42,877 nucleotides of DNA from NCBI GenBank assembly GCA_030620115.1, contig JAUXFG010000010.1, forward strand, positions 1 through 42,877. Reading direction: 5' to 3'. The notes below the pieces were generated by a model, which was not told where the DNA came from, did no database searches, and saw only the letters and a list, made by a program, of their open reading frames with translations. Position 1 is the stretch's first letter. Every line of letters begins with the position of its first letter. Of this stretch, positions 1-42,877 are shown piece after piece. Made by a program: the position numbers and the translations under genes. Source of the stretch: Candidatus Fermentibacterota bacterium. Lineage in GTDB: Bacteria > JAFGKV01.

Positions 1-150
1 ATTGTTTCTTCCGTGGCCTGCTACTACGGCCTATCCGTGGAACGAGCCACCACGGAAATCCCGCAGGCCGGCATGAAAGCAGTGGTGGTATCGATGCTTT
101 TCTGCCTGATGACGGATCTTTTGCTCAGCCTTGGATACGTGCGGATATGA
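1..150 (+). CDS. mlaE: MlaE-family lipid ABC transporter permease, C-terminal end (partial)
   Basis: The window opens inside a reading frame of 49 residues that ends with TGA at 148-150. The peptide has the typical MlaE tail: an ERATT-type stretch, then an A-V-V-x-S run leading into the last hydrophobic helix (VSMLFCLMTDLLLSLGY). MlaE is the inner-membrane permease of the Mla/Mce transporter, which moves phospholipids between inner and outer membrane. The stop codon overlaps the start of the next gene (ATGA), and MlaF-like and MlaD-like genes follow, which supports the call. The start lies outside the window. Confidence 0.82.
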   Translation: MVSSVACYYGLSVERATTEIPQAGMKAVVVSMLFCLMTDLLLSLGYVRI

Positions 151-836
151 AAAACGGGGTCATAACAAAGATGGAGCCCATATTGGCGGCTCGCGGGATA
201 TCGGTGGTGTTTGAGGGGAGGACTATCCTTGACAATATTGATTTTGATATCGCGCCGCGAGAAAGCTGTGCGATCGTGGGAGGGATTCATTCCGGCAAGA
301 GCGTATTCCTTCGAGTATTAGCTGGGTTGCAGAAGCCCACTGCCGGTGTGGTGACATTCCAAGGAGCTCCTGTTCGTACCTACGATCCCCTGGGTGTACC
401 GTGGGGACAAGGGATTGGCTATGTTTCCCAGAATCCAGGGCTCAGAAGCAATCTGACCGCAGTGGAGAATGTCTCGCTTCCCCTCCTCTACAAAGGAGAG
501 AACACGGGTGAGGATGCGCAGGAAGCCTCTTCAGCCATATTGCATCGCCTTGGCGTAGATGACATCCGTGCACGGCCTGCAGAACTCACGCCAGGAGAGA
601 TGGCCTTGGTTTCTTTGGGCAGGGCCCTTGTTGTCAGGCCACGGGTCCTCCTGTTTGACAACCCGGTTGTTATGAGCGATGTGGGTCAGGCGCGACAGGT
701 AGTGGAGTTGTTGCATGAGCTCCGCGGAGAAACGGACCTCGCAGTAGTAAGTGCGTGCTCCTCGGAGGCAGTGGCGAGCCTTTTATCAGAGAGATCAAAG
801 CGGCTTCTGGATGGACGATTGGAGGAGATCCCGTGA
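147..836 (+). CDS. mlaF: MlaF-like ABC ATPase with degenerate catalytic motifs
   Basis: A 229-residue ABC ATPase, the size and position of MlaF. The start ATG overlaps the mlaE stop; a second in-frame ATG at 171 is possible. Motifs in order: a Walker A variant (GGIHSGKS, the usual fourth-position Gly replaced by His), a Q-loop (GYVSQNP), a weak signature (LTPGEM where LSGGM/Q is usual), and Walker B with the Asp present but the catalytic Glu replaced by Asn (LLFDNP). The switch His is missing (VVSACS instead of VVSHD). Nucleotide binding looks possible, but efficient hydrolysis is doubtful by family rules. The frame is intact over full length, so this is not an ordinary pseudogene. It overlaps the following mlaD by 4 nt, indicating translational coupling. 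Confidence 0.85.
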   Translation: MKNGVITKMEPILAARGISVVFEGRTILDNIDFDIAPRESCAIVGGIHSGKSVFLRVLAGLQKPTAGVVTFQGAPVRTYDPLGVPWGQGIGYVSQNPGLRSNLTAVENVSLPLLYKGENTGEDAQEASSAILHRLGVDDIRARPAELTPGEMALVSLGRALVVRPRVLLFDNPVVMSDVGQARQVVELLHELRGETDLAVVSACSSEAVASLLSERSKRLLDGRLEEIP

Positions 837-1729
837 GAGAGTTCCCATTTGCGAGAATTGTTGGGCTCTTTGTGGTGTCCGCCGCGGTTGTTTCAGTGGT
901 TGCTATCGTTGGCCTTGGATTGAGCCATGGCTGGCTGGTTCCCAAGGTGAGACTCTGGGCCATATTTGATGGATATGCGTATGTTCGAGCCGGTGATCCG
1001 GTGACATTTGCCGGTTTTACCGTGGGAGAGGTCCATGACATGTCGCTTTCCCCGGAACTCAAGATCGTTGCGCAACTCAGCGTGGAAAAGGAGTATCTAA
1101 CGTACTTGAGACGGGGAACCGTGGCAATCCAGGAACCCCCATTGCTTCTTGGCCCGGGAAGAGTCCGGCTTCAGCCCAGCGCTGCCGGGCCACTCCTCGA
1201 TCCGGGCGATACGCTGGAGACGATCTCTTTCGAAGAGCCGATTCCATTGACTGTCACTGCCATTGATGTCACCAGGAGTCTCACCGCAGCACTATCGAAT
1301 CTTCGTGATATCTCCGAGAACCTTGTCTCACTCTCCGCCGGCCTGTCCCATCCGGACAGCTCATTTCGAAGAGCGATGCGGGCCACAGCCGATCTCACCG
1401 AGGCCTTCGCAGGAGGAGAGGGGCTCATTGCTGCCCTTGGGACAGAGAAGCAGCTACGTACCCGTGTCGATTCTGCGTTGATTTCCGCTGCGTCGCTTGC
1501 ACATGAATTCCAGGATTTCCTGGGACAAACCGACGATCTGTTCGCCACGTCGGAAACATTGATGACCGAGGCAGGTCTCACTGCACGCTCTCTGTCGGAG
1601 ACCGCGGCACTCATGGCTGCAGAGTTGGCTCCGTTGATCCTGGAGCTCCGGCGCACGCTGGAAAAACTGGAAGCGACTTGGCCGGTGGAGTCGGACGGTT
1701 CCGTGCATGACCGGGAAGGCGATTGGTGA
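833..1729 (+). CDS. mlaD: MlaD/MCE-domain lipid-transport protein
   Basis: A GTG start at 833 overlaps the mlaF stop (GTGA) and follows GGAGGA at 821-826, giving 298 residues; the frame is open further upstream, but that part lies over mlaF. A single N-terminal membrane helix (about residues 5-28) anchors the protein. The MCE domain follows, with the typical phrase V-x-A-G-D-P-V-x-F-A-G-x-x-V-G-E-V. A long helical C-terminal region rich in Ala, Leu, Ser and Thr follows, as in other MCE proteins, where it forms a tunnel or coiled bundle. Its role would be to carry phospholipid from the MlaEF complex across the periplasm. It is the last gene of the visible E-F-D operon; no mlaC-like gene follows. 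Confidence 0.85.
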   Translation: MREFPFARIVGLFVVSAAVVSVVAIVGLGLSHGWLVPKVRLWAIFDGYAYVRAGDPVTFAGFTVGEVHDMSLSPELKIVAQLSVEKEYLTYLRRGTVAIQEPPLLLGPGRVRLQPSAAGPLLDPGDTLETISFEEPIPLTVTAIDVTRSLTAALSNLRDISENLVSLSAGLSHPDSSFRRAMRATADLTEAFAGGEGLIAALGTEKQLRTRVDSALISAASLAHEFQDFLGQTDDLFATSETLMTEAGLTARSLSETAALMAAELAPLILELRRTLEKLEATWPVESDGSVHDREGDW

Positions 1730-2086
1730 GAAGCGTGGCAAAGGCAACAGATGGAGTGAAGATGGGATGTCGAAATGTGAAGCTATCCTGGGATGTTTCA
1801 GGACAGGCCCTTCGACCAAGCTCAGGACAGGCCGGGAAGTGCCTTACACTTCCGGGACCCTCCTTGGAATTGCTGAGGCCCGGGGTCATCGCGAGCACTT
1901 CGACTTCGCTCCCTCCGGGGCGTAGGCCCTACGGGCCGGAGGGAGCATAAACTCCGCGCGGCGATCTCAGTTGAGAGCATGAGATTGCTTCGTCGCTGCT
2001 CTCCTCGCAATGACTGAGGGTGGCGCCACGGTTCCGGGATCTCTCTACGGGATTTTGTATTCCTATCGTGAGTCGTAACGCGGGGG
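1730..2086. other. Intergenic gap between convergent mlaD and nrdR, with repeats
   Basis: No credible gene. The stretch holds a large hairpin at 1908-1946 and low-information sequence of a kind often scattered in draft genomes of uncultured bacteria (for example GAGATTGCTTCGTCGC followed by TCGCAATGAC, a near-palindrome around 1980-2012). Short frames here lack ribosome sites and coding character. Confidence 0.6.
1908..1946. terminator. Hairpin between convergent mlaD and nrdR
   Basis: Perfect 11-bp arms GCTCCCTCCGG (1908-1918) and CCGGAGGGAGC (1936-1946) enclose a second small stem, GTAGG/CCTAC. The structure sits between two converging operons and could stop transcription from either side, but there is no T-run on either strand. 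It may equally be a dispersed palindromic repeat. Confidence 0.4.
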
Positions 2087-2542
2087 CTAAGGTCGTCCCA
2101 GAAGTCTATTGATCTCTTCGAGAAACTGTTCGCTGTCGCGGAATTCCCGGTAGACAGAAGCGAACCTGACGTACGCCACCTGATCCACCTTTCTGAGCTC
2201 ATCCATCACCATCTGGCCGATGATTGAGGAGGAGAGCTCACGACCCTGCCGCGCGAAAATGCTCGATTCGATCTTGTCGACCATCTCTTCCATCTCTCTG
2301 GAGCCCACCGGCCGTTTTCCGCAGGCGATCCGGATTCCGCGTAGTATGTTCCGCCGATCATACGGTTCGCGTCGTCCATCTTTCTTGATCACCATGAGCT
2401 CTGCTTCTTCCACATACTCATAGGTGGTGAATCGTTGCTCACAGCTGAGGCATTCGCGTCTGCGCCGGACCGCCAGCCCCTCCTTGGACGCGCGGCTGTC
2501 AACTACCTTGTCCTCTGGGTGTCCGCAGAACGGGCACTTCAT
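2087..2542 (-). CDS. nrdR: Transcriptional repressor NrdR
   Basis: 151 residues, the standard NrdR length. The N-terminal zinc ribbon uses C3, C6, C31 and C34 (CPFC, then CLSC), followed by the ATP-cone domain from about residue 49 (VIKKDGRREPYDRRNILRGI). NrdR binds NrdR boxes and represses ribonucleotide reductase genes according to ATP/dATP status. It is the last gene of the operon read from 6782 downward; its ATG overlaps the rpiB stop by 4 nt. No ribonucleotide reductase gene is in the window. Identification is secure. Confidence 0.96.
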   Translation of the reverse strand: MKCPFCGHPEDKVVDSRASKEGLAVRRRRECLSCEQRFTTYEYVEEAELMVIKKDGRREPYDRRNILRGIRIACGKRPVGSREMEEMVDKIESSIFARQGRELSSSIIGQMVMDELRKVDQVAYVRFASVYREFRDSEQFLEEINRLLGRP

Positions 2543-3000
2543 GATTCTCTCCGTATGCCTCTCTCATTGTCGAGGGCATGGATCTGGTCGACTCTTCTCT
2601 GGTGCCGCCCGCCTTCGAACTCAGTAGTAAGCCAGACCCTGAGTATCTCAGCAGCCATATCCTTGCCGATGAGTCTTCCCCCCAATGCGAGCACATTTGC
2701 ATTGTTGTGTTGTCGGGACAGGACGGCTGAATAGGGTTCGCTGCAGAGAGCGCATCGAACGCCAGGAACCTTATTGGCCACCATGGATGCTCCCAGACCC
2801 GAGCCGCAGAACGCCACTCCGCGATCCACGGTGTTCTGGGCAACCATGCGTGCGAGCTCTTGGATTATAGGTGGATAGTCCACCGGATTCTCCGAATCTG
2901 TTCCGCAATCATGGACGGTGTGGCCCTCTGCCAACAGGAAGGATTTCACCTGCTCCTTCAGCAGGAAGCCCCCGTGATCAGACGCTATGCCTATTCGCAC
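2539..3000 (-). CDS. rpiB: Ribose-5-phosphate isomerase B
   Basis: 153 residues with the RpiB/LacAB fold motifs: ASDHGG at residues 6-11, the catalytic cysteine C65 in AFCGSGLG, and the ring-opening histidine H98 in SRQHNNANVL. The enzyme interconverts ribose 5-phosphate and ribulose 5-phosphate in the pentose phosphate pathway. The usual GTGIGMS loop is here GSGLGAS, a mild variation. The start overlaps the end of the upstream TsaC-type gene by 23 nt and the stop overlaps nrdR by 4 nt, so the genes are probably co-translated. Confidence 0.94.
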   Translation of the reverse strand: MRIGIASDHGGFLLKEQVKSFLLAEGHTVHDCGTDSENPVDYPPIIQELARMVAQNTVDRGVAFCGSGLGASMVANKVPGVRCALCSEPYSAVLSRQHNNANVLALGGRLIGKDMAAEILRVWLTTEFEGGRHQRRVDQIHALDNERGIRRES

Positions 3001-3604
3001 CGTTTCCCTCCTCTAGGAGTTCTTGGACTTCACTTGCTCCGTGCATTCCTTCCCGAGCAATCTGGGGAGGCACGGAAGTCACATCCACCACCGTGCTCGG
3101 TGGTTGGCCACCGCACGGAAAGGTAAGCATCCCATCAACAAGCTCAATATCCAAACGATCAGCAAGGTCTTCGATGCGATACGGGGGGAGAAGCCCTGTC
3201 CTATTGGCACTAGTCGCAGTCAAGAAGAGGCCGCTCTCTCGGAGCAGGATACTCAGCGGCTCGAAGTGGACCATCCTGATTCCCAGAAGGCCCTTGTCGC
3301 CCATCAACCAAGCAGGGGTGATGTCTGTGGCAGCAACCAGAACGGTGAATGGCCCCGGAAGCAGCGACAAGAGGGCTCTCCGAGAGGTTGGTGCAAGAAC
3401 AACCAGCTCGTCAATGCGCTCCATGACCGGCACGAATACCGCGGGGGGTCGGGATGGGCTCCTCGCCTTGATGGCAAGAATGCGCTGCACCGTTGCTTCG
3501 TTCAGAGCATCTCCTATGAGCCCATAGCAGGAATCCGATGGACCCACGATGACCCCGCCGTGGCGGAGTATCTCTATGCTCCTTTCTATGGATACGCTCC
3601 TCAT
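2978..3604 (-). CDS. tsaC: L-threonylcarbamoyladenylate synthase (TsaC/YrdC/Sua5 family)
   Basis: 208 residues with a YrdC-like domain over nearly the whole length. Visible motifs are the substrate-binding basic stretch (IKARSPSRPP), the LLPGPFTVLV strand-turn, GIRMV, and the conserved SxN in LTATSANRTG. The enzyme makes threonylcarbamoyl-AMP from Thr, bicarbonate and ATP, the first step of tRNA t6A37 synthesis. It lacks the C-terminal Sua5 domain, so it is the short TsaC type. The start ATG follows GGAGTGA at about 10 nt. The neighbouring upstream gene is tsaD, the next enzyme of the pathway, 39 nt away. Confidence 0.92.
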   Translation of the reverse strand: MRSVSIERSIEILRHGGVIVGPSDSCYGLIGDALNEATVQRILAIKARSPSRPPAVFVPVMERIDELVVLAPTSRRALLSLLPGPFTVLVAATDITPAWLMGDKGLLGIRMVHFEPLSILLRESGLFLTATSANRTGLLPPYRIEDLADRLDIELVDGMLTFPCGGQPPSTVVDVTSVPPQIAREGMHGASEVQELLEEGNGANRHSV

Positions 3605-3643
3605 GTGCGATTCACTCCGTCATCGAACCCTCGTCCCTAGGGT

Positions 3644-4702
3644 TCAGGGTTGCGTCTTTTCGACAACCTCCCAGCGCGGAAGACGGCTGGAGGCTCGGGC
3701 GTCAATATGGAGGCCGTCATTCCTCCCGGCATCCAGGTAGATGGCGCCGAGACTTGCTACCATGGCTGCATTGTCCGTGCAGTAAGAAGCTTTGGGTATC
3801 AGCAGGGCCAGCCCGGCATTTCCGCATGCATCCGACATCCGGTGGCGGAGCCTCCGGTTTGCCGCCACGCCGCCCGTCACGCCGACCGCGTCAACACCAG
3901 TTGCATGGGCGGCATGGAGCGTCTTTTGGACAAGCACATCCACCACCGCCTCAAGATAGCTGGCCGCAATATCCTTCACATGCTGCGCTGATTCCGGGGG
4001 TCCATATTTCTGCAAGTAGACCGCCAATGCGGTCTTCAGCCCACTGAAGCTAAAGTCATAGCCTTTTCTTCTTGCCATGGGTCGCGGAAAACGGAACGCA
4101 GATGGATCGCCCTCATCCGCCAGAGAATCCATGGCTGGTCCTCCGGGATAACCTAATCCCAGAAGATTGGCAGCCTTGTCCACGGCTTCTCCTGCCGCGT
4201 CATCCAAGGTGGAACCGAGTACGGATGCCTCGCCTGGAGCGTTGACCAAGAAGAGGATCGTATGTCCACCCGAAACGAGCAGGTTCACATGTGGCAACGG
4301 AACATCCTCGAATGACATGAACACGCTCTGGAGATGCGCCAGGAGGTGATTCACCGCGACCAAGGGGAGGCCACAACCAAGGCACAGCCCTTTGGCCGTG
4401 CTGACGCCAACAAGGAGCGAGCCGATGAGGCCTGGTTCCGTGGTGACGGCGACCCCTGAGATCTGTGACAAGGAAACCTTGGCATCATCCAGGGCTTCCT
4501 GGATGATTGGCCCGATGAGCCGTATGTGTTGCCGAGCGGCAACCTCAGGGACTACGCCACCATATGGACGGTGGAAATCGTGCTGGCTCGATACAATGGA
4601 AGAGAGGACATTCTTCTCGTCCGCCACCACTGCTGCGCAGGTGTCGTCGCAGGAAGTTTCGATGCCGATATACAGCAGGGAACCTCGGCCATTATCTCCC
4701 AA
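3644..4702 (-). CDS. tsaD: tRNA N6-threonylcarbamoyladenosine transferase TsaD
   Basis: 352 residues of the Kae1/TsaD family. It opens with GIETSCDDTCAAVV (ATP-binding ASKHA fold), has the metal-binding pair HxxxH in AVNHLLAH and the C-terminal Asp in CTDNAAMVA. It transfers the threonylcarbamoyl group to A37 of ANN-decoding tRNAs together with TsaB and TsaE, which are not in this window. The only in-frame standard start before the first motif is TTG at 4702, overlapping the upstream gene by 11 nt. No clear ribosome site precedes it, so the exact start is uncertain by a few residues. Confidence 0.94.
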   Translation of the reverse strand: MGDNGRGSLLYIGIETSCDDTCAAVVADEKNVLSSIVSSQHDFHRPYGGVVPEVAARQHIRLIGPIIQEALDDAKVSLSQISGVAVTTEPGLIGSLLVGVSTAKGLCLGCGLPLVAVNHLLAHLQSVFMSFEDVPLPHVNLLVSGGHTILFLVNAPGEASVLGSTLDDAAGEAVDKAANLLGLGYPGGPAMDSLADEGDPSAFRFPRPMARRKGYDFSFSGLKTALAVYLQKYGPPESAQHVKDIAASYLEAVVDVLVQKTLHAAHATGVDAVGVTGGVAANRRLRHRMSDACGNAGLALLIPKASYCTDNAAMVASLGAIYLDAGRNDGLHIDARASSRLPRWEVVEKTQP

Positions 4703-6782
4703 GAAATGGGGCAGCGCCGCTTGTCGTTGGTGTGATCGAATTCAAAACGCTGCGCAAGGAGAGCGGCAGTGCGAGCCTGTCCTGCACCATCTTCTTCTGA
4801 CGCATGCCCCCAAGCGGCCTCCGTTGAATCTCATTCTTGGAGAGGAGCACGATCTTTCCCAAATCGAAGGAACTGTCCTTGTCAAGGGCGTTCATGATTC
4901 CATTCTCGAAATCGATGTAGACCAACTCTCCGGTCTCAATGGCGGCGATTCCGCCACCCTCAATGCCTTCAGGGGAGCTGTGACCTACGAATGGACCCCA
5001 GCTATTGCCCGAGATGCGCCCGTCGGTGCATAAGACGGTGATGTGCCGAAGGCGGACATCCCTGTGAAGGTACTCTGCCGGATAGTAGACCTGGCGCATC
5101 CCGTTGGCCACCGGGCCTTCACCGGCGATCACCACAAATATGCGCATCAGCTTATCGTCAACGAGTCTATCAAATAGCGCATCTTTCTTCAGCTTTGAAT
5201 AGGCTTTGTAATCATCCAAACGGTCCGGATAGTTTAATGAGAACAGGCTAAGGAGGTCATCCATGGTCACAATGGTCTTTACCTTCTCCAATAGCTCACT
5301 GCTCTCAAAGAGATCGGAGAGTGCGTCTTCTTCATTATAGTAGAAGACGGCCAGGTATGTCTTCTTGTCGAAGCGTTCCATCTCCTCTTCTGCGAGACCG
5401 GCGATCCGTGCCACGGAGCTTTCACAAAAATTACCTCGCAGCTCCACTATGCCGATGCTCTCCGATTTCGGTTCCTTTGGCACGAACACCCCGTCGGGCT
5501 CCAACGCACTTGCCAGCCTTTCATCCCACGATTGATCAATGGTGGGCGCGTCTACCACGAGGTCCGGATCCGTCTCCCGAAGCGCCCGAAGCACGGTATC
5601 AAGCCCGCCCGCGCGATTGGCTGCGATCTCGGTGGCCCACTGGTGGAGGCTCGGCTCCCCCACCGGTGGGAAGAGCCCAAGGGTGGGAGTCTCCGCGCAG
5701 AGGGAAGAGATATACGTGGGTGTCAGCTGGTCTTCCTCTGGTATGTCCATGAAGCTGGTGATGTACGCGAAGTGGAGTGACCAGTCAGTGGCACCACTCA
5801 TGGTAGCCCAGAGCCTCACCGAGTTTTCTCGATTCGCGGCTGCCACGCGAGAGACACTGAGCTCATCCTTCCGGGAACCGACGATTCTCAAGAAAGAAGC
5901 CACAATTCTCGAAAGTATCTTCTGTTCAGGCGGTTTCAGCAGAAGCTCCATGCCCTGTGGCACCAGGCCCAAACCGTGAAGAACCACTCGATTCGTGTTT
6001 GAATTCTCCATGAACGGCGGAGGGCCCGGCTTCTCGCAGAGCGCCGATGCTATGGCCAATAGGAGTTCGTCACGGCGAGCTTTACCCAATATCTTCCGGG
6101 AGGCGAGGCATTCAAGAAGCTTATAGAACATCGGGTAGATGTTTGGCCTTAGTCGGGCTGCGAGCAGGAATTCGAGCTCCTTCCTTAGGCCGGGATTCTC
6201 TATCTTGTCTCTTAGAGGTTTCAGTAGATCCTTCACGTTTTTCGGGAGGGATCGATCACTGCCCACGGGGGGCGGGATGAACATGGCAAAGAACGGCGCC
6301 CGTTTGGTATTTCTTCGGTAGATATCCACTTCTATGAACGCGGCGAGTTCGGCCACGGGCTGCAATTCCCCAGACGCAAGGGAGATAGCGGCGTCATACC
6401 CGTGTGCTTCGAGATGAGCCACCACCAGGGCCGTGGTCGTATTTCTGGTAGCGAGGTCAAAATGCATGCCCCCATGGCCCATGGCAGCCATCTGGCTGAT
6501 ACCGGGAATAGTCATCAGAAATGGAACGGCTCCTTTGTCCCAGAGCGCGTGAATCACGAGGCGAGCAACAGCCGAGTCGTTGATATGGGTCGGATGATCA
6601 GGCGCCCCTACAAGTACCGCAACACGGGGTTTCCCTTTCATCAATCTCTCGATAATCGCTTCCCTATCGAATTTCACCTTGGAAAATCGGAGGGCATATT
6701 CGGCCGAAGGAACCAAGGATAGGACCGGCAGTGGATGGACAGTGAGGGGATCCTTGGAGTTGGGCGGATGCATTCGGATCAT
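4692..6782 (-). CDS. Divergent IlvD/Edd-family dehydratase homologue lacking the Fe-S cysteines
   Basis: 696 residues from ATG 6782, chosen because AAGGAG lies 9 nt upstream; an ATG at 6806 lacks a ribosome site. The order of motifs follows dihydroxy-acid/phosphogluconate dehydratases: a MGHGGM segment (about 101-106, IlvD has MGHEGM), LEAHGYDA (IlvD has xxAHxFDG), a GGSTN-like segment (SGATDW), NRAGG (IlvD HRAGG), SSVARIAGL (IlvD AVVKxAG), and near the C-terminus TDGRISG...GHSSPEGIEGG (IlvD TDGRFSG...GHxSPEAxxGG), which includes the proposed base Ser. All three expected cluster cysteines are missing: CNMH is THIND, GGCDK is ASGELQP (the Lys is lost too), and CGGMYTANTM is not found. It is longer than the usual 550-620 residues. 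Family membership is by motif order; activity is unknown. Confidence 0.68.
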   Translation of the reverse strand: MIRMHPPNSKDPLTVHPLPVLSLVPSAEYALRFSKVKFDREAIIERLMKGKPRVAVLVGAPDHPTHINDSAVARLVIHALWDKGAVPFLMTIPGISQMAAMGHGGMHFDLATRNTTTALVVAHLEAHGYDAAISLASGELQPVAELAAFIEVDIYRRNTKRAPFFAMFIPPPVGSDRSLPKNVKDLLKPLRDKIENPGLRKELEFLLAARLRPNIYPMFYKLLECLASRKILGKARRDELLLAIASALCEKPGPPPFMENSNTNRVVLHGLGLVPQGMELLLKPPEQKILSRIVASFLRIVGSRKDELSVSRVAAANRENSVRLWATMSGATDWSLHFAYITSFMDIPEEDQLTPTYISSLCAETPTLGLFPPVGEPSLHQWATEIAANRAGGLDTVLRALRETDPDLVVDAPTIDQSWDERLASALEPDGVFVPKEPKSESIGIVELRGNFCESSVARIAGLAEEEMERFDKKTYLAVFYYNEEDALSDLFESSELLEKVKTIVTMDDLLSLFSLNYPDRLDDYKAYSKLKKDALFDRLVDDKLMRIFVVIAGEGPVANGMRQVYYPAEYLHRDVRLRHITVLCTDGRISGNSWGPFVGHSSPEGIEGGGIAAIETGELVYIDFENGIMNALDKDSSFDLGKIVLLSKNEIQRRPLGGMRQKKMVQDRLALPLSLRSVLNSITPTTSGAAPFLGR

Positions 6783-6972
6783 CAATCCGGACTCCTTTAT
6801 TCTCATAGCTGAATGAACGATCGAAAAAGGGATCGGACAAGAAAAAACAGCCGTGCCAAGGCAGGCCTACGAGGTCAGTATATTCAAGGGCGGACTCCCG
6901 CCAAGTTCAAAAGCGCGCAAATATCACATCCTCGCCTTGCCAAGTCAACTGGTCGGCTCGGAGCCGCCATGA

Positions 6973-7002
6973 CCCGCATTTCTCATCGGCTCTCGTCTCG
7001 AA
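6973..7002 (+). repeat. Dispersed repeat, diverged partial copy (copy 0)
   Basis: CCCGCATTTCTCATCGGC followed by TCTCGTCTCGAA matches, with several substitutions, the core of the dispersed repeat family best seen at 34702 and 40231. It is directly followed by the palindrome at 7003. Confidence 0.45.
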
Positions 7003-7022
7003 GGGCACGGCATGCCGTGCCC
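7003..7022. repeat. 20-bp perfect palindrome
   Basis: GGGCACGGCATGCCGTGCCC reads the same on both strands. Such GGGGCACGGCATGCCGTGCCCC elements are, from general knowledge, widespread intergenic repeats in many bacterial genomes. It lies just beyond the dnaK terminator and could add to termination or be an independent mobile palindrome. Confidence 0.7.
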
Positions 7023-7026
7023 CTAC

Positions 7027-7056
7027 AAATGCCTCGCCTTTGAGGGCGAGGCATTT
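7027..7056 (-). terminator. Hairpin terminator of dnaK
   Basis: Perfect 12-bp arms AAATGCCTCGCC and GGCGAGGCATTT with a 6-nt loop begin 2 nt after the dnaK stop codon. Read on the minus strand the stem ends in ATTTG, so there is no long U-run. Placement and stem strength still make it the likely transcript end. Confidence 0.65.
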
Positions 7057-7058
7057 GC

Positions 7059-8984
7059 TTACTTCTCGTCTACCACCTCAAAATCGGCATCAATGGGGCC
7101 GGAATCCGAATCGGCGCCTCCTGCGGAAGGCTCTTCGCCGGGAGTACCCTGCTCTGGCGCTTCACCAGCCTGACCAGGTTGACTAGATACTGTTTCGTAT
7201 ACTTTGCCGGCGGCTTGATGCCATGCCTTGATCAGGCTTTCGGTTGCCTCCTTAATCCTGGGCTCATCCTCGGATTTGAGGGTCTCCTTCAGGGTCTGAA
7301 CATGCTGCTCAACTTCACCGCGGGTCACATCATCAAGCTTGTCCTTCATTTCTTCGAGATTCTTTTCCGTCTGGTAGACAAGCTGATCCGCCTTGTTCTT
7401 CGTCTGGACGAGTTCTTTCTTTGCCTTGTCTTCGTCAGCATGTAAAGACGCGTCTTGGACGAATTTATCGATCTCCGCGTCACTGAGACCAGAAGAGGCT
7501 TCGATTTTGATAGACTGCTCCTTGCCCGTGGCCTTATCCTTGGCAGAGACGTTGAGAATACCGTTCGCATCGATATCAAAGGTGACATCGATCTGCGGCA
7601 TGCCTCGTGGTGCAGGCGGGAGGCCGGTGAGTTGGAATCTTCCGATGCTCTTGTTATAGACTGACATCTCGCGTTCACCCTGGAGCACATGGATCTCCAC
7701 TGTTGTCTGGCTGTCTTCGGCAGTGGTGAATGTCTCGCTCTTTCGTGTGGGGATCGTCGTGTTGCGCTCGATCAACCTGGTGAATACGCCTCCCAGTGTC
7801 TCGATGCCAAGAGAGAGCGGGGTCACGTCCAAGAGGAGGACGTCCTTGACTTCACCCGAAAGCACGGCGCCCTGGATGGCGGCGCCGATGGCCACCACTT
7901 CGTCGGGATTGACACCTTTATGCGGGGCCTTGCCAAAAAGCTCCTCCACAAGCTTCTGCACCCGAGGCATCCTCGTCTGCCCGCCCACAAGAATGACTTC
8001 GTCGATGTCTTGCGCGGTGAGCCCCGCGTCCTGCAATGCCTTCTTGCAGGGAGCGGTCGTGCGCTGCACGAGATCCTCCACTAGTTGCTCCAGCTTGGCC
8101 CTGGTAAGGGTTTTGGTGAGGTGTTTCGGGCCATTCGCATCAGCAGTGATAAAGGGCAAGTTGATCTCACTCTGGAGTGTCGAGGAGAGTTCACACTTCG
8201 CTTTTTCCACGGCTTCCTTCAACCGCTGAAGCGCCATAGGATCTTTACGCAGATCGATCCCCTGATCTTTCTTGAACTCCTCAGCAACCCAGTCCATGAG
8301 CCGCTGGTCGAAATCATCACCGCCAAGATGAGTGTCGCCGTTGGTTGCTTTCACCTCGAACACGCCATCACCGAGCTCCAGTATCGAGATATCGAAGGTT
8401 CCACCGCCAAGATCATAGATGGCGATCTTCTCATCCTTCTTCTTGTCGAGCCCGTAGGCGAGGGATGCCGCAGTGGGCTCATTGATGATCCGCTTTACCT
8501 CGAGGCCCGCAATCTTTCCCGCATCCTTGGTGGCCTGGCGCTGGGAATCATTGAAGTATGCCGGGACGGTGACCACTGCCTCGGTTACTTTCTCGCCGAG
8601 ATAATCCTCCGCCGTCTGCTTCATTTTCTGCAGTATCATGGCAGAGATCTCCGGGGGAGAGTATTCCTTTGGCCCGATCTTCACCCGCGCATCCCCACCG
8701 GCCCCCTTGATCGTCTCAAAGGGGACCTCAATGATTTCCGTCTTCACCTCATCAAACTTCCTCCCCATGAATCGTTTGATGGAGAATATCGTCTTGGCCG
8801 GGTTCGTAATGGCCTGGCGTTTGGCCCCAAGGCCCACGATCCGTTCGCCATCCTTGGTGAAGGCAACCACTGACGGGGTTGTCCGTCCGCCTTCAGCGTT
8901 GGGGATAACCTCTGGATTGCCTCCCTCCATGACCGCGACACACGAATTCGTCGTTCCAAGATCTATGCCTATGACCTTACCCAT
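7059..8984 (-). CDS. dnaK: Chaperone DnaK (Hsp70)
   Basis: 641 residues from ATG 8984, which has GGAGG at 8991-8995; an in-frame start at 9008 would add eight non-conserved residues. All Hsp70 landmarks are present: [14 protein letters not shown], the [14 protein letters not shown] phosphate loop, VGGQTRMP, the linker [16 protein letters not shown] and the substrate domain. The ATPase domain carries the insert typical of Gram-negative-type DnaK (between [10 protein letters not shown] and the [10 protein letters not shown] helix). The tail reads EVVDEK rather than EEVD-K. DnaK folds proteins with DnaJ and GrpE, but neither is adjacent, and no CIRCE element (TTAGCACTC inverted repeat) is visible upstream, so regulation is probably not by HrcA. 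Confidence 0.98.
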
Positions 8985-9038
8985 GTTTTTCCTCCTTTTC
9001 GGTATCAAATCAATGATATTGGTGAATTGTTCATCTTG

Positions 9039-9067
9039 CTATAGTAGCAAACACCTCAGAATTGCAA
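9039..9067 (-). promoter_or_regulatory. Candidate sigma-70-type promoter for dnaK
   Basis: On the minus strand a TTGCAA -35 candidate (9062-9067) and a TATAGC -10 candidate (9039-9044) are separated by 17 nt, about 55 nt upstream of the dnaK start. Each box matches consensus at four of six positions. A heat-shock sigma site cannot be excluded. Confidence 0.38.
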
Positions 9068-9454
9068 CTATCGTGCCGCGCTCAATTGCCGACAAACCCA
9101 TGGAACTGCAATGGATTCCCGCGCATGATTTGCTGACCGAGAATGACAGGCGGCCAAGCTGGCAGGCGAGACTGCCAACATGACTCACTCTGGATGAGTT
9201 CTGCCGGATTCATTCGATTGGCTGCGCGCGGCAAGATGGCATTCCCCCATATATCCATTCTGCCGCATACTGCTTGCCAAGTGATGAATACCGGACGTTT
9301 ATTCGCGGAGAACCAGATGAATACAGGACGAAGCGTTCGTGCCGTTCATGCGCCACGTACGCCTCGCGGCCGTCATCTTTGGATTGGAGGGCATACGCGA
9401 GGTGGGAGACGGCAAACACACGATGTCTCCTCATGCGAGGAGTGGATTGAATTG
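9068..9454. other. Region between dnaK promoter and membrane-protein gene
   Basis: The frame of the next gene is open from 9143, but this stretch encodes a Arg/His/Gly-rich peptide with no membrane segment or recognisable domain and has no good ribosome site before 9437. I treat it as untranslated upstream sequence. It shows no repeat or RNA element I can name. Confidence 0.5.
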
Positions 9455-11056
9455 ATGATGAAGCTTCAAGAACGTTTCCTGCATGCTCCTCGCCAATGGA
9501 TGGGTGCCCTGGGGGACCATAGTGCCCCAGGGCTCTTGGCTCTCCTCTTCTTCTTTGGCCTCAATCTGCTGCCTGTTCTTATGCAGGGGCAAAGGGACAG
9601 CCTCGGGAATAATACCGACAGTATCTATCATTACCTGAAGCTTCTTCGTCTGCGCGGCGAGCTTGCTCCGGACGCCTCCTTCGACATGGACGTAAGACTC
9701 CCCACGGATCAGAGGCTCTACCGTCTCGTGAGTTCCCTCTCAACACGAAGCAATACGCCCCTTGTGAGGACTCTGCAGATTATCTGGTTCGTCTACAGCT
9801 TCGGATTCGTCGTTGGTGCCTACCTCCTCGGGTTCCGGATCACGAATAGCGCCTGGGGAGCAGCGTTTATTGCTGCTTCAGGATGGGGTTTCGCTCTTTC
9901 GATTGGCGGCCATTGGGGCTGGGACTATTCACCCATCGTTCCACACGATCTGGCAACGGCCTTCGTACCCTGGCTCATCCTCATCTGGCTGCGCGTACGA
10001 TCCACCATCGGTTTCATCTTGTACATGGCAAGCTTGGGAATTCTTGCCCAAGTCTATCCGACGTGTTTCGTGCATCTTGCAGCCCTCACCTTTGGTGCGC
10101 AGCTCATACGGGAGCCCACTCGGCCTTTGTTCCTGGTTGCGGGCGCTGCCGGGTTCGTGGTCGCGATTGCTCCCTTGGCATTGTCATGGGAGGGGCGCGG
10201 AGCGGTCACCGACGAGATGCTGCCCCTGTTCAGGGAGCGATTCTCGTATCTTGCGCCCGGAAGCGTCCGACAGGCCCTTTCCGAATACCGGATGTTCTTC
10301 ATGCAGCTATTGCTTGCGCTGGGAGCATCGCTACTGCTGCGAGGAGCTGCGTCCCCAGGTGGATGGCCCCTGATCCGCAGCCTCGGTTTGGTCTCCCTCT
10401 TAGCCGGCGTGGCCGGGCAGTTTGCGGTTTACTCTCCCCGTCTGGCTCCACTCTTCGTGAGTCGTGCGAGCCGTTTCTCATACATCTGGATACTTCTCCT
10501 GCAGGCCAGGGCTATGGTGCAATCTCCCCGGAAACTCCTGCGTTTCCTTGGGGTGGGGATCTGTCTCTTGAGCCTGGCGCTCAGGCCCAATCTCGCCGGC
10601 CCGGCGAAGGAGATTCTCCGAGGGATAAATATCTCGGATGCGGTAGCCCGCTGTCACATGCAGGACACGCCCGATTTCAGAGAGCTCTGTGAGTGGCTTC
10701 GGGCGAATACGGGTAAGTTCGATGTACTGATGACGCCGCCTGATGGGAGATACCTCTTCCTGCGGGCCTATGCACGTCGGCCCCTGGTGGGGCTGGAGAA
10801 GGACCTTGGCGCCGTCCATACGCCAGATCCCCGGTTACTGGAGATGCATGTCTTTGTGAAAAAGATGAAGAAGGCATATGGCAATAGAGATCTTGAGACC
10901 GTCATGCGTGAAGCCCGGGAGCGTGGATGCGCTGTCGCGGTATTCCCGCCGGAATGGAAAACACAAGAGGGTGCCGAATTCGCCAACGATGCGGGGTGGG
11001 TGCTTCTGTTGGGGGAAGGCAAGCAACACGATTCCGTTGCGACTACTCCTAGTTGA
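9455..11056 (+). CDS. Polytopic membrane protein, GT-C-like
   Basis: 533 residues from ATG 9455, preceded by GAGGAGTGGA (9437-9446); the frame is open upstream to 9143, so a longer form is possible. After a short cytosolic start there are about ten to twelve hydrophobic segments (e.g. LLALLFFFGLNLLPVL, IIWFVYSFGFVVGAYLL). A soluble C-terminal part of about 130 residues follows, beginning DTPDFRELCEWLRANT and including PPDGRYLFLRAYARRPLVG. The layout resembles GT-C-type membrane glycosyltransferases and related uncharacterised families, in which a C-terminal lumenal domain follows the helices. No catalytic motif could be named with confidence. It heads a group of plus-strand envelope-type genes. 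Confidence 0.6.
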   Translation: MMKLQERFLHAPRQWMGALGDHSAPGLLALLFFFGLNLLPVLMQGQRDSLGNNTDSIYHYLKLLRLRGELAPDASFDMDVRLPTDQRLYRLVSSLSTRSNTPLVRTLQIIWFVYSFGFVVGAYLLGFRITNSAWGAAFIAASGWGFALSIGGHWGWDYSPIVPHDLATAFVPWLILIWLRVRSTIGFILYMASLGILAQVYPTCFVHLAALTFGAQLIREPTRPLFLVAGAAGFVVAIAPLALSWEGRGAVTDEMLPLFRERFSYLAPGSVRQALSEYRMFFMQLLLALGASLLLRGAASPGGWPLIRSLGLVSLLAGVAGQFAVYSPRLAPLFVSRASRFSYIWILLLQARAMVQSPRKLLRFLGVGICLLSLALRPNLAGPAKEILRGINISDAVARCHMQDTPDFRELCEWLRANTGKFDVLMTPPDGRYLFLRAYARRPLVGLEKDLGAVHTPDPRLLEMHVFVKKMKKAYGNRDLETVMREARERGCAVAVFPPEWKTQEGAEFANDAGWVLLLGEGKQHDSVATTPS

Positions 11057-11248
11057 CACATGGTGATGGAAGGATACTTTCTGCCGTCACCGTGATCCCG
11101 TATGGGACGCTTCTTGACACATGCCGGAGTCCCCGCGGCGCGATAGTGTGACTGGAGGTACTTCATCAGCGATTTTCCATCACACCGATGACTCGAGACG
11201 CCCGAGCGCGAGGCTATTCACCGGCGGGAACGAGGTGCAAAGCAACCG

Positions 11249-11884
11249 ATGGATAAGCTCGTCTATGGTGCTGATCGATCAAAGGATAATGCCGCGTACT
11301 ACAAGATACCCGTGATAGGTTCATTCTTCCGGTGGCGGCTTTCCTCCGCCATCAAGCTTCTTGGCAATGGGCAGTTCAATGATGTCCTCGACATTGGCTA
11401 TGGCGGCGGCTTCCTATTTGATCGTTTGGCGAGGCATGCCTCCCGCCTCTATGGTGTCGATATGCACCAACACGGAGGCATGGTACGCCACATGCTACAG
11501 GGGAAAGGACTGACGTTATATCTTGCGAGGGGAGAGATACTCGAGCTCCCATTTGCGCACGATTCTTTTGATGCGGTCTTCTCCATGAGCCTTCTGGAGC
11601 ACATTGTGGAGATTGACAGGGCAGTTGATGAGCTTCATCGCGTCCTGCGAGTGGGGGGTCAGGCCATCGTGGGCTTCCCGCCGAGAACACGGCTCACCTC
11701 GTTGCTCTTTGATCTCATTGGTTTCGATCACAAGCGGCTCCATCCCACCGATCATGCGACTATCATCAGCTCGCTTCGAAGGAAATTCGAGGTTGAAGTG
11801 GTGAAGCATCTCCCAAGGATTGGGTCGTTATACATCTTGTGCAGATGCATCAAAACGGACAGTGTGAACTCATCTGTGGGATAG
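11249..11884 (+). CDS. Class I SAM-dependent methyltransferase
   Basis: 211 residues. Motif I is VLDIGYGGGFLFD (about 49-61), the acidic residue ending strand 2 is in LYGVDMH, and the later strand has FDAVFSMSLLEHI, typical of the UbiE/Methyltransf_11 type. The substrate is not predictable. GAGGTG lies about 10 nt upstream of the ATG. Neighbours are membrane and glycan-type enzymes, so a lipid or sugar substrate is likely, by inference only. Confidence 0.85.
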   Translation: MDKLVYGADRSKDNAAYYKIPVIGSFFRWRLSSAIKLLGNGQFNDVLDIGYGGGFLFDRLARHASRLYGVDMHQHGGMVRHMLQGKGLTLYLARGEILELPFAHDSFDAVFSMSLLEHIVEIDRAVDELHRVLRVGGQAIVGFPPRTRLTSLLFDLIGFDHKRLHPTDHATIISSLRRKFEVEVVKHLPRIGSLYILCRCIKTDSVNSSVG

Positions 11885-12317
11885 GCCCCTGGAAACAGCG
11901 GGATAGATAGATCATCTGCAGTGGCCATGCTTCCTCTCGTTCTTTCCTGGGGGAGGAGGACATTCGTTTCTCTGGAGATGAATTCCTCGGGGAATGACGG
12001 CGGTGCGGGCTTCTTGACACGAACTGTGAAGCGTCGTTCCTTTTCGCAGCAAGTTCAGCGGCGGAACAAGTTGGTCTTCGAAAGCTGACAACTGCAGCTG
12101 AGTTGCCAAGATCTGGAGAATCGTTATCTGCGCCGGGACAGGAGATGCCAGCTGTTTACTTTCGCTCCAGACAGGATCAACCAGGTCCGATCCTACGTCC
12201 TTTGGGACAGCTGTGGCTGCGCTCTGCTTCAGACTGGTGTTGAACGCTCCAGTGATCTCTCCTGACTATGTCTTTCTGCATTTCATATAGATCCACAGGA
12301 TTGGATGGTGATAGCTC
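11885..12317. other. 433-bp gap without recognised content
   Basis: No convincing gene on either strand, no terminator with a T-run and no repeat family member. I looked for a cobalamin riboswitch because the next gene encodes a B12-type enzyme; the B12 box GCCACTG is not present on the plus strand. Confidence 0.5.
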
Positions 12318-13688
12318 GTGAGGGTAGTACTATCTTCCGCTTACCCAAGAGTTGATAAGAGGGCAATCAAAATGCACGGCATTATGCCGCCACTTGGTGT
12401 AATGTATATCGCATCATATCTCGAGAGGGAGGGCCACGACGTAAGGATTTTGGACGCCTACGGAAAACGGCTCGACCCCCTACGTGCAGCCGAGGCAATT
12501 CTGGCGTTGGAACCGGATGTGGTTGGCCTGGCTGCGAGTACGGCGAACTATCTATCCACAAAAGAGACGGCGGCGGCCCTCAAATCCAAAACCAAGGCGC
12601 CAATTGTTTTTGGAGGGATCCATGCCACGGCTCTGCCGGAGATGTCTCTTCGCTCGGGTCAGTTCGATTATGTTATCCTTGGTGAAGGCGAGAATAGCAT
12701 GGCAAACCTCTTGGAGGCCATAGACAACGGCCGCAAGCCGGAGTTTCCTGGTGTGGCATACTTGGACAATGATCAATTCGTTTCGTTCGAGCCAGAGCTG
12801 ATGGATCTCAATAGGCTTCCAGTCAAGGCATGGCATCTAGTTGATACGTCTGACTATGTGCCTTCTCCTGCCGGACACCGGTTAAGACCTGCCATCTCCA
12901 CCATAACCGCACGGGGATGCCCTGGGCACTGTATTTACTGTGCCCTGAACCACATATTCAAGCATGCTGTTAGGTTGGATCCATTGGAGAATGTCCGTAC
13001 AGAGCTTGAGTACCTCAAAGAAAGAGGGATCAGGGATATCAATTTCTGGGACAGCGTGTTTACATGGGACAGACAGCGGACCATTGAACTATGCGGGATC
13101 TTGAAGGAGTTCGGCTTCAAGTGGAATATCACGACAAGAGTGGACACAGTTGATCCAGAGCTCCTCGAAATCATGTCTGACTCTGGTTGTTATATGATTG
13201 GCTACGGCGTGGAATCGAGTTCGGAAGAGTCGCTTCGGCGCTTGGGAAGGGCTGAGCTGAACCTGCAGCGCGTGGAACAGGCGACCAGGGATACATTGAA
13301 AGCAGGTATCCACCTCAAGACATATGTGATGATGGGCCATCCTTGGGAGAAAAAGGAAGACATAGAAGCAACGTTCCAGTTTGCCAAGAAGCTGAAGGCT
13401 GAGTTTGTCAGCTTCTGTATCACAAAGCCATATCCGGGGACAGCTCTTTACAGAAAAGCCGGGAAGAAATGGAGAGATGAGGATTTTGAGGATTTCCATC
13501 ATTACTCTGGCCACAATGCGATCTGCGAAGCGATTAGTGGTGAGCAGCTGGAAAAGATGTCGTCAATGTTCTACATCCGTTACTACTTGAGACCTGGATA
13601 TATATGGGAAACAGGCAAGATGATTCGTTCGTTTACTGATGTTACACATCTCTTTCGTTCTTTTGGTGAAGTGTTTCTGGGATTCTGA
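12318..13688 (+). CDS. B12-binding-domain radical SAM protein
   Basis: 456 residues from GTG 12318. The N-terminal 140 residues are a B12-binding Rossmann-type domain (PPLGVMYIASYLEREGHDV, FGGIHAT, VILGEGE), without the DxHxxG His ligand, as is common in this class. The radical SAM domain has the cluster motif C201-x3-C205-x2-C208 (ARGCPGHCIYC) and a later GVESSSEESL segment. This is the BchE/HpnP/P-methylase type, which methylates or cyclises unactivated carbon or phosphorus centres. The substrate is unknown. The following methyltransferase-glycosyltransferase gene suggests modification of a glycolipid or surface polymer. Confidence 0.9.
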   Translation: MRVVLSSAYPRVDKRAIKMHGIMPPLGVMYIASYLEREGHDVRILDAYGKRLDPLRAAEAILALEPDVVGLAASTANYLSTKETAAALKSKTKAPIVFGGIHATALPEMSLRSGQFDYVILGEGENSMANLLEAIDNGRKPEFPGVAYLDNDQFVSFEPELMDLNRLPVKAWHLVDTSDYVPSPAGHRLRPAISTITARGCPGHCIYCALNHIFKHAVRLDPLENVRTELEYLKERGIRDINFWDSVFTWDRQRTIELCGILKEFGFKWNITTRVDTVDPELLEIMSDSGCYMIGYGVESSSEESLRRLGRAELNLQRVEQATRDTLKAGIHLKTYVMMGHPWEKKEDIEATFQFAKKLKAEFVSFCITKPYPGTALYRKAGKKWRDEDFEDFHHYSGHNAICEAISGEQLEKMSSMFYIRYYLRPGYIWETGKMIRSFTDVTHLFRSFGEVFLGF

Positions 13689-13841
13689 GATAGTCCAAAG
13701 TAACCAACGAGTTGATACTTTTACGATAACGAGCGAGTATTTACGCAACTCCATACTGTCCTCAACGAGAATATGCATGTTTTCCAACTACCGTACTTCC
13801 TCCGCGCCCGAACAGATTGACATGACTGTCCTTGGTATAAG

Positions 13842-15224
13842 ATGAGGGATCCCGGTCAGTTTCAAGAGAGCCTCATCAGGGAACGCAGACGGCTGGAGAG
13901 GTGGCGAAAAATCACCGGCTACTTGCTGCGTTCCTTGCGGGTATTCCATCAGCGAATCATTCCTCCCGGCGAAGCCGTCTTTCAACCACGCTGTGGGACA
14001 GGAGACATGATTGCCTCCGTGGCGCCGCGAGAGGCGCTAGGGCTCGAACCTGACGGTTTCTTTGCCGAGATCTGCCGAACTCGTCATCCTGAAATCGAGA
14101 TCCTTGAGCAAGAAGTAGTGACTGCCGTACCCGAACGGCGGTTCAACTATGCCATTGCATGCCATCTTCTTGAGCAAGAGGACGAGTGTCTCAAAGCGGT
14201 GGAGAGCATCTGCGAATGGTTGTGTCCCCGGGGAAAGCTTGTCTTCACTTTCATGAACCCTGTGTGGGTGCCCTTGGTCGGGCTGTTCATCAAGCTTGGG
14301 CTCCGGCCGAAAGACAGACGCTACAACTATCTCACTGCAAAAGACGTGTCGAATCTCTGCGAGCTGGCCGGATGCAGGGTTATAGAAGAGGGCTACAAAG
14401 TTTTCTGCCCGCTTCCCATACCAGTGGTGGCGCATATCATCAATACTGTGCTCCCGAGGATTCCGGTGATAAGGAATCTTGGACTCATGGGTTACGTCAT
14501 CGCCCGCGTGCCTTCGGATCCTCACAGGCCCGAGCCAAGTGTGACCGTGGTCATTCCATGCCATAATGAACAGGAAAACGTGGCTGAATGCATCACACGG
14601 GTGCCATCCATGGGATCCCGGACGGAGATCTTGGTTGTGGATGACGGGTCCAGTGACCGCACCGCCGACATTGTACGAGAGAAACAAGAGAAAGAATCAT
14701 CTCTGAGGCTCATCTCCTACTCACCGCGACGAGGGAAAGCTCACGCGGTGAGGGAGGGATTTCGCGGCGCATCCGGTGACATTGTCATGATTCTCGATGC
14801 GGACATGGCCGTGCTGCCCGAGGAACTGGTGAACTTCTACCGAGCACTGGCTGCGGATCGGGCGGAGTTCATCAATGGGACCCGGATGCTTTACCCTCAG
14901 GAGGTCGGAGCATGCACAATCTGGCGACTGATTGGGAACAAATTGTTCGGCATCCTCTTCAGTATTCTCATTGGACAACGATGTACCGACACTCTCTGCG
15001 GCACGAAAGCACTATACAAGGAAGATGCGGACAAGATCAAGCTCACCGGCAGAGGGTGGGGGGATTTTGATCTGCTCTTCGGCGTGGCGAGCAGAAAACT
15101 GCACATGCTCGAACTTCCTGTGCACTATCAGGAACGGAAAGCGGGACAAAGCAAGATGCGATTCTTCCGTGACGGAATTCAGCTGGCCCTTCTCTGCGCC
15201 AGGGCATCCGTGCGCCTTCCCTGA
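13842..15224 (+). CDS. Methyltransferase-glycosyltransferase 2 fusion protein
   Basis: 460 residues. Residues about 15-215 form a class I methyltransferase-like domain with a weakened motif I (VFQPRCGTGDM at 46-56; VLEVGCGTG is usual) and LGLEPD as strand 2. Residues about 231-460 are a family 2 glycosyltransferase: VTVVIPCHNEQEN (234-246), VVDDGSSDRT (265-274), DADM (319-322), and the RGWGDFDLL segment typical of dolichyl-phosphate-mannose-synthase-like enzymes. There are no membrane helices at the C-terminus. The two domains probably act on the same lipid-linked or surface glycan. The 3' end overlaps the convergent gene at 15179 by 46 bp. No strong ribosome site precedes the ATG. Confidence 0.87.
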   Translation: MRDPGQFQESLIRERRRLERWRKITGYLLRSLRVFHQRIIPPGEAVFQPRCGTGDMIASVAPREALGLEPDGFFAEICRTRHPEIEILEQEVVTAVPERRFNYAIACHLLEQEDECLKAVESICEWLCPRGKLVFTFMNPVWVPLVGLFIKLGLRPKDRRYNYLTAKDVSNLCELAGCRVIEEGYKVFCPLPIPVVAHIINTVLPRIPVIRNLGLMGYVIARVPSDPHRPEPSVTVVIPCHNEQENVAECITRVPSMGSRTEILVVDDGSSDRTADIVREKQEKESSLRLISYSPRRGKAHAVREGFRGASGDIVMILDADMAVLPEELVNFYRALAADRAEFINGTRMLYPQEVGACTIWRLIGNKLFGILFSILIGQRCTDTLCGTKALYKEDADKIKLTGRGWGDFDLLFGVASRKLHMLELPVHYQERKAGQSKMRFFRDGIQLALLCARASVRLP

Positions 15225-17473
15225 TCGGGGTCTATGGGGGTCACGGTGGCGGATACTCCCCAGAAGCTCTTTCCTCTCTTTGACACGCGATGTATGATTA
15301 CGCCATCCCACCCAACCATGACGAGATCATAGGGGCTTCCTGCCTGCTTCCTGGGAGCGATGCCGATGATGAGGTGCTCATCTGGCAGGAGCACTGCCCC
15401 GCGTACTGTCACCTGTAGGGAACAGAGCTCCGGAATAGCGGGATTCCCCGGAGTAAACTGCATCAGGTATTGGGCACTGTTCAGGCCGGCAAGAAAGAAT
15501 AGATCCCCATTGGCTGACCAGGCGGGCGCCCTGAGATCCGATACGCCCAGATCAATCTCTTGCAGCTCCCAGGTGCTCATACTGAGCACCTGGAGTCTTC
15601 CCCGCGGGGGCTGCTCGTGTGGGGCTGTGGCCACGTATGCCAGACGTGAGTCATGTGATACGCAATCAATGGGTACGAGGTCGGGAAGTCCCGTGCAGAG
15701 CATCTGCAGACTATCTGCGCGAAGGCTGTAGGTGCCAAGCTCCCAACAAGCCTCAGCCGGAAGGAAGAAGGCCAAGCTGTCTCCGATCCAGAAGGGGCAA
15801 TGCGCTCCTCGGGCCTGGACCAGCTTGGTCGCAACGGCGTCGCCCTCCCTCCACATGAATAGCTCGCGGCTTCCATGGACGGTCCGGCAACATGCGGTGA
15901 GCGTGGGTGGCGCATCCGGCTTCCAAAAAAGCCATGCCGGAGCGTCCGAGATACTGTCTGCAACCGTCACCGCGCGCGCCGCCTCGAGATCACCAATGCG
16001 GAGGCGCCAGGCGTCGTCTTTCTCGAGGAAAGCGATAGTCCTCCCATCTTCGTGGAGCAAGGGCCACCGTCTCGCGCCGTCTTTACCTGGTAGGAATGGG
16101 GCCTCTATGCTGCCCGGCAGCCGTAATGCGAAGAGCTTGTCTTTTTTGCCCCGGCGAAGCGTTCCTACGATTCCCACTCCATGGTGGCGCGATATGAGCG
16201 CATCATTCATTGCATAGTGATGGACTAATTCGGTGCCCCAAAGGACCGCGGTTGAGACAATGCCGGTGAGGAGGGCCACGGGAATCAAGAGCTTATAGAG
16301 GGGCTTCCAATCCGCTCGGAAGTGCACCTTTGTCACGAGAAGACAAAGGTGCATGGGAGAGACCATCATTCCGATGAATCCCCAGACATACGCGATCCCC
16401 ATCGAGACGGTGTAGTCCAAATGATAGTTGGAGAACAATGCAACGATAATGGGGAATGTGGCCCCCACAAAGCCCACGGCGATTCCAGTCACCAGACCGC
16501 CGAAAAAGGAAATCACGGAGGCGATGAAAAGAACCGGCACTGCGGCGGAAGCGAGCTCCTCGGCCATACCTGCCGCCATGTTGCTCTCCGAAATAACTCC
16601 TTTGTAGGCCATGAGAGCTATGATAAGGAAGGCCATGCTACGCATCCGGTCTTTCTGGAACGCGGCTCTCCACTGTGGGAGGGAAGGCCGCCATCGGGTT
16701 GCCACGCAGATAATAGCGGCGCCTACTCCCAGCAAGAGAACCACCCAGCTATCGGGTCTCCAGCCAGGGATCACCAGCTTGGCAAGATTGGCCACGAGCA
16801 CCACCAGAGGCACCAGAAGGATCGGCATCATTCCCTTGGCAAGGGCCAGAGCGGCGCGGCTATTCCGGCCGGTGCCCACGTCCTGCCGTGCCACGGGTTT
16901 GAGAATGAAGATCCAGCCGATTGCAGCTGCCACAGGTGAGAGCAACATCATCCGTATCGCCCATGTAGACCATTGGATATTCGATAACTCCAAGGCAGCG
17001 ATGACGCCAGGATAGAGCGGCCACCAGAACTCCCCGATATGGCGGAACCAGAAGTTTGACACCGCTCGTCTGGTCTTGTCGATGGTGGTACCTGAGGCAG
17101 CGGCGTCAACGAGAGGTGCGCTGAACAGAGCCCCTCCAGGCATTGGAAGGAGACCTACCAGGGCTGGAAGCAGCCCCATGCCTCCCCGTGCACTGCCCAG
17201 AAAGCCGCGGACCGCTTCTCCCACTTGCTCCAATGACCCTACGGCGGCCATCAGTCCACTGAGGAACATGATGGATGCCACGAAGATGACCAGACGCAGA
17301 CAGGAGATCGACGCCACCGAGGCTCCCATATGGGTGATGGTGGTCACGAGATCCATGCCAAGGAGGGGGCCTGCCGCCACCGCCGAGATCACAAAGGCAA
17401 GACCGATCCTCCCTTTGAGCAGTCGTGCAGTGACACCCAGGAAGGCCAAGAGAAGAAGTACTCTCAGTAGCAA
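15179..17473 (-). CDS. DUF401-like membrane permease fused to a C-terminal beta-propeller
   Basis: 764 residues from TTG 17473, with GAGG about 9 nt upstream; no ATG occurs before the first helices. The first 430 residues contain about ten to twelve membrane segments and the phrase LLPMPGGALFSAPLVDAA, followed by NFWFRHIGEFWWPLYPG, which I recognise as the DUF401 family, related to Gnt/ArsB-type ion or carboxylate carriers. The last 330 residues have no helices. They repeat a TolB/WD-like strand pattern (for example RLAYVATAPHE, APAWSANGDLFFLAG, DLVMVGWDG), indicating an exported beta-propeller. DUF401 proteins are normally about 400 residues, so the added propeller is unusual. Transport substrate unknown. 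Confidence 0.75.
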   Translation of the reverse strand: MLLRVLLLLAFLGVTARLLKGRIGLAFVISAVAAGPLLGMDLVTTITHMGASVASISCLRLVIFVASIMFLSGLMAAVGSLEQVGEAVRGFLGSARGGMGLLPALVGLLPMPGGALFSAPLVDAAASGTTIDKTRRAVSNFWFRHIGEFWWPLYPGVIAALELSNIQWSTWAIRMMLLSPVAAAIGWIFILKPVARQDVGTGRNSRAALALAKGMMPILLVPLVVLVANLAKLVIPGWRPDSWVVLLLGVGAAIICVATRWRPSLPQWRAAFQKDRMRSMAFLIIALMAYKGVISESNMAAGMAEELASAAVPVLFIASVISFFGGLVTGIAVGFVGATFPIIVALFSNYHLDYTVSMGIAYVWGFIGMMVSPMHLCLLVTKVHFRADWKPLYKLLIPVALLTGIVSTAVLWGTELVHHYAMNDALISRHHGVGIVGTLRRGKKDKLFALRLPGSIEAPFLPGKDGARRWPLLHEDGRTIAFLEKDDAWRLRIGDLEAARAVTVADSISDAPAWLFWKPDAPPTLTACCRTVHGSRELFMWREGDAVATKLVQARGAHCPFWIGDSLAFFLPAEACWELGTYSLRADSLQMLCTGLPDLVPIDCVSHDSRLAYVATAPHEQPPRGRLQVLSMSTWELQEIDLGVSDLRAPAWSANGDLFFLAGLNSAQYLMQFTPGNPAIPELCSLQVTVRGAVLLPDEHLIIGIAPRKQAGSPYDLVMVGWDGVIIHRVSKRGKSFWGVSATVTPIDPDQGRRTDALAQRRAS
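16323..16353. repeat. Inverted repeat inside the permease gene
   Basis: Perfect 12-bp arms TGCACCTTTGTC (16323-16334) and GACAAAGGTGCA (16342-16353) with a 7-nt loop lie within the membrane-domain coding sequence. They encode part of a helix and loop (HLCLLVTKVH). The mRNA could fold here; chance is also possible. Confidence 0.6.
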
Positions 17474-17860
17474 CTGAAAATCCTCATATCATTGCAGCTC
17501 AGTTGAGGAATAGACAATGCAATCGAAAGAACAGCAATTCATTCTACGCCGCTCCACAATCAGCGTTAACCCGCACTTCTCACCAGCTTTCGTCGCGAGA
17601 CGGGAGAAATGGTTGTGGCTGCAAGGCTTGCGACCGAGGACCCCGGCTCTGTCAGGGCGTAGCCTGGCTCCGCCGTGGCGAAGCCCGAAGGCGTATCCTC
17701 TGCGAGGAGCCTGTGCTGAGCGACAGCGAAGTATCTGGAGGCTGCTTGTCACGTCGTAGCCGTAGCGAAGACGGAACGGAGCATAACAAAGCAGACAGAG
17801 CCATATCGGCCGTCGCAGCAGGAAGCTGGCAAGAAGTGCGGGCTATATCACCGTGGGGCG
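17474..17860. repeat. Intergenic region with dispersed repeat copy 1
   Basis: From about 17569 the sequence follows the dispersed repeat: CCCGCACTTCTCACCAGC, TTTCGTCGCGAGAC, then GCAAGGCTTGCGACCGAGGA, CCGGCTCTGTCAGGGCGTAG and CCTGGCTCCGCCGTGGC. It then carries the module GAAGCCCGAAGGCGTATCCTC, which is identical at about 34898-34918. No gene is supported. Confidence 0.7.
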
Positions 17861-18352
17861 TCAATCTCTCTTCCCTTGCTTCTCGGCCAACGCTGCCATC
17901 CCATTACCCGCCACCATGCTCCAGACCCGGGGGTCCGCCAGGAAGTAGGTGACCTTCGCCTGTGCCTTTAATTCGTTGTCTACCAGGAGCTTCGCCTGGA
18001 CCTTCACAATTCTCTTGCGTACTGCTTCCACTTTGGCGCGCACTTCCACTTCAGCAGGAATAGTCACGGCTTTCTTGAGGTCGAGTTCCATTCTCGCGGT
18101 GAGCGCCGGCTTTCCCGTGGCCTGGTGCACGGCCCAATAGGCAACCTCATCCAGCATGGTGGCCTGTATTCCCCCGTGGAGAACACCGGGGTACCCGCAG
18201 TGCTCCGCGCGGGGTGTGAGCTTGCAGAAGACCTCCTCTGTTGCCTCGTCATAGTGGAACTTCATCCTGAGGCCGGCCGCATTACGCGGGCCACAGCCAA
18301 AGCAGTTGTAGCCCTCAATAAAGAGGAACGGATTCTCGATTTTTTTGCTCAT
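17861..18352 (-). CDS. PaaI-like hotdog-fold thioesterase
   Basis: 163 residues. The N-terminal CFGCGPRNAAGLRMKF stretch and the central GYPGVLHGGIQATMLDEVAYWAV (HGGI with the catalytic acidic residue on the following helix) identify the PaaI/4HBT family. These enzymes hydrolyse acyl-CoA or acyl-carrier thioesters. The ATG follows GAGGAG at about 9 nt and overlaps the upstream hydrolase stop by 4 nt. It is the last gene of the 21583-17861 operon. The substrate is not predictable. Confidence 0.9.
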   Translation of the reverse strand: MSKKIENPFLFIEGYNCFGCGPRNAAGLRMKFHYDEATEEVFCKLTPRAEHCGYPGVLHGGIQATMLDEVAYWAVHQATGKPALTARMELDLKKAVTIPAEVEVRAKVEAVRKRIVKVQAKLLVDNELKAQAKVTYFLADPRVWSMVAGNGMAALAEKQGKRD

Positions 18353-19014
18353 GATCTTCTCTCCTCAGGATTATTTTTCCTGCACCGAGCTATGGCTCGA
18401 AATACTTCCTCTGCCAAGAGCCGGTCTCCGGGAAACGAGGGATGAATGCCGTCGGGCCTGAGCTGTTCCGCATGGATATAGAGGTTCTCAAGCTCGCATA
18501 CGACCCCACCAATCGACGTGGCAACCTCCCGGATGCGGGGATTCAACTGATCTGTGGCCAGGGTGGCGGCATCTTTGGGCAATGCGGGGTGTGAACCGGG
18601 GGTGGGGAGCGTACAGAGAATCACGAAGGCATTCGGCCATCTCTGCCGAACGAGAGCAGTGATCCTCTGCATATTGGCGTTGAATTCATCAGGGTCTGAT
18701 GTCGGAGTCCTCTTGAGATCATTTCCCCCGACAAGTATCACCGCTCCGGCGACCCCATGCTTGGGACTAGGCTTTCCGCCCTGCTGATGTTCCACCATGT
18801 CCGCCAATTCCGCACTGGTGGCCCCGCACCGGGCGATAATGCGGAGCCGAAAATTCATGCCCGCCTGGTGGAGGAGCCGTGCGAGAAAGACGGGATAGCA
18901 TGCGGCGGTCAAGCTGTCCCCCAGAAGCAGGAGCTCCGGACCTGTCTGCCCGAAGCCCGCGAGGAGCCGCAAAAGTCGGCAGCGTAGCTTATGAGCAGTT
19001 CTTCGCAGATTCAC
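18349..19014 (-). CDS. SGNH/GDSL-type hydrolase
   Basis: 221 residues from GTG 19014, which overlaps the upstream stop (GTGA) and has GGGAGG about 9 nt before it; the frame is open to 19080. Block I is LLLGDSLTA, with the nucleophile Ser. Block III is VGGND. Block V is RPDGIHPSF, with the Asp/His pair. It is a lipase, esterase or deacetylase of the lysophospholipase L1/TAP type. No clear signal peptide is visible in the short form. In this operon it could deacylate a lipid or glycan precursor. Confidence 0.88.
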   Translation of the reverse strand: MNLRRTAHKLRCRLLRLLAGFGQTGPELLLLGDSLTAACYPVFLARLLHQAGMNFRLRIIARCGATSAELADMVEHQQGGKPSPKHGVAGAVILVGGNDLKRTPTSDPDEFNANMQRITALVRQRWPNAFVILCTLPTPGSHPALPKDAATLATDQLNPRIREVATSIGGVVCELENLYIHAEQLRPDGIHPSFPGDRLLAEEVFRAIARCRKNNPEERRS

Positions 19015-19952
19015 CGCCGATGCCTCCCATAGAGCCTGAACAGGAGCATGAGCCCTGCTCCTCCCATGAGGATCTCCCAAGCCAGGACGAGCAGATGCAT
19101 GCTAAAGCCTGATGATACGGCCACTTCACTGGTCAGTCCCAATTTGGAAGAGACCTCCACCCATGCCGCCTCCCACGTGCCCACCCCTGCGAGTCCCTGA
19201 ACGGGGAGCGTCGACGTCGCTTCCGCGGCGATCATGGCGGAGAGGAAGGCAACCGGATTCAAGCCACGCGGGACGAGCGCTCTAAACAAGGCGTAGAGAC
19301 CGCCGTACTTGAAGATTCGCGTCAGGATCGTCAGGCCGAGGGTGGGAAAAAGCCTTCCTTGCTCCTTCAGCAGATACGTCTCATCAGCCACCCTTTTGAT
19401 GGCGCCGCTGGTTCTTCCTTGGCCCTTCAGCCTTGTGAGTCTGCTTGCGAAATACAGCGCCACTGGGAGGGTAAGCACACACAGAGCTCCCCCCGCGGTG
19501 AGCACAGGCGCCCAGCCAGGGGGCAGGTCGCGAGAGAAAAACGTCAAGGCCACGAGGAGCACAATGCCCAACGAGACAACCTCTACTATGGTTGCCCCCG
19601 CCAAACAGGCGATTCCCGAGGAAACAGGTATCCGCCATACAAGCTTCATGGCGGCAGGGATGCTGGCGAGTCCTCCCCGGGCCGGCAGGAGATCAACAGC
19701 GAAACTTCGAACCCACATGAGCGGAATGAGCTGGACCCAGCGGACCCGTCTCTGCAGGAGGATGAAGTAGATGAGGGATCGTGCCACGGTGGAGAGCAGC
19801 CAGAGTACGAGGAATATGGCAAGCCCTGGTACTGACGTTTGGGCGATACGTCCTTTGATGAGCGCAAGGCCGTGCTCGCCGAGCAACAGGTATCCCAGGA
19901 CAGCCGAAATGACCACCGGGATCACCCACCGGCTTGCCCAGAATTCTCTCAT
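19011..19952 (-). CDS. Lysylphosphatidylglycerol synthase-type transmembrane (UPF0104/AglD-like) protein
   Basis: 313 residues with about eight membrane segments. The family features R-S-F-A-V-D-L-L-P-A-R-G-G (about 82-94), AEATSTLPVQGLAGVGTWEAAW near the C-terminus, and a short basic tail are present. This domain is the flippase-like half of MprF and also occurs alone next to glycosyltransferases, where it may flip or retain lipid-linked sugars. It overlaps the upstream glycosyltransferase by 4 nt and the downstream hydrolase by 4 nt, so the four genes are one translational unit. Confidence 0.87.
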   Translation of the reverse strand: MREFWASRWVIPVVISAVLGYLLLGEHGLALIKGRIAQTSVPGLAIFLVLWLLSTVARSLIYFILLQRRVRWVQLIPLMWVRSFAVDLLPARGGLASIPAAMKLVWRIPVSSGIACLAGATIVEVVSLGIVLLVALTFFSRDLPPGWAPVLTAGGALCVLTLPVALYFASRLTRLKGQGRTSGAIKRVADETYLLKEQGRLFPTLGLTILTRIFKYGGLYALFRALVPRGLNPVAFLSAMIAAEATSTLPVQGLAGVGTWEAAWVEVSSKLGLTSEVAVSSGFSMHLLVLAWEILMGGAGLMLLFRLYGRHRR

Positions 19953-21583
19953 TGCTCGTCCCGGCGCCGCGTCTGTCCGGATCCGGGAAAAGGTCTTTTC
20001 AGCCAGAGCTCCAGGTGATCGACTATGGCTTCTCTCCTGTATCCTTGCTCGAGCCGGTTCTTGAATGCAGGAAAGATATCAACCGTGGCGCTGTTCAGAG
20101 CGGAGGTAATGACCACCGCCGCCGGCGGGCTCTCCGAGATCTCCCGCAGGAATTGCTCGGCATGCCGAGTTGCCGCGGGATTGAGCACTGGCGCACCGTA
20201 GGTGGCTGGAGGCGGGGTCAAGAATGCCCAGTACTTGTAGTATCGAGTAGGGGCAAGGCGGTCCGAGAGGAAATACATGTTTTCGGCATGGCCCCAGACC
20301 AGAATGGTGGCATCCTCTGGTGTGTCTGTCTTGATGATAGTAGCGACTCTCTGTTCGGCCGTGCCCGGCATCTCCCGCCCCAAGGCGGCGAATTTCAGCT
20401 GCCACCAGCCCATGCGTGCGTGATGCAACGTGTCATCCATGGACGACCAGACCAGGACCGATACCAATAGCAGCGCTGCCACGAACTGGGATGGGGCGCT
20501 CCTCGGTGAGGGGGTGATCTGTGCCGCCAACCAGCCCACCGCCAAGCAAAGAGGTGGGACGATCTGCAGGTAATAGTGGGCATAGAACCGCATACCTGCG
20601 GTGATCCCCACCGCCGCGCCCAGGATCCAACATACAAGAAACCATCGAGTGAAGTCTCCACCTCTGCGGCTGAGGGCGCGCCACCCGCTGTGGCAAAGGA
20701 ATGCGGTGCCCGCATAGTAGAGGATGGGCATATCGTGCACCACTTTCGTGGTCTCCTGCCGCATGATTTTCCAAAGCAAGGATACCGGGGTTTGATTCCC
20801 GGCGGCGTACACCAGTGCTGTCCGTGGATTGATCATGGAGAGAAATGTCCACAGCTCGCCTTTCACGAAGAAAAAACACAGGATCGGAAGAATGGCAGCC
20901 AAGGCGCCCACTCCCAGGGAGAGAATCTGCCTCAAGGTGTCTCGAGGATTGGCCTTCATCAAGGCGATGATCCATATGAGAAGGGCTACGGCGCTGAAGG
21001 CCGCCTGCTGCTTTATCAGTATTCCCGCGACGACAAGGAAGCCTGCGCAGAATAGGCGGATTGGAGACCCTCCTCTTGTGCAAAGGAGCAGTACCAGGCC
21101 TGTGGTGGTGGGCAGGCCCATCCAGAATTCGTAGTTGGGGCACATGCCCTCTGCCGCAGGGGCTGTCGTGGCGAGGACGAACGCGAACCCGGCCCAACGG
21201 GCTGGTCCTGGACCCCAGAGCCGCCTCGCTCCCCACATGATGACCGCCAGATGGAGCATGTTCCAGAGCAAGGCAAAGAGATTGAGCCCGATCACAGAGG
21301 CGCCGCACAGACGGATAATGACGGCGGTGATGAAGAAGGATCCTGGCAGCTTCTGCTCGAAGGAATCCCTGTACGGTACCATGTCGTGGTTCAGCAGCAT
21401 GGCGTTGTACGTAATGCCGCCCACATCCTGGTTTTCGGCGGGAGAGCTGAGATTCCCGAAATGGCTCCCCGCGAGAAGCACGAAGATCAACAGATCGATA
21501 AGAATTTCGCCTCTTCTCATCTTGTCACCGAGCCTTTTCGAATCGTTTCCCGCCTCGAGGAGATGGCGCAGGATGAGGGCCAT
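19949..21583 (-). CDS. GT-C superfamily (ArnT/PMT-like) membrane glycosyltransferase
   Basis: 544 residues. The start at 21583 is supported by GGAGG 8 nt upstream. After a short cytosolic start and one helix there is an extracytoplasmic loop with the acidic pair needed by GT-C enzymes (NQDVGG, then DSFEQKLPG, close to the PMT/ArnT pattern Y-x-D-x-x-E/Q-x-K-x-P). Ten or so further helices and a soluble C-terminal part of about 130 residues follow (IKTDTPEDATILVWGHAENMYFLSDRL). It probably transfers a sugar from a polyprenyl-phosphate donor. First gene of its operon. Confidence 0.83.
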   Translation of the reverse strand: MALILRHLLEAGNDSKRLGDKMRRGEILIDLLIFVLLAGSHFGNLSSPAENQDVGGITYNAMLLNHDMVPYRDSFEQKLPGSFFITAVIIRLCGASVIGLNLFALLWNMLHLAVIMWGARRLWGPGPARWAGFAFVLATTAPAAEGMCPNYEFWMGLPTTTGLVLLLCTRGGSPIRLFCAGFLVVAGILIKQQAAFSAVALLIWIIALMKANPRDTLRQILSLGVGALAAILPILCFFFVKGELWTFLSMINPRTALVYAAGNQTPVSLLWKIMRQETTKVVHDMPILYYAGTAFLCHSGWRALSRRGGDFTRWFLVCWILGAAVGITAGMRFYAHYYLQIVPPLCLAVGWLAAQITPSPRSAPSQFVAALLLVSVLVWSSMDDTLHHARMGWWQLKFAALGREMPGTAEQRVATIIKTDTPEDATILVWGHAENMYFLSDRLAPTRYYKYWAFLTPPPATYGAPVLNPAATRHAEQFLREISESPPAAVVITSALNSATVDIFPAFKNRLEQGYRREAIVDHLELWLKRPFPGSGQTRRRDEQ

Positions 21584-21909
21584 GAGCCTAACCTCCTGCC
21601 ACCTTCAGTCGGCGAGTGTATTGGTCCACATCAGGTTTGAGGTAAGGGGCAAGCCGAGCCCCTGACCGAAGATAGATGATCAACCTATCGGCCCATGCAC
21701 TGCCGCTGTCATTCTGAGCGACTGATAGGAGCGAAGAATCTCTCTTCATCTGCCCGAACTACCCTCCCTCATCATTCAATCACTCCAGCGCTCCAACTGC
21801 GTAGCGAAGTGGAGCCAAGAGTCACATTGCTGCTGGCTTGAGTTCCCATCCTCGGACCTCTGGAATCCCTCCGGGCATGGATGCGCTGAGAAGATCGGTA
21901 TCTTCACGC
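21584..21909. other. 326-bp gap between two minus-strand operons
   Basis: No gene. The stretch contains CTGTCATTCTGAGCG followed by GAAGAATCTC, a fragment of an intergenic repeat commonly scattered in draft bacterial genomes. No strong terminator is visible after the ThiS-like gene. Confidence 0.5.
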
Positions 21910-22110
21910 TCATCCACCATGATGGAGGTGGATTGCCCTCACATCTGCTCCGTCGGGGATTCTGTGCTCGTCGTAGTCATCTTTGGGGACAAACTCACCG
22001 TTTATTGTGACGGTAATCAGAGAGAAGCGGTAGCCCATGGCATCCAGCACGTCCTGAGCGGTCATCCCGTCGCGCCATTCGAGCCTCGTTCTCTCGTTGA
22101 CCACTATCAT
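21910..22110 (-). CDS. ThiS/MoaD-like sulfur-carrier protein
   Basis: 66 residues with the beta-grasp pattern of ThiS/MoaD (start MIVVNERTRLEW, core VTINGEFVPKDDY, then I-P-D-G-A-D-V-R-A-I) and the functional C-terminal Gly-Gly (HHGG). The C-terminus is adenylated and thiocarboxylated by an E1-like enzyme; such a gene lies 7 nt upstream. In this operon it most likely supplies sulfur for the tungstopterin dithiolene of the aldehyde oxidoreductase. A role in thiazole synthesis is less likely because no thiG or thiH is nearby. The exact family (ThiS or MoaD) cannot be decided by eye. Confidence 0.83.
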   Translation of the reverse strand: MIVVNERTRLEWRDGMTAQDVLDAMGYRFSLITVTINGEFVPKDDYDEHRIPDGADVRAIHLHHGG

Positions 22111-22117
22111 GGGGAAT

Positions 22118-22711
22118 TCAGCTCATGAGAAGCTCGATGGCCACGTTCGCCTGCATGTTCGCCACGATGGCGACCCGGGCCGAACATAGCCCTAGATCGA
22201 GATCCGACTCCATGTCGCCGCAGAAAATAATATTCCCGGTGCGCGTGACACCTAGTTCGTTCGTACGCCCCAACCCGGCTACACCATTTCCGCTGATGAT
22301 GGGACGATCTGGGAATGCCATACACCAACTCCTTATCAGCCACATCTTCCCATCTGCCCGATCGAAGGCTTCTATAAGGATGTCGGCCTTGCCAAAAAGC
22401 TTGGCAACGTTCTCTGGACTGATCTCACGGATATGCACGTCTAGCCGGATATCCGGGTCTATGGCTTTCAGATGCTCACTCAGGGCTTCTGTCTTGTTCC
22501 TGCCGATATCCCCCTGGAAGAAGTATTGCCGATTCAGATTCGACAGTTCCACACGGTCGGAGTCTGCGAGGATCAGATGACCGATGCCGGCACGGGCGAG
22601 AGCTACTGCTGCATTGGATCCAAGCCCACCGCAGCCGGCGATTCCCACGCATGCTTGTTGCAGGACTCTCCTCATGCCCGGGACATTCCTGGCGAATAGC
22701 CCCTCGGTCAT
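22118..22711 (-). CDS. ThiF-family (short, E1-like) adenylyltransferase
   Basis: 197 residues, the short ThiF form. The nucleotide-binding loop is GIAGCGGLGSNAAV, the Arg/Asn-finger segment is DSDRVELSNLNRQYFF, the Asp region is IEAFDRADGKMWLI, and the C-terminal part has FCGDMES...LCSARV. It lacks the CxxC zinc pairs and rhodanese domain of MoeB-type proteins. It would adenylate the Gly-Gly tail of the small carrier encoded immediately downstream. Its position directly after the aldehyde oxidoreductase genes (18 nt after the stop) suggests service to the metal-pterin cofactor, but this is inference. Confidence 0.88.
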   Translation of the reverse strand: MTEGLFARNVPGMRRVLQQACVGIAGCGGLGSNAAVALARAGIGHLILADSDRVELSNLNRQYFFQGDIGRNKTEALSEHLKAIDPDIRLDVHIREISPENVAKLFGKADILIEAFDRADGKMWLIRSWCMAFPDRPIISGNGVAGLGRTNELGVTRTGNIIFCGDMESDLDLGLCSARVAIVANMQANVAIELLMS

Positions 22712-22729
22712 ACGCGCCCCGGCACTCGA

Positions 22730-24715
22730 CTACTCCTGATCCTTCTCCACAATGACGACCAGCTCAGGCAAGTCGATACCCAGCTCTCTGAGTCTTTCTA
22801 TCTTCGGAACGCCGTTTCTTGTCCAGCCACGGCGTATGTACACCGCATCCATGACTTTCTCATACTGGTCTTCCCGATATCTACGGAGAATCCCTACTCT
22901 CTCTTCAGTAATCTTGCCGTCAGGATCCACACCGATGATTTCTTTCAACTGCTTGTCGTAGCGCTCTGCTCGTGATTCATATTCCTTCACCGTCACAGGG
23001 CCCATTGCTCGGTAGGGCATATGATCATCCTCACGTGCCCCGTAGCCCAGCATCCGGCACATTACACGCTGCAGATTGTAGACTCGTGCCGATTGATCGA
23101 GCATCTTGCTTTCATCCAATTCAATTCCTGTCATGCCCTCAAAGAATTTGAAGTAATTGTCAACATGCTCAGGTATCTTATGTGGCTCGTCAGTGGCATA
23201 ATTATCCGCCGGCACGACATCATTCCAGCATAGCTTACATAACCCCATGAGGCCGAACCATGTTCTCCAGAGAGGAAAATAATGCAGGGCCTCGGCCTTA
23301 TCTTCGAAGGTTGGGATTTGATTGTTGACCATGTCCATGAATATGAGCCAAGCCTCATCATGCTGCGGCCCCTTGATGGCCATGCCATATCCTGCCTGTT
23401 GGGCTAATGATTCCTTGCACACATACTCGGAGGTCTCCAGCCCTTTCGACTCCATGCCGATATCATGGAGAAAGTCCGGATCAGCGCCATACTCCTTGAC
23501 CCATTTCTGCTTGAGCCAGCGAATCCCCTGGCCGACATCAACGCCAAAACCTCTTCCATCGGCCATCTGATGCAGCAGCTCCAGAGTTTCATTCGTTGCT
23601 CCGAAATGGAGCTCCAGGCCGCCCGTATGCTCTGTAGTGATGGCCCCGGCTTCAAAGCTCTCCATGACAAATGCGATTGTGGTAGCGGCCGAGATCGTGT
23701 CGATACCATAGGTGTCGCAGTAGAAGTTGAACTCTGCCAAAAAATCAGCATCAAAGCATCCCATATTTGCCGCACCGGCGGCGGTCTCATACTCCGGCCC
23801 ATCCACACATACTTTCTGACCTCTGTAGGGACCTGTCTTGAGTTCAAAGTCGTCTATGGTCTTGGCGCAGGCCATGGAGCAGCCTTTCCAACAGCCATCC
23901 GCCTGTCCCTGGGTGAAGTATCGCGCCTTCAGCATCTTGGAGTTGATTCTCCATGTCTCGGGATGAGTCCCGAACTGATAGTTGTGGACGGGCAGGAGAT
24001 CATATGCATCCATCACATCCACGATGTTGGCGGTTCCGACTTCACGCATTCTGCACTGATCCTTGTCCAGGACAGCCATCTCGGCATTCACCTTCATGCC
24101 GTGATCACGGATCATCTGAGGATCCAGGGGGTGATTGAGATCGTCAACGATCTCAATGGCTCCCGTCGGACACACAAATGCGCACGCGGTACACCCGATG
24201 CAATGTGGGTCGACTTCTCCGAAGGGCATGGTGAGATGCCGTTTGATCCCGCGCCCGGCGAAATCGATGATCTTCTCCAGCGCAAACTCACGACATGCAC
24301 GGACGCAGCGCCCGCAGAGAATACAAGCTTGGGGATTCTCATCCGTCAGGTTGCTGGTGAACCGGGACTCCGTGATCCCACACATCTCGGCAACATACTT
24401 GATGGCAGGCACGTTGGGCCACCGTCCCAGATACATCTCAGCGAGGATCTTACGGTGATTCACCACCGGTTCGGAGTTGGTGTACACCTCTATTTCTTCC
24501 CGCACAGGGTAATTGCATGAAGTGACGAGCTTTCTCCGACCGCGGACTTCAACCTCACACAAACAGAGTCGGCAGGTCCCCGTTGGCGTCAGATCCTTGT
24601 GATGGCAAAGGGTCGGAACAGTGACGCCCGTCTTCTTTACTGCATCAAGGAGGTATGATCCCTTCTGGACCGAGATCTCTTTGCCATCTATGGTGATCTT
24701 GATCTTATCTGCCAT
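22730..24715 (-). CDS. HoxU/NuoG-like ferredoxin fused to the C-terminal domains of tungsten aldehyde oxidoreductase
   Basis: 661 residues. Residues 1-80 are a [2Fe-2S] domain (C37, C48, C51, C67). Two [4Fe-4S] motifs follow, C131-x2-C134-x2-C137-x3-C141 and C172-x2-C175-x2-C178-x3-C182, as in HoxU and the N-terminus of bifurcating hydrogenases. From about 226 it aligns with AOR domains 2 and 3: GTANIVDVMDAYDLLPVHN matches the start of AOR domain 2, then C275-x3-C279-x3-C283 plus C493 or C496 for the AOR cluster (AOR usually has CX2CX3C), GPEYE (306-310) and a candidate catalytic His (H452). The C-terminus ends like AOR (RRGWTRNGVPKIERLRELGI). The pterin-binding AOR domain 1 is absent here and is encoded two genes upstream. 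GGAGG precedes the ATG. Confidence 0.92.
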   Translation of the reverse strand: MADKIKITIDGKEISVQKGSYLLDAVKKTGVTVPTLCHHKDLTPTGTCRLCLCEVEVRGRRKLVTSCNYPVREEIEVYTNSEPVVNHRKILAEMYLGRWPNVPAIKYVAEMCGITESRFTSNLTDENPQACILCGRCVRACREFALEKIIDFAGRGIKRHLTMPFGEVDPHCIGCTACAFVCPTGAIEIVDDLNHPLDPQMIRDHGMKVNAEMAVLDKDQCRMREVGTANIVDVMDAYDLLPVHNYQFGTHPETWRINSKMLKARYFTQGQADGCWKGCSMACAKTIDDFELKTGPYRGQKVCVDGPEYETAAGAANMGCFDADFLAEFNFYCDTYGIDTISAATTIAFVMESFEAGAITTEHTGGLELHFGATNETLELLHQMADGRGFGVDVGQGIRWLKQKWVKEYGADPDFLHDIGMESKGLETSEYVCKESLAQQAGYGMAIKGPQHDEAWLIFMDMVNNQIPTFEDKAEALHYFPLWRTWFGLMGLCKLCWNDVVPADNYATDEPHKIPEHVDNYFKFFEGMTGIELDESKMLDQSARVYNLQRVMCRMLGYGAREDDHMPYRAMGPVTVKEYESRAERYDKQLKEIIGVDPDGKITEERVGILRRYREDQYEKVMDAVYIRRGWTRNGVPKIERLRELGIDLPELVVIVEKDQE

Positions 24716-24717
24716 GA

Positions 24718-26601
24718 CTACTGTACCTCCACTGCATCAAACCTGCAAACCTCATAGCAAATGCCGCACTTGATGCATGTATCTTGATCAATTACATGTA
24801 TCTTCTTCGGTTCGCCAGCGATGGCATCAACAGGGCACTGTTTGGCACAGAGTGTACAACCTGTGCAGTTGCCCTCACTGATGCGGTAAGAGATGAGCGC
24901 CTTGCAATGACCGGCCGGGCATCTCCGATTCCTGATATGCTCTTCATACTCCTCCCGGAAATAGCGAATCGTACTGAGTACCGGATTGCCGGCGGTTCCT
25001 CCAAGCTGGCACAGGCTCGTTTCATTGACCGTCTTGGCAAGCTCCTCCAGGAACTCTATGTCGCCTTCCCGCCCTTCTCCGTTGCAGATCCGTGTCAGAG
25101 TTCTGTACAGAGAGAAGAGGCCCTCTCTGCATGGCGTGCACTTGCCGCAGGACTCATCCATCAGAAAGCTCACGAAATACCGAGCGATATCCACCATACA
25201 TGTCCGATCATCCATGACAATCATGCCACCGGAACCCATCATGGAGCCGGCCTCGGTCAGGGAATCGAAATCAATGGGCATATCAAGCTTCTCCGCAGGT
25301 ACGCATCCTCCGGACGGCCCGCCGGTCTGGACCGCTTTGAACGCTCGCCCATTGAGGATACCCCCGCCTATGTCGTATATGATGTCACGGAGCGTCACAC
25401 CCATGGGGACTTCCACGAGCCCTGTGTTGTTGATATCGCCAACCAGTGAGAAGACCTTGGTCCCGGATGACCCACCCCACGGGTTGTCCGTGACATCGCC
25501 CGTGCCGATGGAAGCAAACCACCGAGCGCCCTTGTCCATGATGACGGGTATGTTCGCCCAGGTTTCTACATTGTTGAGCACGGTGGGCTTGTCCCGATAA
25601 CCGTACTCCACATTGTGCACATACTTCGCCCGAGGCTCTCCGGCCTGGCCCGACATGGAGGCCATGAGTGCGGTAGACTCGCCGCACACAAATGCTCCGG
25701 CGCCGCGGTGAATGTGAATATCGAATTCGAACTCGCTGCCCATGATGCTCTTGCCAAGAAGGCCGCAGGCTCGCGCATCATCGATGGCTTTTTGCAGACG
25801 GACCAGCGCCAGTGGATACTCCTTGCGGAGATATACGAATCCTTCCTTTGCTCCGATCGCATAAGCACCGATCATCATGCCTTCGATCACGGTGTGTGGA
25901 TCCGTTTCAATGATGCTTCGGTCCATGAATGCTCCGGGATCGCCTTCATCCGCATTGCACACGATATACGGGGTTTCCTTGCGTTCCAGGGCAGCCTCTT
26001 TCGCAGATTGCCACTTCACGCCTGCGGGAAATCCTCCGCCGCCGCGGCCGCGGATAGCCGATGTCAGGATTTCCTTGATGACCTCATCTGGCGAGACCGA
26101 TTCCAGCACGTTCCGAATCGATTCGTAGCCTCCTCTGGCTATGTAATGGTCGATATTCTCCGGATCGATCAGTCCCTTGTTGCGAAGGGCTATCAGCTGC
26201 TGCTTGCTGAAGAACTTGATCTCATCCATGGTTCGGTTGATTGCGCCGGACACCGGGTCGCGGTGCATGAGCCGCTCCACCGGTTCTCCCCCTATCAGAT
26301 GTTGTGCAACGATCTCAGGAATATCCTCCTCGCTGACCTTCTGATAGAAAATGCCTTCAGGCTGCACCACGACGATGGGTCCCATTGCACAGAAACCATT
26401 GCATCCCGTGCCCACTACGAGGAATGTATCCTGAAGACCCCTTTCTCTGATGGCGCGAGAGAGGGCGTCACGGACATCAAATCCCTTGGCGGCGACACAG
26501 CCGGTTCCGGTACAGACCATCAACATTGCTTTATATTGCTTGAACTCGGCGTTGATTCGAGTCGAAATAGACGCCAGATCCTTCATGAGTATCTTCGACA
26601 T
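24718..26601 (-). CDS. NuoF/HydB-like NAD(H)-binding flavoprotein subunit
   Basis: 627 residues from ATG 26601, 4 nt after the upstream stop; the frame extends to 26655 over the previous gene. Domains: an N-terminal thioredoxin-like [2Fe-2S] domain (C30, C35, C67, C71); the FMN/NADH domain with RGRGGGGFP (184-192) and CNADEGDPGAFMDRS; a SLBB segment; the [4Fe-4S] site C485-x2-C488-x2-C491 with C531; and two C-terminal [4Fe-4S] ferredoxin motifs at 579-589 and 609-619. This is the layout of HydB in bifurcating hydrogenases and of HndC, rather than plain NuoF. It would pass electrons between NAD(H) and the ferredoxin chain of the neighbouring aldehyde oxidoreductase halves. The stop is followed by the next ATG after 2 nt. 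Confidence 0.95.
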   Translation of the reverse strand: MSKILMKDLASISTRINAEFKQYKAMLMVCTGTGCVAAKGFDVRDALSRAIRERGLQDTFLVVGTGCNGFCAMGPIVVVQPEGIFYQKVSEEDIPEIVAQHLIGGEPVERLMHRDPVSGAINRTMDEIKFFSKQQLIALRNKGLIDPENIDHYIARGGYESIRNVLESVSPDEVIKEILTSAIRGRGGGGFPAGVKWQSAKEAALERKETPYIVCNADEGDPGAFMDRSIIETDPHTVIEGMMIGAYAIGAKEGFVYLRKEYPLALVRLQKAIDDARACGLLGKSIMGSEFEFDIHIHRGAGAFVCGESTALMASMSGQAGEPRAKYVHNVEYGYRDKPTVLNNVETWANIPVIMDKGARWFASIGTGDVTDNPWGGSSGTKVFSLVGDINNTGLVEVPMGVTLRDIIYDIGGGILNGRAFKAVQTGGPSGGCVPAEKLDMPIDFDSLTEAGSMMGSGGMIVMDDRTCMVDIARYFVSFLMDESCGKCTPCREGLFSLYRTLTRICNGEGREGDIEFLEELAKTVNETSLCQLGGTAGNPVLSTIRYFREEYEEHIRNRRCPAGHCKALISYRISEGNCTGCTLCAKQCPVDAIAGEPKKIHVIDQDTCIKCGICYEVCRFDAVEVQ

Positions 26602-26605
26602 GACT

Positions 26606-27880
26606 CTACCCGCGCTTTCCGTGAATGATCTTTGTGACATCTTTGGCCTGCACATTGCCGAAGACCTCGTCGCCTATCTTCACAACCGGTGCGAGGCTGC
26701 AGCAACCCAGACATGCGACGGCCTCCAGGCTGAACTTGCCGTCCTTGGTGGTGGCGCCTTGCTCGATGTCGAGCTCCCTTTCGAAGGCTTCCAGTATCCT
26801 GCCTGAGCCCCTCACGTGACAGGCCGTGCCCACACAGACCTGGATGGTTGTCTCGCCTCTGGGCTCGAGACTGAATGCTTTGTAGAACGTAGCAATATGA
26901 TAGAGCTGTGCCTTTGGTACGCCGGTGATCTTGTTCAAATGGTCAATAGAAGCTCTTGAGATGAAGCGCTCGCGATCCTGGATATCCTGCATCATTTCAA
27001 TCACATACTCGGGGTCATCGTTCCATCTCGAGATGATCTGCCGAACCTCCGCCTTGTCGGTTTCCAGTATGTCCTCAGCTTTCGGCTGTATGGCCTGGGC
27101 AACAGGACTGTCGGCAATACGCCACGCGGGGATATAGTCTCTGTTCTTGATGATCAGAGCCTTGAGCTTTTTGTTCCGGAATACGGTTCCGATTCCGCCG
27201 CGCCCCGCTTGTTTCATCCGAGGAACTTGCCGGCGCCAATCATAGAACGAGAAGTTAAGGATACCCATCCGAACGTGGTTGGCTGCACGACCGGCGGATA
27301 CCACGGCGATGTTTCGCTTGTCCATCTCATCATCGGCATACATCTCCGTCAGCTCCTCGGCCAGGAGATGTGAGTCAATGCTCTCCATGGGCGCCGTCTC
27401 GATAGTGATCCTTGAATTCACCGGATCTATGTAGACAACAACTTCATCCTTTGCCTTGCCCACGATACAAAGTGCATCGAATCCAGCAAACTTGAGGTAT
27501 GGGCCAAAATAGCCTCCGACATTGGAATCTATTATTGAATATGTCAGAGGCGATACTGATGTCACAAGTGTTTTTCCCGAACCGGGGAATGAGGCCGTTC
27601 CTCCGAGCGGGCCTGAAGAAAGACAGATAGGATTCTCTGGGCTGTCCCATCTGGTGTTCGGGTTAATCTCCTGAAACATAAACCACAGGCAAAAACCCTT
27701 TCCGCCTACCCAGAGCTCCTTCATCTGTTCCGTCACCTGTCTGGTTTCAATGACGTTCTTATCAAGATCAATTCGCAGTGCCAGATTGGCATACCCTCTT
27801 TCAAGACTGCCCGGCTCGTATGTCAGTTCCGCCAGTACTTGATGTTCGTTGCGCATCTCAGTGATGCTTCTGGTTGTCAT
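26606..27880 (-). CDS. AOR N-terminal (pterin-binding) domain fused to a NuoE/HydC-like [2Fe-2S] domain
   Basis: 424 residues from ATG 27880, preceded by GGAGG at about 7 nt; the frame is open to 28072 without conserved sequence. Residues about 30-250 are aldehyde oxidoreductase domain 1: WVGGKGFCLWFMF, SPENPICLSSGPLGGT, NVGGYFGPYLKFAGFDALCI and QAGRGGIGTVFRNKKLKAL, matching the pterin- and substrate-channel segments of AOR. Residues about 276-424 are a NuoE-type domain (helical bundle, then C349-x4-C354 and C390-x3-C394, VCVGTACHVRG and CLGCCSLAPVV). The catalytic rest of AOR is encoded two genes downstream on a different fusion. First gene of the operon. Confidence 0.92.
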   Translation of the reverse strand: MTTRSITEMRNEHQVLAELTYEPGSLERGYANLALRIDLDKNVIETRQVTEQMKELWVGGKGFCLWFMFQEINPNTRWDSPENPICLSSGPLGGTASFPGSGKTLVTSVSPLTYSIIDSNVGGYFGPYLKFAGFDALCIVGKAKDEVVVYIDPVNSRITIETAPMESIDSHLLAEELTEMYADDEMDKRNIAVVSAGRAANHVRMGILNFSFYDWRRQVPRMKQAGRGGIGTVFRNKKLKALIIKNRDYIPAWRIADSPVAQAIQPKAEDILETDKAEVRQIISRWNDDPEYVIEMMQDIQDRERFISRASIDHLNKITGVPKAQLYHIATFYKAFSLEPRGETTIQVCVGTACHVRGSGRILEAFERELDIEQGATTKDGKFSLEAVACLGCCSLAPVVKIGDEVFGNVQAKDVTKIIHGKRG

Positions 27881-27933
27881 AAACACCCTCCCGACATGTG
27901 CAGTGCTCCTTCTTGTGATTCTTGGGAAAATGC

Positions 27934-27952
27934 TGTCTATAGTGTTGTCTAT
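27934..27952. promoter_or_regulatory. Direct heptamer repeat upstream of the aldehyde oxidoreductase operon
   Basis: TGTCTAT occurs at 27934-27940 and again at 27946-27952 (period 12), that is ATAGACA twice on the coding strand, 54-72 nt before the first gene. It could be an operator or chance. No convincing -35/-10 pair was found near it. Confidence 0.25.
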
Positions 27953-28119
27953 GAGATTCTTCCTTTCATCCGTAGTCTGATGTCGTCGTTTCTCTCCTGA
28001 TCTTGCCACATCACAAGCTGTTGTGGGAGCAGCGAAAACCGTGAACCGATTCAAACCGGCACACCTGATCAACCCCGTGCAGACGCGGAGCGATTTCGTG
28101 GCGACAGCTTCAAAAGGAT

Positions 28120-28149
28120 GGTTAACCCGGACTTCTCACCGGGTTAACC
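28120..28149 (-). terminator. Hairpin at the end of the glycosyltransferase gene, made from the dispersed repeat core (copy 2)
   Basis: Perfect 11-bp arms GGTTAACCCGG and CCGGGTTAACC surround ACTTCTCA. The right arm touches the stop codon of the gene ending at 28149. The middle is exactly the core of the dispersed repeat family (CCCGGACTTCTCACCGG), here extended into a longer stem. There is no U-run, so terminator function is likely but not certain. Confidence 0.5.
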
Positions 28150-29087
28150 TATCGCGCACGAAAATTCATGGCGCCAGTGACCATCCCTTGGGTGAAGGCT
28201 CGTTTCATTCGGTAGATGAGCCCTATATCCAAAATGACCCGCGGATCATAGCGCACCCAGAGCGCGATGACAAGGAGTGTGAAGGCCCATGCGTAGGGTA
28301 TGGCCAGAAGGCGGCACGCGCGGGAACTCCGCAGCACGAGACTCCCGAGGAATGCATCCTTTTCAGCGCGAACATGATGCGTGTGCTCCCCCCATCTACG
28401 ATGGTGGGCGAGTGCTTCGATCCATTGATCTCTGTCCTTGTGGAAACAGAGTGCCTCTTTGGCGAACTTGATCTCTATTCCGGCACGCCTCGCGGCATGA
28501 CAGAATGCCACATCTTCGCCGGTAGCGAGCTCCTCCCTGAAGAGTCCGGTGGTTTCGAACACCCGGCTCTTGACGCTCATGTTGCATGTGGGAAGATGGA
28601 GAAATCTGACCCTGCCGGAAGGCCTTCCCGGTGGGGAAGTGAACCACGATGCATATCCGTCTGCCCGACCTACTCTGGTATGATGGATGCCCTTGACTGG
28701 CCCCCCTACGATTCCTGCGTGGGGCCAGATTTCGTGGGCAGTCATATGGGCGTTCAACGTGTGGGCTTCGATGATGCAGTCGCTGTCATGGAACACGATG
28801 AGCGGATGGTTATTCGCCAAGGCCTTCTTGATGGCCGCGTTGCGCGCAGCCGGCGGACCCACGCGCTGGGGGAGCGTCAAAACCTCGCCATTGCCCTGCT
28901 CTTTGCACCAGGCCGCCAGTATCCGGCCCGTTGCGTCCTCAGAAGCGTCGTCCACGAAATAGACGCACCAGTCTTGATAGGTGCTTGCCGCCAGGGAGCC
29001 GAGGAGATCGGGCAGGTCATTCTCGGCATTCCGAACAGGGATGACCATGGCGGCATGGGGGACGCCCCATGATCCAGCATCTCGCAT
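28149..29087 (-). CDS. Family 2 glycosyltransferase
   Basis: 312 residues. The GT-A core shows AMVIPVRNAENDLPDLL, YFVDDASEDAT, AARNAAIKKA and the metal-binding DSD in VFHDSDCII, followed by the ED acceptor segment ATGEDVAFCHAARRAG. One or two hydrophobic segments near the C-terminus (LLAIPYAWAFTLLVIALWV) attach it to the membrane. It starts 16 nt after the radical SAM gene upstream, so the two are likely co-transcribed. Donor and acceptor sugars are unknown. Confidence 0.9.
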   Translation of the reverse strand: MRDAGSWGVPHAAMVIPVRNAENDLPDLLGSLAASTYQDWCVYFVDDASEDATGRILAAWCKEQGNGEVLTLPQRVGPPAARNAAIKKALANNHPLIVFHDSDCIIEAHTLNAHMTAHEIWPHAGIVGGPVKGIHHTRVGRADGYASWFTSPPGRPSGRVRFLHLPTCNMSVKSRVFETTGLFREELATGEDVAFCHAARRAGIEIKFAKEALCFHKDRDQWIEALAHHRRWGEHTHHVRAEKDAFLGSLVLRSSRACRLLAIPYAWAFTLLVIALWVRYDPRVILDIGLIYRMKRAFTQGMVTGAMNFRAR

Positions 29088-29103
29088 TATCGTTCTCAGG
29101 CGC

Positions 29104-30123
29104 TCATCCGCGAGCCGTCCGCCAGAGGAGCTTCAACAGAGAGGGTGGGTGGAAAAAGAGGCTGGAGAGCAGGGCGCAGTTGTGGGTACACCAGCATCCT
29201 CCGCCAGCGATGAATCGACGTTGGGCTTTCCAGGCGGGATCGCCCAGAAGCTCAGGGAGCGATGAATCGGCGAGACTGCCAGGGGGCTCCAACATCTCAC
29301 AACTGCCCGCTCTCTTGTCGGCCCAGACGACGATATGGTTCGAACCGCCCAGACAAGGAATCACCTGTCTCTTCTGTTCCAGAATGGCGAGGCTTGTCTC
29401 CCAGAGCAGTCGGTGATAGCCGGCCAGCAGCCGCCGAGCAAGAGGGCCGGATCCATACGAGTATTGCTTCAATTCGTGCAAGATGATGGGAAGGCAGCTC
29501 TTAAGTCTCTCAAGAGAAGGGAGTCTCAAGGAAGGGTCGTTTGGATCACCGCGCAAGAGGATCAATGAATGCGCATCAGGGCCCTGTGAGCGGACCCATG
29601 GAAGGAAGTCGGGCAAGGTGTCGATATTCTCCTCACAGATGACGGTATTGATCTTCACTGCAATGCCGTCCATGGCTCTCACATTCCGGAAAGTGTCCCA
29701 CGCGCGCTCCCAGCTTCCCGATGCACGAAGCCGATCATGCATATCCTTGGGCCCATCTATTGATATGGAGAGGATCAGCTTGCCGTGGAAGCGTTTTCGG
29801 ATCTTTCCCACTGTGCGACAGACACGGTCACTATCCCAGCCATTCGTAGGGATGCTGAGGATCTTCGTTCTGAACAGCCCGCATAGTTCGGGCAGGTCGT
29901 CTCTGAGGAATGGTTCTCCGCCGCCGATATCGAGCCACATGAGCTCGGGCAGAGAATTCGCCAGCGAGGCAAAGAAGCCAAGCTCCGGTTCGTGATGTGC
30001 CGCACGTAAGAAACATGTTCTGCATGAGAGGTTACAGCGCGAGGTTACATGGAGTATGAGATAGCTCGGCTTATGTGTGAGCCAATGGCGGAAAAAGAAG
30101 CGCGGGAATGACATGAAATGCAC
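29104..30123 (-). CDS. Radical SAM protein with SPASM-like C-terminal cysteines
   Basis: 339 residues from GTG 30123, which has GGAGG 11 nt upstream; ATG 30114 is an alternative and the frame is open to 30285. The cluster motif is TSRCNLSCRTC (CX3CX2C), followed by GGGEPFLRDD and ISIDGP, typical of the SPASM/twitch radical SAM group. The C-terminal part has spaced cysteines (PCLGGSN, GSCEML, GGCWCTHNC), consistent with auxiliary cluster binding. No small precursor peptide gene was seen beside it, so a peptide-maturase role is not supported. Co-location with a glycosyltransferase suggests a sugar or lipid substrate. Confidence 0.85.
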   Translation of the reverse strand: MHFMSFPRFFFRHWLTHKPSYLILHVTSRCNLSCRTCFLRAAHHEPELGFFASLANSLPELMWLDIGGGEPFLRDDLPELCGLFRTKILSIPTNGWDSDRVCRTVGKIRKRFHGKLILSISIDGPKDMHDRLRASGSWERAWDTFRNVRAMDGIAVKINTVICEENIDTLPDFLPWVRSQGPDAHSLILLRGDPNDPSLRLPSLERLKSCLPIILHELKQYSYGSGPLARRLLAGYHRLLWETSLAILEQKRQVIPCLGGSNHIVVWADKRAGSCEMLEPPGSLADSSLPELLGDPAWKAQRRFIAGGGCWCTHNCALLSSLFFHPPSLLKLLWRTARG

Positions 30124-30263
30124 GATGTTCTCTTCCTCCGTGATCAAAGGCGTGACAGTAATCGGTAGAGGGCTGCTCGAGACCGAACCCGGAAGGCGCA
30201 TAAATCCCACGAGGCGAGGCCCAGAGAAAGAGGCCGGCGGGAGGTTCCTTTTTGTTCCACAGG

Positions 30264-30290
30264 TTGACGTGATGGGAAGTTGCACATAAT
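30264..30290 (+). promoter_or_regulatory. Candidate promoter for mutM
   Basis: TTGACG (30264-30269) and CATAAT (30285-30290), each five of six to consensus, are separated by only 15 nt, 45 nt upstream of the start codon. The short spacing lowers confidence. Confidence 0.38.
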
Positions 30291-30335
30291 TTTTCTTGAC
30301 TACACTCCTCCTGGAAAAGCATCAGGGAGGTGACG

Positions 30336-31184
30336 ATGCCGGAAATGCCAGAGTTGGAGATCCTGTGCGAAGGGATGAGGGCGCGTATACTCGAGCGTCC
30401 CATCGAACGGGTGGCAGTCCACCAACCCTCTGTTGTGAAGACCTTCTATCCACCTATGACTGCGCTGCTGGGGCAGAAGATCATCGCTATCGACCGGCGA
30501 GGAAAGTTCCTTCTTCTGCTGCTCCAATCCGGAGACCACCTGGTCATCCAGCTCCAGCGGAGTGGATGGCTCGACTACCGCGTGAATGGAGAGGAAGCAA
30601 CGGAGCTTGACGCCGTGACCATCGCCTTTGATGACAGTTCGGCCATCGTGGTTGTCGAGCGGGGCTCGCGACGGAGAGCGAATGTTCATCTGGTCAAGGA
30701 ACTTTCCGCAGTCCCATTCCTGAGCGGTGTGGGATTGGAACCCTTTGATGACAACTTCACTGCTGAGCGGCTCTTCGAATACCTCCAGTCGGAACGCATG
30801 CAGCTCAAGAGTTTCCTGATAGACCAACGCTTCGTTGCGGGTCTAGGCAATGCGTATACCGATGAAATCCTTTTTGATTGCCGCCTCTCACCGTTCAAGA
30901 TCACCACGACCCTCACTTTCCAGGAATCACAGAACCTCCAAAGTGCTATCAAGAAGATCTTGCAGGAAGGCACTGCCAAGCTCCGGGAGATCGTGGGCGA
31001 CAAGATACTGAGATGTGAAGAGCACAGCTTCATGGCCATCCACGGGAGATCCGGGCAAAGCTGCCCACGGTGCGACACCCCAATCGCCGAGATCCGCTAC
31101 AGTGATCGCAGTACGCACTACTGTCCCAAATGCCAGTCTGGCGGCAAGGTATATGCCGATCGGAGGGCTGGACCCCTGAAGTAG
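30336..31184 (+). CDS. mutM: Formamidopyrimidine-DNA glycosylase (Fpg/MutM)
   Basis: 282 residues. Start ATG 30336 is fixed by the required N-terminal Pro-Glu (MPEMPELE) and by GGGAGG 5 nt upstream; an ATG or GTG six bases earlier would bury the catalytic proline. K57 in DRRGKFLL matches the conserved lysine of the family. The H2TH region is VAGLGNAYTDEILF. A C-terminal zinc finger C-x2-C...C-x2-C ends in THYCPKC. The enzyme removes 8-oxoguanine and formamidopyrimidines and nicks the abasic site. A tail of about 13 residues follows the last zinc cysteine. Some exposure to oxidants is implied, despite the anaerobic enzymes nearby. Confidence 0.96.
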   Translation: MPEMPELEILCEGMRARILERPIERVAVHQPSVVKTFYPPMTALLGQKIIAIDRRGKFLLLLLQSGDHLVIQLQRSGWLDYRVNGEEATELDAVTIAFDDSSAIVVVERGSRRRANVHLVKELSAVPFLSGVGLEPFDDNFTAERLFEYLQSERMQLKSFLIDQRFVAGLGNAYTDEILFDCRLSPFKITTTLTFQESQNLQSAIKKILQEGTAKLREIVGDKILRCEEHSFMAIHGRSGQSCPRCDTPIAEIRYSDRSTHYCPKCQSGGKVYADRRAGPLK

Positions 31185-31401
31185 CACGCGGCATTGTAGG
31201 TGATCGTACCAAGGCTGCCGGCTATCCCGGACTTCTCACCGGCCTTCGTAACGAAACGGCTGAGATAGCATTGCCTGCGAGGTGATGCTGGTTTCTGGAT
31301 GCTTGATGCTGGAAGGAGAACGGAACGACTCCCGGTTTCATCCAGTATCCAGAGACCAGCATCCAGTATCGCTGCGCCTCGATCAATGGGCCATGGCATG
31401 A
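31185..31401. repeat. Dispersed repeat copy 3 plus an imperfect inverted repeat
   Basis: CCCGGACTTCTCACCGGC followed by CTTCGTAACGAAACGGC (31226-31260) is a copy of the dispersed family. It is followed by GATGCTGGTTTCTGGATGC (about 31282-31300), whose approximate reverse complement, ending ACCAGCATCCAG, lies at about 31344-31367. The whole lies between convergent mutM and thyX and could form a large hairpin. Confidence 0.6.
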
Positions 31402-32748
31402 TCACTCATCGGTTTGAGGCGCAGCTTCGCTAGAATACTCCGAAGACTCCATGCCCATGGCCTGCGCAATCATAGGCAGTTTCTTGAAGACTTCCCGGAT
31501 CATTGACGTGACCTGATACCGTATATCCCACTGTGCGAGGGGATCAAGCCGAAGGGCTGCCATATTCCCCATCGCTCGTGCATTGATCACCAAGAGGACA
31601 CGTCGTCTATGGGCGTTGAGCAGGGCATACGACGACGACGCAGGGTGGATCTCTGCGACTTCCTTGGCCATGGCTTCTGCTCGGGAGGCGATCTCGAGGA
31701 ACGCTTGCTCAATCCCGGTCTCGATCACTAATGGAGGGACGGTGATTCCCAACGCAGTGTCGTATGGCTGCGCAAGGATGGTCGCCATGCGATGCCGCTT
31801 CAATTGTGCGAAGCACGATGCGCTCACCACGAGTTCGAAGGCGAAATGGATGTTCTCGAAGGCGCGGGGAAGTCTATCACATTGGCGCCGATAGCGAGCA
31901 CCCACTGTTTCGAGGTTGACTGACCCATGGTCTTGATGCAGCTGGGCAAAGGAGTGAGTGCCTTGGGCAAAGGCCAGTGAAGTCGCCAAAACCTCTTCGG
32001 CGTGAGGCGTGTGCCAGAGAAGGGTGGGAGTTGTGTTCGATTCGGTCTGAAACGGGGATCGCGGGGACTCGCCATTGACTGCTTCTTCAGCCGGCGGGGA
32101 TAATTCCTGAATCACCGACGGGGCCAGATTTGAGACAAGCCTCTGCATCATTTGCGCCAGATGTCGGCATTCGTGAAGCTCGTGGTGGGCAAGACGCGCG
32201 AGCATCATGCCCAAAGCCCTGGCATTGATGGTCATCCCGAGCTGGGTGGTCGTGGCCAGGCCGAGGACATAACGTGCGTCTTCCTTGGCCTTCTGGCCGC
32301 TTCGTTTGGCAGCGATCCGACAAACGATTTGCTGATAGAAATCGTGTTGATCACGGCACAGAGCCGCGAATCGCCTCGACAGTCCTGCTTCGCGCGCCTC
32401 TCGCGGGATGAGGAAGCCCTCGCCCAAACGTACGTATCTCTGGGACTTCTCCGTATAGGAAACAAGGCGTGAATGCTCCACTGCTTCCACTGCCAGACGG
32501 GATATATCTACCAGATCGACATTGAATACGGCGTGCTCAGCTACCGATCGGTGTCCGAGATGAAACAGAATCTTCTCATTGAAAAGCCTTGACCTGGCCA
32601 TGTCTTGTGCCGCACGCCTTCGAAGCTGTTCCACGGAGAGCGGGCTTCTGCTTATTCTGGCGTATGCCGCACAGATGCTTTCAGGGGTGAGGGGGGAATC
32701 ATTCTCCCGGCCTGGACATGCATTCATCCCTGCAATGGTGACGCGCAT
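31402..32748 (-). CDS. thyX: Tandem-domain flavin-dependent thymidylate synthase (ThyX-like)
   Basis: 448 residues, about twice a normal ThyX. ATG 32748 is chosen because AGGTGA lies 9 nt upstream; an in-frame GTG at 32760 is possible. Both halves match ThyX. The first has HSR-x7-S (HSRLVSYTEKSQRYV, residues 92-106) and NARALGMMLARLAHHE. The second has RHR-x7-P (RHRMATILAQP, 318-328) and NARAMGNMAALRLDPLAQWDIR. The signature RHR-x7-S is thus split: the first half keeps the Ser and SQRY, the second keeps RHR. ThyX makes dTMP from dUMP using methylene-tetrahydrofolate and NADPH via FAD, with active sites shared between subunits, so a fused pair could form one working site per pair. Confidence 0.88.
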   Translation of the reverse strand: MRVTIAGMNACPGRENDSPLTPESICAAYARISRSPLSVEQLRRRAAQDMARSRLFNEKILFHLGHRSVAEHAVFNVDLVDISRLAVEAVEHSRLVSYTEKSQRYVRLGEGFLIPREAREAGLSRRFAALCRDQHDFYQQIVCRIAAKRSGQKAKEDARYVLGLATTTQLGMTINARALGMMLARLAHHELHECRHLAQMMQRLVSNLAPSVIQELSPPAEEAVNGESPRSPFQTESNTTPTLLWHTPHAEEVLATSLAFAQGTHSFAQLHQDHGSVNLETVGARYRRQCDRLPRAFENIHFAFELVVSASCFAQLKRHRMATILAQPYDTALGITVPPLVIETGIEQAFLEIASRAEAMAKEVAEIHPASSSYALLNAHRRRVLLVINARAMGNMAALRLDPLAQWDIRYQVTSMIREVFKKLPMIAQAMGMESSEYSSEAAPQTDE

Positions 32749-32819
32749 CTGATTCTTCACCTATCCATAGAATTCGTGATATCGACCATGCATGCTGGAA
32801 TTCGGGTGAGGGATAACCC

Positions 32820-34514
32820 TCACCGAAGGATAAGCAACGGGATACTCCCGTGCGATTCCTCCGCCTTCCAGCGCAGGACATAGGCGCCTGGTTGGAGGCC
32901 GTGGGGAACATGGGATAGCTGTTCAATCTGTGTCTCCGAAAAAGAGCATCGGCGTCGCCCGGCCAGATCGAAGATGTCGATCTTCTTGAGATGGAGCCCC
33001 GGTGCGGCAATGATTCTGAAGCTCCGTCCCACAGGCGAGGGAGCCACGTGGATGGGGAGGCTGAGTACGTCTGCGACAGGGTCAGTCGCCCACGGGGCCG
33101 GGCGCACATCGGTTCTGGGCGGCGCCTCCCAGATGGCGGTCATATCTATGGTGGCGAGCCGGAGGGCTGTCTCTTCGCCAATAAGAAGCGCCGCATCGGC
33201 AAGGAGAAGCGTGGCCAGGCCATCTTGTATCACAGGCAAGGCTTCGAGCATGGCCTCGTTTCCTGGCGTTGAAGTAAGTTGTACGGGTTCTGTCCATATG
33301 CCTGTCTCCGGGTCGTGACCAGTGGCCCAGATGTCGAGATTCGGAGATGGGTCGCTTCTGTCCGACCAGAAGACCACCAGACGGCCTTGCTCATCAACCG
33401 CGGCCGTGGGCCAGTCTGCCTCGTCATACGCGTCCAGCGTATCCGTGAGGGCGCGACCTATGTAGACGCTGGTCCATGTTCCCTCCATGGGATAGCTGCA
33501 AATCAGCGCGCGCGCGGATAGCCACTCCTTCTCCTCCATGGTGACCGTGTCACGAAACGATCTCCGGGCCGTCCAGAAGAGATAGGGAATGTCGCCTGAG
33601 AAGAGAAGATCAGCGCCGTACCAGGTGGTGCCACCGGTGAACGAGCCATAGGGCATGGAACCCGGGATCTCCTCGAGAGATGAACCATCGGCGGCCGACG
33701 CCAGCATCAGGGGCTCATCCCATGAAGTCCCCCAATCCGAGCTAGGGCATATCCATGGTTGCAGCCCCAGATGCAAGGAATCTGTGGCCTCTGCCAGAGC
33801 GCATGCCACCAGCGTTCCTGTGGACGAGGCGGCCAGAAGGGTAGGGCCGCCATCTCCGCTGTCGGGTCGTGGAATGGCGGTGGACCAGTCCTCTGGGCCA
33901 GGGGTGAATGAGAGGCCCCCGTCCTGGGAGACGAAGAGGTAGGTGTCCCAGGTATAGGTGTCCCATACTCCCACGGCGAGGCGATCCGTTTCCTGAGCAG
34001 CGGTGACGGGGATCGCCAACGACGGATAGTGGGCCGTTTCTCCGGAATCCGGAAGCTGTGGATCGGTCAGCACGATCCCGTCGGCGATGCAGGAATCCTG
34101 GCTCTCGGTGGCCACCGATTGAAAAAAGGTATAGGGGGATCCCGTATTCTCCCGTTTCACCACCATGGTCAATGTCGGATCGGCGCCAGGCGCGGCGAGC
34201 AATGCGGGGAAAAGGAAGGCAAGGTCGAGACTGTCGCATGGGCCTAGGGCGCTCACTTCGCTCCACGGGTCATCATCCGTGGGCCTCTGTAAGCAGAACA
34301 GCCCATGGTCTTCTCCAGGCACGGTGATCAAAAGGCGGTGCCCATCACCTCCAAATGAGAGGATATTCTTGCAGTACCCGGGTATGAGCTGCTGAGGAAA
34401 CGAGAGTTTACAGAGGCTGTCCCCGGCAACGGTTCCAGTCAGCAAGGAATTCCTGGGTAGCTCCACATTGGGGAAAGCAGTCGCGAGTGAGAGTATCAAG
34501 AGTAACGAATACAC
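32820..34514 (-). CDS. Secreted protein with BNR/sialidase-like repeats and Por-type C-terminal sorting domain
   Basis: 564 residues from GTG 34514, with AAGGAG about 8 nt upstream. A short signal peptide (MYSLLLILSLATAFP) is followed by a long all-beta region with sialidase/BNR-like phrases (VSQDGGLSFTPGP, SSDWGTSWDEP, VDEQGRLVVFWSDRSD), which suggests a propeller. No sialidase catalytic Arg triad was confirmed. The last 75 residues resemble Por secretion (T9SS type A) or FlgD-like sorting domains: VAPSPVGRSFRI, IDIFDLAGRR, HGLQPGAYVLRW. It is probably exported to the surface. Ligand or enzyme activity unknown. Confidence 0.75.
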   Translation of the reverse strand: MYSLLLILSLATAFPNVELPRNSLLTGTVAGDSLCKLSFPQQLIPGYCKNILSFGGDGHRLLITVPGEDHGLFCLQRPTDDDPWSEVSALGPCDSLDLAFLFPALLAAPGADPTLTMVVKRENTGSPYTFFQSVATESQDSCIADGIVLTDPQLPDSGETAHYPSLAIPVTAAQETDRLAVGVWDTYTWDTYLFVSQDGGLSFTPGPEDWSTAIPRPDSGDGGPTLLAASSTGTLVACALAEATDSLHLGLQPWICPSSDWGTSWDEPLMLASAADGSSLEEIPGSMPYGSFTGGTTWYGADLLFSGDIPYLFWTARRSFRDTVTMEEKEWLSARALICSYPMEGTWTSVYIGRALTDTLDAYDEADWPTAAVDEQGRLVVFWSDRSDPSPNLDIWATGHDPETGIWTEPVQLTSTPGNEAMLEALPVIQDGLATLLLADAALLIGEETALRLATIDMTAIWEAPPRTDVRPAPWATDPVADVLSLPIHVAPSPVGRSFRIIAAPGLHLKKIDIFDLAGRRRCSFSETQIEQLSHVPHGLQPGAYVLRWKAEESHGSIPLLILR

Positions 34515-35171
34515 CGTTCTTCTCCTTGCGCCGGGGTATGATGGTCCGGGTGGCGGTGAATGGAAATGGCGAAATGCTCAGATGAGCTGCCGTAGGTTAG
34601 AGACGTGGTGGATGGGACGCAAGGGAATACGGGCTGCAGGGCAAATGGAAAGGAGGCGGGAAGGGCTTCCCTCCCGCCTCCTTGATCGTTGGTCTCGCCG
34701 AACCCGGACTTCTCACCGGCTTTCGTGGCGAAACTGCCGAGATGGTTCTGAATGTCCCGCACCCAACGTTTTGGGTGCGGGACGACTGAGGAGTCCGGCT
34801 CTGCCAGGGTGTAGCCTGGCTCCCGTCTATGTATGACAACGCCGTGGCGAGCCGCCGGGGCGACCTGTCCCGGCGAAGCTCGAAGAGCGGAGACGGAAGC
34901 CCGAAGGCGTATCCTCTTGTCCGCCAGCTGGCGGACGTGCCTCCACCGAATACAACCCACGCATCCCCGGTGGAGGGCCACGGTCCCTCGTGGCCGTTGT
35001 CGTGGACGATACTCGGAGACGCGGGGGAAATGGAAAGCAACTTCAGGTTTTCTCTTGTTCTTTCCGGTTGCATGGTACTGTGTGCTCTTTTAGGTTGAAA
35101 CCTCGACAAGTCCGTATTCGCGCCAGCCGGCCTACCGGATGGTGAAGTCAATCGTTAAGGAAGGAATCACT
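34515..35171. repeat. Long intergenic region with the most complete copy of the dispersed repeat (copy 4)
   Basis: From 34702 the order is: core ACCCGGACTTCTCACCGG and CTTTCGTGGCGAAAC; GAGATGGTTCTGAATG; a strong hairpin at 34754-34783; CCGGCTCTGCCAGGGTGTAG; CCTGGCTCC; then GAAGCCCGAAGGCGTATCCTC (34898-34918) and the 18-bp palindrome GTCCGCCAGCTGGCGGAC (34919-34936). Segments are shared with copies at 17569 and 40231. No gene is supported between 34515 and 35171. Confidence 0.75.
34754..34783. repeat. 13-bp stem hairpin within the dispersed repeat
   Basis: GTCCCGCACCCAA and TTGGGTGCGGGAC pair perfectly around CGTT. The same hairpin, with one mismatch, occurs at 40282-40311 in repeat copy 6. 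Confidence 0.85.
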
Positions 35172-36278
35172 ATGACTGAAAGAAGTATCAGCGGAGGATT
35201 CTCAGCTTTTATCTTTCTGTGTGCCGCTCTTGGTTGCATGTCTTCCTTGTTCATCTCATGCGGTGAACAGAAGGCGAACATGACGGTACGGGAAGCATAT
35301 GATCTGAGAATGAACGGTATGGCTGACTCGGCGAAAGCAGGTCTTGAGCTCCTCATTGCTGAGGATTCCACTCACGCAGCTGCCTGGTACGAGCTGGCTC
35401 GAACAGAACACCATATGGGTCTTGGAAACCCGCGTGAACTGTTCGGACGTATAGAGAATATCCAGCTCGCCATGGACAACGCGGTTACAAATGACCCCGA
35501 CAATGTGACATACTCGTTCTATCGAGGATATTTCGGCTATTTCACTGCATACGCTTCTTTCATGAGACACCAACCCGATGCTTTGGAAAAGGCGAAAGAA
35601 GCCGTATCGGCCTTCGAATCTCTTTTGAGCCTAAAACCCGACTACTACGAACCAATGCTCTATCTGGTCGAAATTCTCGGAGTTCCCGCGGAGATGGGCG
35701 GTGATTCTGCCAAGGCTGATGCCTATGCCGCAAAACTCGAGGGATTCGATGCCGTCTTAGGAGCCAAGGCACGTGAACTCCGTTTGCCTAATGATGCGGA
35801 TAGGGTAGAATTCTGGCAGGAGGTTCTGGCCGAGAATCCGGACAATGCCGACGTACTCGAGCAACTCGGAAAAGCATTCCTGTACAAAGACGACGTGGAA
35901 CAGGGAGCGAACTACCTGGAGGAAGCGTTGACAGCGGATCCGACCAGACAACTGCTTCTTCTGGATCTGGCCAGATATCACATGATGACCGCGCGGAGAG
36001 ATGAGCAATCAAGGGATACGGCATTACCTCTGGCTAAGGAGCTTATCAACCGGTATCTGGGCTCTGAACCGATCCCACCGCTCAGAGCATATGCATTTGG
36101 ACTGTCTGCCATGATTGAATCAGTCAGTGGCAATAGTGAGGGTGCAGGTGAGCTGAGAGAGCAAGCGATGGCAGTAGACCCGCACTTCTCGAAGGCGTTT
36201 GCTGTGCCGCCACTCCTTCTTTTTACCGCACCGGATGAAGTATCTCACTTCCACAGCTACTTTCTTAGGCCGTTGTAG
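35172..36278 (+). CDS. TPR-repeat protein, probable lipoprotein
   Basis: 368 residues from ATG 35172 (AAGGAAGGA about 6-8 nt upstream; an earlier in-frame ATG at 35139 lacks a ribosome site). A hydrophobic segment (FIFLCAALGCMSSLFISC) ends at C30 followed by Gly-Glu, a plausible though not perfect lipobox. The rest is helical with tetratricopeptide-type repeats (for example DNADVLEQLGKAFLYKDDVEQGANYLEEALTADP, AAWYELARTEHHMG). Such proteins are periplasmic or outer-membrane scaffolds. No partner is identified; it stands alone between repeat-rich gaps. Confidence 0.78.
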   Translation: MTERSISGGFSAFIFLCAALGCMSSLFISCGEQKANMTVREAYDLRMNGMADSAKAGLELLIAEDSTHAAAWYELARTEHHMGLGNPRELFGRIENIQLAMDNAVTNDPDNVTYSFYRGYFGYFTAYASFMRHQPDALEKAKEAVSAFESLLSLKPDYYEPMLYLVEILGVPAEMGGDSAKADAYAAKLEGFDAVLGAKARELRLPNDADRVEFWQEVLAENPDNADVLEQLGKAFLYKDDVEQGANYLEEALTADPTRQLLLLDLARYHMMTARRDEQSRDTALPLAKELINRYLGSEPIPPLRAYAFGLSAMIESVSGNSEGAGELREQAMAVDPHFSKAFAVPPLLLFTAPDEVSHFHSYFLRPL

Positions 36279-36531
36279 GGTCCCTCTATCGGGAATAGCT
36301 TGTCCGTCGGCTTTCTGGCCGGATGTGGCCCCGAGGCCGCGACAATCAGTATAGCAACTGAAGGGGAGGCACCCCTGCTCTCGCTTTGTTGGATTCATCG
36401 GGCAACTTCGGGCCCGTTGGCAAAATGCGAAGAAACTTCAAATCTTGTATAGCTCAAGCTGAAGCCCGCGGTCTCCAGCCATTCCTGGGCCACTTGCCCA
36501 TCAGCGCGAGCGACATTTCGGCATTGGAATA

Positions 36532-36565
36532 AATCTCTAGTAAATCCATGGATTTACTAGAGATT
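36532..36565. repeat. 34-bp perfect palindrome without loop
   Basis: Left half AATCTCTAGTAAATCCA is followed directly by its exact reverse complement. It is AT-rich compared with the surroundings and unrelated to the other repeats in the window. It may be a protein-binding site, a recombination site or a remnant insertion target. Nothing nearby identifies its user. Confidence 0.85.
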
Positions 36566-36650
36566 ACCAGACGAAGATTCATTTGTTCGGGGGACTCACG
36601 ATCTTTGCGAAATGAGGCTTCTCTGATGACTTTCACGATCATCTCGGTTA

Positions 36651-36726
36651 GCCCGGACTTCTCATCAGCTTTCGAAGCGAAACCGCCGAGATGATTCTGA
36701 ATGCGAGGCTTGCAACCGAGGTCCTC
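36651..36726 (+). repeat. Dispersed repeat copy 5
   Basis: GCCCGGACTTCTCATCAGC and TTTCGAAGCGAAACCGCC, then GAGATGATTCTGAATGC and GAGGCTTGCAACCGAGG. It lacks the internal strong hairpin present in copies 4 and 6. Confidence 0.75.
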
Positions 36727-36793
36727 GCCCAAAGGCGCAAAAACGCAAAGGTGCGACATATGTGCGTCCATGCGAGAGGCTTTCTTCTGTCCA

Positions 36794-36827
36794 CTGTCAG
36801 TCATTTGTCACTGCCCCGTGCTATCAT
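36794..36827 (+). promoter_or_regulatory. SARP-type operator/promoter candidate, copy A
   Basis: Two heptamers CTGTCAG (36794-36800) and TTGTCAC (36805-36811) are spaced by exactly 11 bp. Ten bases later comes TATCAT (36822-36827), a -10-like box. The same spacing is repeated before the related gene at 42601. SARP regulators are known to bind heptamer direct repeats with an 11-bp period close to the -10 box, and a SARP/BTAD gene is 3.7 kb downstream. It should drive the small protein, inhibitor and protease genes. Confidence 0.55.
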
Positions 36828-37107
36828 GTTTTCATCAGCCCTCGGCTCCCGGAATAAGCGGCTTCTCATTAGTACTGAGGAATCAGAGACCCTTTGCGGA
36901 GTCGTTCGTTACGTGACCAGCGGCGAGGAGCATTCCCTTGCCGACGGATCATCTCTGTCGGCCCTACTTCGCCGGATAGGCGCCTCTGCGCGGGAAGATG
37001 ACCCAGTGGCCCCGCACAACGAGAAAGAAGGAAACAGACAGCAAGATCCAACGAGTGCTCCGAGAAGCAGATTTCTGTCGGTCAAGTATCCAAGGGTAAA
37101 CCAATGA
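36826..37107 (+). CDS. Small conserved protein, copy A (possibly 5'-eroded)
   Basis: The frame from ATG 36826 encodes 93 residues. Its middle part (LCGVVRYVTSGEEHSLADG, then SSLSALLRRI) is clearly related to the protein at 42601 (LRGTARSVTEDEEQSFVDG, then QSLLALLERM). The stop overlaps the next ATG (ATGA at 37104), so it is coupled to the inhibitor gene. The only ATG near the start lies inside the proposed -10 box, and no ribosome site is visible. Either transcription starts further upstream, a non-standard start (ATT at 36868) or late GTG is used, or this copy has lost its original 5' end. I do not recognise a named family; similar short proteins occur beside BTAD regulators in some other bacteria. 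Confidence 0.55.
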   Translation: MFSSALGSRNKRLLISTEESETLCGVVRYVTSGEEHSLADGSSLSALLRRIGASAREDDPVAPHNEKEGNRQQDPTSAPRSRFLSVKYPRVNQ

Positions 37108-37511
37108 CGAAATCACATTTGCTCTACGTTCTGATTGCGGTGGCACTTCAACTATGTGCGACCTGCACTCCACCGGCAAAGGCCACTTTTACCAAGAGCG
37201 AGGAGGATTCCAATACGACCTTCGAGATGACTTGCGGAGATACTCTGGCAGTTGTTCTCGAATCAAACCCCACAACAGGCTATCGATGGAGTGTCGATAC
37301 CGTTGACAAGGCCGTTCTCGAAGAGATTGGGGCCGAATACAAGGCCGATGAAGTACCAGCAGATATAGTCGGATCCGGAGGCAAGTCGATTTTACGCTTC
37401 AGAGCCATCAAGACTGGCAGGACCTCACTGATCCTGACCTATCGGCGGCCATTTGAGAAGAACTCAACACCGGCCAGGACTTTCGAGCTGACGGTTATTG
37501 TTGGACGCTGA
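37104..37511 (+). CDS. Chagasin-family (I42) cysteine-protease inhibitor
   Basis: 135 residues: an export signal (LLYVLIAVALQL, with cysteines at 18 and 21 that may make it a lipoprotein) and a chagasin domain. All three inhibitory loops are recognisable: NPTTGY at 55-60 (L4), GSGGKS at 90-95 (L2) and RRPFE at 114-118 (L6). Chagasins block papain-type proteases by inserting these loops into the active site. The gene just downstream encodes such a protease, so it probably protects the producing cell or controls maturation of the partner. The start overlaps the previous stop. Confidence 0.92.
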   Translation: MTKSHLLYVLIAVALQLCATCTPPAKATFTKSEEDSNTTFEMTCGDTLAVVLESNPTTGYRWSVDTVDKAVLEEIGAEYKADEVPADIVGSGGKSILRFRAIKTGRTSLILTYRRPFEKNSTPARTFELTVIVGR

Positions 37512-37551
37512 TGGTTCAGTGGCATGTTGAAGGAATACAGAGGAGGTGACA

Positions 37552-37617
37552 ATGGCATTTCAGTTCTGCATGGGAGGCATCCCGGCGAGACCCGAAACCA
37601 CTACTGCAGGGAGGTAG
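37552..37617 (+). CDS. Candidate 21-codon leader peptide before the protease gene
   Basis: ATG 37552 follows AGGAGGTGACA, the strongest ribosome site in this neighbourhood, and opens a frame of 21 codons ending with TAG at 37615, 3 nt before the protease ATG. The protease ribosome site (GGGAGG) overlaps the last codons, so translation of the leader could control it. The peptide (starts MAFQFCMGGIPARPETT) has no known similarity. It could also be a false start produced by a duplicated ribosome site. Confidence 0.35.
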   Translation: MAFQFCMGGIPARPETTTAGR

Positions 37618-37620
37618 ACG

Positions 37621-39828
37621 ATGAAACGATTCTTCGTTTTGTGTCTGATTCAGGTCCTGATATTGTCTGGATTGGTCGCCGCCGAACAGAAACCTCAGCG
37701 CGCACCGATCAATCCCGAGTTTGTGAAGTATATGGAACTAGTGCGGGAAGGGAAGGCAAGAACATATACGCCTGACGGGAGATTCTTGGGTCATATTCCT
37801 CATCCTATGATATTCAAGACCGAGGTTCCAGCGGGCTTCCACCGGGCGCGTTCCTTGCCCCCTGTCTACGATTTGCGAACCCAAGGCACATTGACGTCCG
37901 TAAAGGACCAAGGAGACTGCGGAAGCTGCTGGTCGTTCGCCACCTATGGCGCCATTGAATCAAGGTGGCTTGATGCCGGTCTAGGGCCGTACGATCTTTC
38001 GGAGAACAATCTGATCCATGGGCATGGTTTTTTCTGGGATCCGTGCGAAGGCGGGAATGCGATACTTTCCACCGCTTACCTGAGCCGCCGCGACGGTCCG
38101 ATATCTGAAACAGACGACCCCTACCAGGAAGGGAGCGGGGGCTATCATCCCGGGCTCACTCCTGTGGCATACGTCACTGACGCATGTTTTCTCCCCAATG
38201 ATCCTGATGTGATCAAGCAAACCGTGTATGACTACGGTGCGCTTTATACGCAAATGCATTGGGATTCGGCCTATTACAATCAAACCGATTTTACCTACTA
38301 TTGTAACCTCGCCGAGGCACCACCAGAGGGCGGTCACGCAGTTACGATAGTGGGGTGGGATGACAACATGGTCACGGCGGGCGGAGCGGGGGCATGGATA
38401 ATCCGGAACAGCTGGGGAACTTCGTTTGGGCAAGATGGATTCTTCTACATTTCATACAATGACACACAGGTCAACTCGCATGTCGCCTTCTGGCCGGAGG
38501 CCATGGATTACGATCCCAATGCAACCGTTCACTACTACGACAAACTGGGGGCCTTGAACAGCTATGGATGGAATGATGACATGACAGACTATGGTCTGGT
38601 CAGATTCCAGTTCTCGAGGAGTGAGCAGATCACAAAGATAGGAACATGGATCAATACATCCAATTCGGTTGTCAGCTTCGATATCTATGATCATTTTGAT
38701 GGAAGTGCCCTGTCAAATCTATTGGGATCAATCAACAGTCAAGCATGCGAATACGCCGGCTACCATATGTTCAATCTCACGGCGCCAATCCAAGTAAGCA
38801 CCGGAGATGATATCTTCGTGAAGGCCAAGTATCACACACCCGAATGTGGGTGGCCCATTCCCATTGAGGCATTCGTCGAGGACTCTTGCGATCCTGAGAT
38901 AGAGACGGGCAAGTGTTGGGTAAGTACCAATGGCTCTGATGGAACATGGGTCAATTTCGGTGACGACACGGCCGATAGAAAATTCGATCTTTGCGTCAAG
39001 CTTTACGGTATTTCAGGCTCCGAGCCGAACATCCTACTTGAAGAGGGATTCGACACGTCACCGTTCCCACCCACCGGTTGGACAACCGTTGTGACCAATA
39101 GCAACCACACCTGGGGTCAGGGGAACCCCGAGAATCATCCGTTCTCTGAGATAGATCCCAGCAGTCAGGCCTCCGCTTTGTGCCCCTGGGTTGCAGAGAA
39201 TCAGGACGAGTGGTTGATATCGCCGACATTCACCATCAGCGGCTCGCCTGCGACGTTGGAGTTCTACGCCGGTCACAGCACTCAGTGGTTAAGCTATGCC
39301 ACGTTGAAACTCCATATCTCTCAGAACGGCGGCTCCACTTGGACCCAACTTTGGGAGGCTGTGAATGACGGCGGAAGCTGGGGATGGAGACAAGTACAAG
39401 TCGATCTTTCCGGATACGCCAACAGGGGCGACGTAAAACTTGCGTGGCAATACATAGGGAACGACGGCGACCTGGTTGCATTGGACGGAATCGTGGTGGA
39501 AGTGGAGACAGCATCGGCTGAGGACTCCCCTGTGTTGTCCACACAGCTATTGCTGGCGCAGAACTGCCCCAATCCGTTCACCTCCCAGACAACCATCAGA
39601 TTCTCGGCGCCGGAGAATATCAACGGCAGCGACGTCACCTTGAGTATCTACAATATCAAGGGTCAGCTCGTGAGAACGCTGCTGGACAGACCAGCCAACT
39701 CAGGGATTCAGGATGTTCTCTGGAATGCCAGAGACGACAACGGCAACCTGGTTCCTGCCGGTGCGTACTTCTATCAACTGAGAGTAGATCAGAGAAGTCG
39801 CACCAAAAGGATGATACTCTACAAGTAG
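37621..39828 (+). CDS. Secreted papain-family (C1A) cysteine protease with C-terminal sorting domain
   Basis: 735 residues. A signal peptide (MKRFFVLCLIQVLILSGLVAA) and a short propeptide of about 60 residues precede the C1A catalytic domain from about 80. The full catalytic set is present: Q97 and C103 in QGDCGSCWSF, H239 in GGHAVTIVGW, N263 in IIRNSWGTSFG. A beta-rich region follows, with a MAM/choice-of-anchor-like part (EEGFDTSPFPPTGWTTV...DEWLISP). A C-terminal Por/FlgD-like domain comes last (NCPNPFTSQTTIRF, IYNIKGQLVRTL, VPAGAYFYQLR). It should be exported and surface-bound or released. A chagasin-type inhibitor gene lies 109 nt upstream. GGGAGG precedes the ATG. Confidence 0.95.
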   Translation: MKRFFVLCLIQVLILSGLVAAEQKPQRAPINPEFVKYMELVREGKARTYTPDGRFLGHIPHPMIFKTEVPAGFHRARSLPPVYDLRTQGTLTSVKDQGDCGSCWSFATYGAIESRWLDAGLGPYDLSENNLIHGHGFFWDPCEGGNAILSTAYLSRRDGPISETDDPYQEGSGGYHPGLTPVAYVTDACFLPNDPDVIKQTVYDYGALYTQMHWDSAYYNQTDFTYYCNLAEAPPEGGHAVTIVGWDDNMVTAGGAGAWIIRNSWGTSFGQDGFFYISYNDTQVNSHVAFWPEAMDYDPNATVHYYDKLGALNSYGWNDDMTDYGLVRFQFSRSEQITKIGTWINTSNSVVSFDIYDHFDGSALSNLLGSINSQACEYAGYHMFNLTAPIQVSTGDDIFVKAKYHTPECGWPIPIEAFVEDSCDPEIETGKCWVSTNGSDGTWVNFGDDTADRKFDLCVKLYGISGSEPNILLEEGFDTSPFPPTGWTTVVTNSNHTWGQGNPENHPFSEIDPSSQASALCPWVAENQDEWLISPTFTISGSPATLEFYAGHSTQWLSYATLKLHISQNGGSTWTQLWEAVNDGGSWGWRQVQVDLSGYANRGDVKLAWQYIGNDGDLVALDGIVVEVETASAEDSPVLSTQLLLAQNCPNPFTSQTTIRFSAPENINGSDVTLSIYNIKGQLVRTLLDRPANSGIQDVLWNARDDNGNLVPAGAYFYQLRVDQRSRTKRMILYK

Positions 39829-39873
39829 GAGTCATCTGGGTCATTGCCTTAGACCTATCACCCTCAATCAAGA

Positions 39874-39904
39874 GAAAGGGCAGCCGAACATCGGCTGCCC
39901 TTTC
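39874..39904 (+). terminator. Rho-independent-type terminator after the protease gene
   Basis: A 14-bp stem (GAAAGGGCAGCCGA pairing with TCGGCTGCCCTTTC) and a 3-nt loop lie 45 nt after the protease stop, followed by TGCTTT. The stem ends in A/T-rich pairs, as in intrinsic terminators. Confidence 0.85.
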
Positions 39905-40424
39905 TGCTTTCCTGAACCTGTTTCCTGAACCTGTCCGATCCGATTAGGATTCGATCAAGAATGAGTTCGCAGTTCTGGCGCTCAGACAGATTTTGTCTCG
40001 CCTATGTAGGGGTATCCGCCAGCTGGCGGTCTGGCCCTCCGGCTTGTCACGGCGTAGTCAAACGTAGACCGGAGGCGTAGTCCAAGCATCGCGGAGGATT
40101 GCGCAATCGAGGGAAACTTCTCAATAAGTCCGGGCATCCAGCCTTCTCCCCCTTTGCAAAGGGGGATTGAGGGGAATTTTCCCAATATCGCACGGGCTTT
40201 TTATGATGTTATTTCTGAGCCGACCCTTAGCCCGGACTTCTCGCCGGCTTTGGTAGCGAAACCACCGAGATGGTTCTGGATGTCCCGCACCCAACGCTTT
40301 GGGTGCGAGACGACCGAGGAGCCCGGCTCTGCCAGGGCGTAATCAGGCTCCGCCGTGGCTTCGCAATCCCTGAACTTCTCCATCTCTCCCCATGTTCTGA
40401 TTTCTCAGCAAAGCTCACCTTGGT
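39905..40424. repeat. Repeat-rich gap with dispersed repeat copy 6
   Basis: Contains a 13-bp tandem duplication TTTCCTGAACCTG at 39908-39933, the palindrome CCGCCAGCTGGCGG at 40016-40029 (also at 34921-34934), the palindrome CCCCCTTTGCAAAGGGGG at 40148-40165, and from 40231 a dispersed repeat copy with its hairpin at 40282-40311. No gene is supported. Confidence 0.75.
40231..40362 (+). repeat. Dispersed repeat copy 6
   Basis: CCCGGACTTCTCGCCGGC, TTTGGTAGCGAAACCACC, GAGATGGTTCTGGATG, the hairpin GTCCCGCACCCAA/TTGGGTGCGAGAC (one mismatch), then CCGGCTCTGCCAGGGCGTA. It closely matches copy 4 at 34702. Confidence 0.85.
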
Positions 40425-40453
40425 TTGACATGTGTAGAAGTCACGATTACAAT
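40425..40453 (+). promoter_or_regulatory. Near-consensus sigma-70-type promoter of the SARP-like gene
   Basis: TTGACA (40425-40430) and TACAAT (40448-40453) are separated by 17 nt, 59 nt upstream of the chosen start codon. This is the best promoter match in the window and suggests steady expression of the regulator. Confidence 0.8.
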
Positions 40454-40512
40454 CGCAGCAGTTAAAAGCATGAGCCCAAAAGCGTGATCCGACAGTGCGA
40501 GGTGGCCGAAGG

Positions 40513-42438
40513 ATGGGCAAATCTATCCCGATTCAAGCTTTAATCGCCAAAAGTCAGGAGTTGGAGCGGGCGGGCGATGTCGGTGGAGCTTTCCAAAGTG
40601 CTCGAGAGGCCCTTGAACGAGCTCGATCCGAGAACGATTCTGAAATCATAGCGCCAGCATTAGTTCGGATGGCCTACGTAGAATACCGGCTTGGTCACTA
40701 CGATCAGGCGCGTGCACTGGCCAAGGAAGCACTCACTCATGCATCCACGGGCGCCCCCGTATGTGCCGACGCGTGGCTCATTCAGGGCAATTGCGCTGCC
40801 GAGACGGTCTCGTTGACCGATGCTGAAGCTTTCTATCATCGTGCCGCTGATCTCAGTCGGGAAACCGGCTATGCCCTGGTTAGAATGCGTGCTTTGCACT
40901 GCCTGGGACAGGGTGTCTACATGCCTCGAGGACAGTTCGACCTGGCACTGGCAGCCAACAATGAGGCCCTTCGTATCGTGAAAAAGGAGGATTTACACGA
41001 GTGGATATATTTCCCGTTAGTGACGCTTGCCTGGATTCACCAGCTAACAGGGAAGCCGCACATCGCTCGGAAATTCCTAAAGGAGCTCAGCCTAGCGACT
41101 AAGGAGGTGCCTGACTCGCTCCAGCGGGGCTATCACGACTTATTGATGGGTAACCTGGCCCAGGATGAAGGGGATTTGCAGGCGGCGCGGTCCTTATTCA
41201 TGCAGGCACGTTCCATCGCCGAGTCGGTGGGTGAGCCCGGGTTGAACATTGAAATTCGTTTGGCAATGAGTCGGAACGATCGATTGGAGGGGAACGCTTC
41301 CAAGGCCCGGGTTTGGGCACACGATGCCTTGTCGTTTGCCAGGCGGGTAGGGTACCGTCACCAGGAGGGCAAAGCGCTGATTGAGTTGGGACGGGCAAGC
41401 TGGATGGGTGATGACTATGTAGGAGCCGCGGCAGGCTTTCGCGCCGCCATGGACGTCTTGATCCCTCTCGAGGCAGCCTTCGATCTTGCCGCGGCGTCAT
41501 TCCTTCTTGCCGCACTTTTGGATCAGCAGCAAATGAAAAATGCCGGCGCCGCGTGGAAAGAGACAGCCAATCTCATAGTGAACGCAGGCTTCGCTTTCCT
41601 GCTTGAACGGGAGCGGGCTCTTGCCTTCCCGCTGGTCGCCAAGTATTTGAATGATGATGATCCAGACCTGGCCATGATCTCTTCCGGGCTCCTTGAGCGT
41701 CTATCTCGAGTGTCTCCACCGCCGTTGTTCATCCACGCACTGGGCACGTTCGAAGTGAGGCAGGGCACGCTCGAAATCTCAGATCATGCTTGGCGTCAAC
41801 GCCGAGCCGGGGAGCTGTTCCGCTTGCTTCTGGTCAGTCCAGGGCGGTCTCTACTCCGCGATCAGATCGTGGAAGCCTTGTGGCCGGAAAAATCTCCCTC
41901 TTCGACCCGGGCCCTGCTCTACCAAGCAACATCAGCACTTCGGCGCGCCTTGGAGCCGGACCTGCCTGGGAAGTTTCCATCCCGCTACATTGCGTTCGAT
42001 GAAGGGCGTGTTACTCTAAACTTGCCTCACGGCTCGCGAGTAGATTTTGAGGAGTTCGAAAAACATGCCAAAGACGGCGAGTGGGAGGCGTCTCTTGCTC
42101 TCTATCTCGGTGAGCTTTACCCCGGCGATCGCTATGCAGGTTGGGCTGCAGTGCCCTGCGAGCGACTGGCTCAGCTTGCCGTTCGCGCTCTGGTCAATGT
42201 AGCCCGGAACCGGCTCGAGGCCGGCCACGCAGATTCAGCGCTGGACGCCTGCCGGCGCGCCATAGCCCAGGAACCCTGGCACGAGCACGCCGTACTGCTG
42301 GGTATGCAGGCCATGATGGCACTGAACGATCGAACCGGAGCAATCCGTCTCTACCAGGATCTGAAACGCCACTTGCGAGATGAGCTCGATACCGAGCCCG
42401 AGGAAACACTGCGCCTTTTCCATCAGTCTTTGCTCTAA
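40513..42438 (+). CDS. SARP/BTAD-domain transcriptional regulator with N-terminal TPR region
   Basis: 641 residues from ATG 40513 (GAGGTGG about 7 nt upstream; GTG at 40495 is in frame). Residues about 10-385 are TPR-like helices (for example HYDQARALAKEALTHA, GDLQAARSLFMQARSIAE). Then comes an OmpR-type winged helix starting at FIHALGTFEVRQG, with the recognition region LLRDQIVEALWPEKSPSSTRALLYQATSALRRAL. A BTAD domain closes the protein (DALACRRAI-type repeat DSALDACRRAIAQEPWHEHA, LYQDLKRHLRDELDTEPEE). Classical SARPs have the DNA-binding part first; here it is C-terminal. It probably activates the flanking small-protein genes and the inhibitor-protease operon via the 11-bp repeats seen there. 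Confidence 0.92.
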   Translation: MGKSIPIQALIAKSQELERAGDVGGAFQSAREALERARSENDSEIIAPALVRMAYVEYRLGHYDQARALAKEALTHASTGAPVCADAWLIQGNCAAETVSLTDAEAFYHRAADLSRETGYALVRMRALHCLGQGVYMPRGQFDLALAANNEALRIVKKEDLHEWIYFPLVTLAWIHQLTGKPHIARKFLKELSLATKEVPDSLQRGYHDLLMGNLAQDEGDLQAARSLFMQARSIAESVGEPGLNIEIRLAMSRNDRLEGNASKARVWAHDALSFARRVGYRHQEGKALIELGRASWMGDDYVGAAAGFRAAMDVLIPLEAAFDLAAASFLLAALLDQQQMKNAGAAWKETANLIVNAGFAFLLERERALAFPLVAKYLNDDDPDLAMISSGLLERLSRVSPPPLFIHALGTFEVRQGTLEISDHAWRQRRAGELFRLLLVSPGRSLLRDQIVEALWPEKSPSSTRALLYQATSALRRALEPDLPGKFPSRYIAFDEGRVTLNLPHGSRVDFEEFEKHAKDGEWEASLALYLGELYPGDRYAGWAAVPCERLAQLAVRALVNVARNRLEAGHADSALDACRRAIAQEPWHEHAVLLGMQAMMALNDRTGAIRLYQDLKRHLRDELDTEPEETLRLFHQSLL

Positions 42439-42514
42439 ACCGCGGTTCAAACCGGGCTCACAGGGTCAAACACTCGTCATTCCAATCTATCCTCTATTCT
42501 CCGTCCTCCGACTC

Positions 42515-42548
42515 CCGTCAGTCCCCCGTCAGTTCTTGGAGCTATGAT
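42515..42548 (+). promoter_or_regulatory. SARP-type operator/promoter candidate, copy B
   Basis: Heptamers CCGTCAG at 42515-42521 and 42526-42532 are identical and spaced by 11 bp. Ten bases later is TATGAT (42543-42548). Geometry equals copy A at 36794 in every interval. It precedes the small gene at 42601, giving a leader of about 45 nt. Confidence 0.6.
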
Positions 42549-42600
42549 GTATCTGGAATCAGCGGCTCGTTATGGCAAGAACGTACGGTTCGGAGGGAAG

Positions 42601-42831
42601 ATGCGGATGACCAGGGCTTTTGTACTTAGGCTTTTCGTGGATTCAAAAAAGCCGCAAGACTTGCGCGGCACTGCCCGGAGCGTGACCGAAGACGAGGAGC
42701 AGTCATTTGTAGACGGTCAGTCGCTGTTGGCTCTGCTGGAACGGATGATTCGCCCGTTCGTTGAGACCGGAGAAACAGACAATCCAGCTCAGACCCCCAC
42801 CTCTGAGTGTTATCGGGAGCGAGCCGAATAG
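42601..42831 (+). CDS. Small conserved protein, copy B
   Basis: 76 residues from ATG 42601, which has GGAGGG 3 nt upstream; an ATG at 42544 lies inside the -10-like box and is rejected. The protein has no signal peptide or membrane segment. Its core (LRGTARSVTEDEEQSFVDG, QSLLALLERM) matches the copy at 36826, and the ends are Thr/Glu/Pro-rich. It follows the SARP-like gene by 162 nt. Function unknown; the shared operator suggests it is a co-regulated partner of the protease system. Confidence 0.68.
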   Translation: MRMTRAFVLRLFVDSKKPQDLRGTARSVTEDEEQSFVDGQSLLALLERMIRPFVETGETDNPAQTPTSECYRERAE

Positions 42832-42877
42832 TCGATGATTGGTGAAGCTACGTCTTTGGCGCCCACGCGCGTCACTG

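Follow-up and report, generated by a model that had tools for sequence, protein, structure and literature searches.

The operon and its divided enzyme

The window, that is, the whole stretch of 42,877 nucleotides analysed here, carries on its minus strand, from 21910 to 27880, five tightly packed genes, which code for three proteins that we call A, B and C and for ThiF and ThiS homologues. These genes and their parts are listed below in transcription order, together with the flanking genes.

29104-30285, minus strand: upstream flank, radical-SAM-like gene (54% to 10919-11941 of the sister-genus locus L022)
26606-27880, minus strand: protein A, whole gene (424 aa from the ATG at 27880; open frame 26606-28072)
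27143-27880, minus strand: AFOR_N (WOR/AOR domain 1), residues 1-246 of protein A (Pfam PF02730, E 1.1e-47)
26615-27052, minus strand: NuoE/HydC-type [2Fe-2S] domain, C-terminal half of protein A (Pfam PF01257, 2Fe-2S_thioredx, 2.7e-45)
24718-26601, minus strand: protein B, HydB/BfuB-type (Pfam and NCBIfam; the ORF opens at 26655)
22730-24715, minus strand: protein C, whole gene (661 aa)
24140-24715, minus strand: HoxU/BfuA-like ferredoxin domain, N-terminal third of protein C (Pfam Fer2_4, Fer4_7)
22730-24160, minus strand: AFOR_C (WOR/AOR domains 2-3), remainder of protein C (Pfam PF01314, E 2e-86)
22118-22711, minus strand: ThiF/MoeB-like adenylyltransferase (PF00899; NF006395 above cut-off)
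21910-22110, minus strand: ThiS/MoaD-like sulfur carrier, WorX-like (TIGR01683 above cut-off), ending in HLHHGG (Gly-Gly)
18349-21583, minus strand: downstream flank, three genes at 18349-19080, 19011-19952 and 19949-21583 (blastp against the sister-genus loci L021 and L022, 36-55% identity)

The protein A gene likely begins at the ATG at 27880, where the preliminary description had already placed it, and the protein B gene likely at the ATG at 26601. That description had claimed that an aldehyde oxidoreductase (AOR) is divided here between domain 1, fused to a NuoE-like [2Fe-2S] domain, and domains 2-3, placed behind a HoxU-like ferredoxin, with a HydB/NuoF-like gene lying between the halves. 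Our results agree with it on all these points. AFOR_N is present only in protein A, where 2Fe-2S_thioredx follows it, and AFOR_C only in protein C, behind Fer2_4 and Fer4 domains that account for one [2Fe-2S] and two [4Fe-4S] sites; the Pfam profiles found no AFOR_C in protein A and no AFOR_N in protein C, and a complete AOR in either protein, which would have refuted the division, is thus not what they see. Both AFOR domains are encoded by one operon with complete coverage, and the HydB-containing electron module is nested between the two halves of the split worL. As AFOR_N precedes AFOR_C in transcription order, the N-to-C order is kept; the arrangement, which had been called permuted, is a split and nested one.

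Protein B bears an N-terminal [2Fe-2S] thioredoxin-like domain, the Complex1_51K (FMN/NADH) and NADH_4Fe-4S domains, and a C-terminal 2x[4Fe-4S] domain (Pfam), and its PDB matches are HydB (7q4v_B), WorB (9mqx_B) and 7t2r_B. The best PDB match for the NuoE domain is 9mqx_C, from a bifurcating WOR, while the best sequence match for the HoxU domain is 9mqx_A, which it also matches in fold. The donor of the electron module could not be named, HydB, WorB and the NiFe-Bfu B subunit all scoring alike against protein B. There is no WorS gene within the operon, and the role of ThiF is probably in cofactor maturation. The window genome also codes, at L024 (G000:C200), for a further HydB homologue with 57% identity to protein B, near which lie a HydA/NuoG-like ORF of 808 aa and a NuoE-like ORF.

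The place of the cut can be defined by comparison with single-chain enzymes. Residues 1-244 of protein A align to residues 1-244, and residues 186-658 of protein C to residues 246-721, of L021, a single-chain orthologue from the sister genus, and in the multiple alignment the split interrupts the linker between domains 1 and 2 of the single chain. Protein A departs from the AOR sequence right after KALIIKNRD, and protein C rejoins it at DDLNHPLDP, a few residues past the last HoxU cluster cysteine. Against the Pyrococcus furiosus AOR (PfAOR), the protein A part aligns with residues 9-210 and the protein C part from residue 240 onward; we take residue 210 to be the end of domain 1.

The putative ligands are strongly conserved. 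All 16 Fe-S cysteines of protein C (12 in HoxU and 4 in AFOR_C) are invariant in 35 sequences among the matches listed, those of AFOR_C being C275, C279, C283 and C493, with the spacing CxxxCxxxC and not CxxCxxxC. Cysteines 349, 354, 390 and 394 of the NuoE domain are invariant in 14 sequences, and the cysteines of the NuoF [4Fe-4S], N-terminal [2Fe-2S] and C-terminal 2x[4Fe-4S] sites of HydB are kept, with few exceptions, wherever the domain is present. The FMN domain and the BfuBC cluster cysteines are present and conserved as well; the ligands were not individually mapped on a structure, and the cluster that is partly non-Cys-ligated was left out. Four residues, Thr243, Glu313, Tyr427 and His448 in PfAOR numbering, mark the aldehyde-oxidising WORs (PMC13328260). 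They align to T228, E310, Y431 and H452 of protein C, and none of them varies among 33 split and 62 single-chain sequences. DxxGxD and DxxGLC are pterin-binding motifs, and the first of them is kept in the clade; in the second, the Asp (PfAOR D489) is replaced by Gly in 31 of the 33 split and 59 of the 62 single-chain members. The claim that both halves keep the conserved AOR residues therefore holds for the motifs and the four cluster cysteines, but not for this aspartate. The single-chain relatives conserve 177 positions at 97% or more, and 161 of these are also kept in the split forms.

Pairwise distances across the split loci are correlated (r 0.84 between AFOR_N and AFOR_C, 0.90 between AFOR_N and HoxU), as would be expected for the parts of one complex, although shared descent gives the same result. 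The AF2 model of protein C (pLDDT 85.6, pTM 0.80) matches in fold both AOR structures and WorA (9mqx_A); that of protein A, of moderate quality (pLDDT 71), matches AOR domain 1 as well as chains of the NuoE type.

Recurrence, degrees of fusion and descent

In a sample of 386 genomes, a search with protein C found 5 others that carry the full-length HoxU-AFOR_C fusion, with 57-77% identity, and a scan of 84,980 species genomes gave at least 35 named loci with this full-length fusion among its best 80 matches; our search patterns could miss divergent members of the split clade. In their records, the loci among the matches listed carry the names of about 13 phyla (Bacillota, Krumholzibacteriota, Aminicenantes, Sumerlaeota, Eisenbacteria, Elusimicrobia, Myxococcota, Bdellovibrionota, Fermentibacteria/Aegiribacteria, Coatesbacteria, Cloacimonadota, Armatimonadota and a proteobacterium), the labels being those of the records, nearly all of them MAGs. 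The suggested check of whether the pair of split fusions recurs was thus strongly positive, over many independent contigs. Since the same split is found across about 13 phyla, we consider the split enzyme a real architecture and not a sequencing error. This architecture, a split WOR with a nested electron module, is apparently undescribed. The preliminary description had considered it new, and in the open-licence literature we found no description of a split, fused or nested WOR; however, it is not unique to the window genome, as it belongs to a recurrent clade that spans many phyla and several degrees of fusion.

HoxU-AFOR_C fusions usually have a separate AFOR_N gene or an AFOR_N fusion upstream, and at every locus whose upstream part is on the contig AFOR_N comes first. 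Counting the complete loci among the matches listed, the remaining ones being cut by contig ends, we found AFOR_N, NuoE, HydB and HoxU-AFOR_C as separate genes at 10 loci (in one of them the HydB N-terminal domain was unrecognised); AFOR_N-NuoE, HydB and HoxU-AFOR_C at 7 loci and in the window; and AFOR_N-NuoE-HydB followed by HoxU-AFOR_C at 7 loci, with 3 more in which HydB is without its N-terminal [2Fe-2S] domain. A reduced form, in which only the N-terminal part of NuoE remains, without the [2Fe-2S] site, and the C-terminal clusters of HydB are gone while the FMN/NADH domains are retained, is found at L047, L048, L075 and L100; here the NuoE remnant and NuoF are fused to AFOR_N at 3 loci and form a gene of their own at 1. 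The simplest split form, AFOR_N followed by HoxU-AFOR_C with no NuoE or NuoF nearby, is that of L050/L090 (Coatesbacteria, apparently one contig). This series, graded from four genes to two, suggests how such a complex may have been consolidated. WorS is present at only 1 (L075) of the 40 tabulated split loci, and ThiF, often with ThiS, adjoins many of them. At L050/L090 the next gene codes for a phosphoglucomutase, and L078 codes for an odd AFOR_N protein of 520 aa that retains a remnant of the NADH_4Fe-4S domain.

In a tree of concatenated AFOR_N and AFOR_C (101 rows) the split and single-chain forms separate almost cleanly. Its outgroup branches are very long, and the root and the direction of change remain unresolved. 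More than one origin of the split was considered, as the free tree requires two changes, yet the tree that holds all split forms together has a likelihood higher by 33.6 log units (AU p 0.878). A single origin is thus not rejected, and the split forms may, from their sequences, be placed in one clade. All the structurally known WORs are single-chain, and for this reason a change from single to split is the natural reading, as an inference.

The window does not group with its own family in this tree, but with G221 and G079, from other families, and with a Bacillota MAG. The WorL of the sister genus (two genomes of the window's family) lies deep among the single-chain forms, and at the same chromosomal place as the window operon the two sister-genus loci, L021 and L022, carry an intact single-chain WOR with WorS. 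The gene order of the downstream flank is kept there beside the intact WOR, and the upstream radical-SAM-like gene, which has a weak partial match to the MoaA profile, is also found beside it; neither flank is part of the enzyme. The insertion of a cassette within the window lineage was discarded, as the tree puts the window with split forms of unrelated families and phyla. As both genomes of the sister genus have an intact WOR in this position, the resident enzyme was probably replaced in place by a split homologue, and this replacement probably occurred by transfer.

Proposed enzyme, electron path and cofactor

We propose, with a probability of about 0.7, that these genes specify a tungsten-type aldehyde oxidoreductase of the WOR family, whose large subunit reassembles from two chains and which is wired directly into a bifurcating Bfu module of the HydABC type. 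The assembly, the electron path, bifurcation, tungsten and the aldehyde substrate are all inferred, without protein data on catalysis or on W-pterin binding, and as far as our searches show there is no characterised protein in the split/single-chain clade. The two polypeptides would rejoin across the former boundary between domains 1 and 2, so that the BfuC (NuoE) chain would hold domain 1 and the BfuA (HoxU) chain domains 2-3, with BfuB (HydB) joining both. Electrons would pass from the W site to the [4Fe-4S] cluster of AFOR_C, from there to the HoxU clusters located just ahead of AFOR_C, and on to the BfuBC core, whose FMN and Fe-S clusters may split them between NAD+ and ferredoxin, or run the reverse reaction. 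The WorS polyferredoxin of the known multi-subunit WORs would have been dispensed with, and ThiS and ThiF would serve as maturation genes. In PMC9304861, the Bfu family is defined by a BfuBC core with FMN and six clusters (five in the FMN subunit and the [2Fe-2S] of BfuC), non-bifurcating homologues are said to lack clusters B2-B5, and an A1/A2/A4 cluster set, which the [2Fe-2S] and two [4Fe-4S] sites of the window HoxU domain match, is ascribed to a group that includes Wor-Bfu. It has been proposed that the BfuC cluster moves during bifurcation; therefore the location of domain 1 on BfuC raises a more speculative idea, still open, that the split could mechanically couple catalysis to the bifurcation gate.

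Other explanations have to be weighed. An ordinary AOR gene broken by misassembly or a frameshift, or in decay, might be suspected in a contig from a genome in 296 contigs, the more so as nearly all the other split loci come from MAGs; yet both fusions are in frame with their domains intact, and many assemblies made independently show the same architecture, at 55-77% identity to the window and with the catalytic residues conserved. This recurrence rules out an assembly artefact, which the preliminary description had left as a possible refutation, and we give it practically no weight. It is also possible, though we doubt it, that the split WOR works with an NADH-dehydrogenase module that does not bifurcate, so that aldehyde electrons go to NAD(P)+ as in the NAD-linked Class III WORs and the extra clusters are relics. 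The endergonic step is unproven even for the Acetomicrobium mobile WOR (PMC12096430), and the four reduced loci keep the FMN/NADH domains without the NuoE [2Fe-2S] and the HydB C-terminal clusters, which makes NAD-only variants probable in the clade. We predict from their sequences that these four are such non-bifurcating variants, and given their losses bifurcation cannot be general among the split forms. In the window, however, none of the cluster cysteines checked in HydB and NuoE is missing, and the complete loci conserve them too, which would not be expected for relics; for the window enzyme we thus maintain the bifurcating reading.

What cofactor the reassembled enzyme would hold is less certain. 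ThiS/ThiF-type genes have been linked to W-pterin maturation (PMC1779556, PMC13328260), and some other split loci adjoin genes for MoeA, MoaA, a ModE-like regulator and the tungstate transporter WtpABC, whose WtpA scores above the equivalog cut-off. Profile searches of the window genome (98% complete), however, revealed neither MoaC nor WtpA, no convincing MoaA, and only a weak MoeA. MoaC is absent in 11 of the 28 genomes with the WOR clade, compared with 1 of the 21 genomes with canonical AORs that served as a yardstick (Fisher p 0.007, a value that is indicative only, since related genomes are not independent). Those 11 (G000, G001, G002, G221, G079, G106, G143, G280, G371, G108 and G244) include, besides the window genome G000, both sister-genus genomes, the split-bearing G221, G079 and G106, and G143, a one-contig genome, 99% complete, in which the WOR clade is present; MoaA is absent in the MoaC-lacking genomes tested, and 8 of the 11 are without any MoeA match. 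The standard home-made W-bis-molybdopterin may thus not be what the window host uses; its cofactor could be taken up from outside or come from a different pathway, or the site could have been re-purposed. The clade-wide D489G change points the same way as the missing MoaC, whereas most of the other AOR pterin and active-site motifs are kept, ThiS and ThiF adjoin the genes, other split loci adjoin WtpABC, MoeA or MoaA, and 17 of the 28 hosts have MoaC; we regard a non-standard cofactor as unlikely. In the same tentative spirit, and with no greater confidence, it can be imagined that the clade, split and single-chain, works with an imported or a different pterin/metal cofactor in hosts without the MoaA/MoaC route. 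Taken together, MoaC absence and the D489G change leave open which cofactor is used in the MoaC-lacking hosts. The earlier statement that the halves must assemble around one W-pterin is accordingly plausible, but it is not safe for a host without MoaC and a convincing MoaA. Since MoaA and MoaC are missing in many hosts, the one-contig genome included, the identity of the carried cofactor is a directly testable question.

At six single-chain loci, mostly from Clostridia (L103, L107, L109, L111, L124 and L142), common upstream genes resemble, by eye, FAD amine-oxidase and ferredoxin components. These neighbours are a lead to a possible amine-derived aldehyde as substrate.

Should the proposed assembly be confirmed, it would show that a W site may form between two subunits, with its halves on different electron-transfer chains, and the divided active-site subunit would provide a natural link between catalysis and the electron-bifurcating core.

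Relation to known systems

The structurally known WORs found by PDB comparison are all single-chain around the pterin, and a survey of 4,064 WOR sequences required that one chain contain both the N-terminal (IPR013983/PF02730) and the C-terminal (IPR001203/PF01314) domain (PMC13328260). The window, with AFOR_N and AFOR_C on two proteins, does not meet this requirement, and for that reason the survey probably overlooked the split enzymes. The closest solved complex is the electron-bifurcating A. mobile AmWOR1 (Class IV WorLSABC, PDB 9mqx), in which WorSL nanowires feed a WorABC plug, Class IV being defined as WorLS with the three WorABC subunits (PMC13328260). Both systems have a WOR unit together with WorA (HoxU-like), WorB (HydB) and WorC (NuoE). 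In AmWOR1, a single chain makes up WorL, which is linked to the module through WorS, and WorA, WorB and WorC are separate subunits, whereas in the window the two parts of WorL are fused to the WorA- and WorC-like domains and there is no WorS; moreover, the AmWOR1 WorL is only distantly related to the window AFOR_C (E 3e-13). The split form most likely works like a Class IV WOR. Of the Class IV features, the WorA, WorB and WorC homologues are present, as domains or proteins, and the single-chain WorL, WorS and the five separate subunits are not; because single-chain WorL and WorS are missing, we would not class it simply as a Class IV enzyme.

Class II-like WORs (WorS-WorL), such as those of L021/L022 and of Alkaliphilus transvaalensis (L108), are single-chain members of the same clade, with 57-63% identity over AFOR_C. 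They share with the split form the active-site residues and the frequent adjacency of ThiS/ThiF, but their large subunit is intact, a small polyferredoxin often accompanies it as a separate protein (WorS is often directly upstream of WorL in the single-chain clade members), and there is no NuoE/HydB module.

With the Bfu enzymes, as they appear in the part of PMC9304861 consulted here, the window has in common the ligands of the BfuBC core; the Type 2 BfuA also has only one [2Fe-2S] and two [4Fe-4S] clusters, and in Type 1 the catalytic domain is fused to BfuA, as in protein C. That part of the work contains no Bfu enzyme with a WOR unit fused to BfuA, or with a catalytic unit shared between BfuA and BfuC. 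Finally, Class II benzoyl-CoA reductase (BamB with BamGHI) combines, as the window does, a WOR-family subunit with a HydABC-like module, but as separate subunits and with extra Hdr-like proteins, whereas the window enzyme keeps the aldehyde-type Thr/Glu/Tyr/His set.

Follow-up and report, generated by a model that had tools for sequence, protein, structure and literature searches.

In Streptomyces, afsS adjoins afsR. To our knowledge, SARP regulators have been studied almost solely as antibiotic switches in that genus. AfsR is a SARP with a TPR sensor, and its target is a pair of 11-bp direct repeats placed next to the -10 box of afsS (PMC10936776), whose product is a very small protein of 63 aa (PMC6988585). 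In the SARP target rule known from this pair, the direct repeats are 11 bp apart and the 3′ repeat stands about 8 bp from the -10 box; the critical T of the AfsR repeat is at position 3 (PMC10936776).

Here we describe a bacterial locus that resembles the AfsR–afsS pair in arrangement: it combines a SARP with TPRs, 11-bp repeats next to a -10 box and a gene whose product, the small protein (SP), is likewise very short. Both of its boxes conform to the SARP target rule, with repeats 11 bp apart and about 8 bp from the -10 box, and both have a T at position 3 of the repeat (NGTNA), as in AfsR.

An island with two matching operators

The locus lies near one end of a 42,877-nucleotide stretch of a Candidatus Fermentibacterota genome (hereafter the window), and all of its features are on the plus strand. 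A SARP-type operator/promoter at 36795..36827 (TGTCA-N6-TGTCA-N11-TATCAT) heads, through the first small-protein gene (SP1, conserved core at 36856..37107 in a frame open from 36691), an operon that continues with a chagasin-type inhibitor of family I42 (37104..37511; Pfam PF09394, E=2.2e-26) and a papain-type C1A protease (37621..39828; PF00112, E=2.7e-32). The ATG of the chagasin gene overlaps the SP1 stop codon (ATGA, 37104-37107), and an intrinsic terminator hairpin at about 39870..39909 (-31.4 kcal/mol, z=-7.35) closes the unit, so that the initial annotation's view of small protein, chagasin and protease as one unit with a strong terminator holds. As it also said, a SARP/BTAD regulator follows (641 aa, 40513..42438, with an alternative GTG start at 40495), and after it a second copy of the small protein, SP2 (76 aa, 42601..42831), which has a GGAGG ribosome site. 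The 163 bp between the SARP stop and the SP2 start contain the second operator/promoter (42516..42548; CGTCA-N6-CGTCA-N11-TATGAT). The contig ends at 42877, 46 bp past SP2, and perhaps cuts off a second operon of which SP2 is the first gene. Neither Rfam nor a tRNA scan gave a match in the window, and the TPR was the only match in a PADLOC scan. We rejected contamination as an origin of the contig, because its dispersed repeat recurs on several further contigs of the same assembly and its GC content agrees (0.558 compared with 0.53-0.57).

Both enzyme-related products carry the full signatures of their families. The chagasin has its domain and three intact inhibitory loops (NPTTGY, GSGG and RPF at residues 55, 90 and 114), and the protease has the catalytic Gln, Cys, His and Asn of C1A enzymes (QGDCGSCW, GGHAV, NSWG). 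By eye, the N-termini of both look like signal peptides. The protease further contains lectin-like and choice-of-anchor J domains (PF18560, PF13860; NF038128) and ends in a sorting-type tail, a candidate for the C-terminal sorting domain of type IX secretion cargo (TIGR04183, 34 bits for a cut-off of 23; PF18962, at 25.4 bits just below its cut-off of 27). The island had at first been likened to a compact regulated secretion system in which a protease and its own inhibitor are made under a dedicated activator. The activator gene with its genome-unique operators stands, but there is no secretion machinery at the locus, only exported cargo; what the island encodes is not a secretion machine but exported enzymes under common regulation. 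In a literature search of limited extent, we found no description of a chagasin–C1A protease operon under a SARP box.

The 4.1-Mb genome has exactly two matches to YGTCA-N6-YGTCA-N11-TANNAT, each just upstream of an SP gene, and no match to the reversed control pattern. The geometry is the same at both SP genes, as had been proposed, although the gap between the second YGTCA and the -10-like hexamer (both hexamers fit TAT[CG]AT) is 11 bp and not 10: a 10-bp gap, for which the genome holds no match, could be discarded. Relaxing the pattern to GTCA-N7-GTCA-N11-TANNNT added one genome site, as many as the reversed control gave; this third site is within coding sequence, and we took it as a chance match. 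The boxes thus do not occur at a random rate across the genome. There is strong support for a dedicated activator gene of the SARP type, together with two operators that match each other, are unique in the genome and precede the two small-protein genes.

The SARP regulator and its half-sites

The regulator has an OmpR-type winged helix beside a BTAD, as SARPs do. Pfam recognizes the BTAD (E=5.7e-18, above cut-off), TPR_12 and, just under its cut-off of 26.2 bits, Trans_reg_C (24.3 bits, E=3.4e-5). The order of the parts is unusual: TPRs come first, and the winged helix and BTAD occupy residues of about 437-647 of 647, rather than the N-terminus as in the definition of a SARP. Because these two domains sit C-terminally, after the TPRs, we class the protein as a variant, a rearranged SARP. 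Other SARPs linked to an SP, such as a protein of 1191 aa at locus L019, likewise have their winged helix and BTAD at the C-terminus. In Pfam and NCBIfam searches, the window SARP showed TPR, winged helix and BTAD only, with no ATPase domain.

When the window SARP was first run against the genome collection it had no match, and a SARP-only search of 193 genomes gave distant ones. In two of these distant matches, from different phyla, an ORF of the SP family adjoins the SARP gene and has the same box geometry. At E<=1e-40, the SARP had no match among 400 genomes of a Chloroflexota-like phylum, so the TPR-only subfamily is either rare there or below that threshold; two genomes reached through the SP do contain it. 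The window SARP shares 48% identity, across 635 aa, with a SARP from a Chloroflexota SP module in the Ca. Aquidulcis genome discussed below; the box of the neighbouring SP there is AGTCAGTTTTTTGTCAGT. Its identity to the SARP of an Anaerolineales genome, where the SP box is CGTCAGTCTTCGGTCAGT, is 42%. SARPs of the window's subfamily have a recognition-helix region like ATSALRRALEPDLP, and GTCAGT boxes are found within this subfamily in the window and at two further loci (L145, L094); many SARPs with GTAA boxes carry NNLR in the recognition helix. The half-site type tracks the recognition helix of the SARP.

This correspondence bears on the question of which protein binds the boxes. Winged-helix regulators of the PhoB/OmpR type also use 11-bp repeats, and PhoP and AfsR sites overlap in Streptomyces (PMC6988585), so the SARP could in principle be a bystander to another such regulator. 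We think this very improbable, given that the boxes are confined to the SARP island in this genome, that a SARP gene is the constant neighbour across many phyla, and that half-site and recognition helix vary together. By analogy with AfsR, the SARP very probably binds both boxes and activates transcription from them.

A small-protein family found beside SARP genes

SP1 and SP2 are paralogous, with 44% identity across 41 aa and a phmmer-type match of 3.0e-4, and are the only two copies of the family found in the genome by a profile search, with E values of 4.4e-13 and 6.8e-16, each of the two being itself one row of the profile. The family matched nothing convincingly in Pfam, NCBIfam or PHROGs, and a Foldseek search of the PDB gave no match at E<=0.001; a weak PDB sequence match to a designed protein was rejected as homology. 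Plasmids and phages yielded no match, and a search that covered part of the literature found no description of the family. For SP2, AlphaFold predicts a beta-beta-beta-alpha core with block-mean pLDDT values of 87-95 for residues 1-50, followed by a low-confidence tail. SP1 is probably a 5′-truncated copy: the sole ATG near it, at 36826, is within the -10 box, no usable start follows, and a conserved Arg lies about 48 bp closer to the -10 box than it does in SP2. SP1 may be decaying or non-functional while the first operon keeps its promoter.

Searching with the SP only, we found the family in 46 of 301 genomes of the Chloroflexota-like phylum, in 4 of 7 genomes of another phylum, and at 31 named loci labelled as Chloroflexota, Bipolaricaulota, Alpha- and other Proteobacteria, Nitrospirae, Gemmatimonadetes, Bacillota and Bacteroidota. 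Distinct SP loci are thus labelled as about eight phyla, these names being the records' own, nearly all for metagenome bins, some of which may be mislabelled; the SP and box of the "Gemmatimonadetes" locus (L084), for example, are the same as those of L070, which belongs to the phylum of genome G101. At 52 of 65 loci, where SP genes had been picked by their sequence alone, a SARP gene is within 800 bp of the SP (50 of 62 after removal of three repeats; median distance 136 bp), as it is for 15 of 20 further SP copies in the same genomes. About 20% of SP loci have no adjacent SARP in the stretch examined. The set of regulator, small protein and box thus recurs in many genomes, as one would look for on the initial annotation. 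Closer to home, the window genome's phylum is represented by three genomes in the searched set, and the two others of its family (G001, G002) matched neither the SP nor, at E<=1e-10, the SARP. Because these two genomes have no SP, the island may have been acquired by transfer, a suggestion that rests on few genomes.

The box geometry accompanies the family. The pattern GTHA-N7-GTHA-N11-TANNNT, or its GTCA form, is found upstream of the SP at 29 of 59 non-redundant loci; dinucleotide shuffles of these regions average 0.01 matches, and 380 combinations of period and gap tried on them average 0.11. The regions include the window's two, and many come from one bacterial family, so that their independence is incomplete. 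A motif-free test on any exact 5-mer repeat followed by TANNNT likewise peaks at a period of 11 and a gap of 11 (17 of 59; shuffles, 0.17). In an earlier set of SP upstream regions thinned to 23, the box was present in 11, and within the named loci its density upstream of the SP is about 280-fold that elsewhere. About half of the SP loci have no strict box; several without the GTHA form have a different half-site in the same 11-bp geometry.

The sequences of the two proteins also vary together. SP and SARP distances are correlated over 43 pairs (r=0.59, P=0.0005) and, more strongly, over seven paralogous pairs within a single Ca. Aquidulcis genome (r=0.88, P=0.0016); in two genomes with four pairs each the correlation is not significant. 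This could reflect contact between the proteins, but also simply the inheritance of adjacent genes together. The SP might alternatively be no more than a leader, whose translation couples the SARP promoter to the downstream cargo, the protein itself having no regulatory role. Such a function would suit its frequent place at the front of operons, the 4-bp overlap of SP1 with the chagasin start, and the apparent loss of the SP1 start with retention of promoter and reading frame. It would account less well for a conserved, folded core predicted at high confidence, for co-variation with the SARP, or for family f61 of the Chloroflexota-like phylum, in which the SP is convergent with the SARP gene, apart from any cargo and with none behind it. 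Overall we consider a pure leader unlikely.

What lies downstream of the SP suggests another possible role. Across loci these genes encode mostly exported products: an S8 subtilase (L101), a C25 protease as the second gene past the SP (L135), NosZ (L079), NarG-like and other molybdenum enzymes with cytochromes (L075, L081, L082, L086), and sortilin/BNR, beta-helix and FG-GAP proteins. The C1A protease and inhibitor of the window fit as one more exported cargo. With exported proteins, S8, C25 and C1A proteases among them, behind most SPs, the SP could be a chaperone, inhibitor or export helper of whatever follows it. The cargoes are, however, unrelated to one another, ranging from NosZ and NarG-like enzymes to beta-helix proteins, proteases and a cytochrome bd-like protein, while the SARP is the constant neighbour, and the SPs that we inspected by eye have no evident signal peptide. 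A cargo partner therefore seems to us a little less probable still than a leader. In particular, a role for the small protein as an accessory to the protease is unlikely, because its family goes with the SARP gene whatever the cargo.

Proposed mechanism and comparison with known systems

Taken as a whole, the island is likely best explained as SARP-controlled and built on a conserved two-gene module of regulator and small protein. In this model, the TPR part would switch on the SARP, which would bind the direct repeats at both operators as a side-by-side dimer and recruit RNA polymerase to the -10 box beside each, in the manner of AfsR at afsS. Promoter 1 would then drive SP1, chagasin and protease, and promoter 2 would drive SP2 and any genes that follow it. 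The exported protease would be made together with an exported inhibitor that may check it. The SP would stand outside the cargo as a dedicated partner of the SARP, produced once the SARP is active, and would most likely feed back on, or relay, its signal. That the SP is a regulatory partner of the SARP we put forward tentatively, from its neighbourhood and co-variation. It is about as possible, and equally tentative, that the SPs form a new family of dedicated SARP partners, acting by feedback or as co-activators in a modular, paralogue-specific switch over exported enzymes, including proteases and denitrification enzymes, in many unrelated phyla, and that AfsR–AfsS is the Streptomyces version of this general arrangement.

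In genomes of several phyla, SARP promoter geometry and the regulator/small-protein anatomy thus accompany genes for exported proteases, nitrous oxide reductase and molybdenum enzymes, and the pair looks like a widespread, overlooked control module, with a small-protein family absent from all of the libraries searched. If the pairing is functional, the match of recognition helix to half-site would be a readable code for predicting regulons in uncultured bacteria, and the role of AfsS-like small proteins would become testable in many systems.

As in the AfsR–AfsS arrangement, a small-protein gene with a SARP-type promoter, that of SP2, lies beside the SARP gene. Unlike AfsR, the window SARP has its winged helix and BTAD at the C-terminus, with no STAND/NOD ATPase domain found; we therefore describe the locus as working like an AfsR–AfsS system rather than as one. 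Unlike afsS, the SP operon itself carries exported enzymes, whereas AfsS is reported to act via regulators of antibiotic pathways. The locus also resembles the cluster-situated SARPs (ActII-ORF4, RedD and DnrI, and the large SARP-LAL proteins) in its winged helix and BTAD, its 11-bp repeats and its control of a local operon (PMC5930380, PMC10936776), and differs from them in its exported hydrolase or redox cargo, in its occurrence mostly in non-actinobacterial genomes, and in the pairing of a small protein with each regulator. Finally, the inhibitor and protease resemble other members of I42 and C1A in their complete family signatures, but differ in being neighbours within a single operon headed by a SARP box.

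PAS-type regulators and respiratory operons

In the loci L078, L079, L082, L086, L087, L090, L092 and L093, from Proteobacteria, Nitrospirae and SAR202 records, the SARP linked to the small-protein (SP) gene is about 400 aa long and carries an N-terminal PAS-type region, which for the L078 protein was confirmed as PAS by Pfam. Several of these SARPs head operons for NosZ, nitrate-reductase-like or Tat-type molybdenum enzymes, and the PAS-type SARPs are possibly redox-responsive regulators of anaerobic respiration. At another SP locus, L088, a divergent molybdenum-enzyme-like operon beside the SP gene is preceded by a GTHA-type box that lies on the other strand (9812, minus strand), suggesting that control also extends in that direction.

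SP1 and a dispersed repeat

SP1 (36856-37107) looks like an SP copy whose 5′ end has been deleted up to the promoter, with both its reading frame and its overlap with the chagasin start kept. Copies of a dispersed intergenic repeat, 60-130 bp in size with the core CCCGGACTTCTCACCGGCTTTCG...GAAAC..CCGAGATG, lie in the window at 17566-17671, 31216-31277, 34693-34823, 36642-36703 and 40221-40351, and most other sampled contigs of this genome also hold copies; the repeat is a candidate mobile or REP-like element.

SP and BTAD genes in single genomes

The window's genome contains a second clear BTAD gene (contig C281, 5520-5897; 1100-aa frame), which has no SP partner, since no SP family match was found in this genome outside the window. 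The family is strongly expanded in G203, a genome of the Chloroflexota-like phylum, where 14 matches to it were found. A single Ca. Aquidulcis contig (L144) carries two modules in tandem, SARP-SP-exported protein followed by SARP-SP-exported beta-helix protein, and both of its SARPs are of the TPR-only type, as is the SARP in the window (40513-42438).
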